A stretch of DNA of 50,201 nucleotides, from positions 1 through 50,201 of the forward strand of contig VBAQ01000001.1 of the NCBI GenBank assembly GCA_005883765.1, written 5' to 3'. Under the pieces are notes generated by a model that made no database searches, was not told where the DNA came from, and saw nothing but the letters and a program-made list of their open reading frames with translations. Origin of the DNA: Bacteroidota bacterium. Its GTDB lineage: Bacteria > Bacteroidota > Bacteroidia > Chitinophagales > Chitinophagaceae. Below are positions 1 to 50,201 of the stretch, piece by piece. Each line of letters begins with the position of its first letter. Within the stretch, counting starts at the first letter, position 1. A program made the position numbers and the translations under genes.

Positions 1-497
1 GCATTAACCATATTCGGATAGTCCTGCTTGGCTGCCACTATTTCGTCGCCGGCTTTCAGCTGCAAGCCAAAAATTACCGTCTCGAGTCCCTCCGATGAAT
101 TTCTGTTGATGGCAATTTCTTCTGCATCACAACCAGCCATCTTTGCCAGGTTCTTCCTCAATGGCTCGCGGCCCTGGTCCAGGATGCGCCACATGTAATA
201 GCTCGGTGCCTCATTGCTATAATCATAGAATCTTTTTACTGCTTCCTGCACAGGAATCGGCGCGGGTGAAACACCACCATTATTCAGGTTGATCAATCCC
301 GGCGATACAGTGAATGACTGTTGGATGTAATACCAGAAATCTTCTTCTGCAGCAAGATCACCGGGACTGACTCCCTCAGCATCCCTCAAAGCTTTTTCCA
401 GGTTACGGCTCCACGAAGGTTTGGCCAATGAAGAGAAAAATGCGGTTGCCGAAACCATTCCGAGGCTTTGCAAAAAACGGCGACGGTTACTAGGCAT
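1..497 (-). CDS. Class V aminotransferase, Tat-exported (partial, C-terminus outside window)
   Basis: Reading the minus strand from an ATG at 497 gives a protein beginning MPSNRRRFLQSLGMVSATAF, a twin-arginine (Tat) signal with the RRxFLQ pattern and a hydrophobic stretch. It continues into text typical of class V PLP-dependent aminotransferases of the isopenicillin N epimerase / cysteine desulfurase type: LINLNNGGVSPAP, then YYMWRIL near residue 100 and INRNSSEGLETVIFGL near residues 125-140. About 165 residues are visible; the PLP lysine and the C-terminus lie beyond base 1. The protein is probably folded with its cofactor in the cytoplasm and exported to the periplasm through Tat. The exact substrate cannot be told. 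It is divergent from cyanophycin synthetase with a 204-base gap. Confidence 0.8.
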   Translation of the reverse strand, partial: MPSNRRRFLQSLGMVSATAFFSSLAKPSWSRNLEKALRDAEGVSPGDLAAEEDFWYYIQQSFTVSPGLINLNNGGVSPAPIPVQEAVKRFYDYSNEAPSYYMWRILDQGREPLRKNLAKMAGCDAEEIAINRNSSEGLETVIFGLQLKAGDEIVAAKQDYPNMVN

Positions 498-701
498 GCG
501 AAATATTTTTATAAAAGTAGGCAAAGTTTTAGAGTGAGGGTTACCCAGTCGATCTGCATAAGGAAGGAAGTTGCCGCGAGATGCAATAGGTCATAAGCGA
601 ACCGAAACATGAACGGAGCGTCGCAATTGTCGCACAACAGAATTCCAAATGTTGGCTACCTAATTAAAATCAACTAAATTGAAAATCACAACCGCGCATG
701 T

Positions 702-3338
702 ATGAAGATCATCGAGATTAAAGTTTTGAAGGGACCAAATTACTGGAGCATTCGAAGGCCGAAGCTGATACAGATGAAACTGGACCTGGAAGAAATGGAA
801 CAACGACCGACAAATAAGATTCCCGGTTTTCGCGAACGTTTGGAAAAATTAATTCCATCTCTATATGAGCATCGCTGCAGTGAGGACATGCCCGGAGGAT
901 TTTTTCATCGCGTGGATGAAGGAACGTGGATGGGCCATGTGATCGAGCATGTTGCCCTCGAAATACAAACGCTGGCAGGCATGGATACGGGCTTTGGGCG
1001 CACGCGCAACACAGGAGAGAAGGAGAGTGTATACTATGTGATCTTTGATTACATCGAGGAGGATGCGGGAGTGTATGCTGCCAGGGCGGCCGTGAGCATT
1101 GCCCAGGCCGCAGCCGATGATTTGCCGTACGATCTTGATGGAGACATACAGAAGATGCGGGAGATCCGTGAGGATACGCGGCTTGGACCATCGACGGGTT
1201 GTATTGTAGATGAAGCAGCAAAACGAGGAATTCCCTACATACGTTTGAACAGACAGAGCCTGGTGCAACTGGGCTATGGCGTTCATCAAAAAAGAATTCG
1301 GGCCACAATAGCCTCCACCACCTCAAATATTGCTGTGGATATTGCAGGCAATAAAGAAGAAACAAAAATGTTGCTGGACGCAGCCCAGATCCCTGTGCCG
1401 CGTGGAACCGTGATCAGGACAGAAGAGGCATTGAAGAATGCGATTGAAAGTTTCGGCTACCCGCTGGTGATAAAACCTATTGATGGCAATCACGGTAAAG
1501 GGAACACGACAAATATTACAACATACGAGCAGGCCAACAAGGCGTTTGAGGCGGCACAGGAATACAATCGTTCTGTGATCGTGGAAAAGTTTATCACAGG
1601 GTATGACTTCAGAGCCCTTGCGATCAATTACAAATTTATCTGTGCAGCGTTGCGAACGCCGGCATCGGTGATCGGAGATGGACAACATACTATTCAGTGG
1701 CTGATTGATGAAACCAATAAGGATCCGCGGCGCGGCTATGGTCACGAAAAAGTGCTGACCCAGATCACGGTTGATCAATTCACGCAAAAAATGCTCGATG
1801 ACCATGGGTACACGCTGCAAACAATTCCTGCAAAGGATGAGTTGGTGATTTTGAAACCGACGGCCAATCTTTCAACAGGAGGCACCTCCACTGATGTCAC
1901 CGACGAAGTACATCCGGCTAACATTTTTATGTTTGAACGAATTGCGAAGATCGTTGGCCTTGATATTTGTGGCATTGACGTAATGGCTACTGATCTGCGC
2001 TCGTCGTTGCTTGAGAACGGCGGAGCGATATTGGAAGTGAATGCAGCTCCCGGCTTTCGCATGCACCTTGAACCTGCGCAAGGACTGGCACGAAATGTAG
2101 CCGAGCCGGTTATTGAGATGTTATTCCCAAAAGGCAGTGCCGGCAGAATTCCGATCATTGCCATCACCGGCACAAACGGTAAAACAACTACGTCGCGGAT
2201 CACTGCACATATTGCTAAGAGCGCAGGGAAAAAAGTAGGCTACACAACAAGTGATGGCGTTTACATACAGAACCAGATGATGATGAAGGGCGATTGCACG
2301 GGCCCTGTATCGTCACAGTTTGTTTTAAAAGATCCAACCGTTGATTTTGCAGTGCTGGAATGTGCAAGAGGAGGTATCTTGAAATCGGGACTTGCTTTTC
2401 AGAATTGTGATGTTGCCATTGTCACAAACGTCGCGGCCGATCACATCGGCCTTGGCGGTATCAACAGCATTGAACAGATGGCAAAAGTGAAAGCAGTCGT
2501 ACCTGAGACAGTCTTTCCCCATGGCTATGCAGTTTTAAATGCTGACGATGATCTCGTTTACAAAATGGGAAAGGAGCTAAGTTGTAATGTAGCTCTTTTC
2601 AGCATGGATGAAGACAACCCGCGGATCAAAAGACATTGCGACAAAGGCGGATTAGCAGCAGTGTTTGAGAATGGATTTATCAGTATAAAAAAGGGTAATT
2701 GGAAGATCAGGGTGATGCCGGTGAAAGATATTCCAATAACCTTTGAAGGAAGGGCTTTACATAACATCGAAAATTGCTTGCCGGCCGTACTTGCTACGTA
2801 TCTGTTTCGCGATATTACCATAGAGGACATACGTTCGGCCCTGAGTTCTTTATTGCCCTCGTCATCGCAAACACCAGGCAGATTAAACTTTTTCCATTTC
2901 AAAAATTTCACCGTGCTTGCGGATTTTGCGCACAACCCTCATGGCCTCAAGTTACTTTGTGGGTTTGTAAAAAAATTGAATTATCCAACAAATGTTGGAA
3001 TCATTTCAGGTACAGGCGACCGGAGAGACGAGGACATACGTGAACTTGGAGAAATATCCGCCAAATGTTTTGATGAGATCATTATTCGGTGTGATAAAAA
3101 CTTACGCGGAAGAACTGCGGATGAGATCATTGATCTATTGAAGCAAGGAATTGAAAAGGTAAATTCAACCATACCTGTTATCGTCATTCCCGATGAGAAC
3201 GAAGCCCTTGAATATATTTATGCAAACCACAAACCGGGAGTGTTGTACACCATTATGTGTGATGTTGTGGCAGGCGCCCTGGATAAGTTGAGGGAATTGA
3301 AAGAAAGGGAGGTGAAAGAAGTGATGGTTAATAAATAA
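702..3338 (+). CDS. cphA: Cyanophycin synthetase
   Basis: Polymerises aspartate and arginine into the nitrogen-storage polymer cyanophycin (multi-L-arginyl-poly-L-aspartate), using ATP for each addition. The 878-residue length fits the CphA1 family. The N-terminal domain (about 1-160) leads into STGCIVDEAAKRGIP and QLGYGVHQKRI, both typical of the family. An ATP-grasp domain follows (about 215-475, with VIKPIDGNHGKGN and a late ILEVNAAPGFRMH). The C-terminal half is a Mur-ligase-like domain with an intact P-loop, GTNGKTTTS, at residues 490-498, then LECARGGILKSGL and NVAADHIGLGG. All three modules are present and no obvious key residue is missing. No cyanophycinase gene adjoins it here; the nearest related function is the isoaspartyl peptidase at 49770. 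Two closely spaced ATGs (698 and 702) exist; 702 is the in-frame one. Confidence 0.95.
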   Translation: MKIIEIKVLKGPNYWSIRRPKLIQMKLDLEEMEQRPTNKIPGFRERLEKLIPSLYEHRCSEDMPGGFFHRVDEGTWMGHVIEHVALEIQTLAGMDTGFGRTRNTGEKESVYYVIFDYIEEDAGVYAARAAVSIAQAAADDLPYDLDGDIQKMREIREDTRLGPSTGCIVDEAAKRGIPYIRLNRQSLVQLGYGVHQKRIRATIASTTSNIAVDIAGNKEETKMLLDAAQIPVPRGTVIRTEEALKNAIESFGYPLVIKPIDGNHGKGNTTNITTYEQANKAFEAAQEYNRSVIVEKFITGYDFRALAINYKFICAALRTPASVIGDGQHTIQWLIDETNKDPRRGYGHEKVLTQITVDQFTQKMLDDHGYTLQTIPAKDELVILKPTANLSTGGTSTDVTDEVHPANIFMFERIAKIVGLDICGIDVMATDLRSSLLENGGAILEVNAAPGFRMHLEPAQGLARNVAEPVIEMLFPKGSAGRIPIIAITGTNGKTTTSRITAHIAKSAGKKVGYTTSDGVYIQNQMMMKGDCTGPVSSQFVLKDPTVDFAVLECARGGILKSGLAFQNCDVAIVTNVAADHIGLGGINSIEQMAKVKAVVPETVFPHGYAVLNADDDLVYKMGKELSCNVALFSMDEDNPRIKRHCDKGGLAAVFENGFISIKKGNWKIRVMPVKDIPITFEGRALHNIENCLPAVLATYLFRDITIEDIRSALSSLLPSSSQTPGRLNFFHFKNFTVLADFAHNPHGLKLLCGFVKKLNYPTNVGIISGTGDRRDEDIRELGEISAKCFDEIIIRCDKNLRGRTADEIIDLLKQGIEKVNSTIPVIVIPDENEALEYIYANHKPGVLYTIMCDVVAGALDKLRELKEREVKEVMVNK

Positions 3339-3368
3339 ATAATAAAATCTGTATACTGTTCTTTAAAA

Positions 3369-3400
3369 TTTGGAGTGCAATTTTATCAATGCTATTTTTG
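3369..3400 (+). promoter_or_regulatory. Bacteroidota-type promoter for the tRNA-Gln genes
   Basis: TTTG at 3369-3372, a 20-base spacer, then TATTTTTG at 3393-3400, matching the Bacteroidota primary-sigma consensus (TTG, N19-21, TAnnTTTG). The expected start site is a few bases downstream, just ahead of the first tRNA at 3412. Confidence 0.7.
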
Positions 3401-3411
3401 CAATCCTTTTT

Positions 3412-3482
3412 TGACCCATGGTGTAATGGTAGCACTACAGATTTTGGTTCTGTCTGTTAAGGTTCGAATCCTTATGGGTCAA
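3412..3482 (+). tRNA. tRNA-Gln (anticodon TTG)
   Basis: A full cloverleaf can be drawn by eye. The acceptor stem TGACCCA (3412-3418) pairs with TGGGTCA (3475-3481). The anticodon stem ACAGA/TCTGT encloses loop TTTTGGT, giving anticodon TTG at 3444-3446, which reads CAA. The T arm is TAAGG-TTCGAAT-CCTTA. The discriminator base is A3482 and no CCA is encoded. Confidence 0.95.
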
Positions 3483-3484
3483 CT

Positions 3485-3574
3485 GAATATCGAGCAAGGA
3501 ACAAAGAATAATGAATGGAGAAGTAGACTGAAATACTTCAACGTTCGGTGTTCGTTGTTCCTTGTTCATTATTC
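3485..3574 (+). repeat. Heptanucleotide inverted-repeat array 1 (3' of tRNA-Gln TTG)
   Basis: Immediately after the tRNA, six consecutive 7-base units each starting with GA run from 3485 to 3526 (for example GAACAAA at 3499 and GAAGTAG at 3520). After a short ACTGAA spacer (3527-3532), six units ending in TTC follow from 3533 to 3574 (for example ATACTTC at 3533 and CTTGTTC at 3561). The second half is the reverse-complement type of the first, so the whole can fold as a long imperfect hairpin. GAAGTA (3520-3525) pairs with TACTTC (3534-3539), and AAGGAACAA (3496-3504) is exactly complementary to 3555-3563. No protein is coded here. Confidence 0.85.
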
Positions 3575-3579
3575 AAAAC

Positions 3580-3650
3580 TGCCCTGTAGTATAATGGTAG
3601 TACGTCAGATTCTGGCTCTGAATGTCAGGGTTCAAATCCTTGCAGGGCAA
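3580..3650 (+). tRNA. tRNA-Gln (anticodon CTG)
   Basis: The acceptor stem TGCCCTG (3580-3586) pairs with CAGGGCA (3643-3649). The anticodon stem TCAGA/TCTGA encloses loop TTCTGGC, giving anticodon CTG, which reads CAG. The T arm is CAGGG-TTCAAAT-CCTTG with one G-T pair. The discriminator is A3650 and no CCA is encoded. It is probably co-transcribed with the first tRNA-Gln, giving the cell both Gln isoacceptors from one locus. Confidence 0.95.
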
Positions 3651-3654
3651 CAAA

Positions 3655-3729
3655 GAATAGCGACCAGGGAGCAAGGAACAATGAAAGAGGAAGTAGACTG
3701 AATACTTCAACGTTTGCCGTTCCTTATTC
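3655..3729 (+). repeat. Heptanucleotide inverted-repeat array 2 (3' of tRNA-Gln CTG)
   Basis: The same design as the array after the first tRNA. Six 7-base units beginning GA occupy 3655-3696 (for example GAACAAT at 3676 and GAAGTAG at 3690), then ACTGA (3697-3701), then four units 3702-3729 such as ATACTTC and CTTATTC. The central part, 3690-3714, matches 3520-3545 of the first array with a single-base length difference, so the two are copies that have diverged in the outer units. Confidence 0.85.
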
Positions 3730-3780
3730 CATGAGACGCTGACGATGGATTGAAAATGCTGATCCCAACGCCCATTGACT

Positions 3781-4335
3781 TCAATACTCAAAAATACTTT
3801 TACAATCTGCAAGTAAAGGCAGTTGCTGATCTTTTTCAGACACAGTCATTCTTTCTGCCGGGATTTTCCAATCAATGTTCAAAGAAGGATCATTATACAG
3901 TATGCCCCTCTCACTTTCTTTTTTATAAAGAGCATCGCATTTATAAAACACTTCTGCTCTTTCACTCAATACAGAAAAGCCGTGTGCAAACCCCACTGGA
4001 ATGGATAATTGTTTTTTGTTTTCGGCCGAAAGTTCAATAGAAAAAATCTTTCCATAAGTGGGAGAATTTTTTCGAATATCGACCGCTATATCGAGTATCG
4101 ATCCTGCCAACACTCTCACAAGTTTCGCTTGCGCATGAGGATTTAATTGAAAATGCAGGCCCCGGATAACGCCGTAAGACGAACTCGACTGGTTGTCCTG
4201 CACAAATCGGAGGTCAATATCGTGCTGTTGAAAATCTTTTTCGTTGTACGATTCAAAAAAATAACCCCGGCTATCCTCATATACGATCGGCTCAAAAACA
4301 AATAGCCCGGGAAATTCTGTTTTATAGAATGGCAT
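3781..4335 (-). CDS. rfbC: dTDP-4-dehydrorhamnose 3,5-epimerase family protein
   Basis: A cupin-fold sugar epimerase of the RmlC/RfbC family (184 residues, normal length). It begins MPFYKTEFPGLFVFEPIVYEDSRGYFFESYN, and GVIRGLHFQ carries the catalytic histidine at about residue 60. A late YKCDALYKKESERGILYNDPSLNIDW matches the family's C-terminal active-site region. The family converts dTDP-4-keto-6-deoxyglucose to the L-rhamnose series, but RmlA, RmlB and RmlD are not in this window. It may therefore act with partners elsewhere or on another keto sugar. The start follows the upstream dehydrogenase stop by one base, so the two are translationally coupled. It is the last gene of the minus-strand nucleotide-sugar operon. 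Confidence 0.88.
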   Translation of the reverse strand: MPFYKTEFPGLFVFEPIVYEDSRGYFFESYNEKDFQQHDIDLRFVQDNQSSSSYGVIRGLHFQLNPHAQAKLVRVLAGSILDIAVDIRKNSPTYGKIFSIELSAENKKQLSIPVGFAHGFSVLSERAEVFYKCDALYKKESERGILYNDPSLNIDWKIPAERMTVSEKDQQLPLLADCKSIFEY

Positions 4336-4336
4336 T

Positions 4337-5626
4337 TTATAAACTCCAGTAATTTCTTTTAGTGATCTTATTTCTGTATAACCCTTTCAGGTCTGCGATC
4401 AACCCGTGTTGTTTCGTAATGCCGGCAAAATAATTTTCATCGAGACAGAGATAAGGCTCGTGAGGAACGGCAATGATAACAACATCATATTCCGTGGAAA
4501 GGCTTTCTGATAATCCAAATCCATATTCATGATTCAGTTGCTCGGAGTCAGCATAAGGGTCTTCCACATCCACGTTGATATAAAACGATCTTAGCTCCTT
4601 TACCATGTCCGCTACTTTAGAGTTGCGTATGTCGCTGACATTTTCTTTGAACGTTGCTCCTTTGATTAAAACCTTTGATGTTTTCACATCTCCATTGTAC
4701 CTGATGATGTGTTGAATTATTTTTCTTGCCACATAGTTAGCCATATCATCATTAATATTCCTTCCCGCGAGAATAACCTGCGAACCGTAGCCCAATTTCC
4801 TGGCTTTATAAGTAAGATAGTATGGGTCAACACCGATGCAATGGCCACCTACAAGGCCGGGCTGAAATTTTAAAAAATTCCATTTCGTGCCTGCAGCTTC
4901 CAATACTTCGTAAGTATTTATATTCATCATATCAAAGATGATGGATAGCTCATTCATGAGTGCGATATTTAAATCGCGTTGGGTGTTTTCTATGATCTTT
5001 GCAGCCTCGGCAACTTTTATGCTCGATGCTTGATGTATTCCTGCTTTTACGACCAACTCGTAGACCTTAGCGATTTCTTGCAATGATTCTACATCACATC
5101 CCGCAACAACTTTTACAACACTGGCCAACGTGTGTTTTTTATCACCCGGATTGATCCGTTCGGGAGAATAACCGAGCTTGAAATCTGTGACATTTTTTAA
5201 AGCTGATAATTTTTCTATGATCGGCAGACAGTCTTCTTCGGTACAACCCGGGTAAACCGTCGATTCAAATACAACATAATCTCCTTTTTTTAGCACCTTT
5301 CCTATTGTCTCGGAAGCTTTTTGTACAGCTATAAGGTCCGGAACATTATGCTCATCTACCGGCGTAGGAACCGCCACAATAAAAAAATTTGCTTCTTTCA
5401 AAACTTCAAGGGAACTGGTAAAGACAATATCGCGATCCTCAAATACCTCCCGGGATAATTCATGGCTGGGATCAACGCCCTGCTTCATCAGTTCTACTCG
5501 CTTTTCATTTATGTCAAAACCAATAACAGCGATTTTTTTAGCAAATTCAAGAGCTATAGGTAAGCCGACGTAGCCTAGTCCTATTACAGCCAGTTTTTTC
5601 TTTTTCTCAACAAGCTCGGTATACAT
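4337..5626 (-). CDS. UDP-N-acetylhexosamine 6-dehydrogenase (TviB/WbpO-like)
   Basis: A nucleotide-sugar dehydrogenase of the UDP-glucose/GDP-mannose dehydrogenase superfamily, 429 residues. The N-terminal Rossmann motif is LAVIGLGYVGLPIALEFAKK (about residues 11-30). FESTVYPGCTEE and YSPERINPGD follow, and the catalytic cysteine lies in GGHCIGVDPYYL at about residues 264-275. This PERINPGD / GGHCIGVDPYY pattern is the one seen in enzymes that oxidise UDP-GlcNAc or UDP-GalNAc to the uronic acid (TviB, WbpO, CapL), rather than UDP-glucose dehydrogenase. It supplies an amino-uronic acid precursor for surface polysaccharide. The gene lies between uxs and the rfbC-like epimerase in the same operon. 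Confidence 0.85.
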   Translation of the reverse strand: MYTELVEKKKKLAVIGLGYVGLPIALEFAKKIAVIGFDINEKRVELMKQGVDPSHELSREVFEDRDIVFTSSLEVLKEANFFIVAVPTPVDEHNVPDLIAVQKASETIGKVLKKGDYVVFESTVYPGCTEEDCLPIIEKLSALKNVTDFKLGYSPERINPGDKKHTLASVVKVVAGCDVESLQEIAKVYELVVKAGIHQASSIKVAEAAKIIENTQRDLNIALMNELSIIFDMMNINTYEVLEAAGTKWNFLKFQPGLVGGHCIGVDPYYLTYKARKLGYGSQVILAGRNINDDMANYVARKIIQHIIRYNGDVKTSKVLIKGATFKENVSDIRNSKVADMVKELRSFYINVDVEDPYADSEQLNHEYGFGLSESLSTEYDVVIIAVPHEPYLCLDENYFAGITKQHGLIADLKGLYRNKITKRNYWSL

Positions 5627-5668
5627 CTGATGTTTATCGTTTAGCGTTTGTGTTTGTTCCCTACAATA

Positions 5669-6646
5669 TTATCTATTACTCATGAATTCTTTAGGTTGTT
5701 TTTTCCATTCTTCGGGCGAGAGAGCTTTGAAATATTCGTAGGTCATTTTTAAACCTTGCTTTCGATCCACCACCGGTTCCCAGCCTAATAATTTTTTAGC
5801 CTTCGTTATATCTGGCTGCCGTTGCTTCGGATCATCGACGGGCAAAGCCTTAAAAGTGATCTTTCCCTTATGACCCGTCAATTCCAACACTTCGTTTGCA
5901 AAGTCGATCAAAGTAATTTCTTCAGGGTTACCAATGTTCACGGGCAAAGGATAGTCGCTCATTAATAAACGAAAAATTCCTTCAATGGAATCATCAACAA
6001 AACAAAAACTCCTGGTTTGCGAGCCATCTCCGAACACTGTCAGATCTTCGCCGCGTAATATCTGGCCGATAAATGCGGGAAGTGCTCTTCCATCATTCAA
6101 TCTCATCCTTGGGCCATAGGCATTGAAAAGCCGGGCAATTCTTGTGTCGACTCCATGGACATTGTGGTAAGCCATCGTTATCGATTCCATGAAACGTTTT
6201 GCTTCATCGTAAACTCCTCGTGGTCCTACGGGATTTACATTACCCCAATACTCCTCTGCCTGCGGATGGACTTGCGGATCGCCATACACTTCGCTGCTTG
6301 AAGCCACTAATATCTTTGCTTTTTTTGCCAGGGCAAGTCCCAAACAATTATGCGTTCCTAAAGCACCCACTTTCAATGTTTGGATCGGAATTTTTGCATA
6401 GTCGATCGGGCTGGCTGGTGATGCAAAATGGAGTATAAAATCAAGTTCGCCGGGAATATGTATGAATTTTGAAACATCATGATGATAAAATTCAAATTGC
6501 TTCAGCTTAACAAGATGTTCAATATTGCGAAGGTCCCCCGTGATCAAATTATCCATCGCGATCACCTGATAACCTTCGCTTATGAAACGATCACAAAGAT
6601 GAGATCCCAAAAAACCAGCAGCTCCTGTTATCAAAACCCTTTTCAT
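5669..6646 (-). CDS. UDP-glucuronic acid decarboxylase (UDP-xylose synthase)
   Basis: An extended short-chain dehydrogenase that converts UDP-glucuronic acid to UDP-xylose with bound NAD. The ATG at 6646 gives [20 protein letters not shown] (Rossmann GxxGxxG) right at the N-terminus, followed by [21 protein letters not shown] and the catalytic YxxxK in [11 protein letters not shown], then [10 protein letters not shown], typical of UXS. The length is 325 residues. An in-frame TTG at 6694 would add 16 residues, but that stretch spans a GC-rich hairpin and has no family resemblance, so it is rejected. Its substrate is made by the next gene upstream, ugd, so the pair forms the UDP-Glc to UDP-GlcA to UDP-Xyl route. 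Confidence 0.92.
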
Positions 6647-6655
6647 GTAAGCTTC

Positions 6656-6679
6656 GCCCGCCTTTATGCGGGCTTTTTT
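6656..6679 (+). terminator. Terminator-like hairpin between ugd and uxs, oriented on the plus strand
   Basis: GCCCGC (6656-6661), a 6-base loop, GCGGGC (6668-6673), then six T residues (6674-6679). In the plus direction this is a classical intrinsic-terminator shape. On the minus strand it lies 9 bases ahead of the uxs start codon and is preceded, not followed, by the U-tract complement. It should therefore not stop the operon, but could block antisense transcription or fold over the translation start. Confidence 0.6.
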
Positions 6680-6738
6680 GATTTTGTGAATCAAATGCTT
6701 TTAATATTTCCGCTTCTAACCGTTCCCGGCAGCACGTC

Positions 6739-6770
6739 CCTACGGCATGAAATTCCTACGGCATGAAATT
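6739..6770. repeat. Tandem duplication of a 16-bp unit at the 3' end of ugd
   Basis: Two exact head-to-tail copies of CCTACGGCATGAAATT lie at 6739-6754 and 6755-6770. One copy encodes, on the minus strand, the last residues (NFMP) and the stop codon of ugd; the other follows the stop. Confidence 0.9.
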
Positions 6771-8066
6771 CTTACTTCCAATGCTCTCATAATAAAATCC
6801 AAGCTCTTTCATTCGATTCGGATCGTAAACATTTCTTCCGTCGAAAATTACTTTGCTTTTCATTACCGAACTCATTCTTTCAAAATCAGGAGTGCGGAAC
6901 TCACTCCATTCCGTAGCAATGATCAGTGCGTCAGAATCTTTAATGGCTTCGTACTGGCCCGCAAATTTTATCGAGTCACCCATCAATTTTTTTGCGTTAT
7001 TCATAGCCTCAGGATCAAATGCCGTGATCACGGCTCCTTCATTTAGCAATTCATTTACGATGAATAGGGAAGGTGCTTCACGCACATCGTCAGTATTGGG
7101 CTTAAAGGCAAGACCCCACACCGCAATCCGTTTGTCTTTTAAATCGTTGCCGAAATGTTTTTTAATGCGGGCGATCAAAGAGAACTTTTGTTGCTCATTC
7201 ACCTGCATGACCGCTTCCAGTATTTTGAAATTATAATTTAATTCAGTTGCAGACCTTACAAGTGCTTTTACATCCTTCGGCAGGCAGCTCCCGCCATAGC
7301 CGATCCCGGGAAACAAAAATCTTTTACCAATTCTTTCATCGCTGCCCATCCCACGGCGGACCATATCTACGTCCGCTCCTAATTTTTCACATAGCGTGGC
7401 CATTTCATTCATGAAGGAGATCTTCGTGGCCAGGAAAGAGTTGGCAGCATACTTGGTTAATTCCGCGGACAGCTCATCCATAAAAATGATGGGGTTGCCC
7501 TGCCGAACAAACGGTGAATATAGATCGCTGAGGATTTTTTTTGCCTTTTCAGATGTCGTGCCTACCACTACGCGATCTGGCTTCATAAAATCTTCCACTG
7601 CCAGTCCTTCGCGTAAAAACTCGGGATTGGCCACAATGTCAAATTCAACGCTGCAGTTAGCGGCGATGGCCTTCTGCACTTTTCCAGCGGTGCCCGGCGG
7701 CACTGTACTCTTATCAATGATAACTTTATACTCCTTGATGATTTTGCCAAGTTCTCCTGCAACATTTAGTACAGCGGAAAGATCGGCAGATCCATCCTGT
7801 CCGGGCGGGGTGGGCAATGCTAGAAAAATAAGTGCGGAATCTTTCACGGCATCTGGCAGGCTGGTAGTAAATTTTAACCGGTTCTCACGCAGGTTGCGGA
7901 TGAATAACTTTTCGAGTCCAGGTTCATAGATGGTAATTTCGCCATTGGATAGTTTCTTTACTTTTTCTTCATCGATGTCTACGCAAGTAACACTATTGCC
8001 AGTTTCAGCAAAACAAGTTCCTGTCACTAATCCAACATAGCCAGTTCCAATGACTGCGATTTTCAT
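6756..8066 (-). CDS. ugd: UDP-glucose 6-dehydrogenase
   Basis: Oxidises UDP-glucose to UDP-glucuronic acid with two NAD molecules. The 436-residue protein begins MKIAVIGTGYVGLVTGTCFAE (NAD-binding motif) and contains KSTVPPGTA, NPEFLREGLAVEDF and PDRVVVG. The catalytic-cysteine motif is FLFPGIGYGGSCLPKDVKAL, at about residues 250-270. A C-terminal UDP-binding domain has WGLAFKPNTDDVREAPS. These are the hallmarks of bacterial UGDH rather than the HexNAc dehydrogenase found two genes downstream. The gene starts 11 bases after degT ends. Its final residues come from a tandemly repeated 16-bp unit, so the extreme C-terminus may be recent. Confidence 0.93.
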   Translation of the reverse strand: MKIAVIGTGYVGLVTGTCFAETGNSVTCVDIDEEKVKKLSNGEITIYEPGLEKLFIRNLRENRLKFTTSLPDAVKDSALIFLALPTPPGQDGSADLSAVLNVAGELGKIIKEYKVIIDKSTVPPGTAGKVQKAIAANCSVEFDIVANPEFLREGLAVEDFMKPDRVVVGTTSEKAKKILSDLYSPFVRQGNPIIFMDELSAELTKYAANSFLATKISFMNEMATLCEKLGADVDMVRRGMGSDERIGKRFLFPGIGYGGSCLPKDVKALVRSATELNYNFKILEAVMQVNEQQKFSLIARIKKHFGNDLKDKRIAVWGLAFKPNTDDVREAPSLFIVNELLNEGAVITAFDPEAMNNAKKLMGDSIKFAGQYEAIKDSDALIIATEWSEFRTPDFERMSSVMKSKVIFDGRNVYDPNRMKELGFYYESIGSKNFMP

Positions 8067-8077
8067 GGAAAGAGAAT

Positions 8078-9208
8078 TTATCTATTTACAAATTCCAACA
8101 CCTTGTGAGAAATGTAATTTAACTGTTCTTCATCCAATTCAGTGTGCATGGGCAAAGAAATCACCCTTTCCGACAACCAATCCGTTACAGGTATGTCAAG
8201 GGAAGCAGTATTAAACTGTGAGAACATCTTTTGTCGATGACATGGCACCGGGTAATAGATCATGGACGGAATTTTTTTCTTTGCTAAAAATTTATGCAGT
8301 TCGTCGCGATCAACATTTTCCAGAATAATCGTATACTGGTGAAATACATGATTGCTGTAGGCGGCCCTGGACGGCGTTTTGATTTTTGTGCAGTGCTCAA
8401 AAGCATTATCGTAAAAATCGGCTGCTGCCCGGCGAGTCTCAATGTATTGATCAAGGTGCTTTAGTTTTTCATTGAGAACGGCAGCTTGTATGCTGTCAAG
8501 CCGGCTATTACAACCCACAACGTCATGATAGTACTTTTTGCTTTGGCCATGATTGACGATCATTTTCAGGTTTGCGGCCAGCTTCTCGTCGTTGGTGTAC
8601 AACGCTCCTCCATCTCCGAAAGCGCCCAAATTTTTTGAAGGATAAAAAGAAGTGGTACCAATGGTTCCAATAGTGCCTGTTTTCTTTTTGATTCCATTTG
8701 TAAAAATATAATCGGCGCCAATAGCCTGAGCATTGTCCTCAATCACGTGCAAATGGAATTCTCTCGCTATCGTCATGATCTCTTCCATATGCGCTGCCTG
8801 GCCATACAAGTGAACCGGCACAATTGCTTTTGTTTTCGACGTGATTGCATTCCGAATCGCAACGGGATCGATGCAAAAAGTTTGCGGGTCGACCTCTACA
8901 AACACCGGTGTGAGTTTTAGCAAAGCGATGACTTCAGTAGTGGCAATGTAGGTAAATGAAGGAGTGATCACCTCGTCGCCCGGTTGCAGTCTTAACGCCA
9001 TCATCGCCACCTGCAATGCGTCTGTTCCATTGGCGCAGGGAATCACATGTTTTACATCCAGGTATTTGGCGAGATTAATCGCAAATTCCTGAACAATTTT
9101 TCCGTTGATAAAAGCTGAGCTGTCAATCACCTCCCTGATAGCAAAATCTATTTCATTCTTTATTTTTTGATACTGCGTTTGCGTATCAACCATCTGGATG
9201 GGCTTCAT
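8078..9208 (-). CDS. DegT/DnrJ/EryC1/StrS family sugar aminotransferase
   Basis: A PLP enzyme that transfers an amino group to a keto-sugar nucleotide in polysaccharide or glycan synthesis. From the ATG at 9208 it starts MKPIQMVDTQTQYQKIKNEID, the usual start of this subfamily, and is 376 residues long. PCANGTDALQVAMMAL binds the cofactor phosphate, GDEVITPSFTY and VIEDNAQAIGADY are typical, and the PLP lysine sits in SFYPSKNLGAFGDGGAL at about residue 190. An ATG at 9238 would add ten residues and cannot be excluded. It is the first gene of the minus-strand nucleotide-sugar operon. A 3-amino or 4-amino sugar product is likely, but the substrate is unknown. Confidence 0.88.
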   Translation of the reverse strand: MKPIQMVDTQTQYQKIKNEIDFAIREVIDSSAFINGKIVQEFAINLAKYLDVKHVIPCANGTDALQVAMMALRLQPGDEVITPSFTYIATTEVIALLKLTPVFVEVDPQTFCIDPVAIRNAITSKTKAIVPVHLYGQAAHMEEIMTIAREFHLHVIEDNAQAIGADYIFTNGIKKKTGTIGTIGTTSFYPSKNLGAFGDGGALYTNDEKLAANLKMIVNHGQSKKYYHDVVGCNSRLDSIQAAVLNEKLKHLDQYIETRRAAADFYDNAFEHCTKIKTPSRAAYSNHVFHQYTIILENVDRDELHKFLAKKKIPSMIYYPVPCHRQKMFSQFNTASLDIPVTDWLSERVISLPMHTELDEEQLNYISHKVLEFVNR

Positions 9209-9296
9209 TCCTATTTCCCGCTTTAGTTTGTCGATCATTGGTCATTCAATCAGTAGTCTAAGGTGACGCTTCGACTTGCTGACTATTAGGAGCGGG

Positions 9297-9304
9297 CAAA
9301 AATA
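9297..9304 (-). promoter_or_regulatory. -7 box of the nucleotide-sugar operon
   Basis: On the minus strand these bases read TATTTTTG, a perfect TAnnTTTG box about 90 bases upstream of the degT start codon. No clear TTG lies at the usual distance upstream, so the call rests on the -7 box and its position ahead of the operon. Confidence 0.45.
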
Positions 9305-9328
9305 ATAAAATATGGGTAGGTTATAGGA

Positions 9329-10615
9329 TTGCTTTTATTTTTGTTCAAATCAGGAATCTTGGCTGTTTTCTTTTACAATATTTTTTTATGGTTGTACGTA
9401 ACTGGTGTTCGCATTGCCGCCGTATGGAATAGCAAAGCAAAAAAATGGCTAAAGGGAAGAAAGGGAATTTTTAATGACATCAGATCTGCTATTGACCCAA
9501 CGTCGGGTGTTATTTGGATTCATTGTTCCTCGCTGGGTGAATTCGAACAGGGTCGGCCAGTGATTGAAAAACTCAAAGAATTACGTCCAAACTTCAAATT
9601 CCTCGTTACTTTTTTTTCTCCCTCAGGCTACGAGGTAAAAAAAAATTACGCCGGAGCTGATCATATTTTTTACTTACCGATGGATTCGCGCAACAATGCC
9701 AAATCCTTCCTGGACCTGGTAAATCCTTCCCTTGCTATTTTTATCAAATATGACTATTGGTATTTTTATTTAAGTGAAATCAGAAAGAGAAAGACCAATT
9801 GTTTGTTGATTTCCGCGGTATTCAGAAATGATCAATTTTTTTTTAAATGGTATGGAAGCCTGCACCGAGCAATGCTTCGTTGCTTTACAAAGATATTTGT
9901 ACAGGATGCAGAATCGAAGGCATTATTGGAGACAATAAGTATTAATCATGCTACCATTTCCGGTGATACAAGATTTGATACAGTGAGTGACATTGCACAA
10001 AAATTTGAGCGCATTCCTGCTATTGAAAATTTTATTGGTACCGCAAGATGCATTGTTGCTGGAAGTACCTGGAAAGAGGATGAAGAGATGCTACAAAAAG
10101 CTTTCCTCGAACTAAGCGACAATGATATCAAATTGATCATTGCTCCTCATGAAATTCATCCCGCATCCCTGAATAATGTAAAAAAGCATTTTCCAGAGTC
10201 TGTCCGGTTTTCGGAGTTGTCCGGCATCGCGCAACAGAGGGCAAGCCCTGTTCTTATCATGGATAATATAGGTATGCTTTCGCGGTTATACAAGTATGGC
10301 GATATCGCCTATGTAGGAGGTGGGTTTACAAGAGACGGCGTTCACAATGTCCTCGAAGCAGCGGTTTATGCAAAGCCGGTTGTGTTCGGGCGCAATTACA
10401 AAAAGTACCAAGAGGCGATCGATCTGCTGGATCATGAGGGCGCCAAAACTTTTTCAGACAGCGAAGAATTATATCAAATCCTTAGCACACTGCTCAATGA
10501 TGAAGATGATTATCGCCTGAAATGCCAGGCATCAAGAACATATGTAGAAAAAAATGTGGGTGCAACACAAAAAATTCTCAACTACATTGAGGAAAACCGC
10601 CTTTTAACGAGCTGA
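9329..10615 (+). CDS. waaA: 3-deoxy-D-manno-octulosonic acid (Kdo) transferase
   Basis: An inner-membrane glycosyltransferase that adds Kdo from CMP-Kdo to the lipid A precursor, the first core step of LPS. An N-terminal hydrophobic segment with FFYNIFLWLYVTGVRIAAVW is followed by WIHCSSLGEFEQGRPVIEKL (the family's SxGE motif) and VTFFSPSGYE. The C-terminal GT-B lobe has VAGSTWKEDEE, IIAPHEIH and AYVGGGFTRDGVHNVLEAAVYAKPVVFG. The length, 428 residues, is normal. There is no in-frame ATG near the start. The reading frame opens with TTG at 9329; a TTG at 9359, preceded by AGGA at a reasonable distance, is an equally good or better start and gives 418 residues. Confidence 0.92.
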   Translation: MLLFLFKSGILAVFFYNIFLWLYVTGVRIAAVWNSKAKKWLKGRKGIFNDIRSAIDPTSGVIWIHCSSLGEFEQGRPVIEKLKELRPNFKFLVTFFSPSGYEVKKNYAGADHIFYLPMDSRNNAKSFLDLVNPSLAIFIKYDYWYFYLSEIRKRKTNCLLISAVFRNDQFFFKWYGSLHRAMLRCFTKIFVQDAESKALLETISINHATISGDTRFDTVSDIAQKFERIPAIENFIGTARCIVAGSTWKEDEEMLQKAFLELSDNDIKLIIAPHEIHPASLNNVKKHFPESVRFSELSGIAQQRASPVLIMDNIGMLSRLYKYGDIAYVGGGFTRDGVHNVLEAAVYAKPVVFGRNYKKYQEAIDLLDHEGAKTFSDSEELYQILSTLLNDEDDYRLKCQASRTYVEKNVGATQKILNYIEENRLLTS

Positions 10616-11280
10616 TAAAAATGTCTTACAATCTCGCTGTCCTTGTCCCAGCCCAACTTTACGATTAATTCCCTGTTGATCCAGTACTCTGCCTCGGGAA
10701 ATATATGAAAGCTGTTAATTGTCTTTATGCTTCTTTCATACATGGGCTCGTCACCACGGAAGAGATCGTTAATAAAAACAAAACGATCATTAATACCGAT
10801 CGCTTTGCGAAGATCTTTTATGGGTTCATGTTTTAATACTTCCACTACCTCGGTCCTGTCCTGTTTCAATCGATCATTCAATGATTCATTTTGCATGCTC
10901 ACCATCTCATTGATCTCTTTAACACCGTGTTGATGGGACAGCGTCGGGATCTCAAAGAATGGATCAAACAAAAGGTTTGATTGGTCTGTTTTTTTTGATG
11001 AGGCCCTGCTTCGTGAGTAGGAGGGCTCTTCTTCCGCTACCACGGAATACCTTTCAACTTTGACCGCCGGTGTCTCACTGACTTCCTGAGTGACGGAAAT
11101 ATTTACAGTTTTCGGAAGCATTACAGCCACTTTTGAAGTACCCAGGGTGTGGTTTCCACTCACCTGCAACTGGTATAGTTCATTCTGGAGCATTTGGACT
11201 GTGAGCAGTAATTGAGAAGGGCTTGCATTTTGGTCAGCTTGTTCTCTTAACTTGCCGATCAGGATCTGGATTCGTTCCAT
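10582..11280 (-). CDS. Conserved hypothetical protein, Bacteroidota-type
   Basis: A 232-residue soluble protein without signal peptide or membrane segment. The N-terminus (1-40) is amphipathic and probably helical (MERIQILIGKLREQ...). The middle (50-100) is low-complexity and rich in Ser, Glu and Val. The C-terminal 100 residues look like a folded domain, with DLRKAIGINDRFVFINDLF, GDEPMYERSIKTIN and FPEAEYWINRELIVKLGW. This block resembles a C-terminal domain I associate with uncharacterised Bacteroidota proteins; no function is known to me. The 3' end overlaps the 3' end of the convergent waaA gene by 34 bases. Confidence 0.8.
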   Translation of the reverse strand: MERIQILIGKLREQADQNASPSQLLLTVQMLQNELYQLQVSGNHTLGTSKVAVMLPKTVNISVTQEVSETPAVKVERYSVVAEEEPSYSRSRASSKKTDQSNLLFDPFFEIPTLSHQHGVKEINEMVSMQNESLNDRLKQDRTEVVEVLKHEPIKDLRKAIGINDRFVFINDLFRGDEPMYERSIKTINSFHIFPEAEYWINRELIVKLGWDKDSEIVRHFYQLVKRRFSSM

Positions 11281-11471
11281 TGATTTAATTATTTTTGAAT
11301 TGCTGACTAAAATAATTTAAGGATTTACGCATTGCCAGGGCCAACAGAAATTATGAGCATTCGGGAAAACCTTGCAGTTAATCCTTTGTGTGTGTCGAAA
11401 ATCAGCGTTTTAAAGTTACAAACTGTTTGCCAATAAAGTCAGTGTGAATAAGTCGGGGAATTAATTTAACA

Positions 11472-12044
11472 ATGTTTATTGAACCACATATAAGAGGTGA
11501 GCGCAGGGGTTGGATCGAGGTTGTGTGCGGCTCCATGTTCTCAGGAAAAACGGAAGAACTAATACGTCGCTTAAAGCGGGCAAAAATTGCCAATTTGAAG
11601 GTTGAAATTTTCAAACCGGCTATCGATCTACGATATGATGAAGTGAAGATCGTATCGCATGATACAAACGCGATTCAATCGACTCCTATTGATAATTCTC
11701 AAAAAATTCTTTTGCTGGGCCAGGATGTGGATGTAATTGGTATCGATGAGGCGCAGTTTTTTGACGAGGAGTTACCGAGGGTTTGTGATGCACTTGCCTT
11801 GCGAGGCATTCGGGTTATCGTCGCGGGTCTGGACATGGATTACCTCGGAAATCCTTTTGGGCCCATGCCAAACCTGATAGCAAAAGCGGATTACGTGACG
11901 AAGGTCCACGCAATTTGCGTGAAATGCGGCAACATCGCTAACTATTCTTACCGCAAAGTGCCTAACGACGACCAGGTAATGCTCGGCGAGCTGGACGTCT
12001 ATGAACCACGGTGCCGCATCTGTTACAACGAAGGAATGACTTGA
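11472..12044 (+). CDS. tdk: Thymidine kinase
   Basis: Phosphorylates thymidine to dTMP with ATP in pyrimidine salvage. At 190 residues it is of the type II (TK1-like) family. The P-loop is [15 protein letters not shown] at about residues 21-35. [14 protein letters not shown] carries the Walker-B-like DEAQ motif and [19 protein letters not shown] the lasso region. Four zinc-binding cysteines lie in two pairs, CVKCGN and PRCRICY. All key residues are present. The stop codon overlaps the probable TTG start of ccmB, so the two genes are likely translationally coupled. Confidence 0.95.
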
Positions 12045-12697
12045 AATCGCTCCGCCATATATTTACCCTTTTTAAAAAAGACCTGTTGCTTGAGATCAGG
12101 CAGCAGTATAGTTTTTATGGCGTGCTTTTATACATTGCTGCCACGATTTTTGTTCTGTACATGGCGCTCGAGTCACCGGAGAGCAATGTGTGGAATGGGT
12201 TGTTTTGGGTGATCCAGCTTTTTATTTCGATTAACGCCGTTGCTAAAAGTTTTTTGCAGGAAAGCCGCGGGAGGATGCTCTATTTTTATTCCATTGCCGG
12301 TCCCAGGGATTTCGTTTTAGCCAAACTGCTTTTTAATTCGCTGTTGATGCTGCTGATGAGCTTACTTAGCCTTGCCTTATTTAGTTTGTTCCTCGGTAAT
12401 CCCGGCGTAAAGGCAGCTGCATTCGTCGGACTTGTACTGCTAGGTGGCTGGAGCTTGAGCCTAGTATTCACATTTTTAGCGGCCATTGCTGCGAAGGCGC
12501 AACAAAATGCAGCCATTATGGCCATACTTGGTTTTCCAATTATCATTCCGCAATTATTATTGTTGATGCGATTGTCCAACGCGGCCTTCACGGAAAATGC
12601 AAATATTCCGATTGCAACTGTTTTGTTATTAGTCGCCCTTGATGCCATGGTCATATTGCTCGCTGTTATTCTTTTTCCGTTTCTATGGAAGGACTGA
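12041..12697 (+). CDS. ccmB: Heme exporter protein CcmB
   Basis: A membrane subunit of the CcmABCD heme-handling complex for c-type cytochrome maturation. The 218-residue protein starts [25 protein letters not shown], a cytoplasmic N-terminus of the CcmB family, and has about six hydrophobic segments. [20 protein letters not shown] is the typical family loop. The chosen start is a TTG at 12041 that overlaps the tdk stop codon as TTGA. An upstream ATG at 12011 lies inside tdk and gives an N-terminus without family resemblance. No ccmA ATPase gene is in the window. ccmC follows after a 149-base space holding heptanucleotide repeats and a promoter-like box. Confidence 0.88.
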
Positions 12698-12763
12698 AAT
12701 GCGAACCGCTGAAAGTTAACTCCTACGTCCTACTTCATACTTCATACATCTTACTTCGCATTT
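12697..12763 (+). repeat. Heptanucleotide repeat array in the ccmB-ccmC gap
   Basis: Six consecutive degenerate 7-base units run from 12718 to 12759 with consensus near ACTTCAT (two exact copies at 12732 and 12739). A 9-base exact inverted repeat encloses them: AAATGCGAA at 12697-12705 is complementary to TTCGCATTT at 12755-12763. The left arm overlaps the last base of the ccmB stop codon. Confidence 0.75.
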
Positions 12764-12775
12764 ACCCTTTTCCCT

Positions 12776-12783
12776 TATTTTTG
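12776..12783 (+). promoter_or_regulatory. -7 box upstream of ccmC
   Basis: TATTTTTG, a perfect match to TAnnTTTG, about 64 bases ahead of the ccmC start. There is no clear TTG at the expected upstream distance. It may give ccmC and ccmD a promoter separate from tdk-ccmB. Confidence 0.5.
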
Positions 12784-12846
12784 CTCCACTTTTTTAAAAT
12801 GATTGCTGGCTTGTCTTTGGTCAGCAATGGCTGTGCGCAAAAATGT

Positions 12847-13542
12847 ATGCATAAATCGTGGTGGAAAATATTGTGTGTCGTATTACTATTCTACACTTTC
12901 ATAGCTGGTTTTTTAATGGATGTTCCACGGTTGCCGGCCTTATCGGAAACGATTCGCAATCTTTACTTTCATGTCTGCATGTGGTTTTGCATGATGATCC
13001 TTTTCACAGCGTCAGTTGTGTATGCGATCAGGTATCTGCGCACCAATAAATTGGTGGATGATATCTACAGTCGGCAGTTTGCCGCGGTGGGCATTGTATT
13101 CGGTGTGCTTGGTTACGCAACGGGCGCTATCTGGATGAGCTACACCTGGGCTGATCCCAACAATAGCTCTTTTCAATCATTCAGCGCGGTGGCACGCGAG
13201 CCCAAACTCATCGGTGCCGCCATAGCCTTGTTGATTTATTTTGCTTACATGGTTCTTCGTGATTCTATTTCCGATATCGACAAGCGTGCAAGAATAACCG
13301 CCGTGTATAACATCTTTGCTTATGCTCTTCTTTTCCCCACCATTTGGATCATTCCCAGAATATTGCCGAGCCTTCACCCAGGAGGTCAGAACGGAAATCC
13401 AGCATTGGATTTTAAAGACATTGACAACCGCATGAGAATGGTATTTTATCCCGCGGTCATTGCATGGACCTTACTGGGAGTCTGGATCACTTCTTTAAAA
13501 ATTCGTTTAAGCCTGCTAAAGGAAAAAAGACTGCTTCAATGA
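12847..13542 (+). CDS. ccmC: Cytochrome c biogenesis protein CcmC (heme exporter C)
   Basis: A polytopic membrane protein of the heme-handling superfamily, 231 residues, with about six hydrophobic segments. After MHKSWWKILCVVLLFYT come NLYFHVCMWFCMMILF (histidine in the usual position), FGVLGYATGAIWMSYTWADPN, IGAAIALLIYFAYMVLR and DNRMRMVFYPAVIAWTLLGVW, matching Bacteroidota CcmC. The reading frame is open back to 12685, but that part is the repeat-containing gap, so the ATG at 12847 is chosen; 12799 is an alternative. The periplasmic loop after TWADPN lacks the expected tryptophan-rich WGxWWxxD signature. The stop overlaps the next gene as ATGA. Confidence 0.85.
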   Translation: MHKSWWKILCVVLLFYTFIAGFLMDVPRLPALSETIRNLYFHVCMWFCMMILFTASVVYAIRYLRTNKLVDDIYSRQFAAVGIVFGVLGYATGAIWMSYTWADPNNSSFQSFSAVAREPKLIGAAIALLIYFAYMVLRDSISDIDKRARITAVYNIFAYALLFPTIWIIPRILPSLHPGGQNGNPALDFKDIDNRMRMVFYPAVIAWTLLGVWITSLKIRLSLLKEKRLLQ

Positions 13543-13760
13543 GAAAAATGAAATTTTTATTCGTGGTGGTTACCTTGCTTTTGTCAGCGACGATTGGTTA
13601 TGCGCAAGATGAAACAAACAAAGTTGATATGGCCGATACTATGCGTAGCAATGGTAGAATTTATGTTGTGGTGGCGGTTGTCGTCCTGATCTTGATTGGC
13701 CTGATCCTGTATCTCGTAAGATTGGATAGAAAAATAACTAAGATGGAAAGGGAAAAATAG
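13539..13760 (+). CDS. CcmD-like small membrane protein
   Basis: A 73-residue protein whose ATG overlaps the ccmC stop codon, showing translational coupling. The N-terminus MRKMKFLFVVVTLLLSATIGYAQ is a signal peptide with a plausible cleavage after YAQ. A short acidic segment and a single transmembrane helix follow (IYVVVAVVVLILIGLILYLV, about residues 42-61), then a charged cytoplasmic tail LDRKITKMEREK. Size, topology and position after ccmC fit the CcmD family, which in Bacteroidota carries a signal peptide. Its expected role is to help release heme-loaded CcmE. No ccmE or ccmF follows; the next gene is glutamate dehydrogenase. Confidence 0.78.
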   Translation: MRKMKFLFVVVTLLLSATIGYAQDETNKVDMADTMRSNGRIYVVVAVVVLILIGLILYLVRLDRKITKMEREK

Positions 13761-13839
13761 ATGAACCTTAAATAAAAAAAAACATTTATTAACCTTCCTA
13801 ACTCCCAATTGAGGTGGAGATGGGGGCAAAATCAATCTC

Positions 13840-15258
13840 ATGTCAGAGAAGCATTATAGTTTTTTTGGGAACGTCAATAAAACGTTTGATAAAGCGGCAG
13901 CTTTTACAAAATGGGATCCGGGGGTCCTGGAGCAAATAAAAGAATGCAATGCTGTTTATCAAATGAAGTTCCCGGTAAAAATGGACGATGGCCGAATTGA
14001 GGTGATCGAAGCGTACCGGGTTCAGCATTCGCAACACAAAACGCCGTGTAAAGGAGGAATTCGCTTTGCAGCAGAAGTTAACCAGGATGAAGTAATGGCA
14101 TTGGCTGCATTGATGACTTATAAATGTGCCATCGTCAATGTTCCTTTTGGTGGTGGCAAAGGTGGAATTAAAGTAGATCCCAAAAAATATTCGGCTTACG
14201 AGTTGGAGAAAATTACACGCCGCTACACGGCAGAGTTGATCAAGAAAAACTTTATCGGTCCGGGCACTGATGTCCCGGCGCCTGATTATGGAACCGGTGA
14301 AAGAGAGATGTCATGGATATTGGATACGTATTCCAGCTTACGGCCAGGAGAAATTGATTCGGCAGGTTGCGTAACGGGTAAGCCGGTGACACAGGGAGGC
14401 GTTCGTGGCCGCCGGGAAGCTACGGGACTTGGAGTATTTTTTGGCTTGCGCCAGGTTTGCAATATGCCTGAAATGATGAAGAAGGCGGGACTGAGCCCGG
14501 GTGTTGAAGGCAAACGGGTGGTCGTGCAAGGGTTGGGAAATGTGGGTTATCATACCGCAAAATTTTTCCAGGACGCCGGGGCAAAGATTATCGGGCTTGC
14601 CGAATACGAGGGAGCGATTTACAACGAAGAAGGCCTGGATGTAGATGAAGTTTTTCAAAACCGAAGAAAAACGGGGACGATATTAAACTTTCCTGGCGCC
14701 AAAAATTTTGCAAAGAACACGGATGCTTTGGAAATGGATTGTGAAATTCTAATTCCGGCGGCGTTGGAAAACGTGATCCATGAAGAGAATGCGCCAAAAG
14801 TAAAAGCAAAAATAATTGGTGAAGCCGCTAATGGTCCGCTAACGCCTGAGGCAGATGAAATATTTGCTCAGCGAGGAATGCTGGTAGTGCCGGATATGTA
14901 TTTGAATGCGGGTGGAGTAACGGTATCGTATTTCGAATGGCTGAAAAACCTTAGCCATGTGCGATATGGACGTATGGAAAAACGATTTACGGAAAATATG
15001 AATGCTCATATTATTGGGCAGATCGAATCGCTCAGCGGCAAAAAAATTGATTCTGAAGAAAAGGAATTTATCATGCACGGCGCAGATGAAGTGGACCTGG
15101 TTTATAGTGGTCTTGAAGAGACGATGATCACGGCCACCCGGGAAATTGTGGAGGTATGGAAAAGCAATCCGCAAATTCCTGACATGCGCACAGCAGCTTT
15201 TGTCGTAGCCATCGATAAAGTGGGGACCAGCTACGCCGAGCTCGGTATATTTCCCTAA
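13840..15258 (+). CDS. Glutamate dehydrogenase (Glu/Leu/Phe/Val dehydrogenase family)
   Basis: Catalyses the reversible oxidative deamination of glutamate to 2-oxoglutarate and ammonia. It is 472 residues long. [11 protein letters not shown] holds the first substrate-binding lysine, and [23 protein letters not shown] holds the catalytic lysine at about residues 105-115. [20 protein letters not shown] and [19 protein letters not shown] follow. The Rossmann domain has [16 protein letters not shown], and [16 protein letters not shown] is near residue 360. Co-enzyme specificity cannot be read safely. It is a single gene with a 79-base gap after the ccmD-like gene, so it may share that transcript or start its own. 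Confidence 0.92.
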
Positions 15259-15330
15259 GCTAATATCGCGCATAGGACAACAACTCATTCGCCATCCGGG
15301 TAAGATTCCTCATTTATACAAAAATCATCT

Positions 15331-15358
15331 TTGACCTTTGCCAAAAATCCTACATTCG
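15331..15358 (+). promoter_or_regulatory. Promoter of the LolA-like gene
   Basis: TTG at 15331-15333, a 17-base spacer and TACATTCG at 15351-15358, one mismatch from TAnnTTTG. It lies about 20 bases ahead of the start codon at 15378. Confidence 0.45.
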
Positions 15359-15377
15359 TCTTCTTAAAAATCGTATC

Positions 15378-16085
15378 ATGAAAAAGATATTTTTTGGTTT
15401 GCTTGCTTTCGCCGTTTTGTCGGCCAGGGCACAAACTGCTGGTGAAATCGTTCAGAAATATGCCAATGCTATGGGCGGGTTGGAGAATTTTAATAAGATC
15501 AAAACGATCAAGATGAGTGGTACCGTTGCAACACAGGGAATGAATCTGCCAATAACTATACAAATTATTAATGGGAAAGCGATGAGATCAGATGTGGAAG
15601 TGATGGGCCAGTCGGTCACCAACGCATATAAAGATGGAAAAGGTTGGAAGATCAATCCTTTTGCCGGTGCCGCTTCTGCTACAGATGCCACTGCGACTGA
15701 GTTAAGTGATATGAAGAACCAGAGTTTTTTAGCCAATCAACTCATGGATTACAAAAGCCGCGGTAGTAAAGTCGAATTGGAGGGGCAAGAAGATATCAAT
15801 GGTTCGAAAGCATATAAGATCAAGCTCACGGATAGTGATAACAAAGTGACGATTTACGACATTGATCCAACTACGTTCCTGGCAGTAAAGGTTGTAGGCA
15901 AAAGAGATATCATGGGCCAGGAAACGGAAATTGAAACTTATTTAACGGAGCCAAAGGAATTTGGAGGAGTTAAATTCAATACTGCGATAACACAAAAGAT
16001 CGGCGGACAAACGTTCCAGGAAATTCATTTGGATAAGTTTGAGGTGAATGTGCCAATTGATGAAAAAATATTTGATAAGCAATAG
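15378..16085 (+). CDS. Exported LolA/LolB-like (outer membrane lipoprotein-sorting-like) protein
   Basis: A 235-residue exported protein. The signal peptide MKKIFFGLLAFAVLSARAQ ends at a typical A-x-A/Q site. The mature part opens TAGEIVQKYANAMGGLENFNKIKTIKMSGTV, the start of a class of LolA-like beta-rich periplasmic proteins in Bacteroidota. It then alternates beta strands, with LEGQEDINGSKAYKIKLTD, and ends with EIHLDKFEVNVPIDEKIFDK, also typical of the group. There is no lipobox cysteine, so it should be soluble in the periplasm. Binding of a lipid or lipoprotein is inferred from the fold only. A strong terminator follows 18 bases after the stop. Confidence 0.75.
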   Translation: MKKIFFGLLAFAVLSARAQTAGEIVQKYANAMGGLENFNKIKTIKMSGTVATQGMNLPITIQIINGKAMRSDVEVMGQSVTNAYKDGKGWKINPFAGAASATDATATELSDMKNQSFLANQLMDYKSRGSKVELEGQEDINGSKAYKIKLTDSDNKVTIYDIDPTTFLAVKVVGKRDIMGQETEIETYLTEPKEFGGVKFNTAITQKIGGQTFQEIHLDKFEVNVPIDEKIFDKQ

Positions 16086-16103
16086 TCTCTTTTGAAAAAT
16101 TTG

Positions 16104-16129
16104 ATCCCGCTTCGCGAGCGGGATTTTTT
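16104..16129 (+). terminator. Intrinsic terminator of the LolA-like gene
   Basis: ATCCCGC (16104-16110) pairs with GCGGGAT (16118-16124) around a 7-base loop; T residues follow directly from 16124 to 16129. Confidence 0.85.
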
Positions 16130-16216
16130 ATTTTAGGTCACGGGTATTCTTGTTATGTGCTCGCTCAAATATCTTCTAGTGGCATATTAATTGTGGGCAT
16201 GATAAAAAATGATGTT

Positions 16217-16714
16217 ATGCCAGAAAAGAAAACATTAGAAGCGGCCAGGCGCGACAAGCGTCAAGGCAAGGCCCCGAGCACACAGGCCGGTGAATTTGTA
16301 CGTGAAGAGATAGAGCACATCCGCAAGGGAAAACATGGAGCCAGGTCGGCAAAACAAGCGATCGCGATTGGTCTGTCAAAGGCCAGACGGGCGGGTGTGG
16401 AATTGAAACCACCTTCGAAAGGCCAGACCTCGGAAAAAACAAGAAGAAGTGCCGAGCAAGCCTATGAAAAAGGTCAGCGGCACGAACCTGTCTCCAGCAC
16501 ACGTTCAAGAGCAAGAGAAAAGGCATTAAGGCATGAATCAACCCGTTCTGCTTCTCACGCTGCCCTTTCGCGGCAAGCTCATTCAGCTGCCATGGAACGA
16601 TCCGCATCGGAACGTTCTGCAGCAGCGAGAAAGGCAGCAGAAACAAAAGGACCTCGTGAACGTTCGGAGGCAGCAGAAAAAGCAGCACGCACAAGAGCAA
16701 GAAGAGGCCATTAA
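16217..16714 (+). CDS. DUF6496 family basic protein
   Basis: A 165-residue, very basic, low-complexity protein rich in Ala, Arg, Lys, Ser and Glu. The N-terminal third has the DUF6496 pattern: TQAGEFVREEIEHIRKGKHGARSAKQAIAIGLSKARRAGV. The rest is a helical, histone-like tail of repeated RSA/KAA/RARE blocks ending KAARTRARRGH. No signal or membrane segment is seen. DNA or RNA binding is plausible from composition but not shown. An earlier in-frame ATG at 16199 would add six residues; MPEKKTLE is the more family-like start. The protein shares its basic composition with the SWIB protein encoded 1.7 kb downstream. Confidence 0.8.
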   Translation: MPEKKTLEAARRDKRQGKAPSTQAGEFVREEIEHIRKGKHGARSAKQAIAIGLSKARRAGVELKPPSKGQTSEKTRRSAEQAYEKGQRHEPVSSTRSRAREKALRHESTRSASHAALSRQAHSAAMERSASERSAAARKAAETKGPRERSEAAEKAARTRARRGH

Positions 16715-16955
16715 TAAACCGTTTAAATCTGGCGACTCTCTCTTCAAAGGCGGAGTACTATGGCCATTTGGTATCAACTCAATTTGAAAATCAAATTCAA
16801 TTCAGCTATGGTGTCTGTAGCGAAGGCCCTCCGACAACGCTCATTGTTAAGTGGCCAATATCCGGGTGAGTTTTTTCTTCGAATCAAAAAACTTCACTTA
16901 AATTTCTGACGGAGCATTTCAGTCCTTAATAATAATAAAACAATTGTCCGATCTC

Positions 16956-18245
16956 ATGCGCCTTACCAGGATAGTCAATTTTTCGTTTATCAATATTGTA
17001 TCGATGGCCCAGCCAAGGACTGACAGTCTCCTAAGTTCTATCCTTGCCAGTAATCACAATGGGATTTTTCAGCAGGTTCTGCACGATCCTAAAACTTATC
17101 GATTACAAATCATCTATACAGAAATTAACCGGGACAAACGCAATAAACCAACATTTAAAAATTACTTTTTCAATTATGATCCCGATTTCTATTTCAACCC
17201 GGCTTCCACCGTCAAACTTCCATTGGCATTTCTCTCCCTGGAAAAATTGAATCGGATGCACATCCGGGGAGTGACAAAGTATACTGCAATGCAGTTTGAC
17301 AGCAGTTATGAACAACAGGTAAAATTGTACAAAGACAGTTCGTCGGAAAATTATCTTCCGTCTATCGCACATTTTATCCGCAAAGCTTTTTTGGTGAGCG
17401 ACAATGATGCTTATAATCGCATGTACCAGTTTGTCGGGCAGCAAACCATCAATACATCGTTGCATGATAAAGGCTATCAGGATATCCGAATCACCAGGCA
17501 GTTCAAAGGGTTTACGCCCGAGCAGAACCGGAACACCAACCAGGTCAGATTTATCCGCGACGACGGCAATTTAATTTACCTGCAACCTGCAGCGTACAAT
17601 CCTGACTCATTTTATTTTCCACACGAAATCAGGATCGGTAAGGCCTATTACAATCGTGATGATAGCCTCGTGCATGAGCCGATCGATTTTACTTATGCCA
17701 ATAATCTCTCCATTGGGGATCTGCAACAATTGCTGCAGTCGGTGTTATTTCCTTCGTCTGTGCCAAGGAAACAGCGGTTCGACTTTTCTAAGGATGATTA
17801 CAAATTCTCATACCGATATCTTTCTCAATATCCGTCTGAGACTAATTTTCCGAAGTATGACACGACGAAATATTTTGATAGCTACGTAAAATTTTTCTTC
17901 AAATATGGCTCTCACGCGATCCCGGCGTACGTTCGCATTTTTAACAAGGTAGGGTGGGCGTACGGTTTTTTAACCGATGTATCATACGTGGCAGACTTTA
18001 AAAATAAAGTTGAATTTATGCTGACTGCAACGGTGTATGTGAATAGTGATGGCATCTTAAACGATGACAAATATGATTACGATAGCATAGGGTATCCTTT
18101 CATATACGAGTTGGGACAGACAATTTATAATTACGAATTAAAGCGAAACCGCCGTTACTCACCAGGCCTCTCCCGGTTTCAAATCGGCTACGAAAAAAGA
18201 GATCCGAAGGACAATCGACCGGTCATTCACGATGTCGATAATTAG
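16956..18245 (+). CDS. Class A beta-lactamase-like serine hydrolase, exported
   Basis: A 429-residue protein with a weak signal peptide (MRLTRIVNFSFINIVSMAQ) and the active-site text of the penicillin-binding/class A beta-lactamase fold. The SxxK motif is STVK at residues 84-87 (FNPASTVKLPLAFLSLEKL), and the SDN motif is at 148-150 in FLVSDNDAYNRMYQFVG. The third motif appears as KVG (about 331-333, IFNKVGWAYGFLTDVSYV), not the usual KTG or KSG. The spacing from SDN to KVG, about 180 residues, is far longer than in true class A enzymes, so there is a large insertion. A beta-lactamase or peptidoglycan-related role is possible, but the substrate is unknown. The reading frame is open to a TTG at 16944; the ATG at 16956 is preferred. 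Confidence 0.78.
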   Translation: MRLTRIVNFSFINIVSMAQPRTDSLLSSILASNHNGIFQQVLHDPKTYRLQIIYTEINRDKRNKPTFKNYFFNYDPDFYFNPASTVKLPLAFLSLEKLNRMHIRGVTKYTAMQFDSSYEQQVKLYKDSSSENYLPSIAHFIRKAFLVSDNDAYNRMYQFVGQQTINTSLHDKGYQDIRITRQFKGFTPEQNRNTNQVRFIRDDGNLIYLQPAAYNPDSFYFPHEIRIGKAYYNRDDSLVHEPIDFTYANNLSIGDLQQLLQSVLFPSSVPRKQRFDFSKDDYKFSYRYLSQYPSETNFPKYDTTKYFDSYVKFFFKYGSHAIPAYVRIFNKVGWAYGFLTDVSYVADFKNKVEFMLTATVYVNSDGILNDDKYDYDSIGYPFIYELGQTIYNYELKRNRRYSPGLSRFQIGYEKRDPKDNRPVIHDVDN

Positions 18246-18302
18246 TATCGAAAGCTCATCTATTTCGGGGAATTTTTCGCTGGGGCCAACGGTCGAGGAA
18301 CT

Positions 18303-18377
18303 GATGCGTGACGCATCGTTTTCTCCCAGGACGCTAAGGGATAGGCATAAAATATTAACAACTGTTGAGAAACAGTT
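18303..18377 (+). promoter_or_regulatory. Two dyad symmetries upstream of the SWIB gene
   Basis: GATGCGT and ACGCATC (18303-18317) form a 15-base near-perfect palindrome with one central base, followed by GTTTT. AACTGTT (18360-18366) and AACAGTT (18371-18377) form a 7-bp stem with loop GAGA. The first could be a weak terminator of the preceding gene. The second, 75 bases before the SWIB start, could be an operator or leader hairpin. Confidence 0.4.
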
Positions 18378-18451
18378 TGACGTATGAGAAATAGTACTAT
18401 ATTCATCTTTAATTTACCAATACTCCCATTCAAATTCTAAAATCTAAAAAC

Positions 18452-18817
18452 ATGGCAACGAAAAAAGCAAAGAAGGCAACAAAGAAAGTTGCTAAGAAAG
18501 CTAAACCAAAAAAAGCTGCACCTAAAAAGGCCGCTAAAAAAGCAGCCCCAAAGAAAAAATCGGCCCGTAAACCCAATCCTGCATTTATGAAGCCACTTAT
18601 GCCTAGTGGGGAACTGGCAGCGGTGATCGGAAACAAACCAGTGCCTCGCACTGAAGCGGTGAAAAAAATGTGGGACTACATTAGATCAAATAAGTTACAA
18701 GATTCCAAGAACAGGCGAATGATCAATGCCGACAATAACCTGAAGCCAGTGTTTGGTGGCAAAAGCCAGGTATCCATGTTTGACATGGCTAAACATCTTT
18801 CAAAGCACTTGAAATAA
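18452..18817 (+). CDS. SWIB/MDM2 domain protein with lysine-rich histone-like tail
   Basis: A 121-residue protein in two parts. Residues 1-42 are almost only Lys, Ala and Pro in repeated KKA/PKKA blocks, like a histone H1 C-terminal tail. Residues 45-121 read as a SWIB (MDM2-like) domain: MKPLMPSGELAAVIGNKPVPRTEAVKKMWDYIRSNKLQDSKNRRMINADNNLKPVFG, then MFDMAKHLSKHL. SWIB domains are best known from eukaryotic chromatin remodelling and from chlamydial proteins linked to nucleoid or topoisomerase function; stand-alone copies occur in some Bacteroidota. DNA binding through the tail is inferred. It is followed by an intrinsic terminator, so it is probably monocistronic. Confidence 0.9.
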   Translation: MATKKAKKATKKVAKKAKPKKAAPKKAAKKAAPKKKSARKPNPAFMKPLMPSGELAAVIGNKPVPRTEAVKKMWDYIRSNKLQDSKNRRMINADNNLKPVFGGKSQVSMFDMAKHLSKHLK

Positions 18818-18840
18818 AATTACGATTGCATAAAGATTAC

Positions 18841-18863
18841 GGGCATCGGGCGATGCCCTTTTT
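18841..18863 (+). terminator. Intrinsic terminator of the SWIB gene
   Basis: GGGCATC (18841-18847) pairs with GATGCCC (18852-18858) around a 4-base loop, followed by five T residues. It separates the SWIB gene from the convergent cation exporter gene that ends at 18869. Confidence 0.85.
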
Positions 18864-18868
18864 ATTTT

Positions 18869-19756
18869 CTACAGGGATCTTTCAAGTTCTATTGTACTGT
18901 GGTGAATATTGTGGTGAAGCAATTCGTGTTTGATTCTATCGACAACGGTAAGCTTTTCATCAAAACTCAATTCCTCATTTACTATTACGTGGGCTGTCAA
19001 CGCATTTTCTGTTGTGCTTAACGGCCACACATGCACATGCTCCACTCTTTTTACATCTTTTATTTTTAAAATGACATTTTTTATTTTCTCGAGCTCGATA
19101 CCTGAGGGAACCGCATCTATCGTCATTCTAAAACTGTCTCTAAGGAGTCTCCATGTACTTAATAATATTACTATCATTATTACCAGGCCTATTGTTGGGT
19201 CAAGCCAGTACCATGTTGTATAATGAATAAGGATACCTCCAAGTACGACGCCAATTGAAACGAGGGCGTCGGCCAATAAATGTATGTAAGCGCTTTTTGC
19301 ATTTAGATCTCGTTCTCTATGCCGGTAAAACAACGATGCAGATATGCCATTCACGAGAATTCCGATACCCGCTATCCATGCAATAATGCTGCCCTCAACT
19401 TTTTGAGGATGAAACAACCTGGTTACGGATTCAAAACCCAGGATCCCAATAGCGATCAGTAAAATAACCGCATTGACAAGTGCAGCCAAAACTGTAGTTT
19501 TTTTAAAGCCATACGTATAGATTGAGCTTGATTTCTTTTTTGCGATCCAGAATGCAGCCAATGACAACGCGAGGCTTGCTACATCACTGGCATTGTGGCC
19601 TGCATCCGTTAGTAGCGCAATTGAATTATAAACCAAACCCGCAATGACTTCTGCAAAAACAAAGGCAAGATTCAAACAGATTCCCGCAATGAATGCTTTG
19701 CGGTTGCTTAGTTCAAAATGATGATTGTGGGCGTGATGATCATGTTCGTGTGCCAT
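18869..19756 (-). CDS. Cation diffusion facilitator family metal exporter (CzcD/ZitB-like)
   Basis: A 295-residue inner-membrane antiporter of the CDF family, which exports Zn2+ (or Co2+, Cd2+) in exchange for protons. The histidine-rich N-terminus MAHEHDHHAHNHHFEL precedes six transmembrane segments. LLTDAGHNASDVASL in TM2 and HLLADALVSIGVV in TM5 carry the paired metal-site residues (HxxxD, HxxxD). The C-terminal cytoplasmic domain has VEHVHVWPLSTTENALTAHV and ends HHSTIELE. The frame is open to 19840, but a -7 box at 19772-19779 lies between, so the ATG at 19756 is the start. It is divergent from the WYL regulator. Confidence 0.9.
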   Translation of the reverse strand: MAHEHDHHAHNHHFELSNRKAFIAGICLNLAFVFAEVIAGLVYNSIALLTDAGHNASDVASLALSLAAFWIAKKKSSSIYTYGFKKTTVLAALVNAVILLIAIGILGFESVTRLFHPQKVEGSIIAWIAGIGILVNGISASLFYRHRERDLNAKSAYIHLLADALVSIGVVLGGILIHYTTWYWLDPTIGLVIMIVILLSTWRLLRDSFRMTIDAVPSGIELEKIKNVILKIKDVKRVEHVHVWPLSTTENALTAHVIVNEELSFDEKLTVVDRIKHELLHHNIHHSTIELERSL

Positions 19757-19771
19757 ATATTTCTTCAGGAA

Positions 19772-19779
19772 CAAAAATA
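19772..19779 (-). promoter_or_regulatory. -7 box of the cation exporter gene
   Basis: The minus strand reads TATTTTTG, a perfect TAnnTTTG box 16 bases ahead of the ATG at 19756. The mRNA leader would be only about ten bases, which supports the shorter protein start. Confidence 0.55.
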
Positions 19780-19866
19780 AAGAGAAAAAATTCTGAGCTG
19801 CGAAGAGTAAAAAAACATGCAGATACTCTGCAAACGCCACAAAGGGAATTATCTTTATGATTGCGT

Positions 19867-20835
19867 ATGAACCGCATTGATCGCTTAGCCGCCATTCTTA
19901 TACAGTTGCAATCAAGACGCCTGGTAAAGGCGCAGGATATTTCGGAAAAATTTTCCATCAGCCTGCGCACGGTTTACCGTGATGTGCGTGCCCTGGAAGA
20001 AGCGGGAGTGCCGGTAATTGGTGAAGCAGGAACCGGTTACAGGCTCATGGATGGTTATAAACTGCCACCAGTGATGTTTAACCAAGATGAGGCTTCAGCA
20101 TTGCTCACTGCCGCCAAGCTGGTCCAGTCAAAAACAGATGCAGGCATATCCAAGCATTATATTTCAGCGCTTGATAAGATCAGGGCAGTGCTCAGGCTTT
20201 CTGAAAAGGATCATATTGAAGAAATTGATGACCATATTGCCGTGATGACGCACCCCGCTATTATGCATCAGCCACAGACGGAATTGCATCTTCAACCCCT
20301 TCTAAAGTCGATCGGCACTTCTTCTGTCATCGAAATAAATTATACTTCCCTTGAAAAAAATGAAACTACCAGACGCAAAGTAGAACCAGTAGGCATTTAC
20401 TACCTCGGCAACCACTGGTATCTCGTCGCATTTTGTCAATTAAGAAACGACTACAGAAATTTTCGGACTGATAAAATTGACAAGCTGGTCATTACTGACG
20501 AAACAATTTCAAAAATTCATCCCTCGCTGCAGAGTTTCATTTCCCAGATGTCCGTCGAGCGCCAGGTTCAGCAGGTCATTATTGATGTCGAAGCTGATGT
20601 TGTGAAATACCTGGGCGAACAGAAATATTATAATGGTTTTGTGAAGGAGGAAAGGTCAGGTGATCATGTTCGCATGCACTTTTTAAGCGGTTCATTAATG
20701 GGCTTTGCCCGCTGGTTCATGTTGTTTGGCGATCATGCCAAAATTGTCGAGCCCGTAGCGTTAAATGAGATGGTGGCCAACATTGCCGAAAATACTTTGA
20801 AAAAAATTGAAGAAACTCAACTGCTGCTGACATAG
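19867..20835 (+). CDS. YafY-like transcriptional regulator (HTH plus WYL domain)
   Basis: A 322-residue regulator. The N-terminal winged helix-turn-helix is RIDRLAAILIQLQSRRLVKAQDISEKFSISLRTVYRDVRALEEAGVPVIGEAGTGYRL (about residues 3-60). The WYL domain lies at about 135-210 (VIEINYTSLEKNETTRRKVEPVGIYYLGNHWYLVAFCQLRNDYRNFRTDKI), followed by a WCX-type C-terminal domain. Such proteins sense a ligand, often a nucleic-acid-derived one, through WYL and repress or activate neighbours. It lies 43 bases ahead of a DinB-family gene, a common pairing, and is divergent from the cation exporter. A TTG at 19861 would add two residues. Confidence 0.9.
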   Translation: MNRIDRLAAILIQLQSRRLVKAQDISEKFSISLRTVYRDVRALEEAGVPVIGEAGTGYRLMDGYKLPPVMFNQDEASALLTAAKLVQSKTDAGISKHYISALDKIRAVLRLSEKDHIEEIDDHIAVMTHPAIMHQPQTELHLQPLLKSIGTSSVIEINYTSLEKNETTRRKVEPVGIYYLGNHWYLVAFCQLRNDYRNFRTDKIDKLVITDETISKIHPSLQSFISQMSVERQVQQVIIDVEADVVKYLGEQKYYNGFVKEERSGDHVRMHFLSGSLMGFARWFMLFGDHAKIVEPVALNEMVANIAENTLKKIEETQLLLT

Positions 20836-20855
20836 GGCTGTCACTACCGGGTTGT

Positions 20856-20877
20856 TGCTTTGTGTATAAACAAAGCA
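20856..20877 (+). promoter_or_regulatory. Dyad element abutting the dinB start codon
   Basis: TGCTTTGT (20856-20863) and ACAAAGCA (20870-20877) form an exact 8-bp inverted repeat with a 6-base centre, ending one base before the ATG at 20879. It could be the operator of the WYL regulator encoded directly upstream or an RNA hairpin covering the start. Confidence 0.5.
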
Positions 20878-20878
20878 T

Positions 20879-21376
20879 ATGACATTCATCGAATTCTTTA
20901 AGCAGCAATTTATCGAAGAAGCAGCCACAACACGTAAAATGCTGGCCCGCGTGCCGGACGACAAGTTCGACTACAAGCCTCATCCAAAGAGCATGGACAT
21001 GAAGAGGCTGGCAACACACATTGCCGATCTTCCGGGTTGGATACACATGACTTTAACAACGGATGAGATCGACTTTGCCCAGCCCTACGAACAACCCGTC
21101 ATCAACACTCGTGAAGACTTGATGGCTTATTTTGAAAAACGCTATGAGGATGGCCTCGGTGTGTTGGTAGAAGAAAATGAAAAACTCCTGAGCAAGCCCT
21201 GGACACTCAGAAACGGCGATACCATTTATGCTACCAATCCCAAGATTGAAATCCTCAGGATGTCGTTCAGTCAGCAAATACACCATCGTGCGCAACTAGG
21301 TGTATACCTCCGATTGCTGAATATACCGATTCCGGGCAGTTACGGTCCAAGCGCGGATGAAAATAATTTTAGTTAA
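20879..21376 (+). CDS. DinB family protein
   Basis: A 165-residue four-helix-bundle protein of the DinB/YfiT superfamily. MTFIEFFKQQFIEEAATTRKMLARVPDDKFDYKPHPKSM is the usual first helix and loop. RLATHIADLPGW gives the first metal-binding histidine (about residue 47), and QQIHHRAQLGVYLRLLNIPIPGSYGPSADE gives the C-terminal histidines and the typical ending. The family includes metal-dependent, thiol-related hydrolases and transferases, but most members, including this one, have no known reaction. It is probably controlled by the WYL regulator just upstream. Confidence 0.88.
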   Translation: MTFIEFFKQQFIEEAATTRKMLARVPDDKFDYKPHPKSMDMKRLATHIADLPGWIHMTLTTDEIDFAQPYEQPVINTREDLMAYFEKRYEDGLGVLVEENEKLLSKPWTLRNGDTIYATNPKIEILRMSFSQQIHHRAQLGVYLRLLNIPIPGSYGPSADENNFS

Positions 21377-21548
21377 AGGTTAAACTGGTCACTTATGTTG
21401 ATGCGAGGTTTTATAAAATGGGCGTGTTTTATTATCTCTTCCATTGCCATCGGAATTCTTTGTCCGTCTGGGGAGGACGTCAAATGATGAGATCGTCATA
21501 TTTTGGCTGGCCCCAACTTGAACTATCTGAGCCGCCATACTACAGGTT

Positions 21549-22268
21549 CTATTCAACAACCTGTAAAACTTTTTGATGAACGGGATTTGTTTTATTGTCA
21601 TCACTGAATACCATTTCGGCCTTGGTGATCCATGAAAAACCAAATGACGCAAGAGCGAGAGATTCAAGCCAGAAGACGGGGTGCCACTTTTCTCTTACCG
21701 GTTGACTGACAAAAAATTCAAACATGGCAATACCGGCAATGCATACAACCATGATGATGCCACAAATCAGGTAGACTTTGTTCCGGTTTTTCTTTTGCTT
21801 CGTTGGATGGGGGGCGCTTTTTCTGAAAAGATAAATGGAGAAGAAAATGAAAACGGAGAAAAGGAAGAATGCAAAGACAAAATGTACATAGTGAACAAGC
21901 TGATTCTTACCGGTGGTCGGGCACAATGCAACCCCTAAAGCAAAAGCGCATCCGAAGTTGGCAGCAATGCTATCGATTGCTGCGTAACCTTTATATGAGA
22001 CAAGAAAAAAAGCCAATGAGAACAGCACACCTACGAGGATATCGCCTGCAGTTGAATTATCGTAATAATCGCTGATGGAATACTCGATTTGAAATGAGTT
22101 TTCAGAAATAAGTTTTCCGATGACCAATAGGATAGGCAATAGGATACCGGCGGCGCCGATCAGCATTCTCAGTGTATAATATGGAATGATTTGATCATTA
22201 TCGTTGCCACGTCTTTTTGTTTTAGTGATGGAACCTATTGACATAAATACGGAGTTGATTGTTTCCAA
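21549..22268 (-). CDS. Predicted seven-helix membrane protein, unknown function
   Basis: A 239-residue polytopic membrane protein I cannot assign with confidence. About six to seven hydrophobic segments are visible (MLIGAAGILLPILLVIG, DILVGVLFSLAFFLVSYKGY, NFGCAFALGVALCP, VHFVFAFFLFSVFIFFSIYLF, VYLICGIIMVVCIAGIAMFEFF, FWLESLALASFGFSWITKAEM). The SISDYYDNSTAGDILVGVLF motif before TM2 resembles a pattern seen in several uncharacterised bacterial membrane proteins. It is the last gene of a three-gene operon, starting nine bases after the protease gene ends. Confidence 0.7.
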   Translation of the reverse strand: METINSVFMSIGSITKTKRRGNDNDQIIPYYTLRMLIGAAGILLPILLVIGKLISENSFQIEYSISDYYDNSTAGDILVGVLFSLAFFLVSYKGYAAIDSIAANFGCAFALGVALCPTTGKNQLVHYVHFVFAFFLFSVFIFFSIYLFRKSAPHPTKQKKNRNKVYLICGIIMVVCIAGIAMFEFFVSQPVREKWHPVFWLESLALASFGFSWITKAEMVFSDDNKTNPVHQKVLQVVE

Positions 22269-22277
22269 AAGGAACAG

Positions 22278-24041
22278 TTAGTCCGCCGTCTGGCCTATGT
22301 ATTTATCTGCGACCTGCTTTAGTTCAAGATATAATTGCTTCATCCTGGCCTCTTCTTTATCCATTGCTCTTTGATAGGCATCCATTTTCTTCCTGGTTTT
22401 TCCGCTCGGTGGCACTGATATAGCGCGGGGTGCAGCGTTCTGTTGCATTTGTTGCTGGCCGACACGGACGTCATCTTTTGCTGCATGCTGCTTTCTCCAT
22501 TTTCCCCATTCCCGTTGCAATTTTCTTTCAACTTTCGCATAAGAACCTTCGATGGTCGCAAAGCGCTTTTTAAATTCTTCCAGCTTCACTTCTTGCGGGA
22601 TGGATCTTTTTTGCAGATCATCCAGCATTTGCCGCGCAGCATTTTTGTAGTAATTAATTCCCGACGATACGCCCAGCTCAACCTGGCTGGCTGGTATGCC
22701 GCCGCCCGGTAAATACATGTTGAAATGATAGTTGTTCGTGAACCATTGGGTGAATTTACTTTGCAGGCTGTCTATCGAATAACCGAGAGTTGTTTTCAAT
22801 ACCTCAGTATCAGTGGGAGCGGTGGATGAGTTCTTTCCGCCAGGATCTTTTCTTTTTTTGTACGCATTGAGGATCTGTTCTAACGCATTTTTCTCCTGGA
22901 AGTAAATCATCAGGTGATTGGCCAGCGCATAATTGATGGACGCCTGGCAAAGATTGACATCTTCTCCGCCGTTAAACTGTTGCCAGTTGTAAGAAAAAAG
23001 TTTTACCAGCATTGGCACCACCTGTGCAGTGGCGGACAAGTATTTTTTTTGAAGCTGGTCAATTCTCCAGGTGTTTTTATTGCCGAAGAGCGTATCATTT
23101 TTCCAGTAAGAAACTGAATAGAGCGATGCTAAACCTTCATCAAGCCAGGCAGGTATGTCCCCTAAATCGGTGCGAACGATGAGATGAAACAATTCGTGGT
23201 AAAGCGTACCAAGTGCCTCCGGCGTTGCAATACCAAGCAGGCTGAGGTCGGTCAACAGAGAATATCCATAAACCTCTCCAGGGAGTAAAGCGCCATGAAC
23301 AAGCCTGGCTGTTTTATAAAGACTGATTTCATCAGGCAGCAGGTAAACGGTTATGATCTTGTCGGGAGGCCTGAGGTTGAAGTATTTTACATAAAATGCG
23401 TATGCTCTTTCCAGACTAACAGTAATATCGAGTACCTGGGATCGGGTTATGTTTTGTGACTTGAGCGAGACCAAAATGTAGCGATCGCGTGAATTGACCT
23501 CGTACTCATCAGTAAGAAAACTTCTGATCTTGCTCACTGCGGCGAGCTGTTGATCTAAGCCGAACAACCGACTCTCAAATTGATCCTCTGAAAAACTGCT
23601 ATCGAATTGCATCTTACGATTTTCAGAATTACAATCGTAATGAACCCCGCCCTTCATACTTCCGGAAAAGCCGGCAGAAGGTAATGGAACGGTGAAAATG
23701 TCAAGTGGCTGCGAAACGTTGAAGGCAACCGATTGACAATTTTGGGTCTCGTGCTCAATAAATTTGCGGTTGGACACACTTAGTGCGTAGTGCTGGAGAA
23801 TAGATTCAAGCCATTCTTTTCCTTTTTCCGGGAAGTTATCGAGGCACAAACTTTTACCGATAAAATAATCGATCACTGCGCATTTGCCGTAAACTTTATT
23901 TTGTCTTATGTCCAGAGCTTCCGAAAAAACCTGTCCGTATTTTTTTGCATTTAGTAAGTTGATAAAATGATCCCTGTCGATTTTGTTTTGTGCGAATAGT
24001 GCAGACGAAAACAGGATTGAGATCAACAGAAATTTTTTCAT
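22278..24041 (-). CDS. Exported gluzincin-like metalloprotease, unknown substrate
   Basis: A 587-residue protein with a clean signal peptide (MKKFLLISILFSSALFAQ). The central region has HELFH at residues 282-286 followed by IPAWLDEGLASLY, with the glutamate at about residue 302, the HExxH...E zinc-site arrangement of peptidase MA/M1-like gluzincins. The N-terminal 200 residues show no recognisable domain. The C-terminal 150 residues are charged and probably helical (KRFATIEGSYAKVERKLQREWGKWRKQ) with a Lys/Arg-rich linker. The frame is open to 24074, but the ATG at 24041 gives the signal peptide. It is the middle gene of a three-gene operon between two membrane proteins. Confidence 0.75.
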   Translation of the reverse strand: MKKFLLISILFSSALFAQNKIDRDHFINLLNAKKYGQVFSEALDIRQNKVYGKCAVIDYFIGKSLCLDNFPEKGKEWLESILQHYALSVSNRKFIEHETQNCQSVAFNVSQPLDIFTVPLPSAGFSGSMKGGVHYDCNSENRKMQFDSSFSEDQFESRLFGLDQQLAAVSKIRSFLTDEYEVNSRDRYILVSLKSQNITRSQVLDITVSLERAYAFYVKYFNLRPPDKIITVYLLPDEISLYKTARLVHGALLPGEVYGYSLLTDLSLLGIATPEALGTLYHELFHLIVRTDLGDIPAWLDEGLASLYSVSYWKNDTLFGNKNTWRIDQLQKKYLSATAQVVPMLVKLFSYNWQQFNGGEDVNLCQASINYALANHLMIYFQEKNALEQILNAYKKRKDPGGKNSSTAPTDTEVLKTTLGYSIDSLQSKFTQWFTNNYHFNMYLPGGGIPASQVELGVSSGINYYKNAARQMLDDLQKRSIPQEVKLEEFKKRFATIEGSYAKVERKLQREWGKWRKQHAAKDDVRVGQQQMQQNAAPRAISVPPSGKTRKKMDAYQRAMDKEEARMKQLYLELKQVADKYIGQTAD

Positions 24042-24070
24042 AAAATAAGTTTTGGCTATTAGGACCAGCC

Positions 24071-24817
24071 TCACGGGTGAGCTTTCTTTGCGTCTTCAGG
24101 ATTTATGTGATCAGGATCGCGAACTTTGTCCTTTCCATCAAGTGAATCGATAGCAACTTTATTGAGGCCGCTCTCCTTCCAGTCATCAGCAGGGATGGTT
24201 GTATAATTAAGATAAAGGGGACTATCCTTTACTGCGAATTCGGTTTTCTTTACAATGGTCACGATCATGAGCACGGAACCAAGAAAAGCAAATATAATTC
24301 CCGGTGACGACGATGCTACGCGGAACTTCATTTGTTCTGACATGGATAGGCCAATCTTACTGAGATCCTCCCGGAATTTGGAAATAATGAAGACGGCACC
24401 TACGATTGCCAATATCATTCCGGTGAAAAAGCCTAGATATTTTGTATAAATACCGGACATCATGCTAGCGCCAGCAGCATTATACCTTCTGTTCATGCTG
24501 ATTTCCTCCATGCTTGCCAGTGAAAATAATTTTAAATAAGGGATTTTGCCGTTGATGTTTGAATCTATTTGAAGGGAGGAAGGTGCAGGCAATTCTTTCT
24601 TCAGTATCAGGCCGCTATTCTGGTACACAAAATCTTCAATACGCCGCATCTGCATCGTGGACAGAAAAATAAAAACAGCAATAAGAACGGTTGGCATGGT
24701 AATGATCCATGGCAGAAGATTTCTTTGCCATCTCACTATGACAGCATCTGTTTTTTTGTTCTGCTCCTCTGCGTGTACTGCCGTAACAGTTTCTTTTTCG
24801 AGAGTTGTATATTCCAT
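24071..24817 (-). CDS. Predicted membrane protein, unknown function
   Basis: A 248-residue protein with three apparent membrane segments: NLLPWIITMPTVLIAVFIFL (about 33-52), FFTGMILAIVGAVFII (about 128-143) and SSPGIIFAFLGSVLMIVTIV (about 168-187). The region between the first two (residues 55-120) is probably periplasmic and the tail is hydrophilic and acidic, ending PDHINPEDAKKAHP. I do not recognise the family. It is the first gene of the operon with the gluzincin-like protease (29-base gap) and the seven-helix protein, and could anchor or regulate the protease. Confidence 0.65.
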   Translation of the reverse strand: MEYTTLEKETVTAVHAEEQNKKTDAVIVRWQRNLLPWIITMPTVLIAVFIFLSTMQMRRIEDFVYQNSGLILKKELPAPSSLQIDSNINGKIPYLKLFSLASMEEISMNRRYNAAGASMMSGIYTKYLGFFTGMILAIVGAVFIISKFREDLSKIGLSMSEQMKFRVASSSPGIIFAFLGSVLMIVTIVKKTEFAVKDSPLYLNYTTIPADDWKESGLNKVAIDSLDGKDKVRDPDHINPEDAKKAHP

Positions 24818-25165
24818 AATATTGAGTTAATGGTGCATGAAATATTTTTTGATGGGTGGCGCGTCTAAGCACCAGCTTCGTTGATCAATAAAGAAATTTG
24901 ATCTGCGTACTTATGTTTTGTATTTTCTTAGGGCTACTCCGAAAAAAGGAAGAATGCTATGATTTTGTGACCAGCCACCTGATTCTTTGATGATGTTGAC
25001 TGTGCGATAAATTACAATATGTTCAATTTCCCGCCGTGGAGGTGACTTTGTCCTCACAAAGTAAACAAAGTTGAAATCATCTTGGTACCGTATTTACACG
25101 GATTTTCAATCGTAAGATAAGCTGACTAGGCTACCAACTTTACCGGGGGTTGGTCATCCTCTGTA
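24818..25165. other. Intergenic space with two short dyads, no gene recognised
   Basis: A 348-base gap without a convincing reading frame or RNA. It holds an exact 7-bp inverted repeat, ACTTTGT (25045-25051) and ACAAAGT (25056-25062), and a 6-bp one, ACCAAC / GTTGGT, near 25131-25152, just past the stop of the dehydrogenase. Promoters for the three-gene operon should lie in its left part, but no clear TAnnTTTG box was found. Confidence 0.5.
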
Positions 25166-25879
25166 TTATTTCACCGGTAAAGACGGCCTTACTTCTATCT
25201 TACTGGGCAATGTTCGGGGGTTGATCTGTAAAAGGTCGAGTACGACCTCACCAATATCCTCGGGTTGTATCTTCCAGGCATCCGCTTCAGAGGGAACATG
25301 GTTGTTAAAATTGGTAGCGACAGAACCGGGCATGATGGTCGTAACTCTTATTCCGAATTTTCTTAGATCGAGCATGATAGCTTGTGTAAAACCGACCAAT
25401 CCAAATTTGCTTGCATTATAGGCGGCGCCGTTTTCAAAAAAATTCGTGCCGGCCAGGCTTGCCATCGTAATAATGTATCCTTTGGTTTTTTTCAATGCTT
25501 CGATGCTAGCCTTTACGCTGTTAAACACGCCGGTGAGATTTGTATCAATGGTAGTCTTCCAATCTTTTTCAGACATGGCGTCGATCGATGAGAAAATACC
25601 TACACCTGCATTCGCAATCAGCACGTCCAATTTTCCAAAGTGATCAATGACTGCTGAAACTGTTTTTATTTCTGATGCGAGAGAAGTTACATCAGATTCA
25701 AGAGCTAATATCTTTGAGGCATCTTGACTTAAAGAGTCAGTGGCTTGGTTTGCCGCACTAATTGTTCGACTCGTAATGGCCACTCTCATACCGTTGCCCA
25801 GCAATATTTTTGCAATCCCATAGCCTATGCCTTTGCTTCCGCCGGTTATGTAGGCGACCTTGTCCTGCAGATTATTCAT
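25166..25879 (-). CDS. SDR family NAD(P)-dependent oxidoreductase
   Basis: A classical short-chain dehydrogenase/reductase of 237 residues. The cofactor motif is TGGSKGIGYGIAKIL (about residues 12-26), with NAG in VLIANAGVGIF and an active-site serine in ITMASLAGTNF. The catalytic YxxxK is in AAYNASKFGLVGFT (about residues 153-163), followed by PGSVATNF. The 3-oxoacyl-ACP reductase-like branch is likely, but the substrate cannot be deduced. It is a single gene on the minus strand with no obvious operon partner. Confidence 0.88.
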   Translation of the reverse strand: MNNLQDKVAYITGGSKGIGYGIAKILLGNGMRVAITSRTISAANQATDSLSQDASKILALESDVTSLASEIKTVSAVIDHFGKLDVLIANAGVGIFSSIDAMSEKDWKTTIDTNLTGVFNSVKASIEALKKTKGYIITMASLAGTNFFENGAAYNASKFGLVGFTQAIMLDLRKFGIRVTTIMPGSVATNFNNHVPSEADAWKIQPEDIGEVVLDLLQINPRTLPSKIEVRPSLPVK

Positions 25880-25965
25880 AATACAAAGTTGACAAATTCT
25901 ATTATAAAACAGGCGATATGAAATAAAGTTGAGGACAAAAATTCATTCTTATCGGAACCTTCCAA

Positions 25966-25993
25966 CAAAAAAAGCGATGCTTAACATCGCTTT
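25966..25993 (-). terminator. Intrinsic terminator of the glycine-zipper lipoprotein gene
   Basis: On the minus strand AAAGCGATG pairs with CATCGCTTT (plus-strand arms 25985-25993 and 25971-25979) around a 5-base loop, and the stem runs into a T tract. It lies 20 bases after the stop codon at 26013. Confidence 0.8.
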
Positions 25994-26012
25994 AAATCTA
26001 CATAGGGTGTTT

Positions 26013-26453
26013 TTAATAACGTCCATATTTTTTATCACGGTGTCTGCCGTATAAATATCCACCAGCTGCACCCACTGCGCCACCAATTACTGCTCCCGCC
26101 ACCCGATGATGATCCTTGCTGAGAACTGCGCCCAGGACAGCACCGGAACCAGCACCGATTGCGGCACCTTTAGCGGCACGACTCCAACCTCTTTTGCGGA
26201 CCACCGTAGTCGTGCGAGCGGGATAACTTGATCGGCTAACATATCTGGTACGGTGATGGTAAACCGGCCTTGTAGTGCTGTGATAGGTGACCGGATAACC
26301 AACGGTTGGATGAGTATTATAAGTACCGGCAGAAGGATTAGAATTATAGTTGAGACTATCTATTGGATAATTATTCATCTCTGTTTGGGCCGCTTTCTGT
26401 TTGCAGGCCGCAAATAAAAAGGTCGCTGATATTATTATTAAAGTCTGTTTCAT
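26013..26453 (-). CDS. Glycine-zipper lipoprotein (YMGG-like)
   Basis: A 146-residue probable lipoprotein. From the ATG at 26453 the signal MKQTLIIISATFLFAACKQ ends with a lipobox (FAAC, cysteine at 17). A disordered Ser/Thr/Tyr/His-rich segment (20-80) leads to a basic stretch VVRKRGW. A glycine-zipper membrane-inserting segment follows, AAKGAAIGAGSGAVLGAVLSKDHHRVAGAVIGGAVGAAGGYLYG (about 92-135), and the protein ends in a short basic tail. It is likely attached to the outer membrane. Function is unknown; glycine-zipper lipoproteins are often envelope-stress related. An upstream in-frame start at 26501 would bury the lipobox and is rejected. Confidence 0.82.
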   Translation of the reverse strand: MKQTLIIISATFLFAACKQKAAQTEMNNYPIDSLNYNSNPSAGTYNTHPTVGYPVTYHSTTRPVYHHRTRYVSRSSYPARTTTVVRKRGWSRAAKGAAIGAGSGAVLGAVLSKDHHRVAGAVIGGAVGAAGGYLYGRHRDKKYGRY

Positions 26454-26662
26454 AACCACTTTTTTGATACAATAAGCTTTTTCAATGACCATGCCACCCA
26501 CGTCCGTTGTAATTAATAGTTTGCAAAAAGCATTTTATGAAATTGAGTGCCTGTGATTTTTACATGAGGCGCGATCATAAACTATAAAAATCCATGAGAA
26601 GAAATGGAAAAGCGTGAATATGCGTGAGGAAAAAGTTGGGAGAAGAAATAAAATTTGTGCGG

Positions 26663-27652
26663 TTATTTTCTTATAGGCTGATGCATCATGATGGTGTTGA
26701 TCAATTGTTGAACGATCTGAGATGACTGCTGTTCCACAAGATGACTATGGATTGAGGGTTTTGTGATCCACGTATTGCTTCCATCGTTTGCTACTACCAT
26801 TTTACCTTTTTTGACCCCATACCAGGGTCTATATCCCTTGACGGCTACTAACACTGCTGTTTCGTCCCAGCTCTTACGGCCCGCACTATCTTCATTGCTC
26901 AGCGGTATACAAATCCGGAACACATCTTTTACAGGACTATTAATGATAGCAGCATTTTGTATGATAGGCAAGCCGGTCTTTATTTTCATGCCTATTTCAA
27001 AGCCACTCAACAATACAGGAGTTTCCCAATGTTCAAATACAAATTGCGAGGCAACTGCATCCCGGTTAACATTAAATTCACTCCCGGAAGGAAATCTGCC
27101 TGCCATGCAAACTAATTGCTTCACTTTTTTCTTTATTAATTCTTTGCCATTCAGCTTTGAATATTTGTCCGGCATTGAAGTCATCAAGGCATAAAGATTA
27201 GTAAGAAATCCTGTGGTTACAATTGTGACACTTTTATCAGGCTGCGTGGCAAGGACTTTTCTATACACTTCCGTAGCAGCAGGCACTTCTTCATTCTTTT
27301 TTATTTTATGAGGGTACTTCAATATTAATGTGTCCGTCCAATGTTGCCAATCTCTTAGATCAAGCGCTTTCTCTTTTGGTACTCCGATCAATAAACCAGG
27401 CCTGTTAAAATAGGTATTGAATACATTGAATACTGCTGCCACTCCTTCATATTTTGTGCTTGCCACTGTAGCCAGAATTTTGACATAACCGCTATCGGCA
27501 AATGCATGAAGCAATGCAATGGCACCTACGTCATCATAATCAGGTCCCATGTCGCTGTCAAAAATGATTGGAGTGGGCTTAATTTTTTGAGTAGGCACGG
27601 GGACTGAGCATACAAGCAAACAAAAGCAAAAAAAAATTTTGAAAAAAGGCAT
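26663..27652 (-). CDS. Nucleoside hydrolase (IunH-like), exported
   Basis: A 329-residue protein with a signal peptide (MPFFKIFFCFCLLVCSVPVPTQ) followed by the nucleoside hydrolase Ca2+-binding motif FDSDMGPDYDDVGAIALLHAFA (about residues 32-53). It also has VTIVTTGFLTNLYALM and NVNRDAVASQFVFEHWETPVLLSGFEIGMK, where the family binds ribose. Members cleave the N-glycosidic bond of purine or pyrimidine nucleosides; substrate preference cannot be read. Export suggests periplasmic scavenging. It is the third gene of an operon with the OCD-like and threonine dehydratase-like genes (13-base gap). Confidence 0.85.
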   Translation of the reverse strand: MPFFKIFFCFCLLVCSVPVPTQKIKPTPIIFDSDMGPDYDDVGAIALLHAFADSGYVKILATVASTKYEGVAAVFNVFNTYFNRPGLLIGVPKEKALDLRDWQHWTDTLILKYPHKIKKNEEVPAATEVYRKVLATQPDKSVTIVTTGFLTNLYALMTSMPDKYSKLNGKELIKKKVKQLVCMAGRFPSGSEFNVNRDAVASQFVFEHWETPVLLSGFEIGMKIKTGLPIIQNAAIINSPVKDVFRICIPLSNEDSAGRKSWDETAVLVAVKGYRPWYGVKKGKMVVANDGSNTWITKPSIHSHLVEQQSSQIVQQLINTIMMHQPIRK

Positions 27653-27665
27653 AATGATGTCGTGT

Positions 27666-28637
27666 CTAGCTAATTGTTCCCGAAAGAATTTTAATCAATT
27701 TTTCCGCATCAATATTTCCACCGGATATTACACAAACGATCTTTCCATGTCCGGCTTTTGCTGTCAGCGCAGCCGCCAGCGATGAACCTCCCGCTCCTTC
27801 CGCAATAATGCGGCTTCTTTCCATTAACAACTTCATTGCTGCCGCAATTTGTTTCAGGCTCAAAACGATGGAGCCATCCACCAGCTTACTCACAAGAGGC
27901 CACATCTCAGCAAGTATGCTGCTGCTTCCCATACCATCCACAAAGCTTGGAACATACTCTACCTCCACTGGGTGACCGGCAGCAAGGGAAGGGGCAAGTG
28001 GCGCAGCCGTTTCAACTTCCGAAGCAAAGATTCTCACTTCCGGTTTTATTGCTTTTATTGCTGTAGCTATTCCACTGATGAGACCACCGCCACCATAGGG
28101 TACGATTACCGTGTCTACACCAGGAAGGTCTTCGAGTATTTCCAATCCAATGGTTCCGTTACCGGCAATCACCTGCGGATCAGCTACCGGGTGTATGAAC
28201 AAACCTTTCATGCCCTCGAATTCTCTTGTTATGATCACCTGCCACCAATCATTAAATGGAATTTTGATAAATTTTGCGCCGAGCCTTGTAATGGCATCCA
28301 GTTTTGTTTGCGGGGCATGATCGGGCACGACCACAGTGCACGGAATGTTCATCATTCTTGCATTCCACGCTACGCCCTGCGCCATGTTTCCCGCACTGGC
28401 TGTATAGACTCCCTGCTTAAGAAGTGATTTGTCAGCAACACTCATGGCATTGCCAGCGCCTCTCAATTTAAAAGAACCGATAGGCTGAAGATTTTCCGGC
28501 TTCAGATAAATTTCTCCTGGGAATCCTTCGTAATAAAACCGCATGAGTGGCGTACGATTCACTTTTCCTTTAATTCGCTGGTGTGCTTGGCGAATGTCTT
28601 CAAGTGTGACTGTAATTTTTGTTTGTTCAGTGATCAT
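27666..28637 (-). CDS. Threonine/serine dehydratase family PLP enzyme
   Basis: A 323-residue fold-type II PLP enzyme (threonine ammonia-lyase / serine racemase group). The PLP lysine is in LQPIGSFKLRGAGNAM at about residue 56. SAGNMAQGVAWNARMM is the phosphate/substrate loop, VPYGGGGLISGIATAIKAI is the glycine-rich loop, and CVISGGNID is near the end. It has no C-terminal ACT regulatory domain, so it is of the catabolic or racemase-like type rather than biosynthetic IlvA. The gene starts 11 bases after the OCD-like gene ends. The pairing suggests an amino-acid breakdown pathway. Confidence 0.88.
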   Translation of the reverse strand: MITEQTKITVTLEDIRQAHQRIKGKVNRTPLMRFYYEGFPGEIYLKPENLQPIGSFKLRGAGNAMSVADKSLLKQGVYTASAGNMAQGVAWNARMMNIPCTVVVPDHAPQTKLDAITRLGAKFIKIPFNDWWQVIITREFEGMKGLFIHPVADPQVIAGNGTIGLEILEDLPGVDTVIVPYGGGGLISGIATAIKAIKPEVRIFASEVETAAPLAPSLAAGHPVEVEYVPSFVDGMGSSSILAEMWPLVSKLVDGSIVLSLKQIAAAMKLLMERSRIIAEGAGGSSLAAALTAKAGHGKIVCVISGGNIDAEKLIKILSGTIS

Positions 28638-28648
28638 ACTTTCGCGCT

Positions 28649-29608
28649 TTATCTTGAATTAATTTTCTGAAAAATAAACCAGCAGGCAAAAATATCCTCG
28701 ATCGCAATTCCTAAGGACTTAAAAATAGTTATCTCATCCTCACTTTCTCTTCCCTTCTTCACTCCAGTCAAAACTTCACCCAATTCGCCATTAACATGAT
28801 CGTTCGTCAACGCACCTTCTTTTTTCGGAATGAGAAAGTCACCAGCTTCGTTAAAAAGAGAGTCATAACAGTCAGTAAACAATTTTGATTTCACAATAGC
28901 GGCCGTATCCAACTCGCGTGAGGAGGGAGTGCTGGAGCCAACAGCATTGATGTGGGTACCCCTGGAAATCCAATCACCCATTACAACCGGTTGGGGCGAT
29001 GACGTAACTGTGCAAATAATATCTGCATTCTCTACAGCCTGCTGTGCAGTTTTTGTTGTGGTGATCGGTACAGCGTACCGGCTCGATATTTTTTTCGCAA
29101 GCCTGAACGCATTTTTTTCACTCCTGCTCCAAAGATTTATTTGTTCTATATTTCTGACTAGTCGGATAGATTCAATGTGTCTTTGCGCCTGTTCACCCGA
29201 ACCAATAATCGCAAGCAACTTGGAATTTTCTCTTGATAGAAGTGCCGTGGCTAGTGCGCTGGCGGCCGCGGTACGGATGGCGGTGATCTCAGATGCATCA
29301 AAGATCATCAGGGGTTGTCCATGCTCGGCATCAAGCAACATCACTACTCCCTGGTGAGATGGGTAACCGGCATCTTTGTTGGCGTGAAACACACTGATCA
29401 CTTTAATTCCCATCACCCCAAGATCCTTTGCATAGCCCGGCATCATGCCCAACAAGCCTGGTTTGTCCGACAGCCGCATTATAGTTCGCAGTGGCTGCAT
29501 GCATTGACCACCCGCAAACGAACGAAACATTTTCTCCATCACATCAATGCACTCTTTCATCGTTAACAGCGAAGCAATTTTTTCCTTGCCGACAAATAAG
29601 GGATCCAT
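28649..29608 (-). CDS. Ornithine cyclodeaminase / mu-crystallin family protein
   Basis: A 319-residue NAD(P)-binding enzyme of the OCD/mu-crystallin family. Its early part contains MQPLRTIMRLSDKPGLLGMMPGY, followed by MGIKVISVF and DASEITAIRTAAASALATALLSR. The Rossmann motif is LAIIGSGEQAQRHIESI (about residues 131-147), and INAVGSSTPSSRELDTA is typical. Members act as ornithine cyclodeaminase, alanine dehydrogenase or ketimine reductase, and the sequence alone does not decide which. It is the first gene of the operon with the threonine dehydratase-like enzyme and the nucleoside hydrolase. Confidence 0.87.
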   Translation of the reverse strand: MDPLFVGKEKIASLLTMKECIDVMEKMFRSFAGGQCMQPLRTIMRLSDKPGLLGMMPGYAKDLGVMGIKVISVFHANKDAGYPSHQGVVMLLDAEHGQPLMIFDASEITAIRTAAASALATALLSRENSKLLAIIGSGEQAQRHIESIRLVRNIEQINLWSRSEKNAFRLAKKISSRYAVPITTTKTAQQAVENADIICTVTSSPQPVVMGDWISRGTHINAVGSSTPSSRELDTAAIVKSKLFTDCYDSLFNEAGDFLIPKKEGALTNDHVNGELGEVLTGVKKGRESEDEITIFKSLGIAIEDIFACWFIFQKINSR

Positions 29609-29619
29609 CAGGTTGCCTT

Positions 29620-29646
29620 GAACCCTTTCGGGTTCTTATAAAGATA
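29620..29646 (-). promoter_or_regulatory. -7 box and 5' hairpin of the OCD operon
   Basis: The minus strand reads TATCTTTA at 29646-29639, one base from TAnnTTTG. A few bases downstream, at about the start site, is GAACCC-GAAA-GGGTTC (29635-29620), a 6-bp stem closed by a GNRA-type GAAA tetraloop. The mRNA would thus begin with a stable hairpin, some 12 bases ahead of the ATG at 29608. Confidence 0.5.
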
Positions 29647-29746
29647 GAGTTTTTGAAATGTCGAATTACCTTCATGTTGAGTTTTGCCGCTTGCAGTGGT
29701 GTTCTGACATTCACTTGACGTGGTGCTATTCAGCACTTATTGATGA

Positions 29747-30259
29747 TTACAACCCGGCATTATTTTTTGATCGCAATTCTGACATGATCAGATCGACAAT
29801 TCGATCAGGCCCATTTGAAATATCAATAGTCACAGCTTGGTGTGGTATCTCGAGTATCTCAAATTGCGAGGACAGCAGACCCGGCGGCATGAAATGATCT
29901 TTTCTTGCTTTCATACGCTGCTGTATCAGTTCATAGCTGCCTTTTAAAAATATCCAGACCAATGGGACGGTGATCCCGGCCGATAGTGCTGTTCTGTATT
30001 TTTCTTTAAGTGCAGAGCAGGCAATAATAGCTCCTGCTTTTTTCATTTCAACCTTTGCCAGTTCATTGATGCTCGTTAACCATTCCGCTCGATCTTGATC
30101 ATTCAAAGCCTGTCCCGCCTTCATTTTTTCTTTGTTCGAAAGAGGATGGAAGTCATCACCATCAAAAAAGGGAATGCCTGTTCTTGCCGACAATTTTTTT
30201 CCGACGGTCGTTTTTCCCGATCCGGAAACACCTATGATATAAATAATAACTGGATCCAT
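29747..30259 (-). CDS. gntK: Gluconokinase
   Basis: Phosphorylates D-gluconate to 6-phosphogluconate with ATP. It is 170 residues long, the normal GntK size. The P-loop is YIIGVSGSGKTTVGKKLSARTGIPFFDGDDFHPLSNKEKM (about residues 6-45), which includes the conserved substrate-binding DGDDFHP. WLTSINELA, ACSALKEKYRTAL and DHFMPPGLLSSQFEILE (lid and C-terminal signature) follow. The frame opens at a TTG (30271); the ATG at 30259 is the better start. It is a single gene, divergent from pheT, with no gluconate transporter or dehydrogenase beside it. Confidence 0.92.
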   Translation of the reverse strand: MDPVIIYIIGVSGSGKTTVGKKLSARTGIPFFDGDDFHPLSNKEKMKAGQALNDQDRAEWLTSINELAKVEMKKAGAIIACSALKEKYRTALSAGITVPLVWIFLKGSYELIQQRMKARKDHFMPPGLLSSQFEILEIPHQAVTIDISNGPDRIVDLIMSELRSKNNAGL

Positions 30260-30337
30260 ATCGGCTAACAAAGAAACGAACGAATCATGATAAGAGACCA
30301 GGGCTTGACGTCGGGTAAACTGTTCTCCTGTTTCGTA

Positions 30338-30345
30338 TATCTTTG
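30338..30345 (+). promoter_or_regulatory. -7 box of pheT
   Basis: TATCTTTG, a perfect TAnnTTTG box 38 bases ahead of the pheT start; no clear TTG at the usual upstream spacing. Confidence 0.55.
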
Positions 30346-30383
30346 TCAGCCTGCAAACACCGGAGTAAATTAAGGTAGCGAGT

Positions 30384-32810
30384 ATGAAAGTTTCTTACAA
30401 ATGGCTGGGCGAATATGTTCCTGCAATCCCTGAACCGGAAAGATTGAGCCGCATTCTCACATCGATTGGCCTCGAAGTGGAAGATTTTTATAAATACGAA
30501 GACGTCAAAGGCGGCCTTGAAGGACTGGTAATTGGCGAAGTGCTGACTTGCGACAAGCATCCGAATGCAGATAAGCTTACTTTGACCACTGTAAATATTA
30601 ATGCAGTAAACCCTTTACAGATTGTTTGCGGCGCACCTAATGTTGCAGTTGGACAAAAAGTAATAGTCGCAAAGCCCGGTACTACAATTTTTCCTGTGGA
30701 AGGCGAGCCGTTTGAGATCAAGGTTGCTAAAATTCGCGGTGTAGAAAGCCAGGGAATGATATGTGCAGAAGATGAAATTGGCCTGGGAACATCACATGCA
30801 GGCATCATGGTTCTGGCTAACGATGCGAAACCAGGAACTCTCGCGGCTGAATATTTTCAATTATATCAGGATTGGGTTTATGAAATTGGCCTTACGCCCA
30901 ATCGCATGGACGCGATGAGTCATTGGGGCGTGGCAAGAGATGTGTGCGCTTATTTAAGCCACCATGATAGAAAAAGTTCAAAACCGCGGCTTCCAACTCT
31001 CACGGCGTTTAAGGCAGATAACAATTCTCGTCCCATTCGGGTTACCATTGAAAATACAGAGGCCTGTCAACGTTATTCTGGAGTAAGTATCTCAAACATC
31101 AGGATTGCTGTCTCTCCGTTATGGATGCAGCAGAGACTGAAGGCGATTGGAGTGAGACCAATCAACAATATTGTCGATGTCACTAATTATATTCAACATG
31201 AAACTGGTCAGCCACTTCATGCTTTTGATGCCGATGAATTAAGAGGGCAGGAAATAATTGTAAAAAATTTACCAGAAGGGACGGAATTTGTTACCCTGGA
31301 TGAAAAGAAAAGGAAATTAAGTGCGGAGGATTTAATGATTTGTGATGCAAAGGAAGGTGTATGCATTGCCGGTGTGTTTGGTGGTTTGCATAGTGGTGTT
31401 ACGGATAAAACGACAAATGTTTTTTTGGAAAGTGCCTGGTTTAATCCGATCAATATCCGCAAAACATCATTTCGTCACGGCTTGCGCACGGATGCGGCCA
31501 GCCGCTTTGAAAAAGGAATTGACATTGGCAACACGGTAAATGTATTGAAAAGGGCAGCGATGATGATCAAAGAAATTTGTGGTGGTGAGATCACCTCTGA
31601 GATTGTCGATGTTTATCCGCATCCACGGGAAAAAGTCCAGGTGGCATTGAAATATCATTACCTGAAAAAACTTTCAGGGAAAAATTATCATCCCGACACC
31701 GTAAAAGATATCCTTAGTGTTCTTGGATTTGACATTATTAAAGAAGGTATTGATGAATTGGTAGTAACGGCGCCTTTGCACAAACCGGATATCTTTTTAC
31801 CGGCAGACGTTGTAGAAGAAATCATTCGTATTGACGGCCTGGATAATATTGAAATACCTGCTTCCATTACCATGACGCCATCAGTTGAGGAACATTACAG
31901 CGCGGAAATGTTCCGCGAAAAATGTTCAAACTATTTAGTGGGGTTAGGGTTTAATGAGATCATGACTAACTCGATCACAAATGAGGCCTATTTCGATGAA
32001 GTTGAATTGCAGGAGGCCGTGAAGATGCTGAATAGTCTTAGCGCTGATCTAAATATCATGCGCCCATCCATGCTCGAAACTGGCCTGGAGTCGATTGCTT
32101 ACAATTTAAACCGAAAGAATAATGACCTGAAATTTTTTGATTTTGGAAAAACATACTATAAGCAAGGCGCAGGCAAATATTATGAAACCGAGCATCTGTG
32201 TCTTTACACCACCGGACACGTGCATGATGATAGCTGGCGCAGTAAAACTGGTAAGGCTGACTTTTATTTTTTAAAGGGTGCCGTGACATCTTTATTGAAG
32301 CTATTGGGGATAACGGCAGATAGTTTTGAGGCCTTCACTCATCCGAAGCTGTCAATCGCGTCGCAAATCAGGATCAATGGATCGGTGATGATACAATTGG
32401 GCGCAGTAAACAATACTCTACTGAGCCAGTTTGATATCAAGCAACCTGTTTATTTTGCCGACATCAACTGGAATGCTTTGCACGTACAGGCTGAGACTAG
32501 TGAAATAAGGATTGAAGGCATTCCGAGATTTCCTGCAGTACAAAGGGATCTTGCCATCATTGTTGACAGCCAATTGAAATACGAGCAAGCAGAAGGGGCG
32601 GTACAAAAACTCAAATTGGATCAATTACAGGAGATGAGATTGTTTGACGTGTTTGAAAGCGAGAAGCTTGGGCGGGATAAAAAGTCAATGGCGATTAACT
32701 TTACTTTCTTGAACAAAGAAAGGACACTAACCGACTTGGAAATTGATGAAATGATGAATAAGATCATGGCAGCCCTTGTTAAAGAACTGGATGCTGAAAT
32801 AAGAAAATAA
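30384..32810 (+). CDS. pheT: Phenylalanine--tRNA ligase beta subunit
   Basis: The beta chain of the alpha2-beta2 phenylalanyl-tRNA synthetase, 808 residues, complete. MKVSYKWLGEYVP is the standard start. An EMAP/OB-type tRNA-binding domain lies at about 40-150 (GLVIGEVLTCDKHPNADKLTLTTVN, CGAPNVAVGQKV). The B3/B4 editing domain follows (TPNRMDAMSHWGVARD, RPINNIVDVTNYIQHETGQPLHAFDAD), then B5 and the catalytic-like core (ETGLESIAYNLNRKN). The C-terminal anticodon-binding FDX-ACB domain has FPAVQRDLAIIVDSQLKYEQ. pheS is not adjacent, as is common in Bacteroidota. The coiled-coil gene follows after 32 bases and may be co-transcribed. Confidence 0.97.
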   Translation: MKVSYKWLGEYVPAIPEPERLSRILTSIGLEVEDFYKYEDVKGGLEGLVIGEVLTCDKHPNADKLTLTTVNINAVNPLQIVCGAPNVAVGQKVIVAKPGTTIFPVEGEPFEIKVAKIRGVESQGMICAEDEIGLGTSHAGIMVLANDAKPGTLAAEYFQLYQDWVYEIGLTPNRMDAMSHWGVARDVCAYLSHHDRKSSKPRLPTLTAFKADNNSRPIRVTIENTEACQRYSGVSISNIRIAVSPLWMQQRLKAIGVRPINNIVDVTNYIQHETGQPLHAFDADELRGQEIIVKNLPEGTEFVTLDEKKRKLSAEDLMICDAKEGVCIAGVFGGLHSGVTDKTTNVFLESAWFNPINIRKTSFRHGLRTDAASRFEKGIDIGNTVNVLKRAAMMIKEICGGEITSEIVDVYPHPREKVQVALKYHYLKKLSGKNYHPDTVKDILSVLGFDIIKEGIDELVVTAPLHKPDIFLPADVVEEIIRIDGLDNIEIPASITMTPSVEEHYSAEMFREKCSNYLVGLGFNEIMTNSITNEAYFDEVELQEAVKMLNSLSADLNIMRPSMLETGLESIAYNLNRKNNDLKFFDFGKTYYKQGAGKYYETEHLCLYTTGHVHDDSWRSKTGKADFYFLKGAVTSLLKLLGITADSFEAFTHPKLSIASQIRINGSVMIQLGAVNNTLLSQFDIKQPVYFADINWNALHVQAETSEIRIEGIPRFPAVQRDLAIIVDSQLKYEQAEGAVQKLKLDQLQEMRLFDVFESEKLGRDKKSMAINFTFLNKERTLTDLEIDEMMNKIMAALVKELDAEIRK

Positions 32811-32842
32811 AACTCAAAATAAAAAATTATTGGAGTACAATC

Positions 32843-33130
32843 ATGTCTGATCTGGATGTGCAGATAAAGCGGATACAGGAAAAGGTTGAACGAATGTTGA
32901 AGCGGTTTAATGAATTGCAGAGAGAAAATACGCAATTGAAAAAAGAATTAGAAAAATCGTCCAGGCAAAGTTCGCAATATCACCAAACGATTGACGCACT
33001 AAAGCAGAAGGTGGAAGTATTAAAGATCAGTTCAGGAAATTGGGATGAGAATGACAAAAAGGAATTTGAAAAACGAATTAACCACTACATACAGGAAATA
33101 GACAAATGCATTGCGTTACTTAGCGAGTAA
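32843..33130 (+). CDS. Small coiled-coil protein upstream of zapA
   Basis: A 95-residue protein that is almost entirely a predicted coiled coil: heptad-like leucine/isoleucine spacing in VQIKRIQEKVERMLKRFNELQRENTQLKKELEKSS, then IDALKQKVEVLKIS. A short C-terminal part reads DKKEFEKRINHYIQEIDKCIALL. There is no signal or membrane segment. Its place between pheT and zapA, and the coiled-coil nature, suggest a division-associated partner comparable to ZapB, but sequence similarity to ZapB is not evident. Its stop codon touches the stop codon of the convergent minus-strand gene at 33131. Confidence 0.82.
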   Translation: MSDLDVQIKRIQEKVERMLKRFNELQRENTQLKKELEKSSRQSSQYHQTIDALKQKVEVLKISSGNWDENDKKEFEKRINHYIQEIDKCIALLSE

Positions 33131-33388
33131 CTAGATTCTCTTCACCAGTTTCATTTTCATTTCGTCTTGCCCCTGTGTAAGCTCCAACGTATAAACGCCG
33201 TAAGGCAAATTGTTTAATCCTCTCCATATCACTTCATTATTTCTGGCTGGCATTTTTGCTTCGAGAGTGCTGCACACACAACCTTTATCATCTCTTAGAA
33301 TAGCTTTCAGCGATGTGTCAGGAGGAGGAGCGGTCAATTCAAATTTGAGCGAGTCTATAAAGACTGTTGATTTAACTTTGGCAAACAT
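33131..33388 (-). CDS. Small beta-rich protein resembling a stand-alone T9SS C-terminal tail
   Basis: An 85-residue protein on the opposite strand to its neighbours. After MFAKVKSTVFIDSLKFELTAPPPDTSLKAILRDDKGCV come strands resembling type IX secretion sorting domains: the late NNLPYGVYTLELTQG and the basic ending KMKLVKRI are typical of that fold. However, there is no signal peptide or cargo domain, so it may instead be a cytoplasmic relative of the fold. The frame is open to a TTG at 33472, which would add 28 residues. The family is not recognised for certain. Confidence 0.65.
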   Translation of the reverse strand: MFAKVKSTVFIDSLKFELTAPPPDTSLKAILRDDKGCVCSTLEAKMPARNNEVIWRGLNNLPYGVYTLELTQGQDEMKMKLVKRI

Positions 33389-33513
33389 CGGTATTGATTT
33401 AGTGTGAAAGGTTTTGTTAGGATATTCATGGATTAAAATGTTTTCAAAGTTTAACAGCCTTATTTGGGACAAGGGAGGTTGAAATTAAATAATGAATTTG
33501 TAAAATGCAAGCT

Positions 33514-33801
33514 ATGAGCGAATTAATTCCCGTAACGGTCATTATCGCAAATCGCAGCTACCGTCTGAGAATCTTACCTGAGGACGAAGAGGTACTGCGC
33601 AAGACCGTCAAAACAATAAATGAGAAGATAATCGAGTTTAAAACCCAATTTGCTGGCAAGGACATGCAAGACTATGTGGCCATGGTACTGGTATGGTTCG
33701 CCACCGAACAAAATGCCGCCATAGTTCAGCAAGTGGATAAGGATAATATAGCTAGTCAATTGCACACCATAGAGCGAATGCTCGAAGACCAACTCAAGTA
33801 G
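33514..33801 (+). CDS. zapA: Cell division protein ZapA
   Basis: A 95-residue Z-ring-associated protein that cross-links FtsZ filaments. MSELIPVTVIIANRSYRLRILPEDEEVLRKTVKTINEKIIEFKTQF is the ZapA globular N-terminal domain, and the C-terminal half (DYVAMVLVWFATEQNAAIVQQ... HTIERMLEDQL) is the coiled coil. The chosen start gives the usual MSEL opening; an ATG at 33505 adds three residues. It is preceded by a coiled-coil gene and followed by rny, a standard Bacteroidota order. There is no obvious own terminator before the rny promoter. Confidence 0.9.
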   Translation: MSELIPVTVIIANRSYRLRILPEDEEVLRKTVKTINEKIIEFKTQFAGKDMQDYVAMVLVWFATEQNAAIVQQVDKDNIASQLHTIERMLEDQLK

Positions 33802-33862
33802 GCATTGAATAAGACTGCCCTCGTAATTCTTGCCAAATTCCTAGTAATCAACTTCATTTAGC

Positions 33863-33894
33863 TTGTTTTCAATCAGCTCCGTTTTGTATCTTCG
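33863..33894 (+). promoter_or_regulatory. Promoter of rny
   Basis: TTG at 33863-33865, a 21-base spacer and TATCTTCG at 33887-33894, one base from TAnnTTTG. The transcript would carry a leader of about 85 bases before the rny start at 33985. Confidence 0.5.
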
Positions 33895-33984
33895 CCCGAT
33901 GGCGGTTCCGTTAAACGAACTACCTGGAGGATATGAGTGACTCTATAAGAAATAGCATTTTGGAACAAATTAAAAAACCGATTC

Positions 33985-35545
33985 ATGGACCCAAACATCA
34001 TATACATTATAATTGGTGTATCCGCACTGGTCGTTGGCATCATAGCGGGTAAATTCATTTTTGCAAAGGATACCCGCAGACAAATTGAAGAAGCAGAGAT
34101 CCAGGCACAGGCTGTCGTTAAGGAAGCCGAAATAAGAGCTGAGACTATTCGCAAGGAGAAAGAGTTGGAGGCAAAAGAAAAGTTCGTTCAAATGAAGGCC
34201 GAACATGATAAGGAAGTTCTGGAGAGAAATAGAAAAATGGGTGAAGGAGAAAATAGGATTCGTCAAAAGGAGCAGAGTATAAATCAAAAGGAAAATAATC
34301 TCGACAGGCAAATCAAAGAGAACGAGGCCATCAAGGAAAACCTGAACAGGCAAATTGAGTTAGTAAATATCAAACGCACTGAACTTGAAAAGCATCAGGA
34401 AGAACACATTCGCAGGTTGGAAAAAATTGCGGGCCTTACTGCTGAGGAAGCCAAGACTCAGTTAGTAGAGAGTCTCAAGCACGAAGCTCAGACGGCGGCT
34501 TTGGGTATGCAACAAGAAATAATTGACGACGCCAAGCAAAAAGCCAACAAGGAAGCTCGTAAAATCATTATTCAAACTATCCAGCGTACCGCGGCAGAGC
34601 AGGCGATCGAAAATGCCATCACCGTTTTTAATCTTGAAAGCGATGAGATAAAAGGGCAGATCATTGGCCGTGAAGGGCGCAACATTCGGGCAATCGAAGC
34701 AGCTACGGGCGTCGATCTCATCGTAGATGACACACCGGAAGCAATTATCCTCTCTTCCTTCGACCCGTTACGGCGCGAAATAGCGCGGTTAAGCCTACAA
34801 CGGCTTGTAGCCGATGGTCGAATACACCCGGCAAGAATCGAGGAGATCGTCGAAAAAACGCGCAAGCAACTGGAAGAACAAATCGCTGAAATCGGTGAAA
34901 GAACCGTGATCGAACTAGGTATTCATGGTTTACATAAGGACCTCGTGCGTATCGTGGGCAAGATGCGTTTCCGCTCTTCATATGGTCAAAATCTTTTGAT
35001 GCATAGCAGGGAGGTAGCTATGCGGAGTGATGGCTTCCGAGTTAGGCTTAAATCCCAAACTGGCCAAGCGAGCCGGTTTGCTTCATGACATCGGAAAGGT
35101 ACCAGATGAAGAGACCGAATTGAGCCACGCTTTGTTGGGGGCGAAACTGGCAGAAAAATATGGTGAGAATCCGGCAGTAGTGAATGCAATCGGTGCTCAC
35201 CATGATGAAATCGAAATGCAATACGTCATTTCTCCGATCGTGCAAGCTTGTGATGCCATTAGTGGTGCAAGGCCTGGGGCCCGCAGAGAGATCATGCAAC
35301 AATATCTTCAGCGCATTAAGGATTTAGAAAACCTTGCTCTCGCTTACCAGGGAGTGGAAAAGGCATACGCCATACAAGCAGGCCGCGAATTAAGAGTAAT
35401 CGTTGAAGCTGAAAAAGTAACCGACGCAGATTCTGACCGATTGTCATTTGAGATAGCTCAAAAAATCCAAAACGAAATGACTTTCCCGGGCCAGATAAAA
35501 GTTACTGTGATCAGGGAGAAGAGAGCGGTAAATGTAGCCCGCTAG
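33985..35545 (+). pseudogene. rny: Ribonuclease Y, split by a frameshift
   Basis: Ribonuclease Y is a membrane-anchored endoribonuclease that starts mRNA decay. The N-terminal part (33985 onward) has a membrane anchor ([22 protein letters not shown]), a long charged coiled coil, and a KH domain with [19 protein letters not shown] near residue 230. It enters the HD domain at [17 protein letters not shown], then leaves frame and ends at 35088. The correct continuation, [26 protein letters not shown] through [12 protein letters not shown], lies in another frame and ends at 35545. At 35019/35020 the family sequence EVA-NL-CGVM lacks exactly five bases. Restored, the protein would be about 521 residues, normal for the family. 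It is either a real lesion that splits the catalytic HD domain, or a sequencing or assembly error. Confidence 0.88.
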
Positions 35546-35613
35546 GAAGATAATTCGATTCGGCACTGAACAAAAAAATTGCAATCAGTAATTCCGATTT
35601 CGCTCAATTCTGC

Positions 35614-35621
35614 TATCTTTG
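35614..35621 (+). promoter_or_regulatory. -7 box of rplS
   Basis: TATCTTTG, a perfect TAnnTTTG box 25 bases ahead of the rplS start codon. Confidence 0.6.
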
Positions 35622-35646
35622 CGACCCGTTTAAAAATTTGTCAATT

Positions 35647-36021
35647 ATGAGCGCTTTACAATATGTTCACGACCAGTTGACCGGCAAGAAAGACTTCCCG
35701 GAGTTTAAGCCGGGCGATAACATCACCGTGAACTATAAGATCATCGAGGGAAATAAAGAAAGGATCCAGTCTTTTAAAGGTGATGTTATCAAGCGCCAGG
35801 GAACGGGTGCCACAGCTACTTTTACTGTGCGGAAGATCAGTGACGGTGTCGGGGTCGAAAGATTATTTCCATTTTTCTCTCCCAATATTGAATCTATCGT
35901 GTTGAATAAGACAGGTCGTATTCGCCGTTCCAAACTTTATTACCAGCGCAAGCGCAGCGGCAAGAGCGCCAGAATCAAAGAAAAACGCCTAATCGTCGAG
36001 GGTGTAGTAACCAGTGGATAA
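35647..36021 (+). CDS. rplS: 50S ribosomal protein L19
   Basis: A large-subunit ribosomal protein at the 30S-50S interface; 124 residues, normal length. PEFKPGDNITVNYKIIEGNKERIQSFKGDVIKRQGTG is the conserved L19 beta-barrel core. VRKISDGVGVERLFPFFSPNIESIVLNKTGRIRRSKLYYQR is the family signature. A short basic extension follows. The frame opens at a TTG at 35638; the ATG at 35647 (MSALQYVHDQL) is the standard start. It appears to be transcribed alone from its own promoter. Confidence 0.96.
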   Translation: MSALQYVHDQLTGKKDFPEFKPGDNITVNYKIIEGNKERIQSFKGDVIKRQGTGATATFTVRKISDGVGVERLFPFFSPNIESIVLNKTGRIRRSKLYYQRKRSGKSARIKEKRLIVEGVVTSG

Positions 36022-36062
36022 AGTATGAGAGAGGTCGTCTTACAAAGGCTACTTTTTTAATG

Positions 36063-37022
36063 CTACTGCACGACAACGTAAGGCTTTATTTTTGCAAAGA
36101 CTTCTTCAGTAATCAAGCTGAGTTTTTTTAGATCTTCTACGGCAGTGAAATTACCGTGCTGATTTCGATATTCAACAATTGCATTTGCCAGATTCCATTT
36201 TATGTAAGGATGTGATCTCATCTCATCTTTTGATGCGGTATTAAGGTTAAATTTTTTTAGCGAAATGTTTTCCAGTTTCAGAAACGGTTTTATTTTTTCA
36301 AATGTCGAATCTGGAAGCCCGTAGATCTCCGCCACCTGGTCAATCGAATAAAATCCTCCCAGTTTATCTCTAAAACTTATAATCCTGCCTGCCAGTTTGG
36401 TTCCGATACCGGGTAAAGCAATTAGTGTAGAGGTGTCTGCGACATTTACATCAACTACTTTGTATCCAGACTGGTGATCAGACTGACGCTTTTCTTTGTA
36501 TTCATTTTTTGTGTAGATGTAATTTTGATCTTTTTCGTCATTCGATCGTTCTATTTTTATGTAAGGTTTCAATCGTGTAAACTCGTCGCTGCGAAGACTA
36601 TAAATTTTTGTCAGGTCTTCCGGCGCATAAAAATGACCTCCTTTGGCCAGATATTTTTGAATGGTGCTTATCGTTTTTTCACGTATTCCCAATTTCCGCC
36701 ATCCGGCATCAGACAATGCGTTTGGGTCAAAATAAAATAACGAGCCCGATCGATTATCGAAATAATCATTTGCAGATTTATCGTAAACTGGCTGGCCTCC
36801 ATGGTTTGCATTCGAATCATCATCCTGATCAAAATTTTCATGCTGCAATTTTTTTGCAGCAGTTATCCAACTCGTATCAGCGGCAAATGACTTTGATTTT
36901 CCAGAAGGAATTACTTTAGGGAGTATCCATATTAGAAAAATGAGCAAAACGATGACCAATAATCCGATTCTTTCCTTGCGGGTAAATGTTAGATATTCCG
37001 TGATGAAGGCTGTCCATCTCAT
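36063..37022 (-). CDS. Membrane-anchored helix-hairpin-helix protein (ComEA-like)
   Basis: A 319-residue protein with one N-terminal transmembrane helix (IGLLVIVLLIFLIWILPKVI, about 19-38) and three regions of the helix-hairpin-helix type. These are WRKLGIREKTISTIQKYLAKGG (about 107-130), VNVADTSTLIALPGIGTKLAGRIISFRDKLGGF (about 198-230) and FNLNTASKDEMRSHPYIKWNLANAIVEYRNQHG (about 265-300). The motif is that of ComEA-type DNA-uptake proteins and of the many HhH proteins of Bacteroidota. Sequence-independent DNA binding outside the cytoplasmic membrane is inferred. It is convergent with rplS. Confidence 0.85.
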   Translation of the reverse strand: MRWTAFITEYLTFTRKERIGLLVIVLLIFLIWILPKVIPSGKSKSFAADTSWITAAKKLQHENFDQDDDSNANHGGQPVYDKSANDYFDNRSGSLFYFDPNALSDAGWRKLGIREKTISTIQKYLAKGGHFYAPEDLTKIYSLRSDEFTRLKPYIKIERSNDEKDQNYIYTKNEYKEKRQSDHQSGYKVVDVNVADTSTLIALPGIGTKLAGRIISFRDKLGGFYSIDQVAEIYGLPDSTFEKIKPFLKLENISLKKFNLNTASKDEMRSHPYIKWNLANAIVEYRNQHGNFTAVEDLKKLSLITEEVFAKIKPYVVVQ

Positions 37023-37112
37023 AAGTAAGGTTTCCCTAATCTACATTGATTTTGGCTTATGAGAGCAGTGCGCTGCAGAGTTTATGGCTTAATGTTTGTT
37101 GCCAAAGATTTC

Positions 37113-37142
37113 TTGTTTGTAAGGCTTTATTCCTTACCTTTG
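37113..37142 (+). promoter_or_regulatory. Promoter of rpoBC
   Basis: TTG at 37113-37115, an exact 19-base spacer, and TACCTTTG at 37135-37142: a perfect Bacteroidota promoter. The start site near 37149 gives a leader of about 135 bases before rpoB. rpoBC is thus transcribed separately from the L10/L12 genes, which are not in the window. Confidence 0.8.
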
Positions 37143-37207
37143 CGTTCCTTTAATTTGGCCAAATACATTTTGACGTTACCAATCATGATTAAATAGTTGA
37201 GTTTCAA

Positions 37208-37236
37208 AGGCTTTTTTCCAAAAGTGAAAAAAGCCT
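37208..37236 (+). promoter_or_regulatory. 11-bp A/T-rich hairpin in the rpoB leader
   Basis: Bases 37208-37218 (A, then GGCTTTTTTC) pair perfectly with 37226-37236 (GAAAAAAGCC, then T) around a 7-base loop. It lies between the promoter and the rpoB start (37285), so it is in the 5' untranslated region. No U-tract follows, so it is not a standard terminator. Confidence 0.7.
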
Positions 37237-37284
37237 AAAGTGATTTGTGCGTCATTGACTTTTTAAAAATCGGTTTATAAGCCT

Positions 37285-40200
37285 ATGTCTTCAACAAAAT
37301 TGAATCACAGGATTGATTTTGGTAAAATCAAACATCTTGCTGATGCTCCTGACCTACTGGATATTCAAATTCAATCATTCAAAGATTTTTTCCAGTTAGA
37401 AACCACACCCGACAAACGAAATATTGAAGGCTTGTTTCGTGTATTTCGTGAAAACTTTCCCATCACCGACACACGTAACATTTTCGTGCTGGAGTTTTTA
37501 GATTATTTCATTGATCCGCCCCGCTACACCATTGAAGAATGCATGGAGCGTGGATTAACGTATGCAGTTCCTCTCAAGGCAAAGCTTCGTTTAAGTTGTA
37601 ATGATGAGGAACACGTGGACTTTCAAACAATCGTGCAGGATGTATTTCTTGGAAATATTCCTTACATGACGCCAAGAGGCACGTTTGTCATAAACGGTGC
37701 CGAGCGTGTAGTTGTTTCTCAATTGCACCGTTCGCCGGGCGTGTTCTTTGGTCAATCGATACATCCTAATGGAACAAAGATTTATTCAGCGAGAGTAATT
37801 CCTTTCAAAGGTGCATGGATGGAATTTGCCACTGACATCAACAATGTGATGTATGCCTACATCGATCGAAAGAAAAAATTTCCCGTAACGACTCTTCTTC
37901 GTGCAATTGGTTATGAAACTGACAAGGACATTCTCGAATTGTTTGGCATGGCTGATGAAGTGAAGGGAGATAAAAAGGCCTTACACAAATACATTGGTCG
38001 CCGGCTGGCCGCTCGCGTGTTGAGGAGCTGGGTGGAAGATTTCGTTGATGAAGACACCGGCGAGGTAGTATCCATTGAAAGAAATGAAGTCGTGCTTGAA
38101 CGCGACTCGATCCTCGACCAGGAAGCCGTCGATATGATCGTGGACATGGACGTAAAAAGCGTTTTCATACAGAAGGAGGATGTAGGTGGCGATTATGCTA
38201 TCATCTATAACACATTGAACAAAGACACTTCTAACAGTGAGTTGGAAGCTGTTCAACATATCTATCGCCAACTTCGTGGTGCCGATGCCCCGGATAATGA
38301 AACCGCAAGAGGTATTATTGATAAATTATTTTTCAGTGATAAGCGTTATGATCTCGGCGAAGTGGGCAGATACAAGATTAACAGAAAGCTTGGTCTCAAT
38401 TCTCCGCTTGAGCAAAAAACATTGACGAAAGAGGATATTATTGAGATCATCAAATACCTCGTTCGTTTGACAAACGGTAAAGCAGAGATCGATGATATCG
38501 ATCACTTGAGTAACCGTCGTGTGCGCACTGTGGGTGAGCAGCTGTACGCTCAATTCGGAGTAGGACTTGCACGTATGGCAAGAACGATCCGCGAGAGAAT
38601 GAATGTGCGTGACAATGAAGTCTTCACTCCGGTGGACCTCATCAATGCAAGAACTCTCTCTTCTGTGATCAATTCTTTCTTTGGAACATCTCAGTTGTCG
38701 CAGTTCCTTGATCAGACCAATCCGCTGTCTGAGATCACACACAAACGCCGTATCTCAGCGTTGGGTCCCGGCGGTCTGAGTCGTGAAAGAGCAGGCTTTG
38801 AAGTGCGGGACGTACACTATTCTCACTACGGTCGCTTGTGCACAATAGAAACTCCTGAAGGTCCAAACATTGGTTTGATCTCTACGCTTTGTGTGCATGC
38901 CAAGATAAACGAGATGGGTTTCATTGAAACTCCTTATCGTAAGGTTGAGAATGGCAAGGTGAATATGAAGCAGCTCACATTCTTAAGTGCGGAAGAAGAA
39001 GACACAGCTAAGATTGCGCAAGCGAATTCACCCCTTGATGATCTGGGCAACTTTGTTGAGGAAAAAGTAGTTAGTCGTGAAACCGGGGATTTCCCAATTC
39101 TTGACAAAACGGACGTGGAGTTTATGGACGTAGCGCCTAACCAGATCGTGGGTTTGAGTGCGTCGTTAATTCCTTTCCTTGAACATGATGATGCTAACCG
39201 TGCTCTCATGGGATCAAACATGCAACGCCAGGCTGTTCCATTGATCCGCCCGGATGTTCCAATTGTAGGAACCGGATTGGAAGGAAAGGCAGCCCGTGAT
39301 GCGAGAATTCAAATTCATGCAGAAGGAAATGGCGTGGCAGAATATGTTGATGCTAATGAAATTCATGTTCGTTATAACCGGAACGACACTCAAAAACTTG
39401 TGAGCTTCGAGGATGATCTGAAAGTTTACAGACTCACCAAGTTCATAAAAACGAACCAGGAGACAGCCATTAATTTAAAGCCAGCCGTTAAAAAAGGTCA
39501 ACAGGTAAAAGAAGGGGACTTTCTTACTGAAGGGTATGCTACCCAAAATGGTGAATTGGCCCTCGGAAAAAATTTGAAAGTGGCCTTTATGCCCTGGAAA
39601 GGTTACAATTTCGAAGATGCGATTGTGATCAGTGAAAAAGTGGTAAAAGAAGACCTGTTCACTTCTGTTCATATTTCCGAGTACGAACTTGAAGTGCGTG
39701 ATACAAAACTGGGTGAAGAAGAACTGACTCCTGATATTCCGAATGTTTCGGAAGAAGCCACAAAAGACCTTGATGAAAATGGTATTATCAGGATCGGCGC
39801 CCAAATAAAAGAAGGTGATATTATTATTGGTAAGATCACTCCAAAGGGTGAAAGCGATCCTACTCCCGAAGAAAAATTGTTGCGTGCCATTTTTGGAGAC
39901 AAGGCCGGAGACGCAAAAGATGCCTCATTGAAGGCGCCAAACGGAGTAGAAGGTGTGGTGATCGCAAAGAAATTATTCCAGAGAGCGAAGAAGGACAAGA
40001 ATGCCAAAGTAAGAGAGAAGGCAGCCCTGGAGAAATTGGAGAAATTACACGAGAAGAATGAGGCCGACCTGATGGAAGTGCTGCTTGAGAAACTACAAGT
40101 GTTGTTAAAGGAACACACGTCAGCGAGCGTGAGCAACAATTTTGGAGAAGTGCTGATCGGAAAGGGTGCAAAATTTACTGCAAAGAACCTTGCTGGTATT

Positions 40201-41088
40201 GACTACCAGAATGTAAATCCATTAGGATGGACAGGTGATAAAAAAATAGATGAGCAGATAAATGTGTTGTTACACAATTTTAATATCAAGTATAATGAGG
40301 AATTAGGCCGCTATAAGAGAGAAAAATTCAACATCTCAATAGGAGATGAGCTACCCGCGGGCGTGTTAAAGCTCGCAAAAGTTTACTTAGCGGTCAAGCG
40401 TAAGCTGAAAGTGGGAGATAAGATGGCAGGCCGTCACGGTAATAAAGGAATCGTTGCTAAGATCGTGCGTGAGGAAGATATGCCATTCCTGGAAGACGGA
40501 ACTCCTGTTGATATTGTTCTAAACCCACTCGGTGTGCCAAGCCGAATGAACCTCGGACAGATCTATGAAACGGTACTGGGTTGGACAGGACAAAAACTGG
40601 GGATGAAATTTTCAACGCCCATCTTTGACGGAGCGACAGTGGATGAAATTGCTGACTACTGTCAGCAGGCTGGCATTCCCCGGTACGGTCACACATATTT
40701 ATATGACGGTGAAACCGGCGAACGATTCCATCAAAAAGCTACGGTGGGTGTCATCTACATGATCAAACTTCACCACATGGTGGACGATAAGATGCACGCC
40801 CGCTCGATCGGACCTTACAGCTTGATTACTCAACAACCATTGGGTGGCAAGGCCCAGTTTGGTGGTCAGCGATTCGGTGAGATGGAAGTTTGGGCATTGG
40901 AGGCGTATGGTGCATCCAACATTCTGCAGGAATTACTTACCATCAAATCAGACGATATCATTGGTCGTGCAAAGACCTATGAGAGTATTGTGAAAGGTGA
41001 TAACGTTCCGCGGGCAGGCATTCCCGAATCATTCAATGTGTTGGTGCATGAATTGCGCGGGTTGGGTCTTGACCTGAAGTTTGAATAA
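37285..41088 (+). CDS. rpoB: DNA-directed RNA polymerase subunit beta
   Basis: A catalytic-core subunit of RNA polymerase, 1267 residues, complete. The rifampicin pocket reads [34 protein letters not shown] (about residues 465-500). It keeps the Asp, His, Arg and Ser that confer sensitivity in E. coli (positions 516, 526, 529, 531 there), so the protein looks rifampicin-sensitive. [16 protein letters not shown] and [19 protein letters not shown] match the active-site-proximal regions. [28 protein letters not shown] is the conserved C-terminal clamp. It has its own promoter and leader hairpin. rpoC follows after 162 bases containing a heptanucleotide array. Confidence 0.98.
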
Positions 41089-41128
41089 GGAGTGATGAAT
41101 AATGAGTAATGAGTAATGAGTACTCATC
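41087..41128 (+). repeat. Heptanucleotide repeat array between rpoB and rpoC
   Basis: Starting in the rpoB stop codon, five 7-base units run from 41087 to 41121: AAGGAGT, GATGAAT, then three exact AATGAGT copies (41101, 41108, 41115). The inverted unit ACTCATC (41122-41128) follows, giving a perfect 12-base palindrome at 41116-41127. The heptamer puts stop codons in all three plus-strand frames. Confidence 0.85.
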
Positions 41129-41250
41129 TCTGATAATTCCCCGCTGATGGCTGAAGAGCGAACCGAACGTACAAGAGTGCGACGCAACAAAGATGAACAC
41201 GTTGATGTCGCTTGTAACAAAAAAAAACTGAAAAAAGATAAAAAGAAATT

Positions 41251-44200
41251 ATGGCTATCAAAAAAGAAAATCGTCCGAGGCCAACGTTTTCTAAAATCAC
41301 TATTGGTTTGGCTTCTCCGGATTCTATCCTGGAAAGAAGCTATGGTGAAGTGTTGAAACCCGAAACGATTAACTATCGCACTTACAAACCGGAACGCGAT
41401 GGTTTGTTTTGCGAAAGGATTTTTGGCCCGGTGAAAGATTATGAGTGTGCCTGTGGAAAATACAAGCGCATCCGTTATAAAGGCATCGTGTGCGATCGTT
41501 GCGGTGTGGAAGTGACGGAGAAAAAAGTTCGCCGTGAGAGAATGGGACATATCAAACTGGTTGTTCCTGTTGTTCACATCTGGTATTTTAAATCGCTTCC
41601 AAATAAGATCGGTTATTTGTTGGGCATGAGCTCGAAGAAATTAGAGAGCATTGTGTATTATGAGCGATTTGTAGTGATCCAGTCAGGTCTTCGTGCTGAT
41701 AAGGGTCAGAATTATGGCGACCTGCTAACAGAAGAAGAATACCTCGATATCCTGGAAGCATTGCCAAAGGAAAACCAGTATCTGCCCGATGACGACCCGA
41801 ACAAGTTTATTGCTAAGATGGGTGCCGAAGCAGTGCATGATCTGCTGGCACGAATTGAGCTTGACCAATTATCGTTTGACCTGCGCAATGCTGCGGCAAC
41901 GGAAACATCACAACAGCGTAAAGCCGATGCATTGAAACGCCTGAGCGTGGTGGAAGCTTTTCGCGACGCGAATTCAAGAATTACGAACCGTCCAGAATGG
42001 ATGGTAATGCAATATATCCCGGTGATTCCACCAGAACTGCGTCCATTGGTTCCATTGGACGGTGGTCGTTTTGCATCGTCAGACCTGAACGATCTGTATC
42101 GACGCGTGATCATTCGCAATAATCGTTTGAAGAGATTGCTGGAGATCAAGGCTCCTGAAGTCATTCTTCGTAACGAAAAACGTATGTTACAGGAAGCTGT
42201 TGACAGCTTGTTTGATAACTCGAGAAAATCAAACGCCGTAAAGGCCGAAGGTGGTCGTGCGTTGAAATCATTGAGTGATGTATTGAAGGGTAAGCAAGGC
42301 CGCTTCCGTCAAAACCTGCTTGGTAAGCGCGTTGATTATTCAGGGCGTTCCGTAATTGTGGTAGGTCCGGAATTAAAGTTGCATGAATGCGGATTGCCGA
42401 AAGATATGGCTGCAGAATTGTTCAAGCCGTTCATTATTCGCAAACTGATTGAAAGAGGGATCGTCAAAACAGTCAAGTCTGCAAGAAAACTTGTCGATAA
42501 GAAGGAAGCTGTTATTTGGGATATTCTTGAGAATATTTTGAGAGGTCATCCCATATTACTGAATCGTGCTCCGACATTGCACCGCTTGTCTATCCAGGCG
42601 TTTCAGCCGAAATTGATTGAAGGTAAAGCGATACAACTGCACCCGTTGGTAACCACTGCTTTCAATGCTGACTTTGATGGTGACCAAATGGCCGTGCATG
42701 TTCCTTTAAGCAATGCTGCAGTATTGGAAGCGCAGTTGCTCATGCTTGCTTCTCACAATATTTTGAATCCTCAGAATGGCACACCTATTACTCTTCCTTC
42801 ACAGGACATGGTGCTGGGATTATATTATATCACCAAGGGTAAAAAGTCCACTGAGACCGAAAAAGTAAAAGGAGAAGGAAAAGTATTTTATTCAACCGAA
42901 GAGGTAATCATTGCGTACAACGAAGGTGTGATGGATTTACATGCCTGGATAAAAGTAAAAGCAAATATTCGTAACACAGATGGCTTGCTGGAGCATAAAT
43001 TGATCGAAACAACCGTGGGTCGGGTTATTTTTAATCAGCATGTACCTAACGAAGTTGGCTTTGTGAATGCATTGTTGACCAAGAAAAACCTTCGCGAGAT
43101 CATTGGAGATATTATCAAGATCACAAATATTCCAAAGACAGTAAAATTTTTAGATGATATTAAACAGCTCGGCTTTCGCACGGCATTCCAGGGAGGGCTG
43201 TCATTTAATATTAACGACCTGATCATTCCGGAAATAAAAGAAGAATTGCTGGAAAATGCCAAAGGTGAAGTGGACGAAGTGTGGGACAACTATAACACAG
43301 GCCTCATCACAAATAATGAGCGCTACAACCAGATCGTTGATATCTGGAGTCGTGTTGACACGAGGATCACTGAAACCCTAATTCGTGATCTGAGCAGTGA
43401 TAAGCAAGGTTTCAATTCAGTGTATATGATGCTCGACTCAGGAGCACGGGGTTCCAAACAACAGATCAAACAGTTGGCTGGCATGAGAGGACTGATGGCA
43501 AAACCGAGGAAATCTGGTTCAACAGGATCGGAGATTATCGAAAATCCAATCCTTTCAAATTTCAAGGGTGGATTAAATGTGTTGGATTATTTCATTTCAA
43601 CGCACGGTGCCCGTAAAGGTCTTGCTGATACTGCGCTGAAAACAGCTGATGCCGGGTACCTCACGCGTCGTTTAGTTGACGTGGCACAGGATGTGGTGAT
43701 CACTGAAGAAGATTGCGGCACGCTGCGTGGAATTGCGACGACTGCATTGAAGGATAATGAAGATGTCATTGAACCATTGAGCGACAGAATAGAAGGTCGT
43801 ACTTCATTGCACGATGTGTACGAACCCCAGTCGGATGATTTGCTGGCGGCAGCTGGTGACGAGATCACCACGGAGATTGCAAGGAAAATAGAAGAGGCCG
43901 GCGTAGAAGCCGTTGAGATCCGTTCAGTGCTTACATGTGAAAGCAAACGCGGCGTCTGTGTAAAATGTTACGGCAAGAATTTGGCAGCGGGTGCGCTCGC
44001 ACAAAAAGGTGACGCGGTAGGTATCATTGCGGCGCAGTCGATTGGTGAACCAGGTACGCAGTTAACGCTTCGTACATTCCACGTTGGTGGTGTGGCTGGC
44101 TCAGCATCAGTTGAATCAACGCTTCCTGCAAAATTCGATGGAACCATTCAGTATGACGGGTTGCGCACTGTATTCACCGAGAATAATGAAGGTGAGAAAG

Positions 44201-45543
44201 TACAAACTGTAATTGGTCGCACGGGCGAAGTAAGGATCATTGATACAAAGAATGATCGTTTGCTGATCACACACAATATTCCTTATGGAGCTACATTGCT
44301 GGTGAAAGACGGCCAAAAAGTAAACAGGGGAGAGGTGATCTGCACGTGGGATCCTTTTAACAACGTAGTTGTTGCGGAGCTGAACGGAACAGTAAAATTC
44401 GAGAATGTGATAGAAGGGGTAACTTATCGTGAGGAGGCCGATGAACAAACGGGTCACCGCGAAAAGGTTGTCATTGAAACCCGCGATAAAACGAAGATCC
44501 CGTCTATTCTTGTTGAAGGGAAAGAAATAAAATCGTACAACCTTCCCACCGGAAGCCATATAGTGGTAGAAGAATCTGATGAAGTGAAAGCTGGCCAGGT
44601 GATTGTGAAAATACCGCGTGTACTTGGAAAATTAAGAGACATTACAGGAGGTTTGCCACGAGTAACAGAATTATTTGAAGCAAGAAACCCCAGTAACCCC
44701 GCCATTGTTTCAGAAATTGATGGCGTTGTTACAATGGGCGCTGTAAAACGTGGCAACCGTGAGATAATTATTGAGGCAAAAGATGGGGTTACTAAAAAAT
44801 ATCTTGTTCCCCTGACACGACAGATCCTGGCACAAGATGGGGATTTTGTAAAAGCAGGTTCTCCATTGAGTGACGGTCAAATTTCACCCCAGGATATTCT
44901 TTCCATTCAGGGTCCATTTGCAGTACAACAGTATGTTGTAAATGAAATCCAGGAAGTGTATCGTTTGCAAGGGGTGAAGATCAATGACAAGCACATTGAA
45001 GTGATCGTTCGCCAGATGATGCGCAAGGTCAGTATTGTTGATCCGGGCGATACAAAATTCCTTGAAGAAGATCTTGTAGATAAATTTGAGTTTGTTGAAG
45101 AAAATGATTTTGTTTTTGATAAAAAGGTAGTCACTGTACCGGGAGAGTCTGCCAAGTTGCGCGCAGGACAAATTGTTAGTCTCCGCGAGTTGAGAGAAGA
45201 AAATTCTATTCTGCGCAGGAATGATAAAAAATTGGTAGAGTACCGGGACGCGAGACCAGCGACGTCTGCGCCTACGTTGCTTGGTATCACCAAAGCATCA
45301 TTGGGAACGCAGAGCTGGATCTCGGCAGCTTCCTTCCAGGAGACAACAAAAGTGCTGAGTGCTGCAGCTATCCAGGGCAAGTCCGATGAAATGCTTGGCT
45401 TGAAAGAGAATGTTATCACTGGTCACCCGATACCAGCAGGTACTGGTCTTCGTGAATTTGAAAACATGATTGTTGGCAGCAAGGAAGAATATGAATTATT
45501 GCAAACGACGAGAGAAGCAATGGCATTTGATGAGGAAGAGTGA
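41251..45543 (+). CDS. rpoC: DNA-directed RNA polymerase subunit beta'
   Basis: The largest core subunit of RNA polymerase, 1430 residues, complete. The N-terminal zinc finger is [23 protein letters not shown] (about residues 67-90). The catalytic Mg2+ motif NADFDGD is at residues 472-478, preceded by [20 protein letters not shown] and [10 protein letters not shown]. The second zinc site is [13 protein letters not shown], followed by the trigger-loop region [21 protein letters not shown]. The C-terminus (RGAGxxR-free, with [23 protein letters not shown]) is the usual omega-binding end. It is the second gene of the rpoBC operon and is followed by an intrinsic terminator at 45604. Confidence 0.98.
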
Positions 45544-45565
45544 TCCATCCGGATTGTTATTGGGA

Positions 45566-45681
45566 GGCAATAAGCAATAGGCAACTAGCAAAGTATTATC
45601 ATCAGGAGTGAGAGAAATCTTACTCCTTTTTTATTGCCAGTTTGCCTATTGCCAATTGCCGATTGTGCATTGCCAGTTAGC
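45566..45681 (+). repeat. Heptanucleotide inverted arrays enclosing the rpoC terminator
   Basis: The left arm has four 7-base units from 45566 to 45593 (GGCAATA, AGCAATA and two more). The right arm has units of the NNTTGCC type from 45632 to about 45681 (TATTGCC at 45632 and 45647, AATTGCC at 45654, CATTGCC at 45668), with one extra base at 45639. The right arm is the complement type of the left. The left arm and 45633-45660 can pair over about 25 bases with few mismatches, looping out the terminator between them. Confidence 0.82.
45604..45632 (+). terminator. Intrinsic terminator of rpoC
   Basis: The stem AGGAGTGAGA (45604-45613) pairs with TCTTACTCCT (45618-45627), with one G-T pair, closed by a GAAA tetraloop; six T residues follow (45627-45632). 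It is 60 bases after the rpoC stop. Confidence 0.9.
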
Positions 45682-45715
45682 GCCTGTTAACTGTTTCATA
45701 AAGTAAGTCAATCAT

Positions 45716-45723
45716 TATATTTG
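45716..45723 (+). promoter_or_regulatory. -7 box of the OmpH/Skp-like gene
   Basis: TATATTTG, a perfect TAnnTTTG box 37 bases ahead of the start at 45761; no clear TTG at the usual distance. Confidence 0.55.
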
Positions 45724-45760
45724 CCCATCTAATCGTGTTTATTTTGCAAAAAAGCAGAAG

Positions 45761-46393
45761 ATGAAAAATGGATTAGTTGCACTGAACGTGATACTGCTGA
45801 TCGCTGTGGGTGTTTTATTTTACCTGCATTTCAGTTCACGAAGAACTAATGCCATTACTGAGAAAAAATCAGGTCAAAAAGATTATGCAGACAAGACCGC
45901 CTCCCAGGACGGGTGTAAAATTGCCTATTTTGAAATGGATTCTGTGGCGGCAAATTTTGAAAAGGCAAAGGAGATGAAAAACGAGCTCGAAAAAAAAGAA
46001 GATAGGATCAATGAAGAGATGGGGCGTCTTCAAAACACTTACCAGCAAAAATTTGTTTTTCTGCAGCAGCACGGATCTACCATGACGAATGCCCAGGTAG
46101 AATCTGCCAAGGCTGAATTAACGCAATTGGAGCAGGGCATTAAAGATACAAAAGCAAGCCTCGACCAGGAATACAACAATTACTATGTACAGGCGCAACA
46201 GGAAATTCTTTCTATGATCCGAAAGTTTTGCGGTGAGTACAACAAGGATAAAAGATATGCAATCATAGTTTCTAACGAGCCCGGCCTGATCTTTTACAAA
46301 GACAGCACCATGGATATTACCAAGGATCTTTTGAAAGGGCTCAATGAGATGTATGTGAAGAAAAAGGCAGCCAAAAAAGAAAAAGAAAAATAA
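45761..46393 (+). CDS. OmpH/Skp-like family protein, membrane-anchored
   Basis: A 210-residue protein of the OmpH/Skp type, the periplasmic chaperone fold for outer-membrane proteins. An N-terminal helix NGLVALNVILLIAVGVLFYLHF (about 3-24) lacks a clear cleavage site, so it is probably an anchor. Then CKIAYFEMDSVAANFEKAKEMKNELEKKEDRINEEM begins the domain, followed by long tentacle-like helices (LQNTYQQKFVFLQQHG... AELTQLEQGIKDTKASLDQEY) and the closing beta strands YAIIVSNEPGLIFYKDSTMDIT. It ends with a Lys-rich tail. It is a single gene with its own promoter and a following hairpin. The substrate set is unknown. Confidence 0.85.
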   Translation: MKNGLVALNVILLIAVGVLFYLHFSSRRTNAITEKKSGQKDYADKTASQDGCKIAYFEMDSVAANFEKAKEMKNELEKKEDRINEEMGRLQNTYQQKFVFLQQHGSTMTNAQVESAKAELTQLEQGIKDTKASLDQEYNNYYVQAQQEILSMIRKFCGEYNKDKRYAIIVSNEPGLIFYKDSTMDITKDLLKGLNEMYVKKKAAKKEKEK

Positions 46394-46422
46394 ATAAACC
46401 CCACCACACGGCGGGGTTTATT
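46393..46422 (+). terminator. Terminator hairpin of the OmpH/Skp-like gene
   Basis: AATAAACCCC (46393-46402) pairs with GGGGTTTATT (46413-46422), a 10-bp perfect stem around a 10-base loop, beginning at the last base of the stop codon. The U residues lie inside the stem rather than after it. Confidence 0.6.
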
Positions 46423-46595
46423 GTGGATGATAGCTTGTAAATGGGGCTTGAAAAATAGGTGCTAACACGAACCATCTGAATACCCAGCAAATGGTATTTT
46501 CAATTTTACCCTTTTAATTTTCCGGCAGTAAGGGAAGTCGTTCGGGACTGTGTAAAAAAATAAATTACTTATCTTGAACGCTAAACCAATTCTCC

Positions 46596-48023
46596 ATGGC
46601 AGAAGAAATATTAGTTGAGCCGCAACACGCAACTTCATTTAAACGTTCGCTGGGATTGGTAGATGCGACGATGATAGTTGCCGGCTCTATGATCGGCTCA
46701 GGTATCTTTATAGTCAGCGCAGATATTACAAGAAATGTAGGAAGTGCAGGATGGTTAATAGCAGTATGGCTCATCACAGGGTTTATGACGATTACCGCGG
46801 CCGTAAGCTATGGCGAATTGAGCGGAATGTTCCCCAATGCAGGTGGTCAATATGTTTACTTGAAAGAAGCTTATAATCCACTTATTGCTTTTCTTTATGG
46901 ATGGAGTTTTTTTGCGGTTATTCAAACCGGAACAATCGCAGCCGTAGGTGTTGCCTTTTCTAAATTTCTCGCCTATTTAGTCCCTTCGGTTAGCGAAGAC
47001 CTTGTTGCTTTTAACTTAGGATTTATAAAAATTTCGCCCGCCCAGCTGGTTTCTATCGCATTGATCATTTTTCTAACGATTATTAATACCAGGGGCATTA
47101 AAAGCGGCAAGCTCATTCAAACCACTCTTACAACGATCAAACTTCTCAGCCTTCTTGGGCTGATCGTGTTTGGATTGATATTGCTGAAACCCGCAGTGTG
47201 GTCCGCCAATTGGACGAATGCTTGGAATATTCACAAGCTCAATCCCGATGGCACAGTTGAAAGTTACACCATGATCGCTGCCCTGGGCGCGATTGCAGCT
47301 GCAATGATCGGATCTGTATTTAGCTCTGACGCGTGGAACAATGTGACATTCATTGCCGGTGAAATAAAAAATCCAAAACGGAATATAGGGCTTAGTCTTT
47401 TTTTGGGAACCCTGATCGTCACGATTATTTATGTTATGGCCAACATCATGTACACTGCTGTACTCCCTCTGGATAAAATTGCTACGGCTGATAAAGACAG
47501 AGTGGCGGTAGCGGCTGCTGATGTAATATTTGGCAATGCGGGCACTATTATCATTGCCGTGATGATCATGATATCAACCTTTGGGTGCAACAATGGATTG
47601 ATCCTGGCAGGAGCAAGAGTGTATTATACAATGGCAAAAGATGGATTATTTTTTAAACCTGCAGGCGAGTTAAACAAATTTGCCGTACCACAATGGGGAT
47701 TGTGGATACAGTGCATCCTCGCATCTATACTTTGTCTTAGTGGCAAATATGGCGACTTGTTAAATATGGTGTCCTTCGTAGTCGTGATCTTTTATGTTCT
47801 CACCATTCTGGGAATTTTTATTCTTCGCAGAAGGCGTCCTGATGCGGAGCGACCATACAAGGCGTTTGGTTATCCGGTGTTGCCGGTGGTGTATATTATT
47901 TTAGGTATTTCGTTTTGTTTGTTGCTGATCAAATACAAACCCGACTATACCTGGCCGGGGTTCATCATCGTACTCATTGGTATTCCTCTCTATTTTATTG
48001 CTATCGCTGCGCGGAAAAAATAA
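46596..48023 (+). CDS. APC family amino acid permease
   Basis: A 475-residue secondary transporter of the amino acid-polyamine-organocation superfamily with about 12 transmembrane segments. LVDATMIVAGSMIGSGIFIVSADITRNVGSAGWLIAVW is the diagnostic TM1 region, with the GSGIF unwound helix. YGELSGMFPNAGGQYVYLKEAYNP (TM2-3) and SSDAWNNVTFIAGEIKNPKRNIG (around TM6) follow. The C-terminus resembles the LAT/SteT type, but the amino acid carried cannot be told. The heptose kinase gene follows after 18 bases. Confidence 0.9.
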   Translation: MAEEILVEPQHATSFKRSLGLVDATMIVAGSMIGSGIFIVSADITRNVGSAGWLIAVWLITGFMTITAAVSYGELSGMFPNAGGQYVYLKEAYNPLIAFLYGWSFFAVIQTGTIAAVGVAFSKFLAYLVPSVSEDLVAFNLGFIKISPAQLVSIALIIFLTIINTRGIKSGKLIQTTLTTIKLLSLLGLIVFGLILLKPAVWSANWTNAWNIHKLNPDGTVESYTMIAALGAIAAAMIGSVFSSDAWNNVTFIAGEIKNPKRNIGLSLFLGTLIVTIIYVMANIMYTAVLPLDKIATADKDRVAVAAADVIFGNAGTIIIAVMIMISTFGCNNGLILAGARVYYTMAKDGLFFKPAGELNKFAVPQWGLWIQCILASILCLSGKYGDLLNMVSFVVVIFYVLTILGIFILRRRRPDAERPYKAFGYPVLPVVYIILGISFCLLLIKYKPDYTWPGFIIVLIGIPLYFIAIAARKK

Positions 48024-48041
48024 TTCACCGATTTTTGCAGC

Positions 48042-49031
48042 ATGGAAAACTTTCAACGACTTTTCGATTCGTTCGCGACTTTAAAAGTGGGTGTAATCGG
48101 CGACGTAATGCTTGACACATACATGTGGGGAACAGTGGACCGCATTTCTCCTGAAGCTCCGGTACCCGTAGTACAATTGAAGGAAAAGGAGTACCGCATC
48201 GGTGGCGCAGGGAATGTTGCATTGAATTGTCATTCACTAGGATCACAGGTTTTCATTTTGTCTGTCATTGGAGATGATAACGAAGGCTTGCTCCTTGAAG
48301 AGTTGTTCCACGAAAACATGATTGATACTTCGTATCTGACAAAAAGCCCTGCCCGTGTCACGACAAATAAAACAAGAATCATCAGCCGCAACCAGCAAAT
48401 GATCAGGCTCGATGCTGAAATAACTACCGAACTTGACAAAAGCAATGAAGAATTATTGTTGCAGCAAGTCTGTTCGTTTATTCAAACTCATGACCCGGAC
48501 GTGATGATCTTTGAAGATTATAACAAAGGAATACTGACTGAAAAGGTTATTCATGAAGTGATCACCATTTGCAAGGAAGCAGGTGTTATCACCGCGGTCG
48601 ACCCTAAAAGGAAGAACTTTTTCTCATACCATCAGGCAGATATTTTTAAACCTAACCTTGGCGAAATAAAACAAGCGTTAAATCTTTTGCTTGAAGAAGT
48701 GAATGATTCCCTGTTAAGCAAAATACATCTCGAATTGAGAAATGTTCTTGAACACAGAGTTTCATTTATTACACTGTCAGATAAAGGAGTTTTTTACCAG
48801 AAAGATGGACTGGCTTCGGTCATTCCTTCCCATCTTCGCAATATCGCTGACGTATCCGGCGCTGGCGACACAGTGATTGCAGTGGCAGCTTTAGTGTATG
48901 CAGCGACGCAAAACGTTCATCTCATGGCCGAGGTAGCCAATATCGCGGGCGGTTTGGTTTGCGAAGAAGTGGGGACAGTGGCGATAGACAAGACAAAGCT
49001 GCAAAGAGAATGTGAGTTATTACTTTCCTGA
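48042..49031 (+). CDS. hldA: D-glycero-beta-D-manno-heptose 7-phosphate kinase (HldA / RfaE1)
   Basis: A PfkB-family sugar kinase of 329 residues that adds the C1 phosphate in ADP-heptose synthesis for the LPS core. LKVGVIGDVMLDTYMWGTVDRISPEAPVPVVQL and YRIGGAGNVALNCHSLG are the RfaE N-terminal signatures. The ATP/catalytic motif DVSGAGDTVIAVAALVYA lies at about residues 268-285. There is no C-terminal nucleotidyltransferase domain, so this is the separate kinase (HldA), not the bifunctional HldE. A partner adenylyltransferase must be encoded elsewhere. It overlaps the convergent DUF6498-like gene by 12 bases at the 3' end. Confidence 0.9.
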   Translation: MENFQRLFDSFATLKVGVIGDVMLDTYMWGTVDRISPEAPVPVVQLKEKEYRIGGAGNVALNCHSLGSQVFILSVIGDDNEGLLLEELFHENMIDTSYLTKSPARVTTNKTRIISRNQQMIRLDAEITTELDKSNEELLLQQVCSFIQTHDPDVMIFEDYNKGILTEKVIHEVITICKEAGVITAVDPKRKNFFSYHQADIFKPNLGEIKQALNLLLEEVNDSLLSKIHLELRNVLEHRVSFITLSDKGVFYQKDGLASVIPSHLRNIADVSGAGDTVIAVAALVYAATQNVHLMAEVANIAGGLVCEEVGTVAIDKTKLQRECELLLS

Positions 49032-49694
49032 TTGTCGTTTAAGCTGGACTATTGCTTTATTCATTAATCCTTCATAGTTCACATACACTTCGAAGACAAT
49101 TTTAACCAAAGCAAAAACCAGGATGAAAATTTTCCCTGCACCGAATGCAAGGAACATACTTCCCAGGATAACAGTCACCTGTTGCACAAATATTCGCATA
49201 TAGGGTTGAAACATCAGGATGCCCAGTGGCACTCTTCGATATTGTCCTGTCAGCAAAAATTCTGACACCGTTTTGTATCCATAGCTCAACACAAATGCCC
49301 CGATCATGATATAAGCATCACTACCGATGAGCTGCGGCCATTTAAAAAAGAAACTAAAAAAGCCAATATTGAATTGATCAGCCAGGCCTGAGACCGCAAA
49401 AAATAATCCCATTTGAATAGCGACGAACATTCCATAGTGTACGAGAAAGAACAACATAAAAAATATTCCCGATACTCTTGCCTGGTAGTTACCATTATAC
49501 CAGATATCGGTCTTGCGATAAGCAGTGGCGATTCCCATTTTTAGCAAGTTGAAAAAACCGATTATGATTGTTTCCAGGCAATACACAATAAATACTGTCA
49601 TCGGGTTCCAGTTCCAAAACCATACGCCAAATACGGGCAACAGATTTGCGACTATTAAAAAAATATCAGATTGTGTTAGTGTTCTTTTAAACAT
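49020..49694 (-). CDS. DUF6498-like membrane protein
   Basis: A 224-residue polytopic protein with about six hydrophobic segments. FKRTLTQSDIFLIVANLLPVFGVWFWNWNPMTVFIVYCLETIIIGFFNLLKM is a conserved-looking start (tryptophan-rich loop, then YCLETIIIG), which resembles the DUF6498 family. The middle has IFFMLFFLVHYGMFVAIQMGLFF and the end ILVFALVKIVFEVYVNYEGL. Function is unknown. It ends inside the 3' end of the heptose kinase gene on the other strand. Confidence 0.7.
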   Translation of the reverse strand: MFKRTLTQSDIFLIVANLLPVFGVWFWNWNPMTVFIVYCLETIIIGFFNLLKMGIATAYRKTDIWYNGNYQARVSGIFFMLFFLVHYGMFVAIQMGLFFAVSGLADQFNIGFFSFFFKWPQLIGSDAYIMIGAFVLSYGYKTVSEFLLTGQYRRVPLGILMFQPYMRIFVQQVTVILGSMFLAFGAGKIFILVFALVKIVFEVYVNYEGLMNKAIVQLKRQSGK

Positions 49695-49733
49695 CTTTTG
49701 AAAATCTTAAAAATTATTCGTTGGTAAAGTAGC

Positions 49734-49741
49734 TAATTTCG
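49734..49741 (+). promoter_or_regulatory. -7 box of the isoaspartyl peptidase gene
   Basis: TAATTTCG, one base from TAnnTTTG, 28 bases ahead of the start codon at 49770; no clear upstream TTG. Confidence 0.4.
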
Positions 49742-49769
49742 GCCACAGATTAAATACCCTTTAGCACGC

Positions 49770-50201
49770 ATGTCAAAATTCACCATTGTTATTCACGGCG
49801 GAGCAGGAACGATCCTTAGAGAACACATGACGCCAGAGCTGGAGGCCGCATACATGGACGGTCTGAGGGCTGGCCTGGATGCAGGTTATGGCGTGTTGCA
49901 CGAAGGTGGTGCCGCTGTGAATGCGGTTAAAGCTGCGATTGTTGTGATGGAAGATAATATTCTCTTCAACGCAGGCCGGGGTTCTGTATTTACGAAAAAG
50001 GGCGTACAAGAAATGGATGCTGCGATCATGAATGGAGCAACTCTTGAAGCCGGCGCTGTGGCGGGCGTTCGCAATGTGCGTAATCCTATCATGCTGGCAA
50101 CGGAAGTAATGTTGCATAGCAACCACGTTTTTTTAAGCGGCAAAGGCGCCAATGACTTTGCGATTAAGCAGGGAGTAAAGCTCGAACCTGATGAATATTT
50201 T
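49770..50201 (+). CDS. Isoaspartyl peptidase / L-asparaginase (partial, C-terminus outside window)
   Basis: The first 144 residues of an Ntn-hydrolase of the plant-type asparaginase family (IaaA-like). FTIVIHGGAGTILREHMTP is the typical start, then GGAAVNAVKAAIVVMEDNILFNAGRGSVFTKKGVQEMDAAIMNGATLEAGAVAGVRNVRNPIMLATEVM, matching the family through the region before autocleavage. The catalytic threonine (in a GTVG-like motif near residue 180) lies beyond the window. The enzyme cleaves beta-aspartyl dipeptides, including the beta-Asp-Arg released from cyanophycin. What follows it downstream is not visible. Confidence 0.92.
   Translation, partial: MSKFTIVIHGGAGTILREHMTPELEAAYMDGLRAGLDAGYGVLHEGGAAVNAVKAAIVVMEDNILFNAGRGSVFTKKGVQEMDAAIMNGATLEAGAVAGVRNVRNPIMLATEVMLHSNHVFLSGKGANDFAIKQGVKLEPDEYF

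Follow-up and report, generated by a model that had tools for sequence, protein, structure and literature searches.

Two tRNA-Gln genes of a Bacteroidota bacterium are each followed, within a few nucleotides, by a row of degenerate seven-nucleotide units that is then repeated in complementary form, which raises the question of what such arrays are and whether they act at the ends of the genes that they follow. The window is the whole stretch of DNA analyzed, 50,201 nt in length; it is contig 169 of a draft genome of 4.67 Mb in 403 contigs (G000), whose congener is referred to as G001. The 878-aa gene upstream of the tRNA-Gln pair, which we take to be cyanophycin-synthetase-like, has its nearest named relatives, at no more than 84% identity, in MAGs assigned to Chitinophagaceae, Segetibacter and Sphingobacteriales.

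The features of the locus are collected in Table 1. Both arrays are strictly 7-nt periodic, as an earlier note on this DNA had described them, by the sequence itself, by lag-7 identity against shuffles and by folding z-scores. They share the center GAAGTAGACTGAA(A)TACTTCAACGTT, also as described save for one extra A in array 1. Lag-7 identity in the four arms is 0.51, 0.65, 0.58, and 0.43 against shuffle means of 0.26–0.33 (p = 0.005, 0.0002, 0.0006, and 0.02, respectively), and over the 50 kb of the window 7 is the sole lag between 5 and 9 with strong segments (six of them, versus zero at lags 5, 6, 8, and 9). Array 1 (3485–3574) folds into hairpin 1 at -44.2 kcal/mol (z -10.4) and array 2 (3655–3729) into hairpin 2 at -25.8 kcal/mol (z -3.9), the ortholog of the latter in G001 being fuller (-36.9 kcal/mol). 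Over positions 3300–3900 only the two tRNAs reach the gathering score of an Rfam family, and both tRNA-Gln genes are uninterrupted (no group I intron).

Table 1. Coordinates of the two tRNA-Gln genes and of the heptad arrays behind them, with the units of each arm in 5' to 3' order.
Feature	Positions	Strand	Units and details	Basis
tRNA-Gln, anticodon TTG	3412..3483	+		ARAGORN; Rfam RF00005, 62.6 bits
Hairpin 1, 5' arm	3485..3526	+	Six units (five GAA, one GAG), 1 nt past the tRNA: GAATATC GAGCAAG GAACAAA GAATAAT GAATGGA GAAGTAG	Sequence, lag-7 identity, fold
Hairpin 1, spacer	3527..3533	+	ACTGAAA; the fold closes GAAGTA with TACTTC around the spacer	Sequence, fold
Hairpin 1, 3' arm	3534..3574	+	TACTTC and five NNNNTTC units: AACGTTC GGTGTTC GTTGTTC CTTGTTC ATTATTC	Sequence, lag-7 identity, fold
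tRNA-Gln, anticodon CTG	3580..3651	+		ARAGORN; Rfam RF00005, 66 bits
Hairpin 2, 5' arm	3655..3696	+	Six units (four GAA, one GAC, one GAG), 3 nt past the tRNA: GAATAGC GACCAGG GAGCAAG GAACAAT GAAAGAG GAAGTAG	Sequence, lag-7 identity, fold
Hairpin 2, spacer and shortened 3' arm	3697..3729	+	ACTGAA, then TACTTC AACGTTT GCCGTTC CTTATTC	Sequence; G001 ortholog with two more units

Other heptads occur in the window. A 7-nt array of related kind with other letters (41072..41142, + strand; GAATAAG GAGTGAT GAATAAT GAGTAAT GAGTAAT and further units) overlaps the end of a 1267-aa ORF (37285–41088) and has the maximum lag-7 score of the window (0.80). At 45631–45683, TTGCCAN heptads, with other letters and an equal period, lie just past a hairpin and T-run that stand behind a 1430-aa ORF.

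The earlier suggestion of a spreading repeat is borne out insofar as the repeat is dispersed, with further copies in the own genome and in related ones. A DNA search of G000 returns six more loci with matches over at least 76 of 96 bases, together with several one-armed arrays and weaker hits, and in 38 other genomes the array part of a query finds many matches in G001 and likewise in G013, G017, and G033. A detector that requires three or more GAA followed by three or more TTC in 7-nt phase, with no other letters fixed, identifies 43 hairpins that do not overlap one another. The sequence scanned was 473 kb, made up of the window, the named locus L067 and 60 stretches fetched from eight genomes; the fetched stretches were picked for hits and this density is no estimate for a genome. 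Ten two-armed copies lie in the fetched stretches of G000, while 26 of the 60 stretches contain no hairpin by this detector, including all eight of G033 and all eight of G143, genomes in which the arrays are more decayed or one-armed. In the 858 kb covered by 80 orthologous loci of named relatives the detector finds one hairpin (L067), and in Markov copies of those loci none.

The elements are 54–132 bp long (median 84), mostly with 4–6 units per arm, and the unit consensus is GAAYRWN on both arms. The units also follow one another in a palindromic order: TATC/TAAT outermost, CAAG in the next two places, and a mixture of TGAT, TATC, and TAAT after these. The letter pattern GAACAAGGAA..TTCCTTGTTC matches 8 of 395 genomes of the phylum, namely the own genome, another genome of its bacterial family and six that come from a single family of a different class; the repeat family spans the own genome, its congener, other genera of the bacterial family and these six genomes. 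Less specific arrays are common in the bacterial family: GAANNNN repeated five times occurs in 76 of its 147 genomes, period-8 arrays occur in 36 of the 147, and a backwards control pattern, itself a heptad, also matches often. On account of the last two, the 7-nt preference is strong in the window and not exclusive in the bacterial family. Period-8 arrays whose letters are peculiar to the genus abound in certain genera (genomes G149, G157, G085, G074, and G069), so the preferred period may differ between lineages. On contig 302 of G013 (L113/L230), the space between the two tRNA-Gln genes holds a damaged duplicate of the 3' part of tRNA-Gln(TTG). A short GC-rich insert splits this duplicate, and a hairpin of GAAATAA-type heptads, another letter set at the equivalent place, follows it immediately.

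Not all positions of a unit are free to vary. An alignment of the 5' arms of 11 copies, built from BLAST and by-eye finds, gives conservation values of 1.0, 0.96, and 0.90 for the GAA positions versus 0.77, 0.77, 0.58, and 0.64 for the other four. Comparison of the orthologous arrays of the congeners shows differences at 6 of 117 GAA positions (5%) and at 57 of 156 of the other positions (37%; p 1e-10), as counted with ungapped registration by hand (7/10 arms). Some copies were found via their GAA, which lowers the GAA divergence, by our reckoning, by at most about half, so that the constraint on GAA remains. The earlier note had proposed selection on both the unit pattern and its folding; the first part agrees with these counts, and the second, taken locus by locus, does not. 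Arm covariation was considered as proof of a selected hairpin and rejected, since native arms pair no better than swapped ones (unit-shift score, permutation p 0.52); they fold slightly worse than arm-swapped chimeras (-27.7 versus -29.8 kcal/mol, n 40, p 0.998), and RNAalifold on 11 copies reports two-sided change in 1 of 14 pairs. No locus therefore shows selection for its own hairpin. Shuffling the order of units in one arm yields -27.2 kcal/mol, order being nearly irrelevant, shuffling the four free letters inside units -19.0 kcal/mol, and shuffling the whole element -13.0 kcal/mol. As chimeras and unit-order shuffles fold alike and in-unit letter shuffles fold worse, self-complementarity is a property of the vocabulary and not of the locus: the pairing is written into the common unit vocabulary GAAYRWN.

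The copies are not distributed evenly with respect to genes. Among the 42 copies for which both neighbors are known, 16 lie in convergent gaps, 26 in tandem gaps and none in a divergent gap (one further copy stands at a contig end); of the 453 gaps in the 80 named loci, 137 are divergent, and these hold 34% of the gap bases. A gene 3' end is found within 15 nt of 27 of the 42 copies, a zone that holds 9.3% of gap bases, or 14% outside divergent gaps. Uniform placement of each element in its own gap is a fairer null because many elements fill their gap; under this null 18.5 copies are expected within 8 nt of a gene 3' end and 24 of 42 are observed (P 0.003), so that much of the closeness stems from elements filling short gaps. 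Of 11 copies picked by letters alone, nine are no more than 16 nt away from a 3' end, the six of another class all being among them, and one looks divergent by ORF calls; ORFs were called by a simple longest-ORF rule, and individual gene-element distances may be off. GAA-first order of the arms prevails over TTC-first by 43 to 1, a count biased in part by the GAA-first query that picked out most of the stretches, and by 9 to 0 in sets chosen otherwise (L211–L226, L181–L210, and L031–L110).

Arrays of a looser kind were sorted by position as well. One-armed runs in the fetched stretches (n = 37) comprise 15 within 40 nt of a 3' end (9 sense-GAA, 6 sense-TTC), 8 far from one, 5 in divergent gaps and 9 inside ORFs. 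Among 30 loci returned for GAANNNN repeated five times in the bacterial family, those within 40 nt of a 3' end are 13 sense-GAA and 3 sense-TTC, with 5 far, 2 divergent and 7 inside ORFs. Heptad arrays of any letters have no clear 3' preference (12 of 383 3' ends versus 11 of 503 5' ends); a general preference of all heptad arrays was thus rejected and the positional claim is limited to the GAA/TTC hairpins.

Most collected copies stand behind protein genes. The element also stands immediately 3' of four different tRNAs, namely Gln-TTG and Gln-CTG (each in both congeners), a tRNA-Ser of G001 and a tRNA-Leu of G105. In G000, 40 tRNAs were identified; among the 33 different 3' flanks inspected, those of the two tRNA-Gln genes are the only ones with the element. 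Specificity for tRNAs is rejected on this count, and a signal for processing tRNA 3' ends, one of the earlier note's suggestions, is too narrow a description. Stretches of 7-nt periodicity (lag-7 0.60–0.69) occur behind three more tRNAs of G000 (tRNA-Ala at L291, tRNA-Tyr at L283, and tRNA-Gly at L307), the last of them past an ordinary terminator.

At the tRNA-Gln locus itself, relatives show what usually occupies the place of the arrays. The congener keeps both arrays, whereas a heptad hairpin is found behind none of the 51 tRNA-Gln genes that more distant relatives have in 47 named orthologous loci. The earlier note held that its idea would fall if orthologous loci lacked such arrays and the genome had no other copies; with other copies in the genome and both arrays kept in the congener, it does not fall on this ground. 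A strict hairpin plus T-run is present behind 44 of the 51 genes of these relatives (3 of 510 shuffled flanks pass) and in no array-bearing flank of G000 or G001 (0/4, and 0/4 again by a middle rule). A lenient rule accepts 51/51 relatives and 3/4 array-bearing flanks but also 210/510 shuffled flanks; the 51/51 count was dropped for this reason and the strict count stands instead. For tRNA-Gln(TTG) and tRNA-Gln(CTG), the arrays appear from this comparison to be in place of the ordinary terminator. That they act as terminators is possible: they fit in position, but the arrays have no strict T-run. None of 33 element-bearing gene ends has a strict T-run on the element, and a strict terminator lies downstream of 1 of the 33 versus 22 of 227 control ends, numbers too small to support a general substitution of the element for terminators. 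Copies at other loci sit before or after an ordinary terminator.

Sixteen sites are comparable between G000 and G001. The element is two-armed in both congeners at five (Gln1, Gln2, C204, L229/L265, and L177/L266), is reduced to a single arm in one species at two (L145/L261 and L179/L268) and is missing from one of the two species at nine. Of these nine sites, five can be aligned on both flanks (L144, L151, L154, L178, and L180) and four on one flank only (L141, L156, L143:2510, and L143:5726). L178/L267 is a clean empty site, in which no target duplication was noticed; the copy precedes an ordinary terminator, which the empty ortholog retains. At L151/L262, G000 has a hairpin with a short T-run (by eye) where G001 has the array, and at L180 and L143:2510 the array is placed past a terminator.

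Several known systems resemble the element in part. In cyanobacteria, the tRNA-Leu intron contains within its group I structure a heptanucleotide-repeat hairpin, P6b, and STRR are elements of intergenic 7-nt repeat units. P6b shares with our element degenerate heptads on both hairpin arms and a tRNA context; it has other letters, whereas the GAA/TTC element lies behind a tRNA and many other genes and in no group I intron. Intrinsic terminators are similar in that they are hairpins directly behind tRNA and mRNA, for which the element stands in at tRNA-Gln and L151/L262; the element differs in its long, imperfect, A/T-rich stem of heptads and it is not an intrinsic terminator by T-run. The TAACTGA heptamer repeats reported in five Bacteroidetes are likewise intergenic and of 7-nt units, but they repeat a single fixed word in direct orientation, and in the best-studied genome most of them immediately precede start codons (PMC4679880, in the part of the text available); they are not inverted arms of a degenerate word behind genes. 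Heptamers as such had thus been reported from this phylum; of the two-armed GAA/TTC element, no description was recognized in the literature searched.

REPs (repetitive extragenic palindromes, with super-families tagged GTAG or CGTC) are another close comparison. According to the accessible portion of PMC3733652, they lie mostly between convergent or co-directional genes, many of them less than 20 bp from a 3' end, and those of the CGTC class occur in Bacteroidetes too and are likewise without a link to a RAYT tyrosine transposase. The heptad element is similar as a dispersed intergenic palindrome on the 3' side of genes and outside divergent gaps; unlike REPs (20–40 bp), it is built of degenerate heptads and is longer. 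The tags GTAG and CGTC are absent within 12 nt of element ends (0/43 each; the reverse forms CTAC and GACG occur 2 and 3 times). Y1_Tnp matches occur in 7 of 8 genomes at 20 loci, and none of the 17 scanned carries a heptad hairpin, in contrast to GTAG-class REPs, where the RAYT is flanked by copies. By tags and transposase link, the heptad element is not a member of the REP families. As to another REP trait, numerous near-alike copies in a genome, the ten two-armed copies from the stretches of G000 that were covered share at most 83% identity between different loci. A RAYT-like 204-aa gene with a weak Y1_Tnp match and without heptad hairpins is present in both congeners (L248 on C144 of G000 and L236 on C315 of G001), in a seemingly equivalent neighborhood.

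The reading that we favor, at a probability of about 45%, is that the arrays are REP-like 3'-end stem-loops of degenerate heptads which probably act on RNA 3' ends. We infer the function: a role at RNA 3' ends appears the most likely because tRNA and mRNA ends share the element, because it replaces terminators (tRNA-Gln and L151) and because its units are constrained. The two arrays would be copies of a dispersed REP-like intergenic stem-loop family, and copies behind genes would be transcribed as 3' UTR or tRNA trailer and fold into long imperfect hairpins. Such hairpins may set or protect the RNA 3' end by blocking 3' exonucleases and, where no T-run terminator remains, could be the place where transcription stops. 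A given unit of the vocabulary can be expected to pair with the complements of most of the others, as GAA/TTC is fixed and Y, R, and W are partly tolerant via G-U; the hairpin would for this reason survive the drift of single units and, between convergent genes, read alike from both strands. A further-reaching version, speculative and in our view unlikely, sees in the arrays a new class of gene-end element, with GAAYRWN as a degenerate seven-letter code that would mark where tRNA and protein genes end in two or more classes of Bacteroidota. Since any arm would pair with any other, the units would act as an interchangeable zipper, which would form 3' ends in either direction with no need of a T-run and might even link 3' UTRs of different transcripts in trans.

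The strongest rival, given nine presence/absence differences in 16 sites, is a mobile or neutral repeat, which we consider somewhat unlikely: a non-autonomous, perhaps formerly mobile, palindromic repeat of REP/MITE type without host function, whose insertions into promoters and coding regions were purged so that gene-end copies persist. It would account for the dispersed copies, the clean empty site at L178/L267 and the equal letters in two classes of the phylum, and REPs are similarly placed near 3' ends (PMC3733652, as far as the available text goes). Recent spread is not seen, as copies at different loci within G000 or within G001 share at most 83% identity over at least 60 nt (a neighboring pair reaches 94%); nor was a duplicated target noticed at the empty site. 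The constraint on GAA at common sites would be unexpected for dead copies. Mobilization by RAYT was rejected on the 17 of 20 Y1_Tnp loci that were scanned, and an origin in plasmids or phages because array 1 finds no match in either.

A degenerate satellite, in which replication slippage favors 7 nt, decay follows and hairpins are a by-product, seems distinctly unlikely. The many different heptamer arrays of the bacterial family and the existence of one-armed arrays are what it predicts, heptamers have been called the most abundant intergenic tandem repeats of many prokaryotes (PMC6344855, from the section available) and slippage has already been proposed as a cause (a proposal cited in PMC4679880, in the portion consulted). 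Slippage leaves unexplained the GAA-first two-armed order, the palindromic order of units, the vocabulary common to two classes and the constraint on GAA next to free neighbors. For the REP/BIME elements of E. coli a link to gyrase has been proposed, and by analogy the heptads might be binding sites of a nucleoid or topology protein at gene ends, with which constraint on units without arm covariation and a placement in convergent and tandem gaps but not in divergent ones would agree; this is very unlikely, the candidate protein being only hypothetical, the letters varying between genera and the vocabulary encoding pairing.

The preferred reading, a stem-loop acting on RNA 3' ends, bears on a wider question, as intergenic heptamer tandem repeats have given no clear clue to function (PMC6344855, within the text at hand). 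In the GAA/TTC hairpins, heptamers have an order (inverted, GAA first), a location (the 3' ends of genes) and a constraint that can be measured; this opens the question to experiment and makes the repeat family worth testing as an RNA-end marker. Loci with an array in one congener and an ordinary terminator or nothing in the other offer a natural experiment for the study of RNA 3' ends. If the elements form 3' ends, terminator annotation in Bacteroidota misses a class.

A second dispersed repeat was encountered in G000: the segment L143:2605–2672 matches on about a dozen of its contigs and adjoins a stretch identical to a tRNA-Pro of the same genome (L143:2708–2782).
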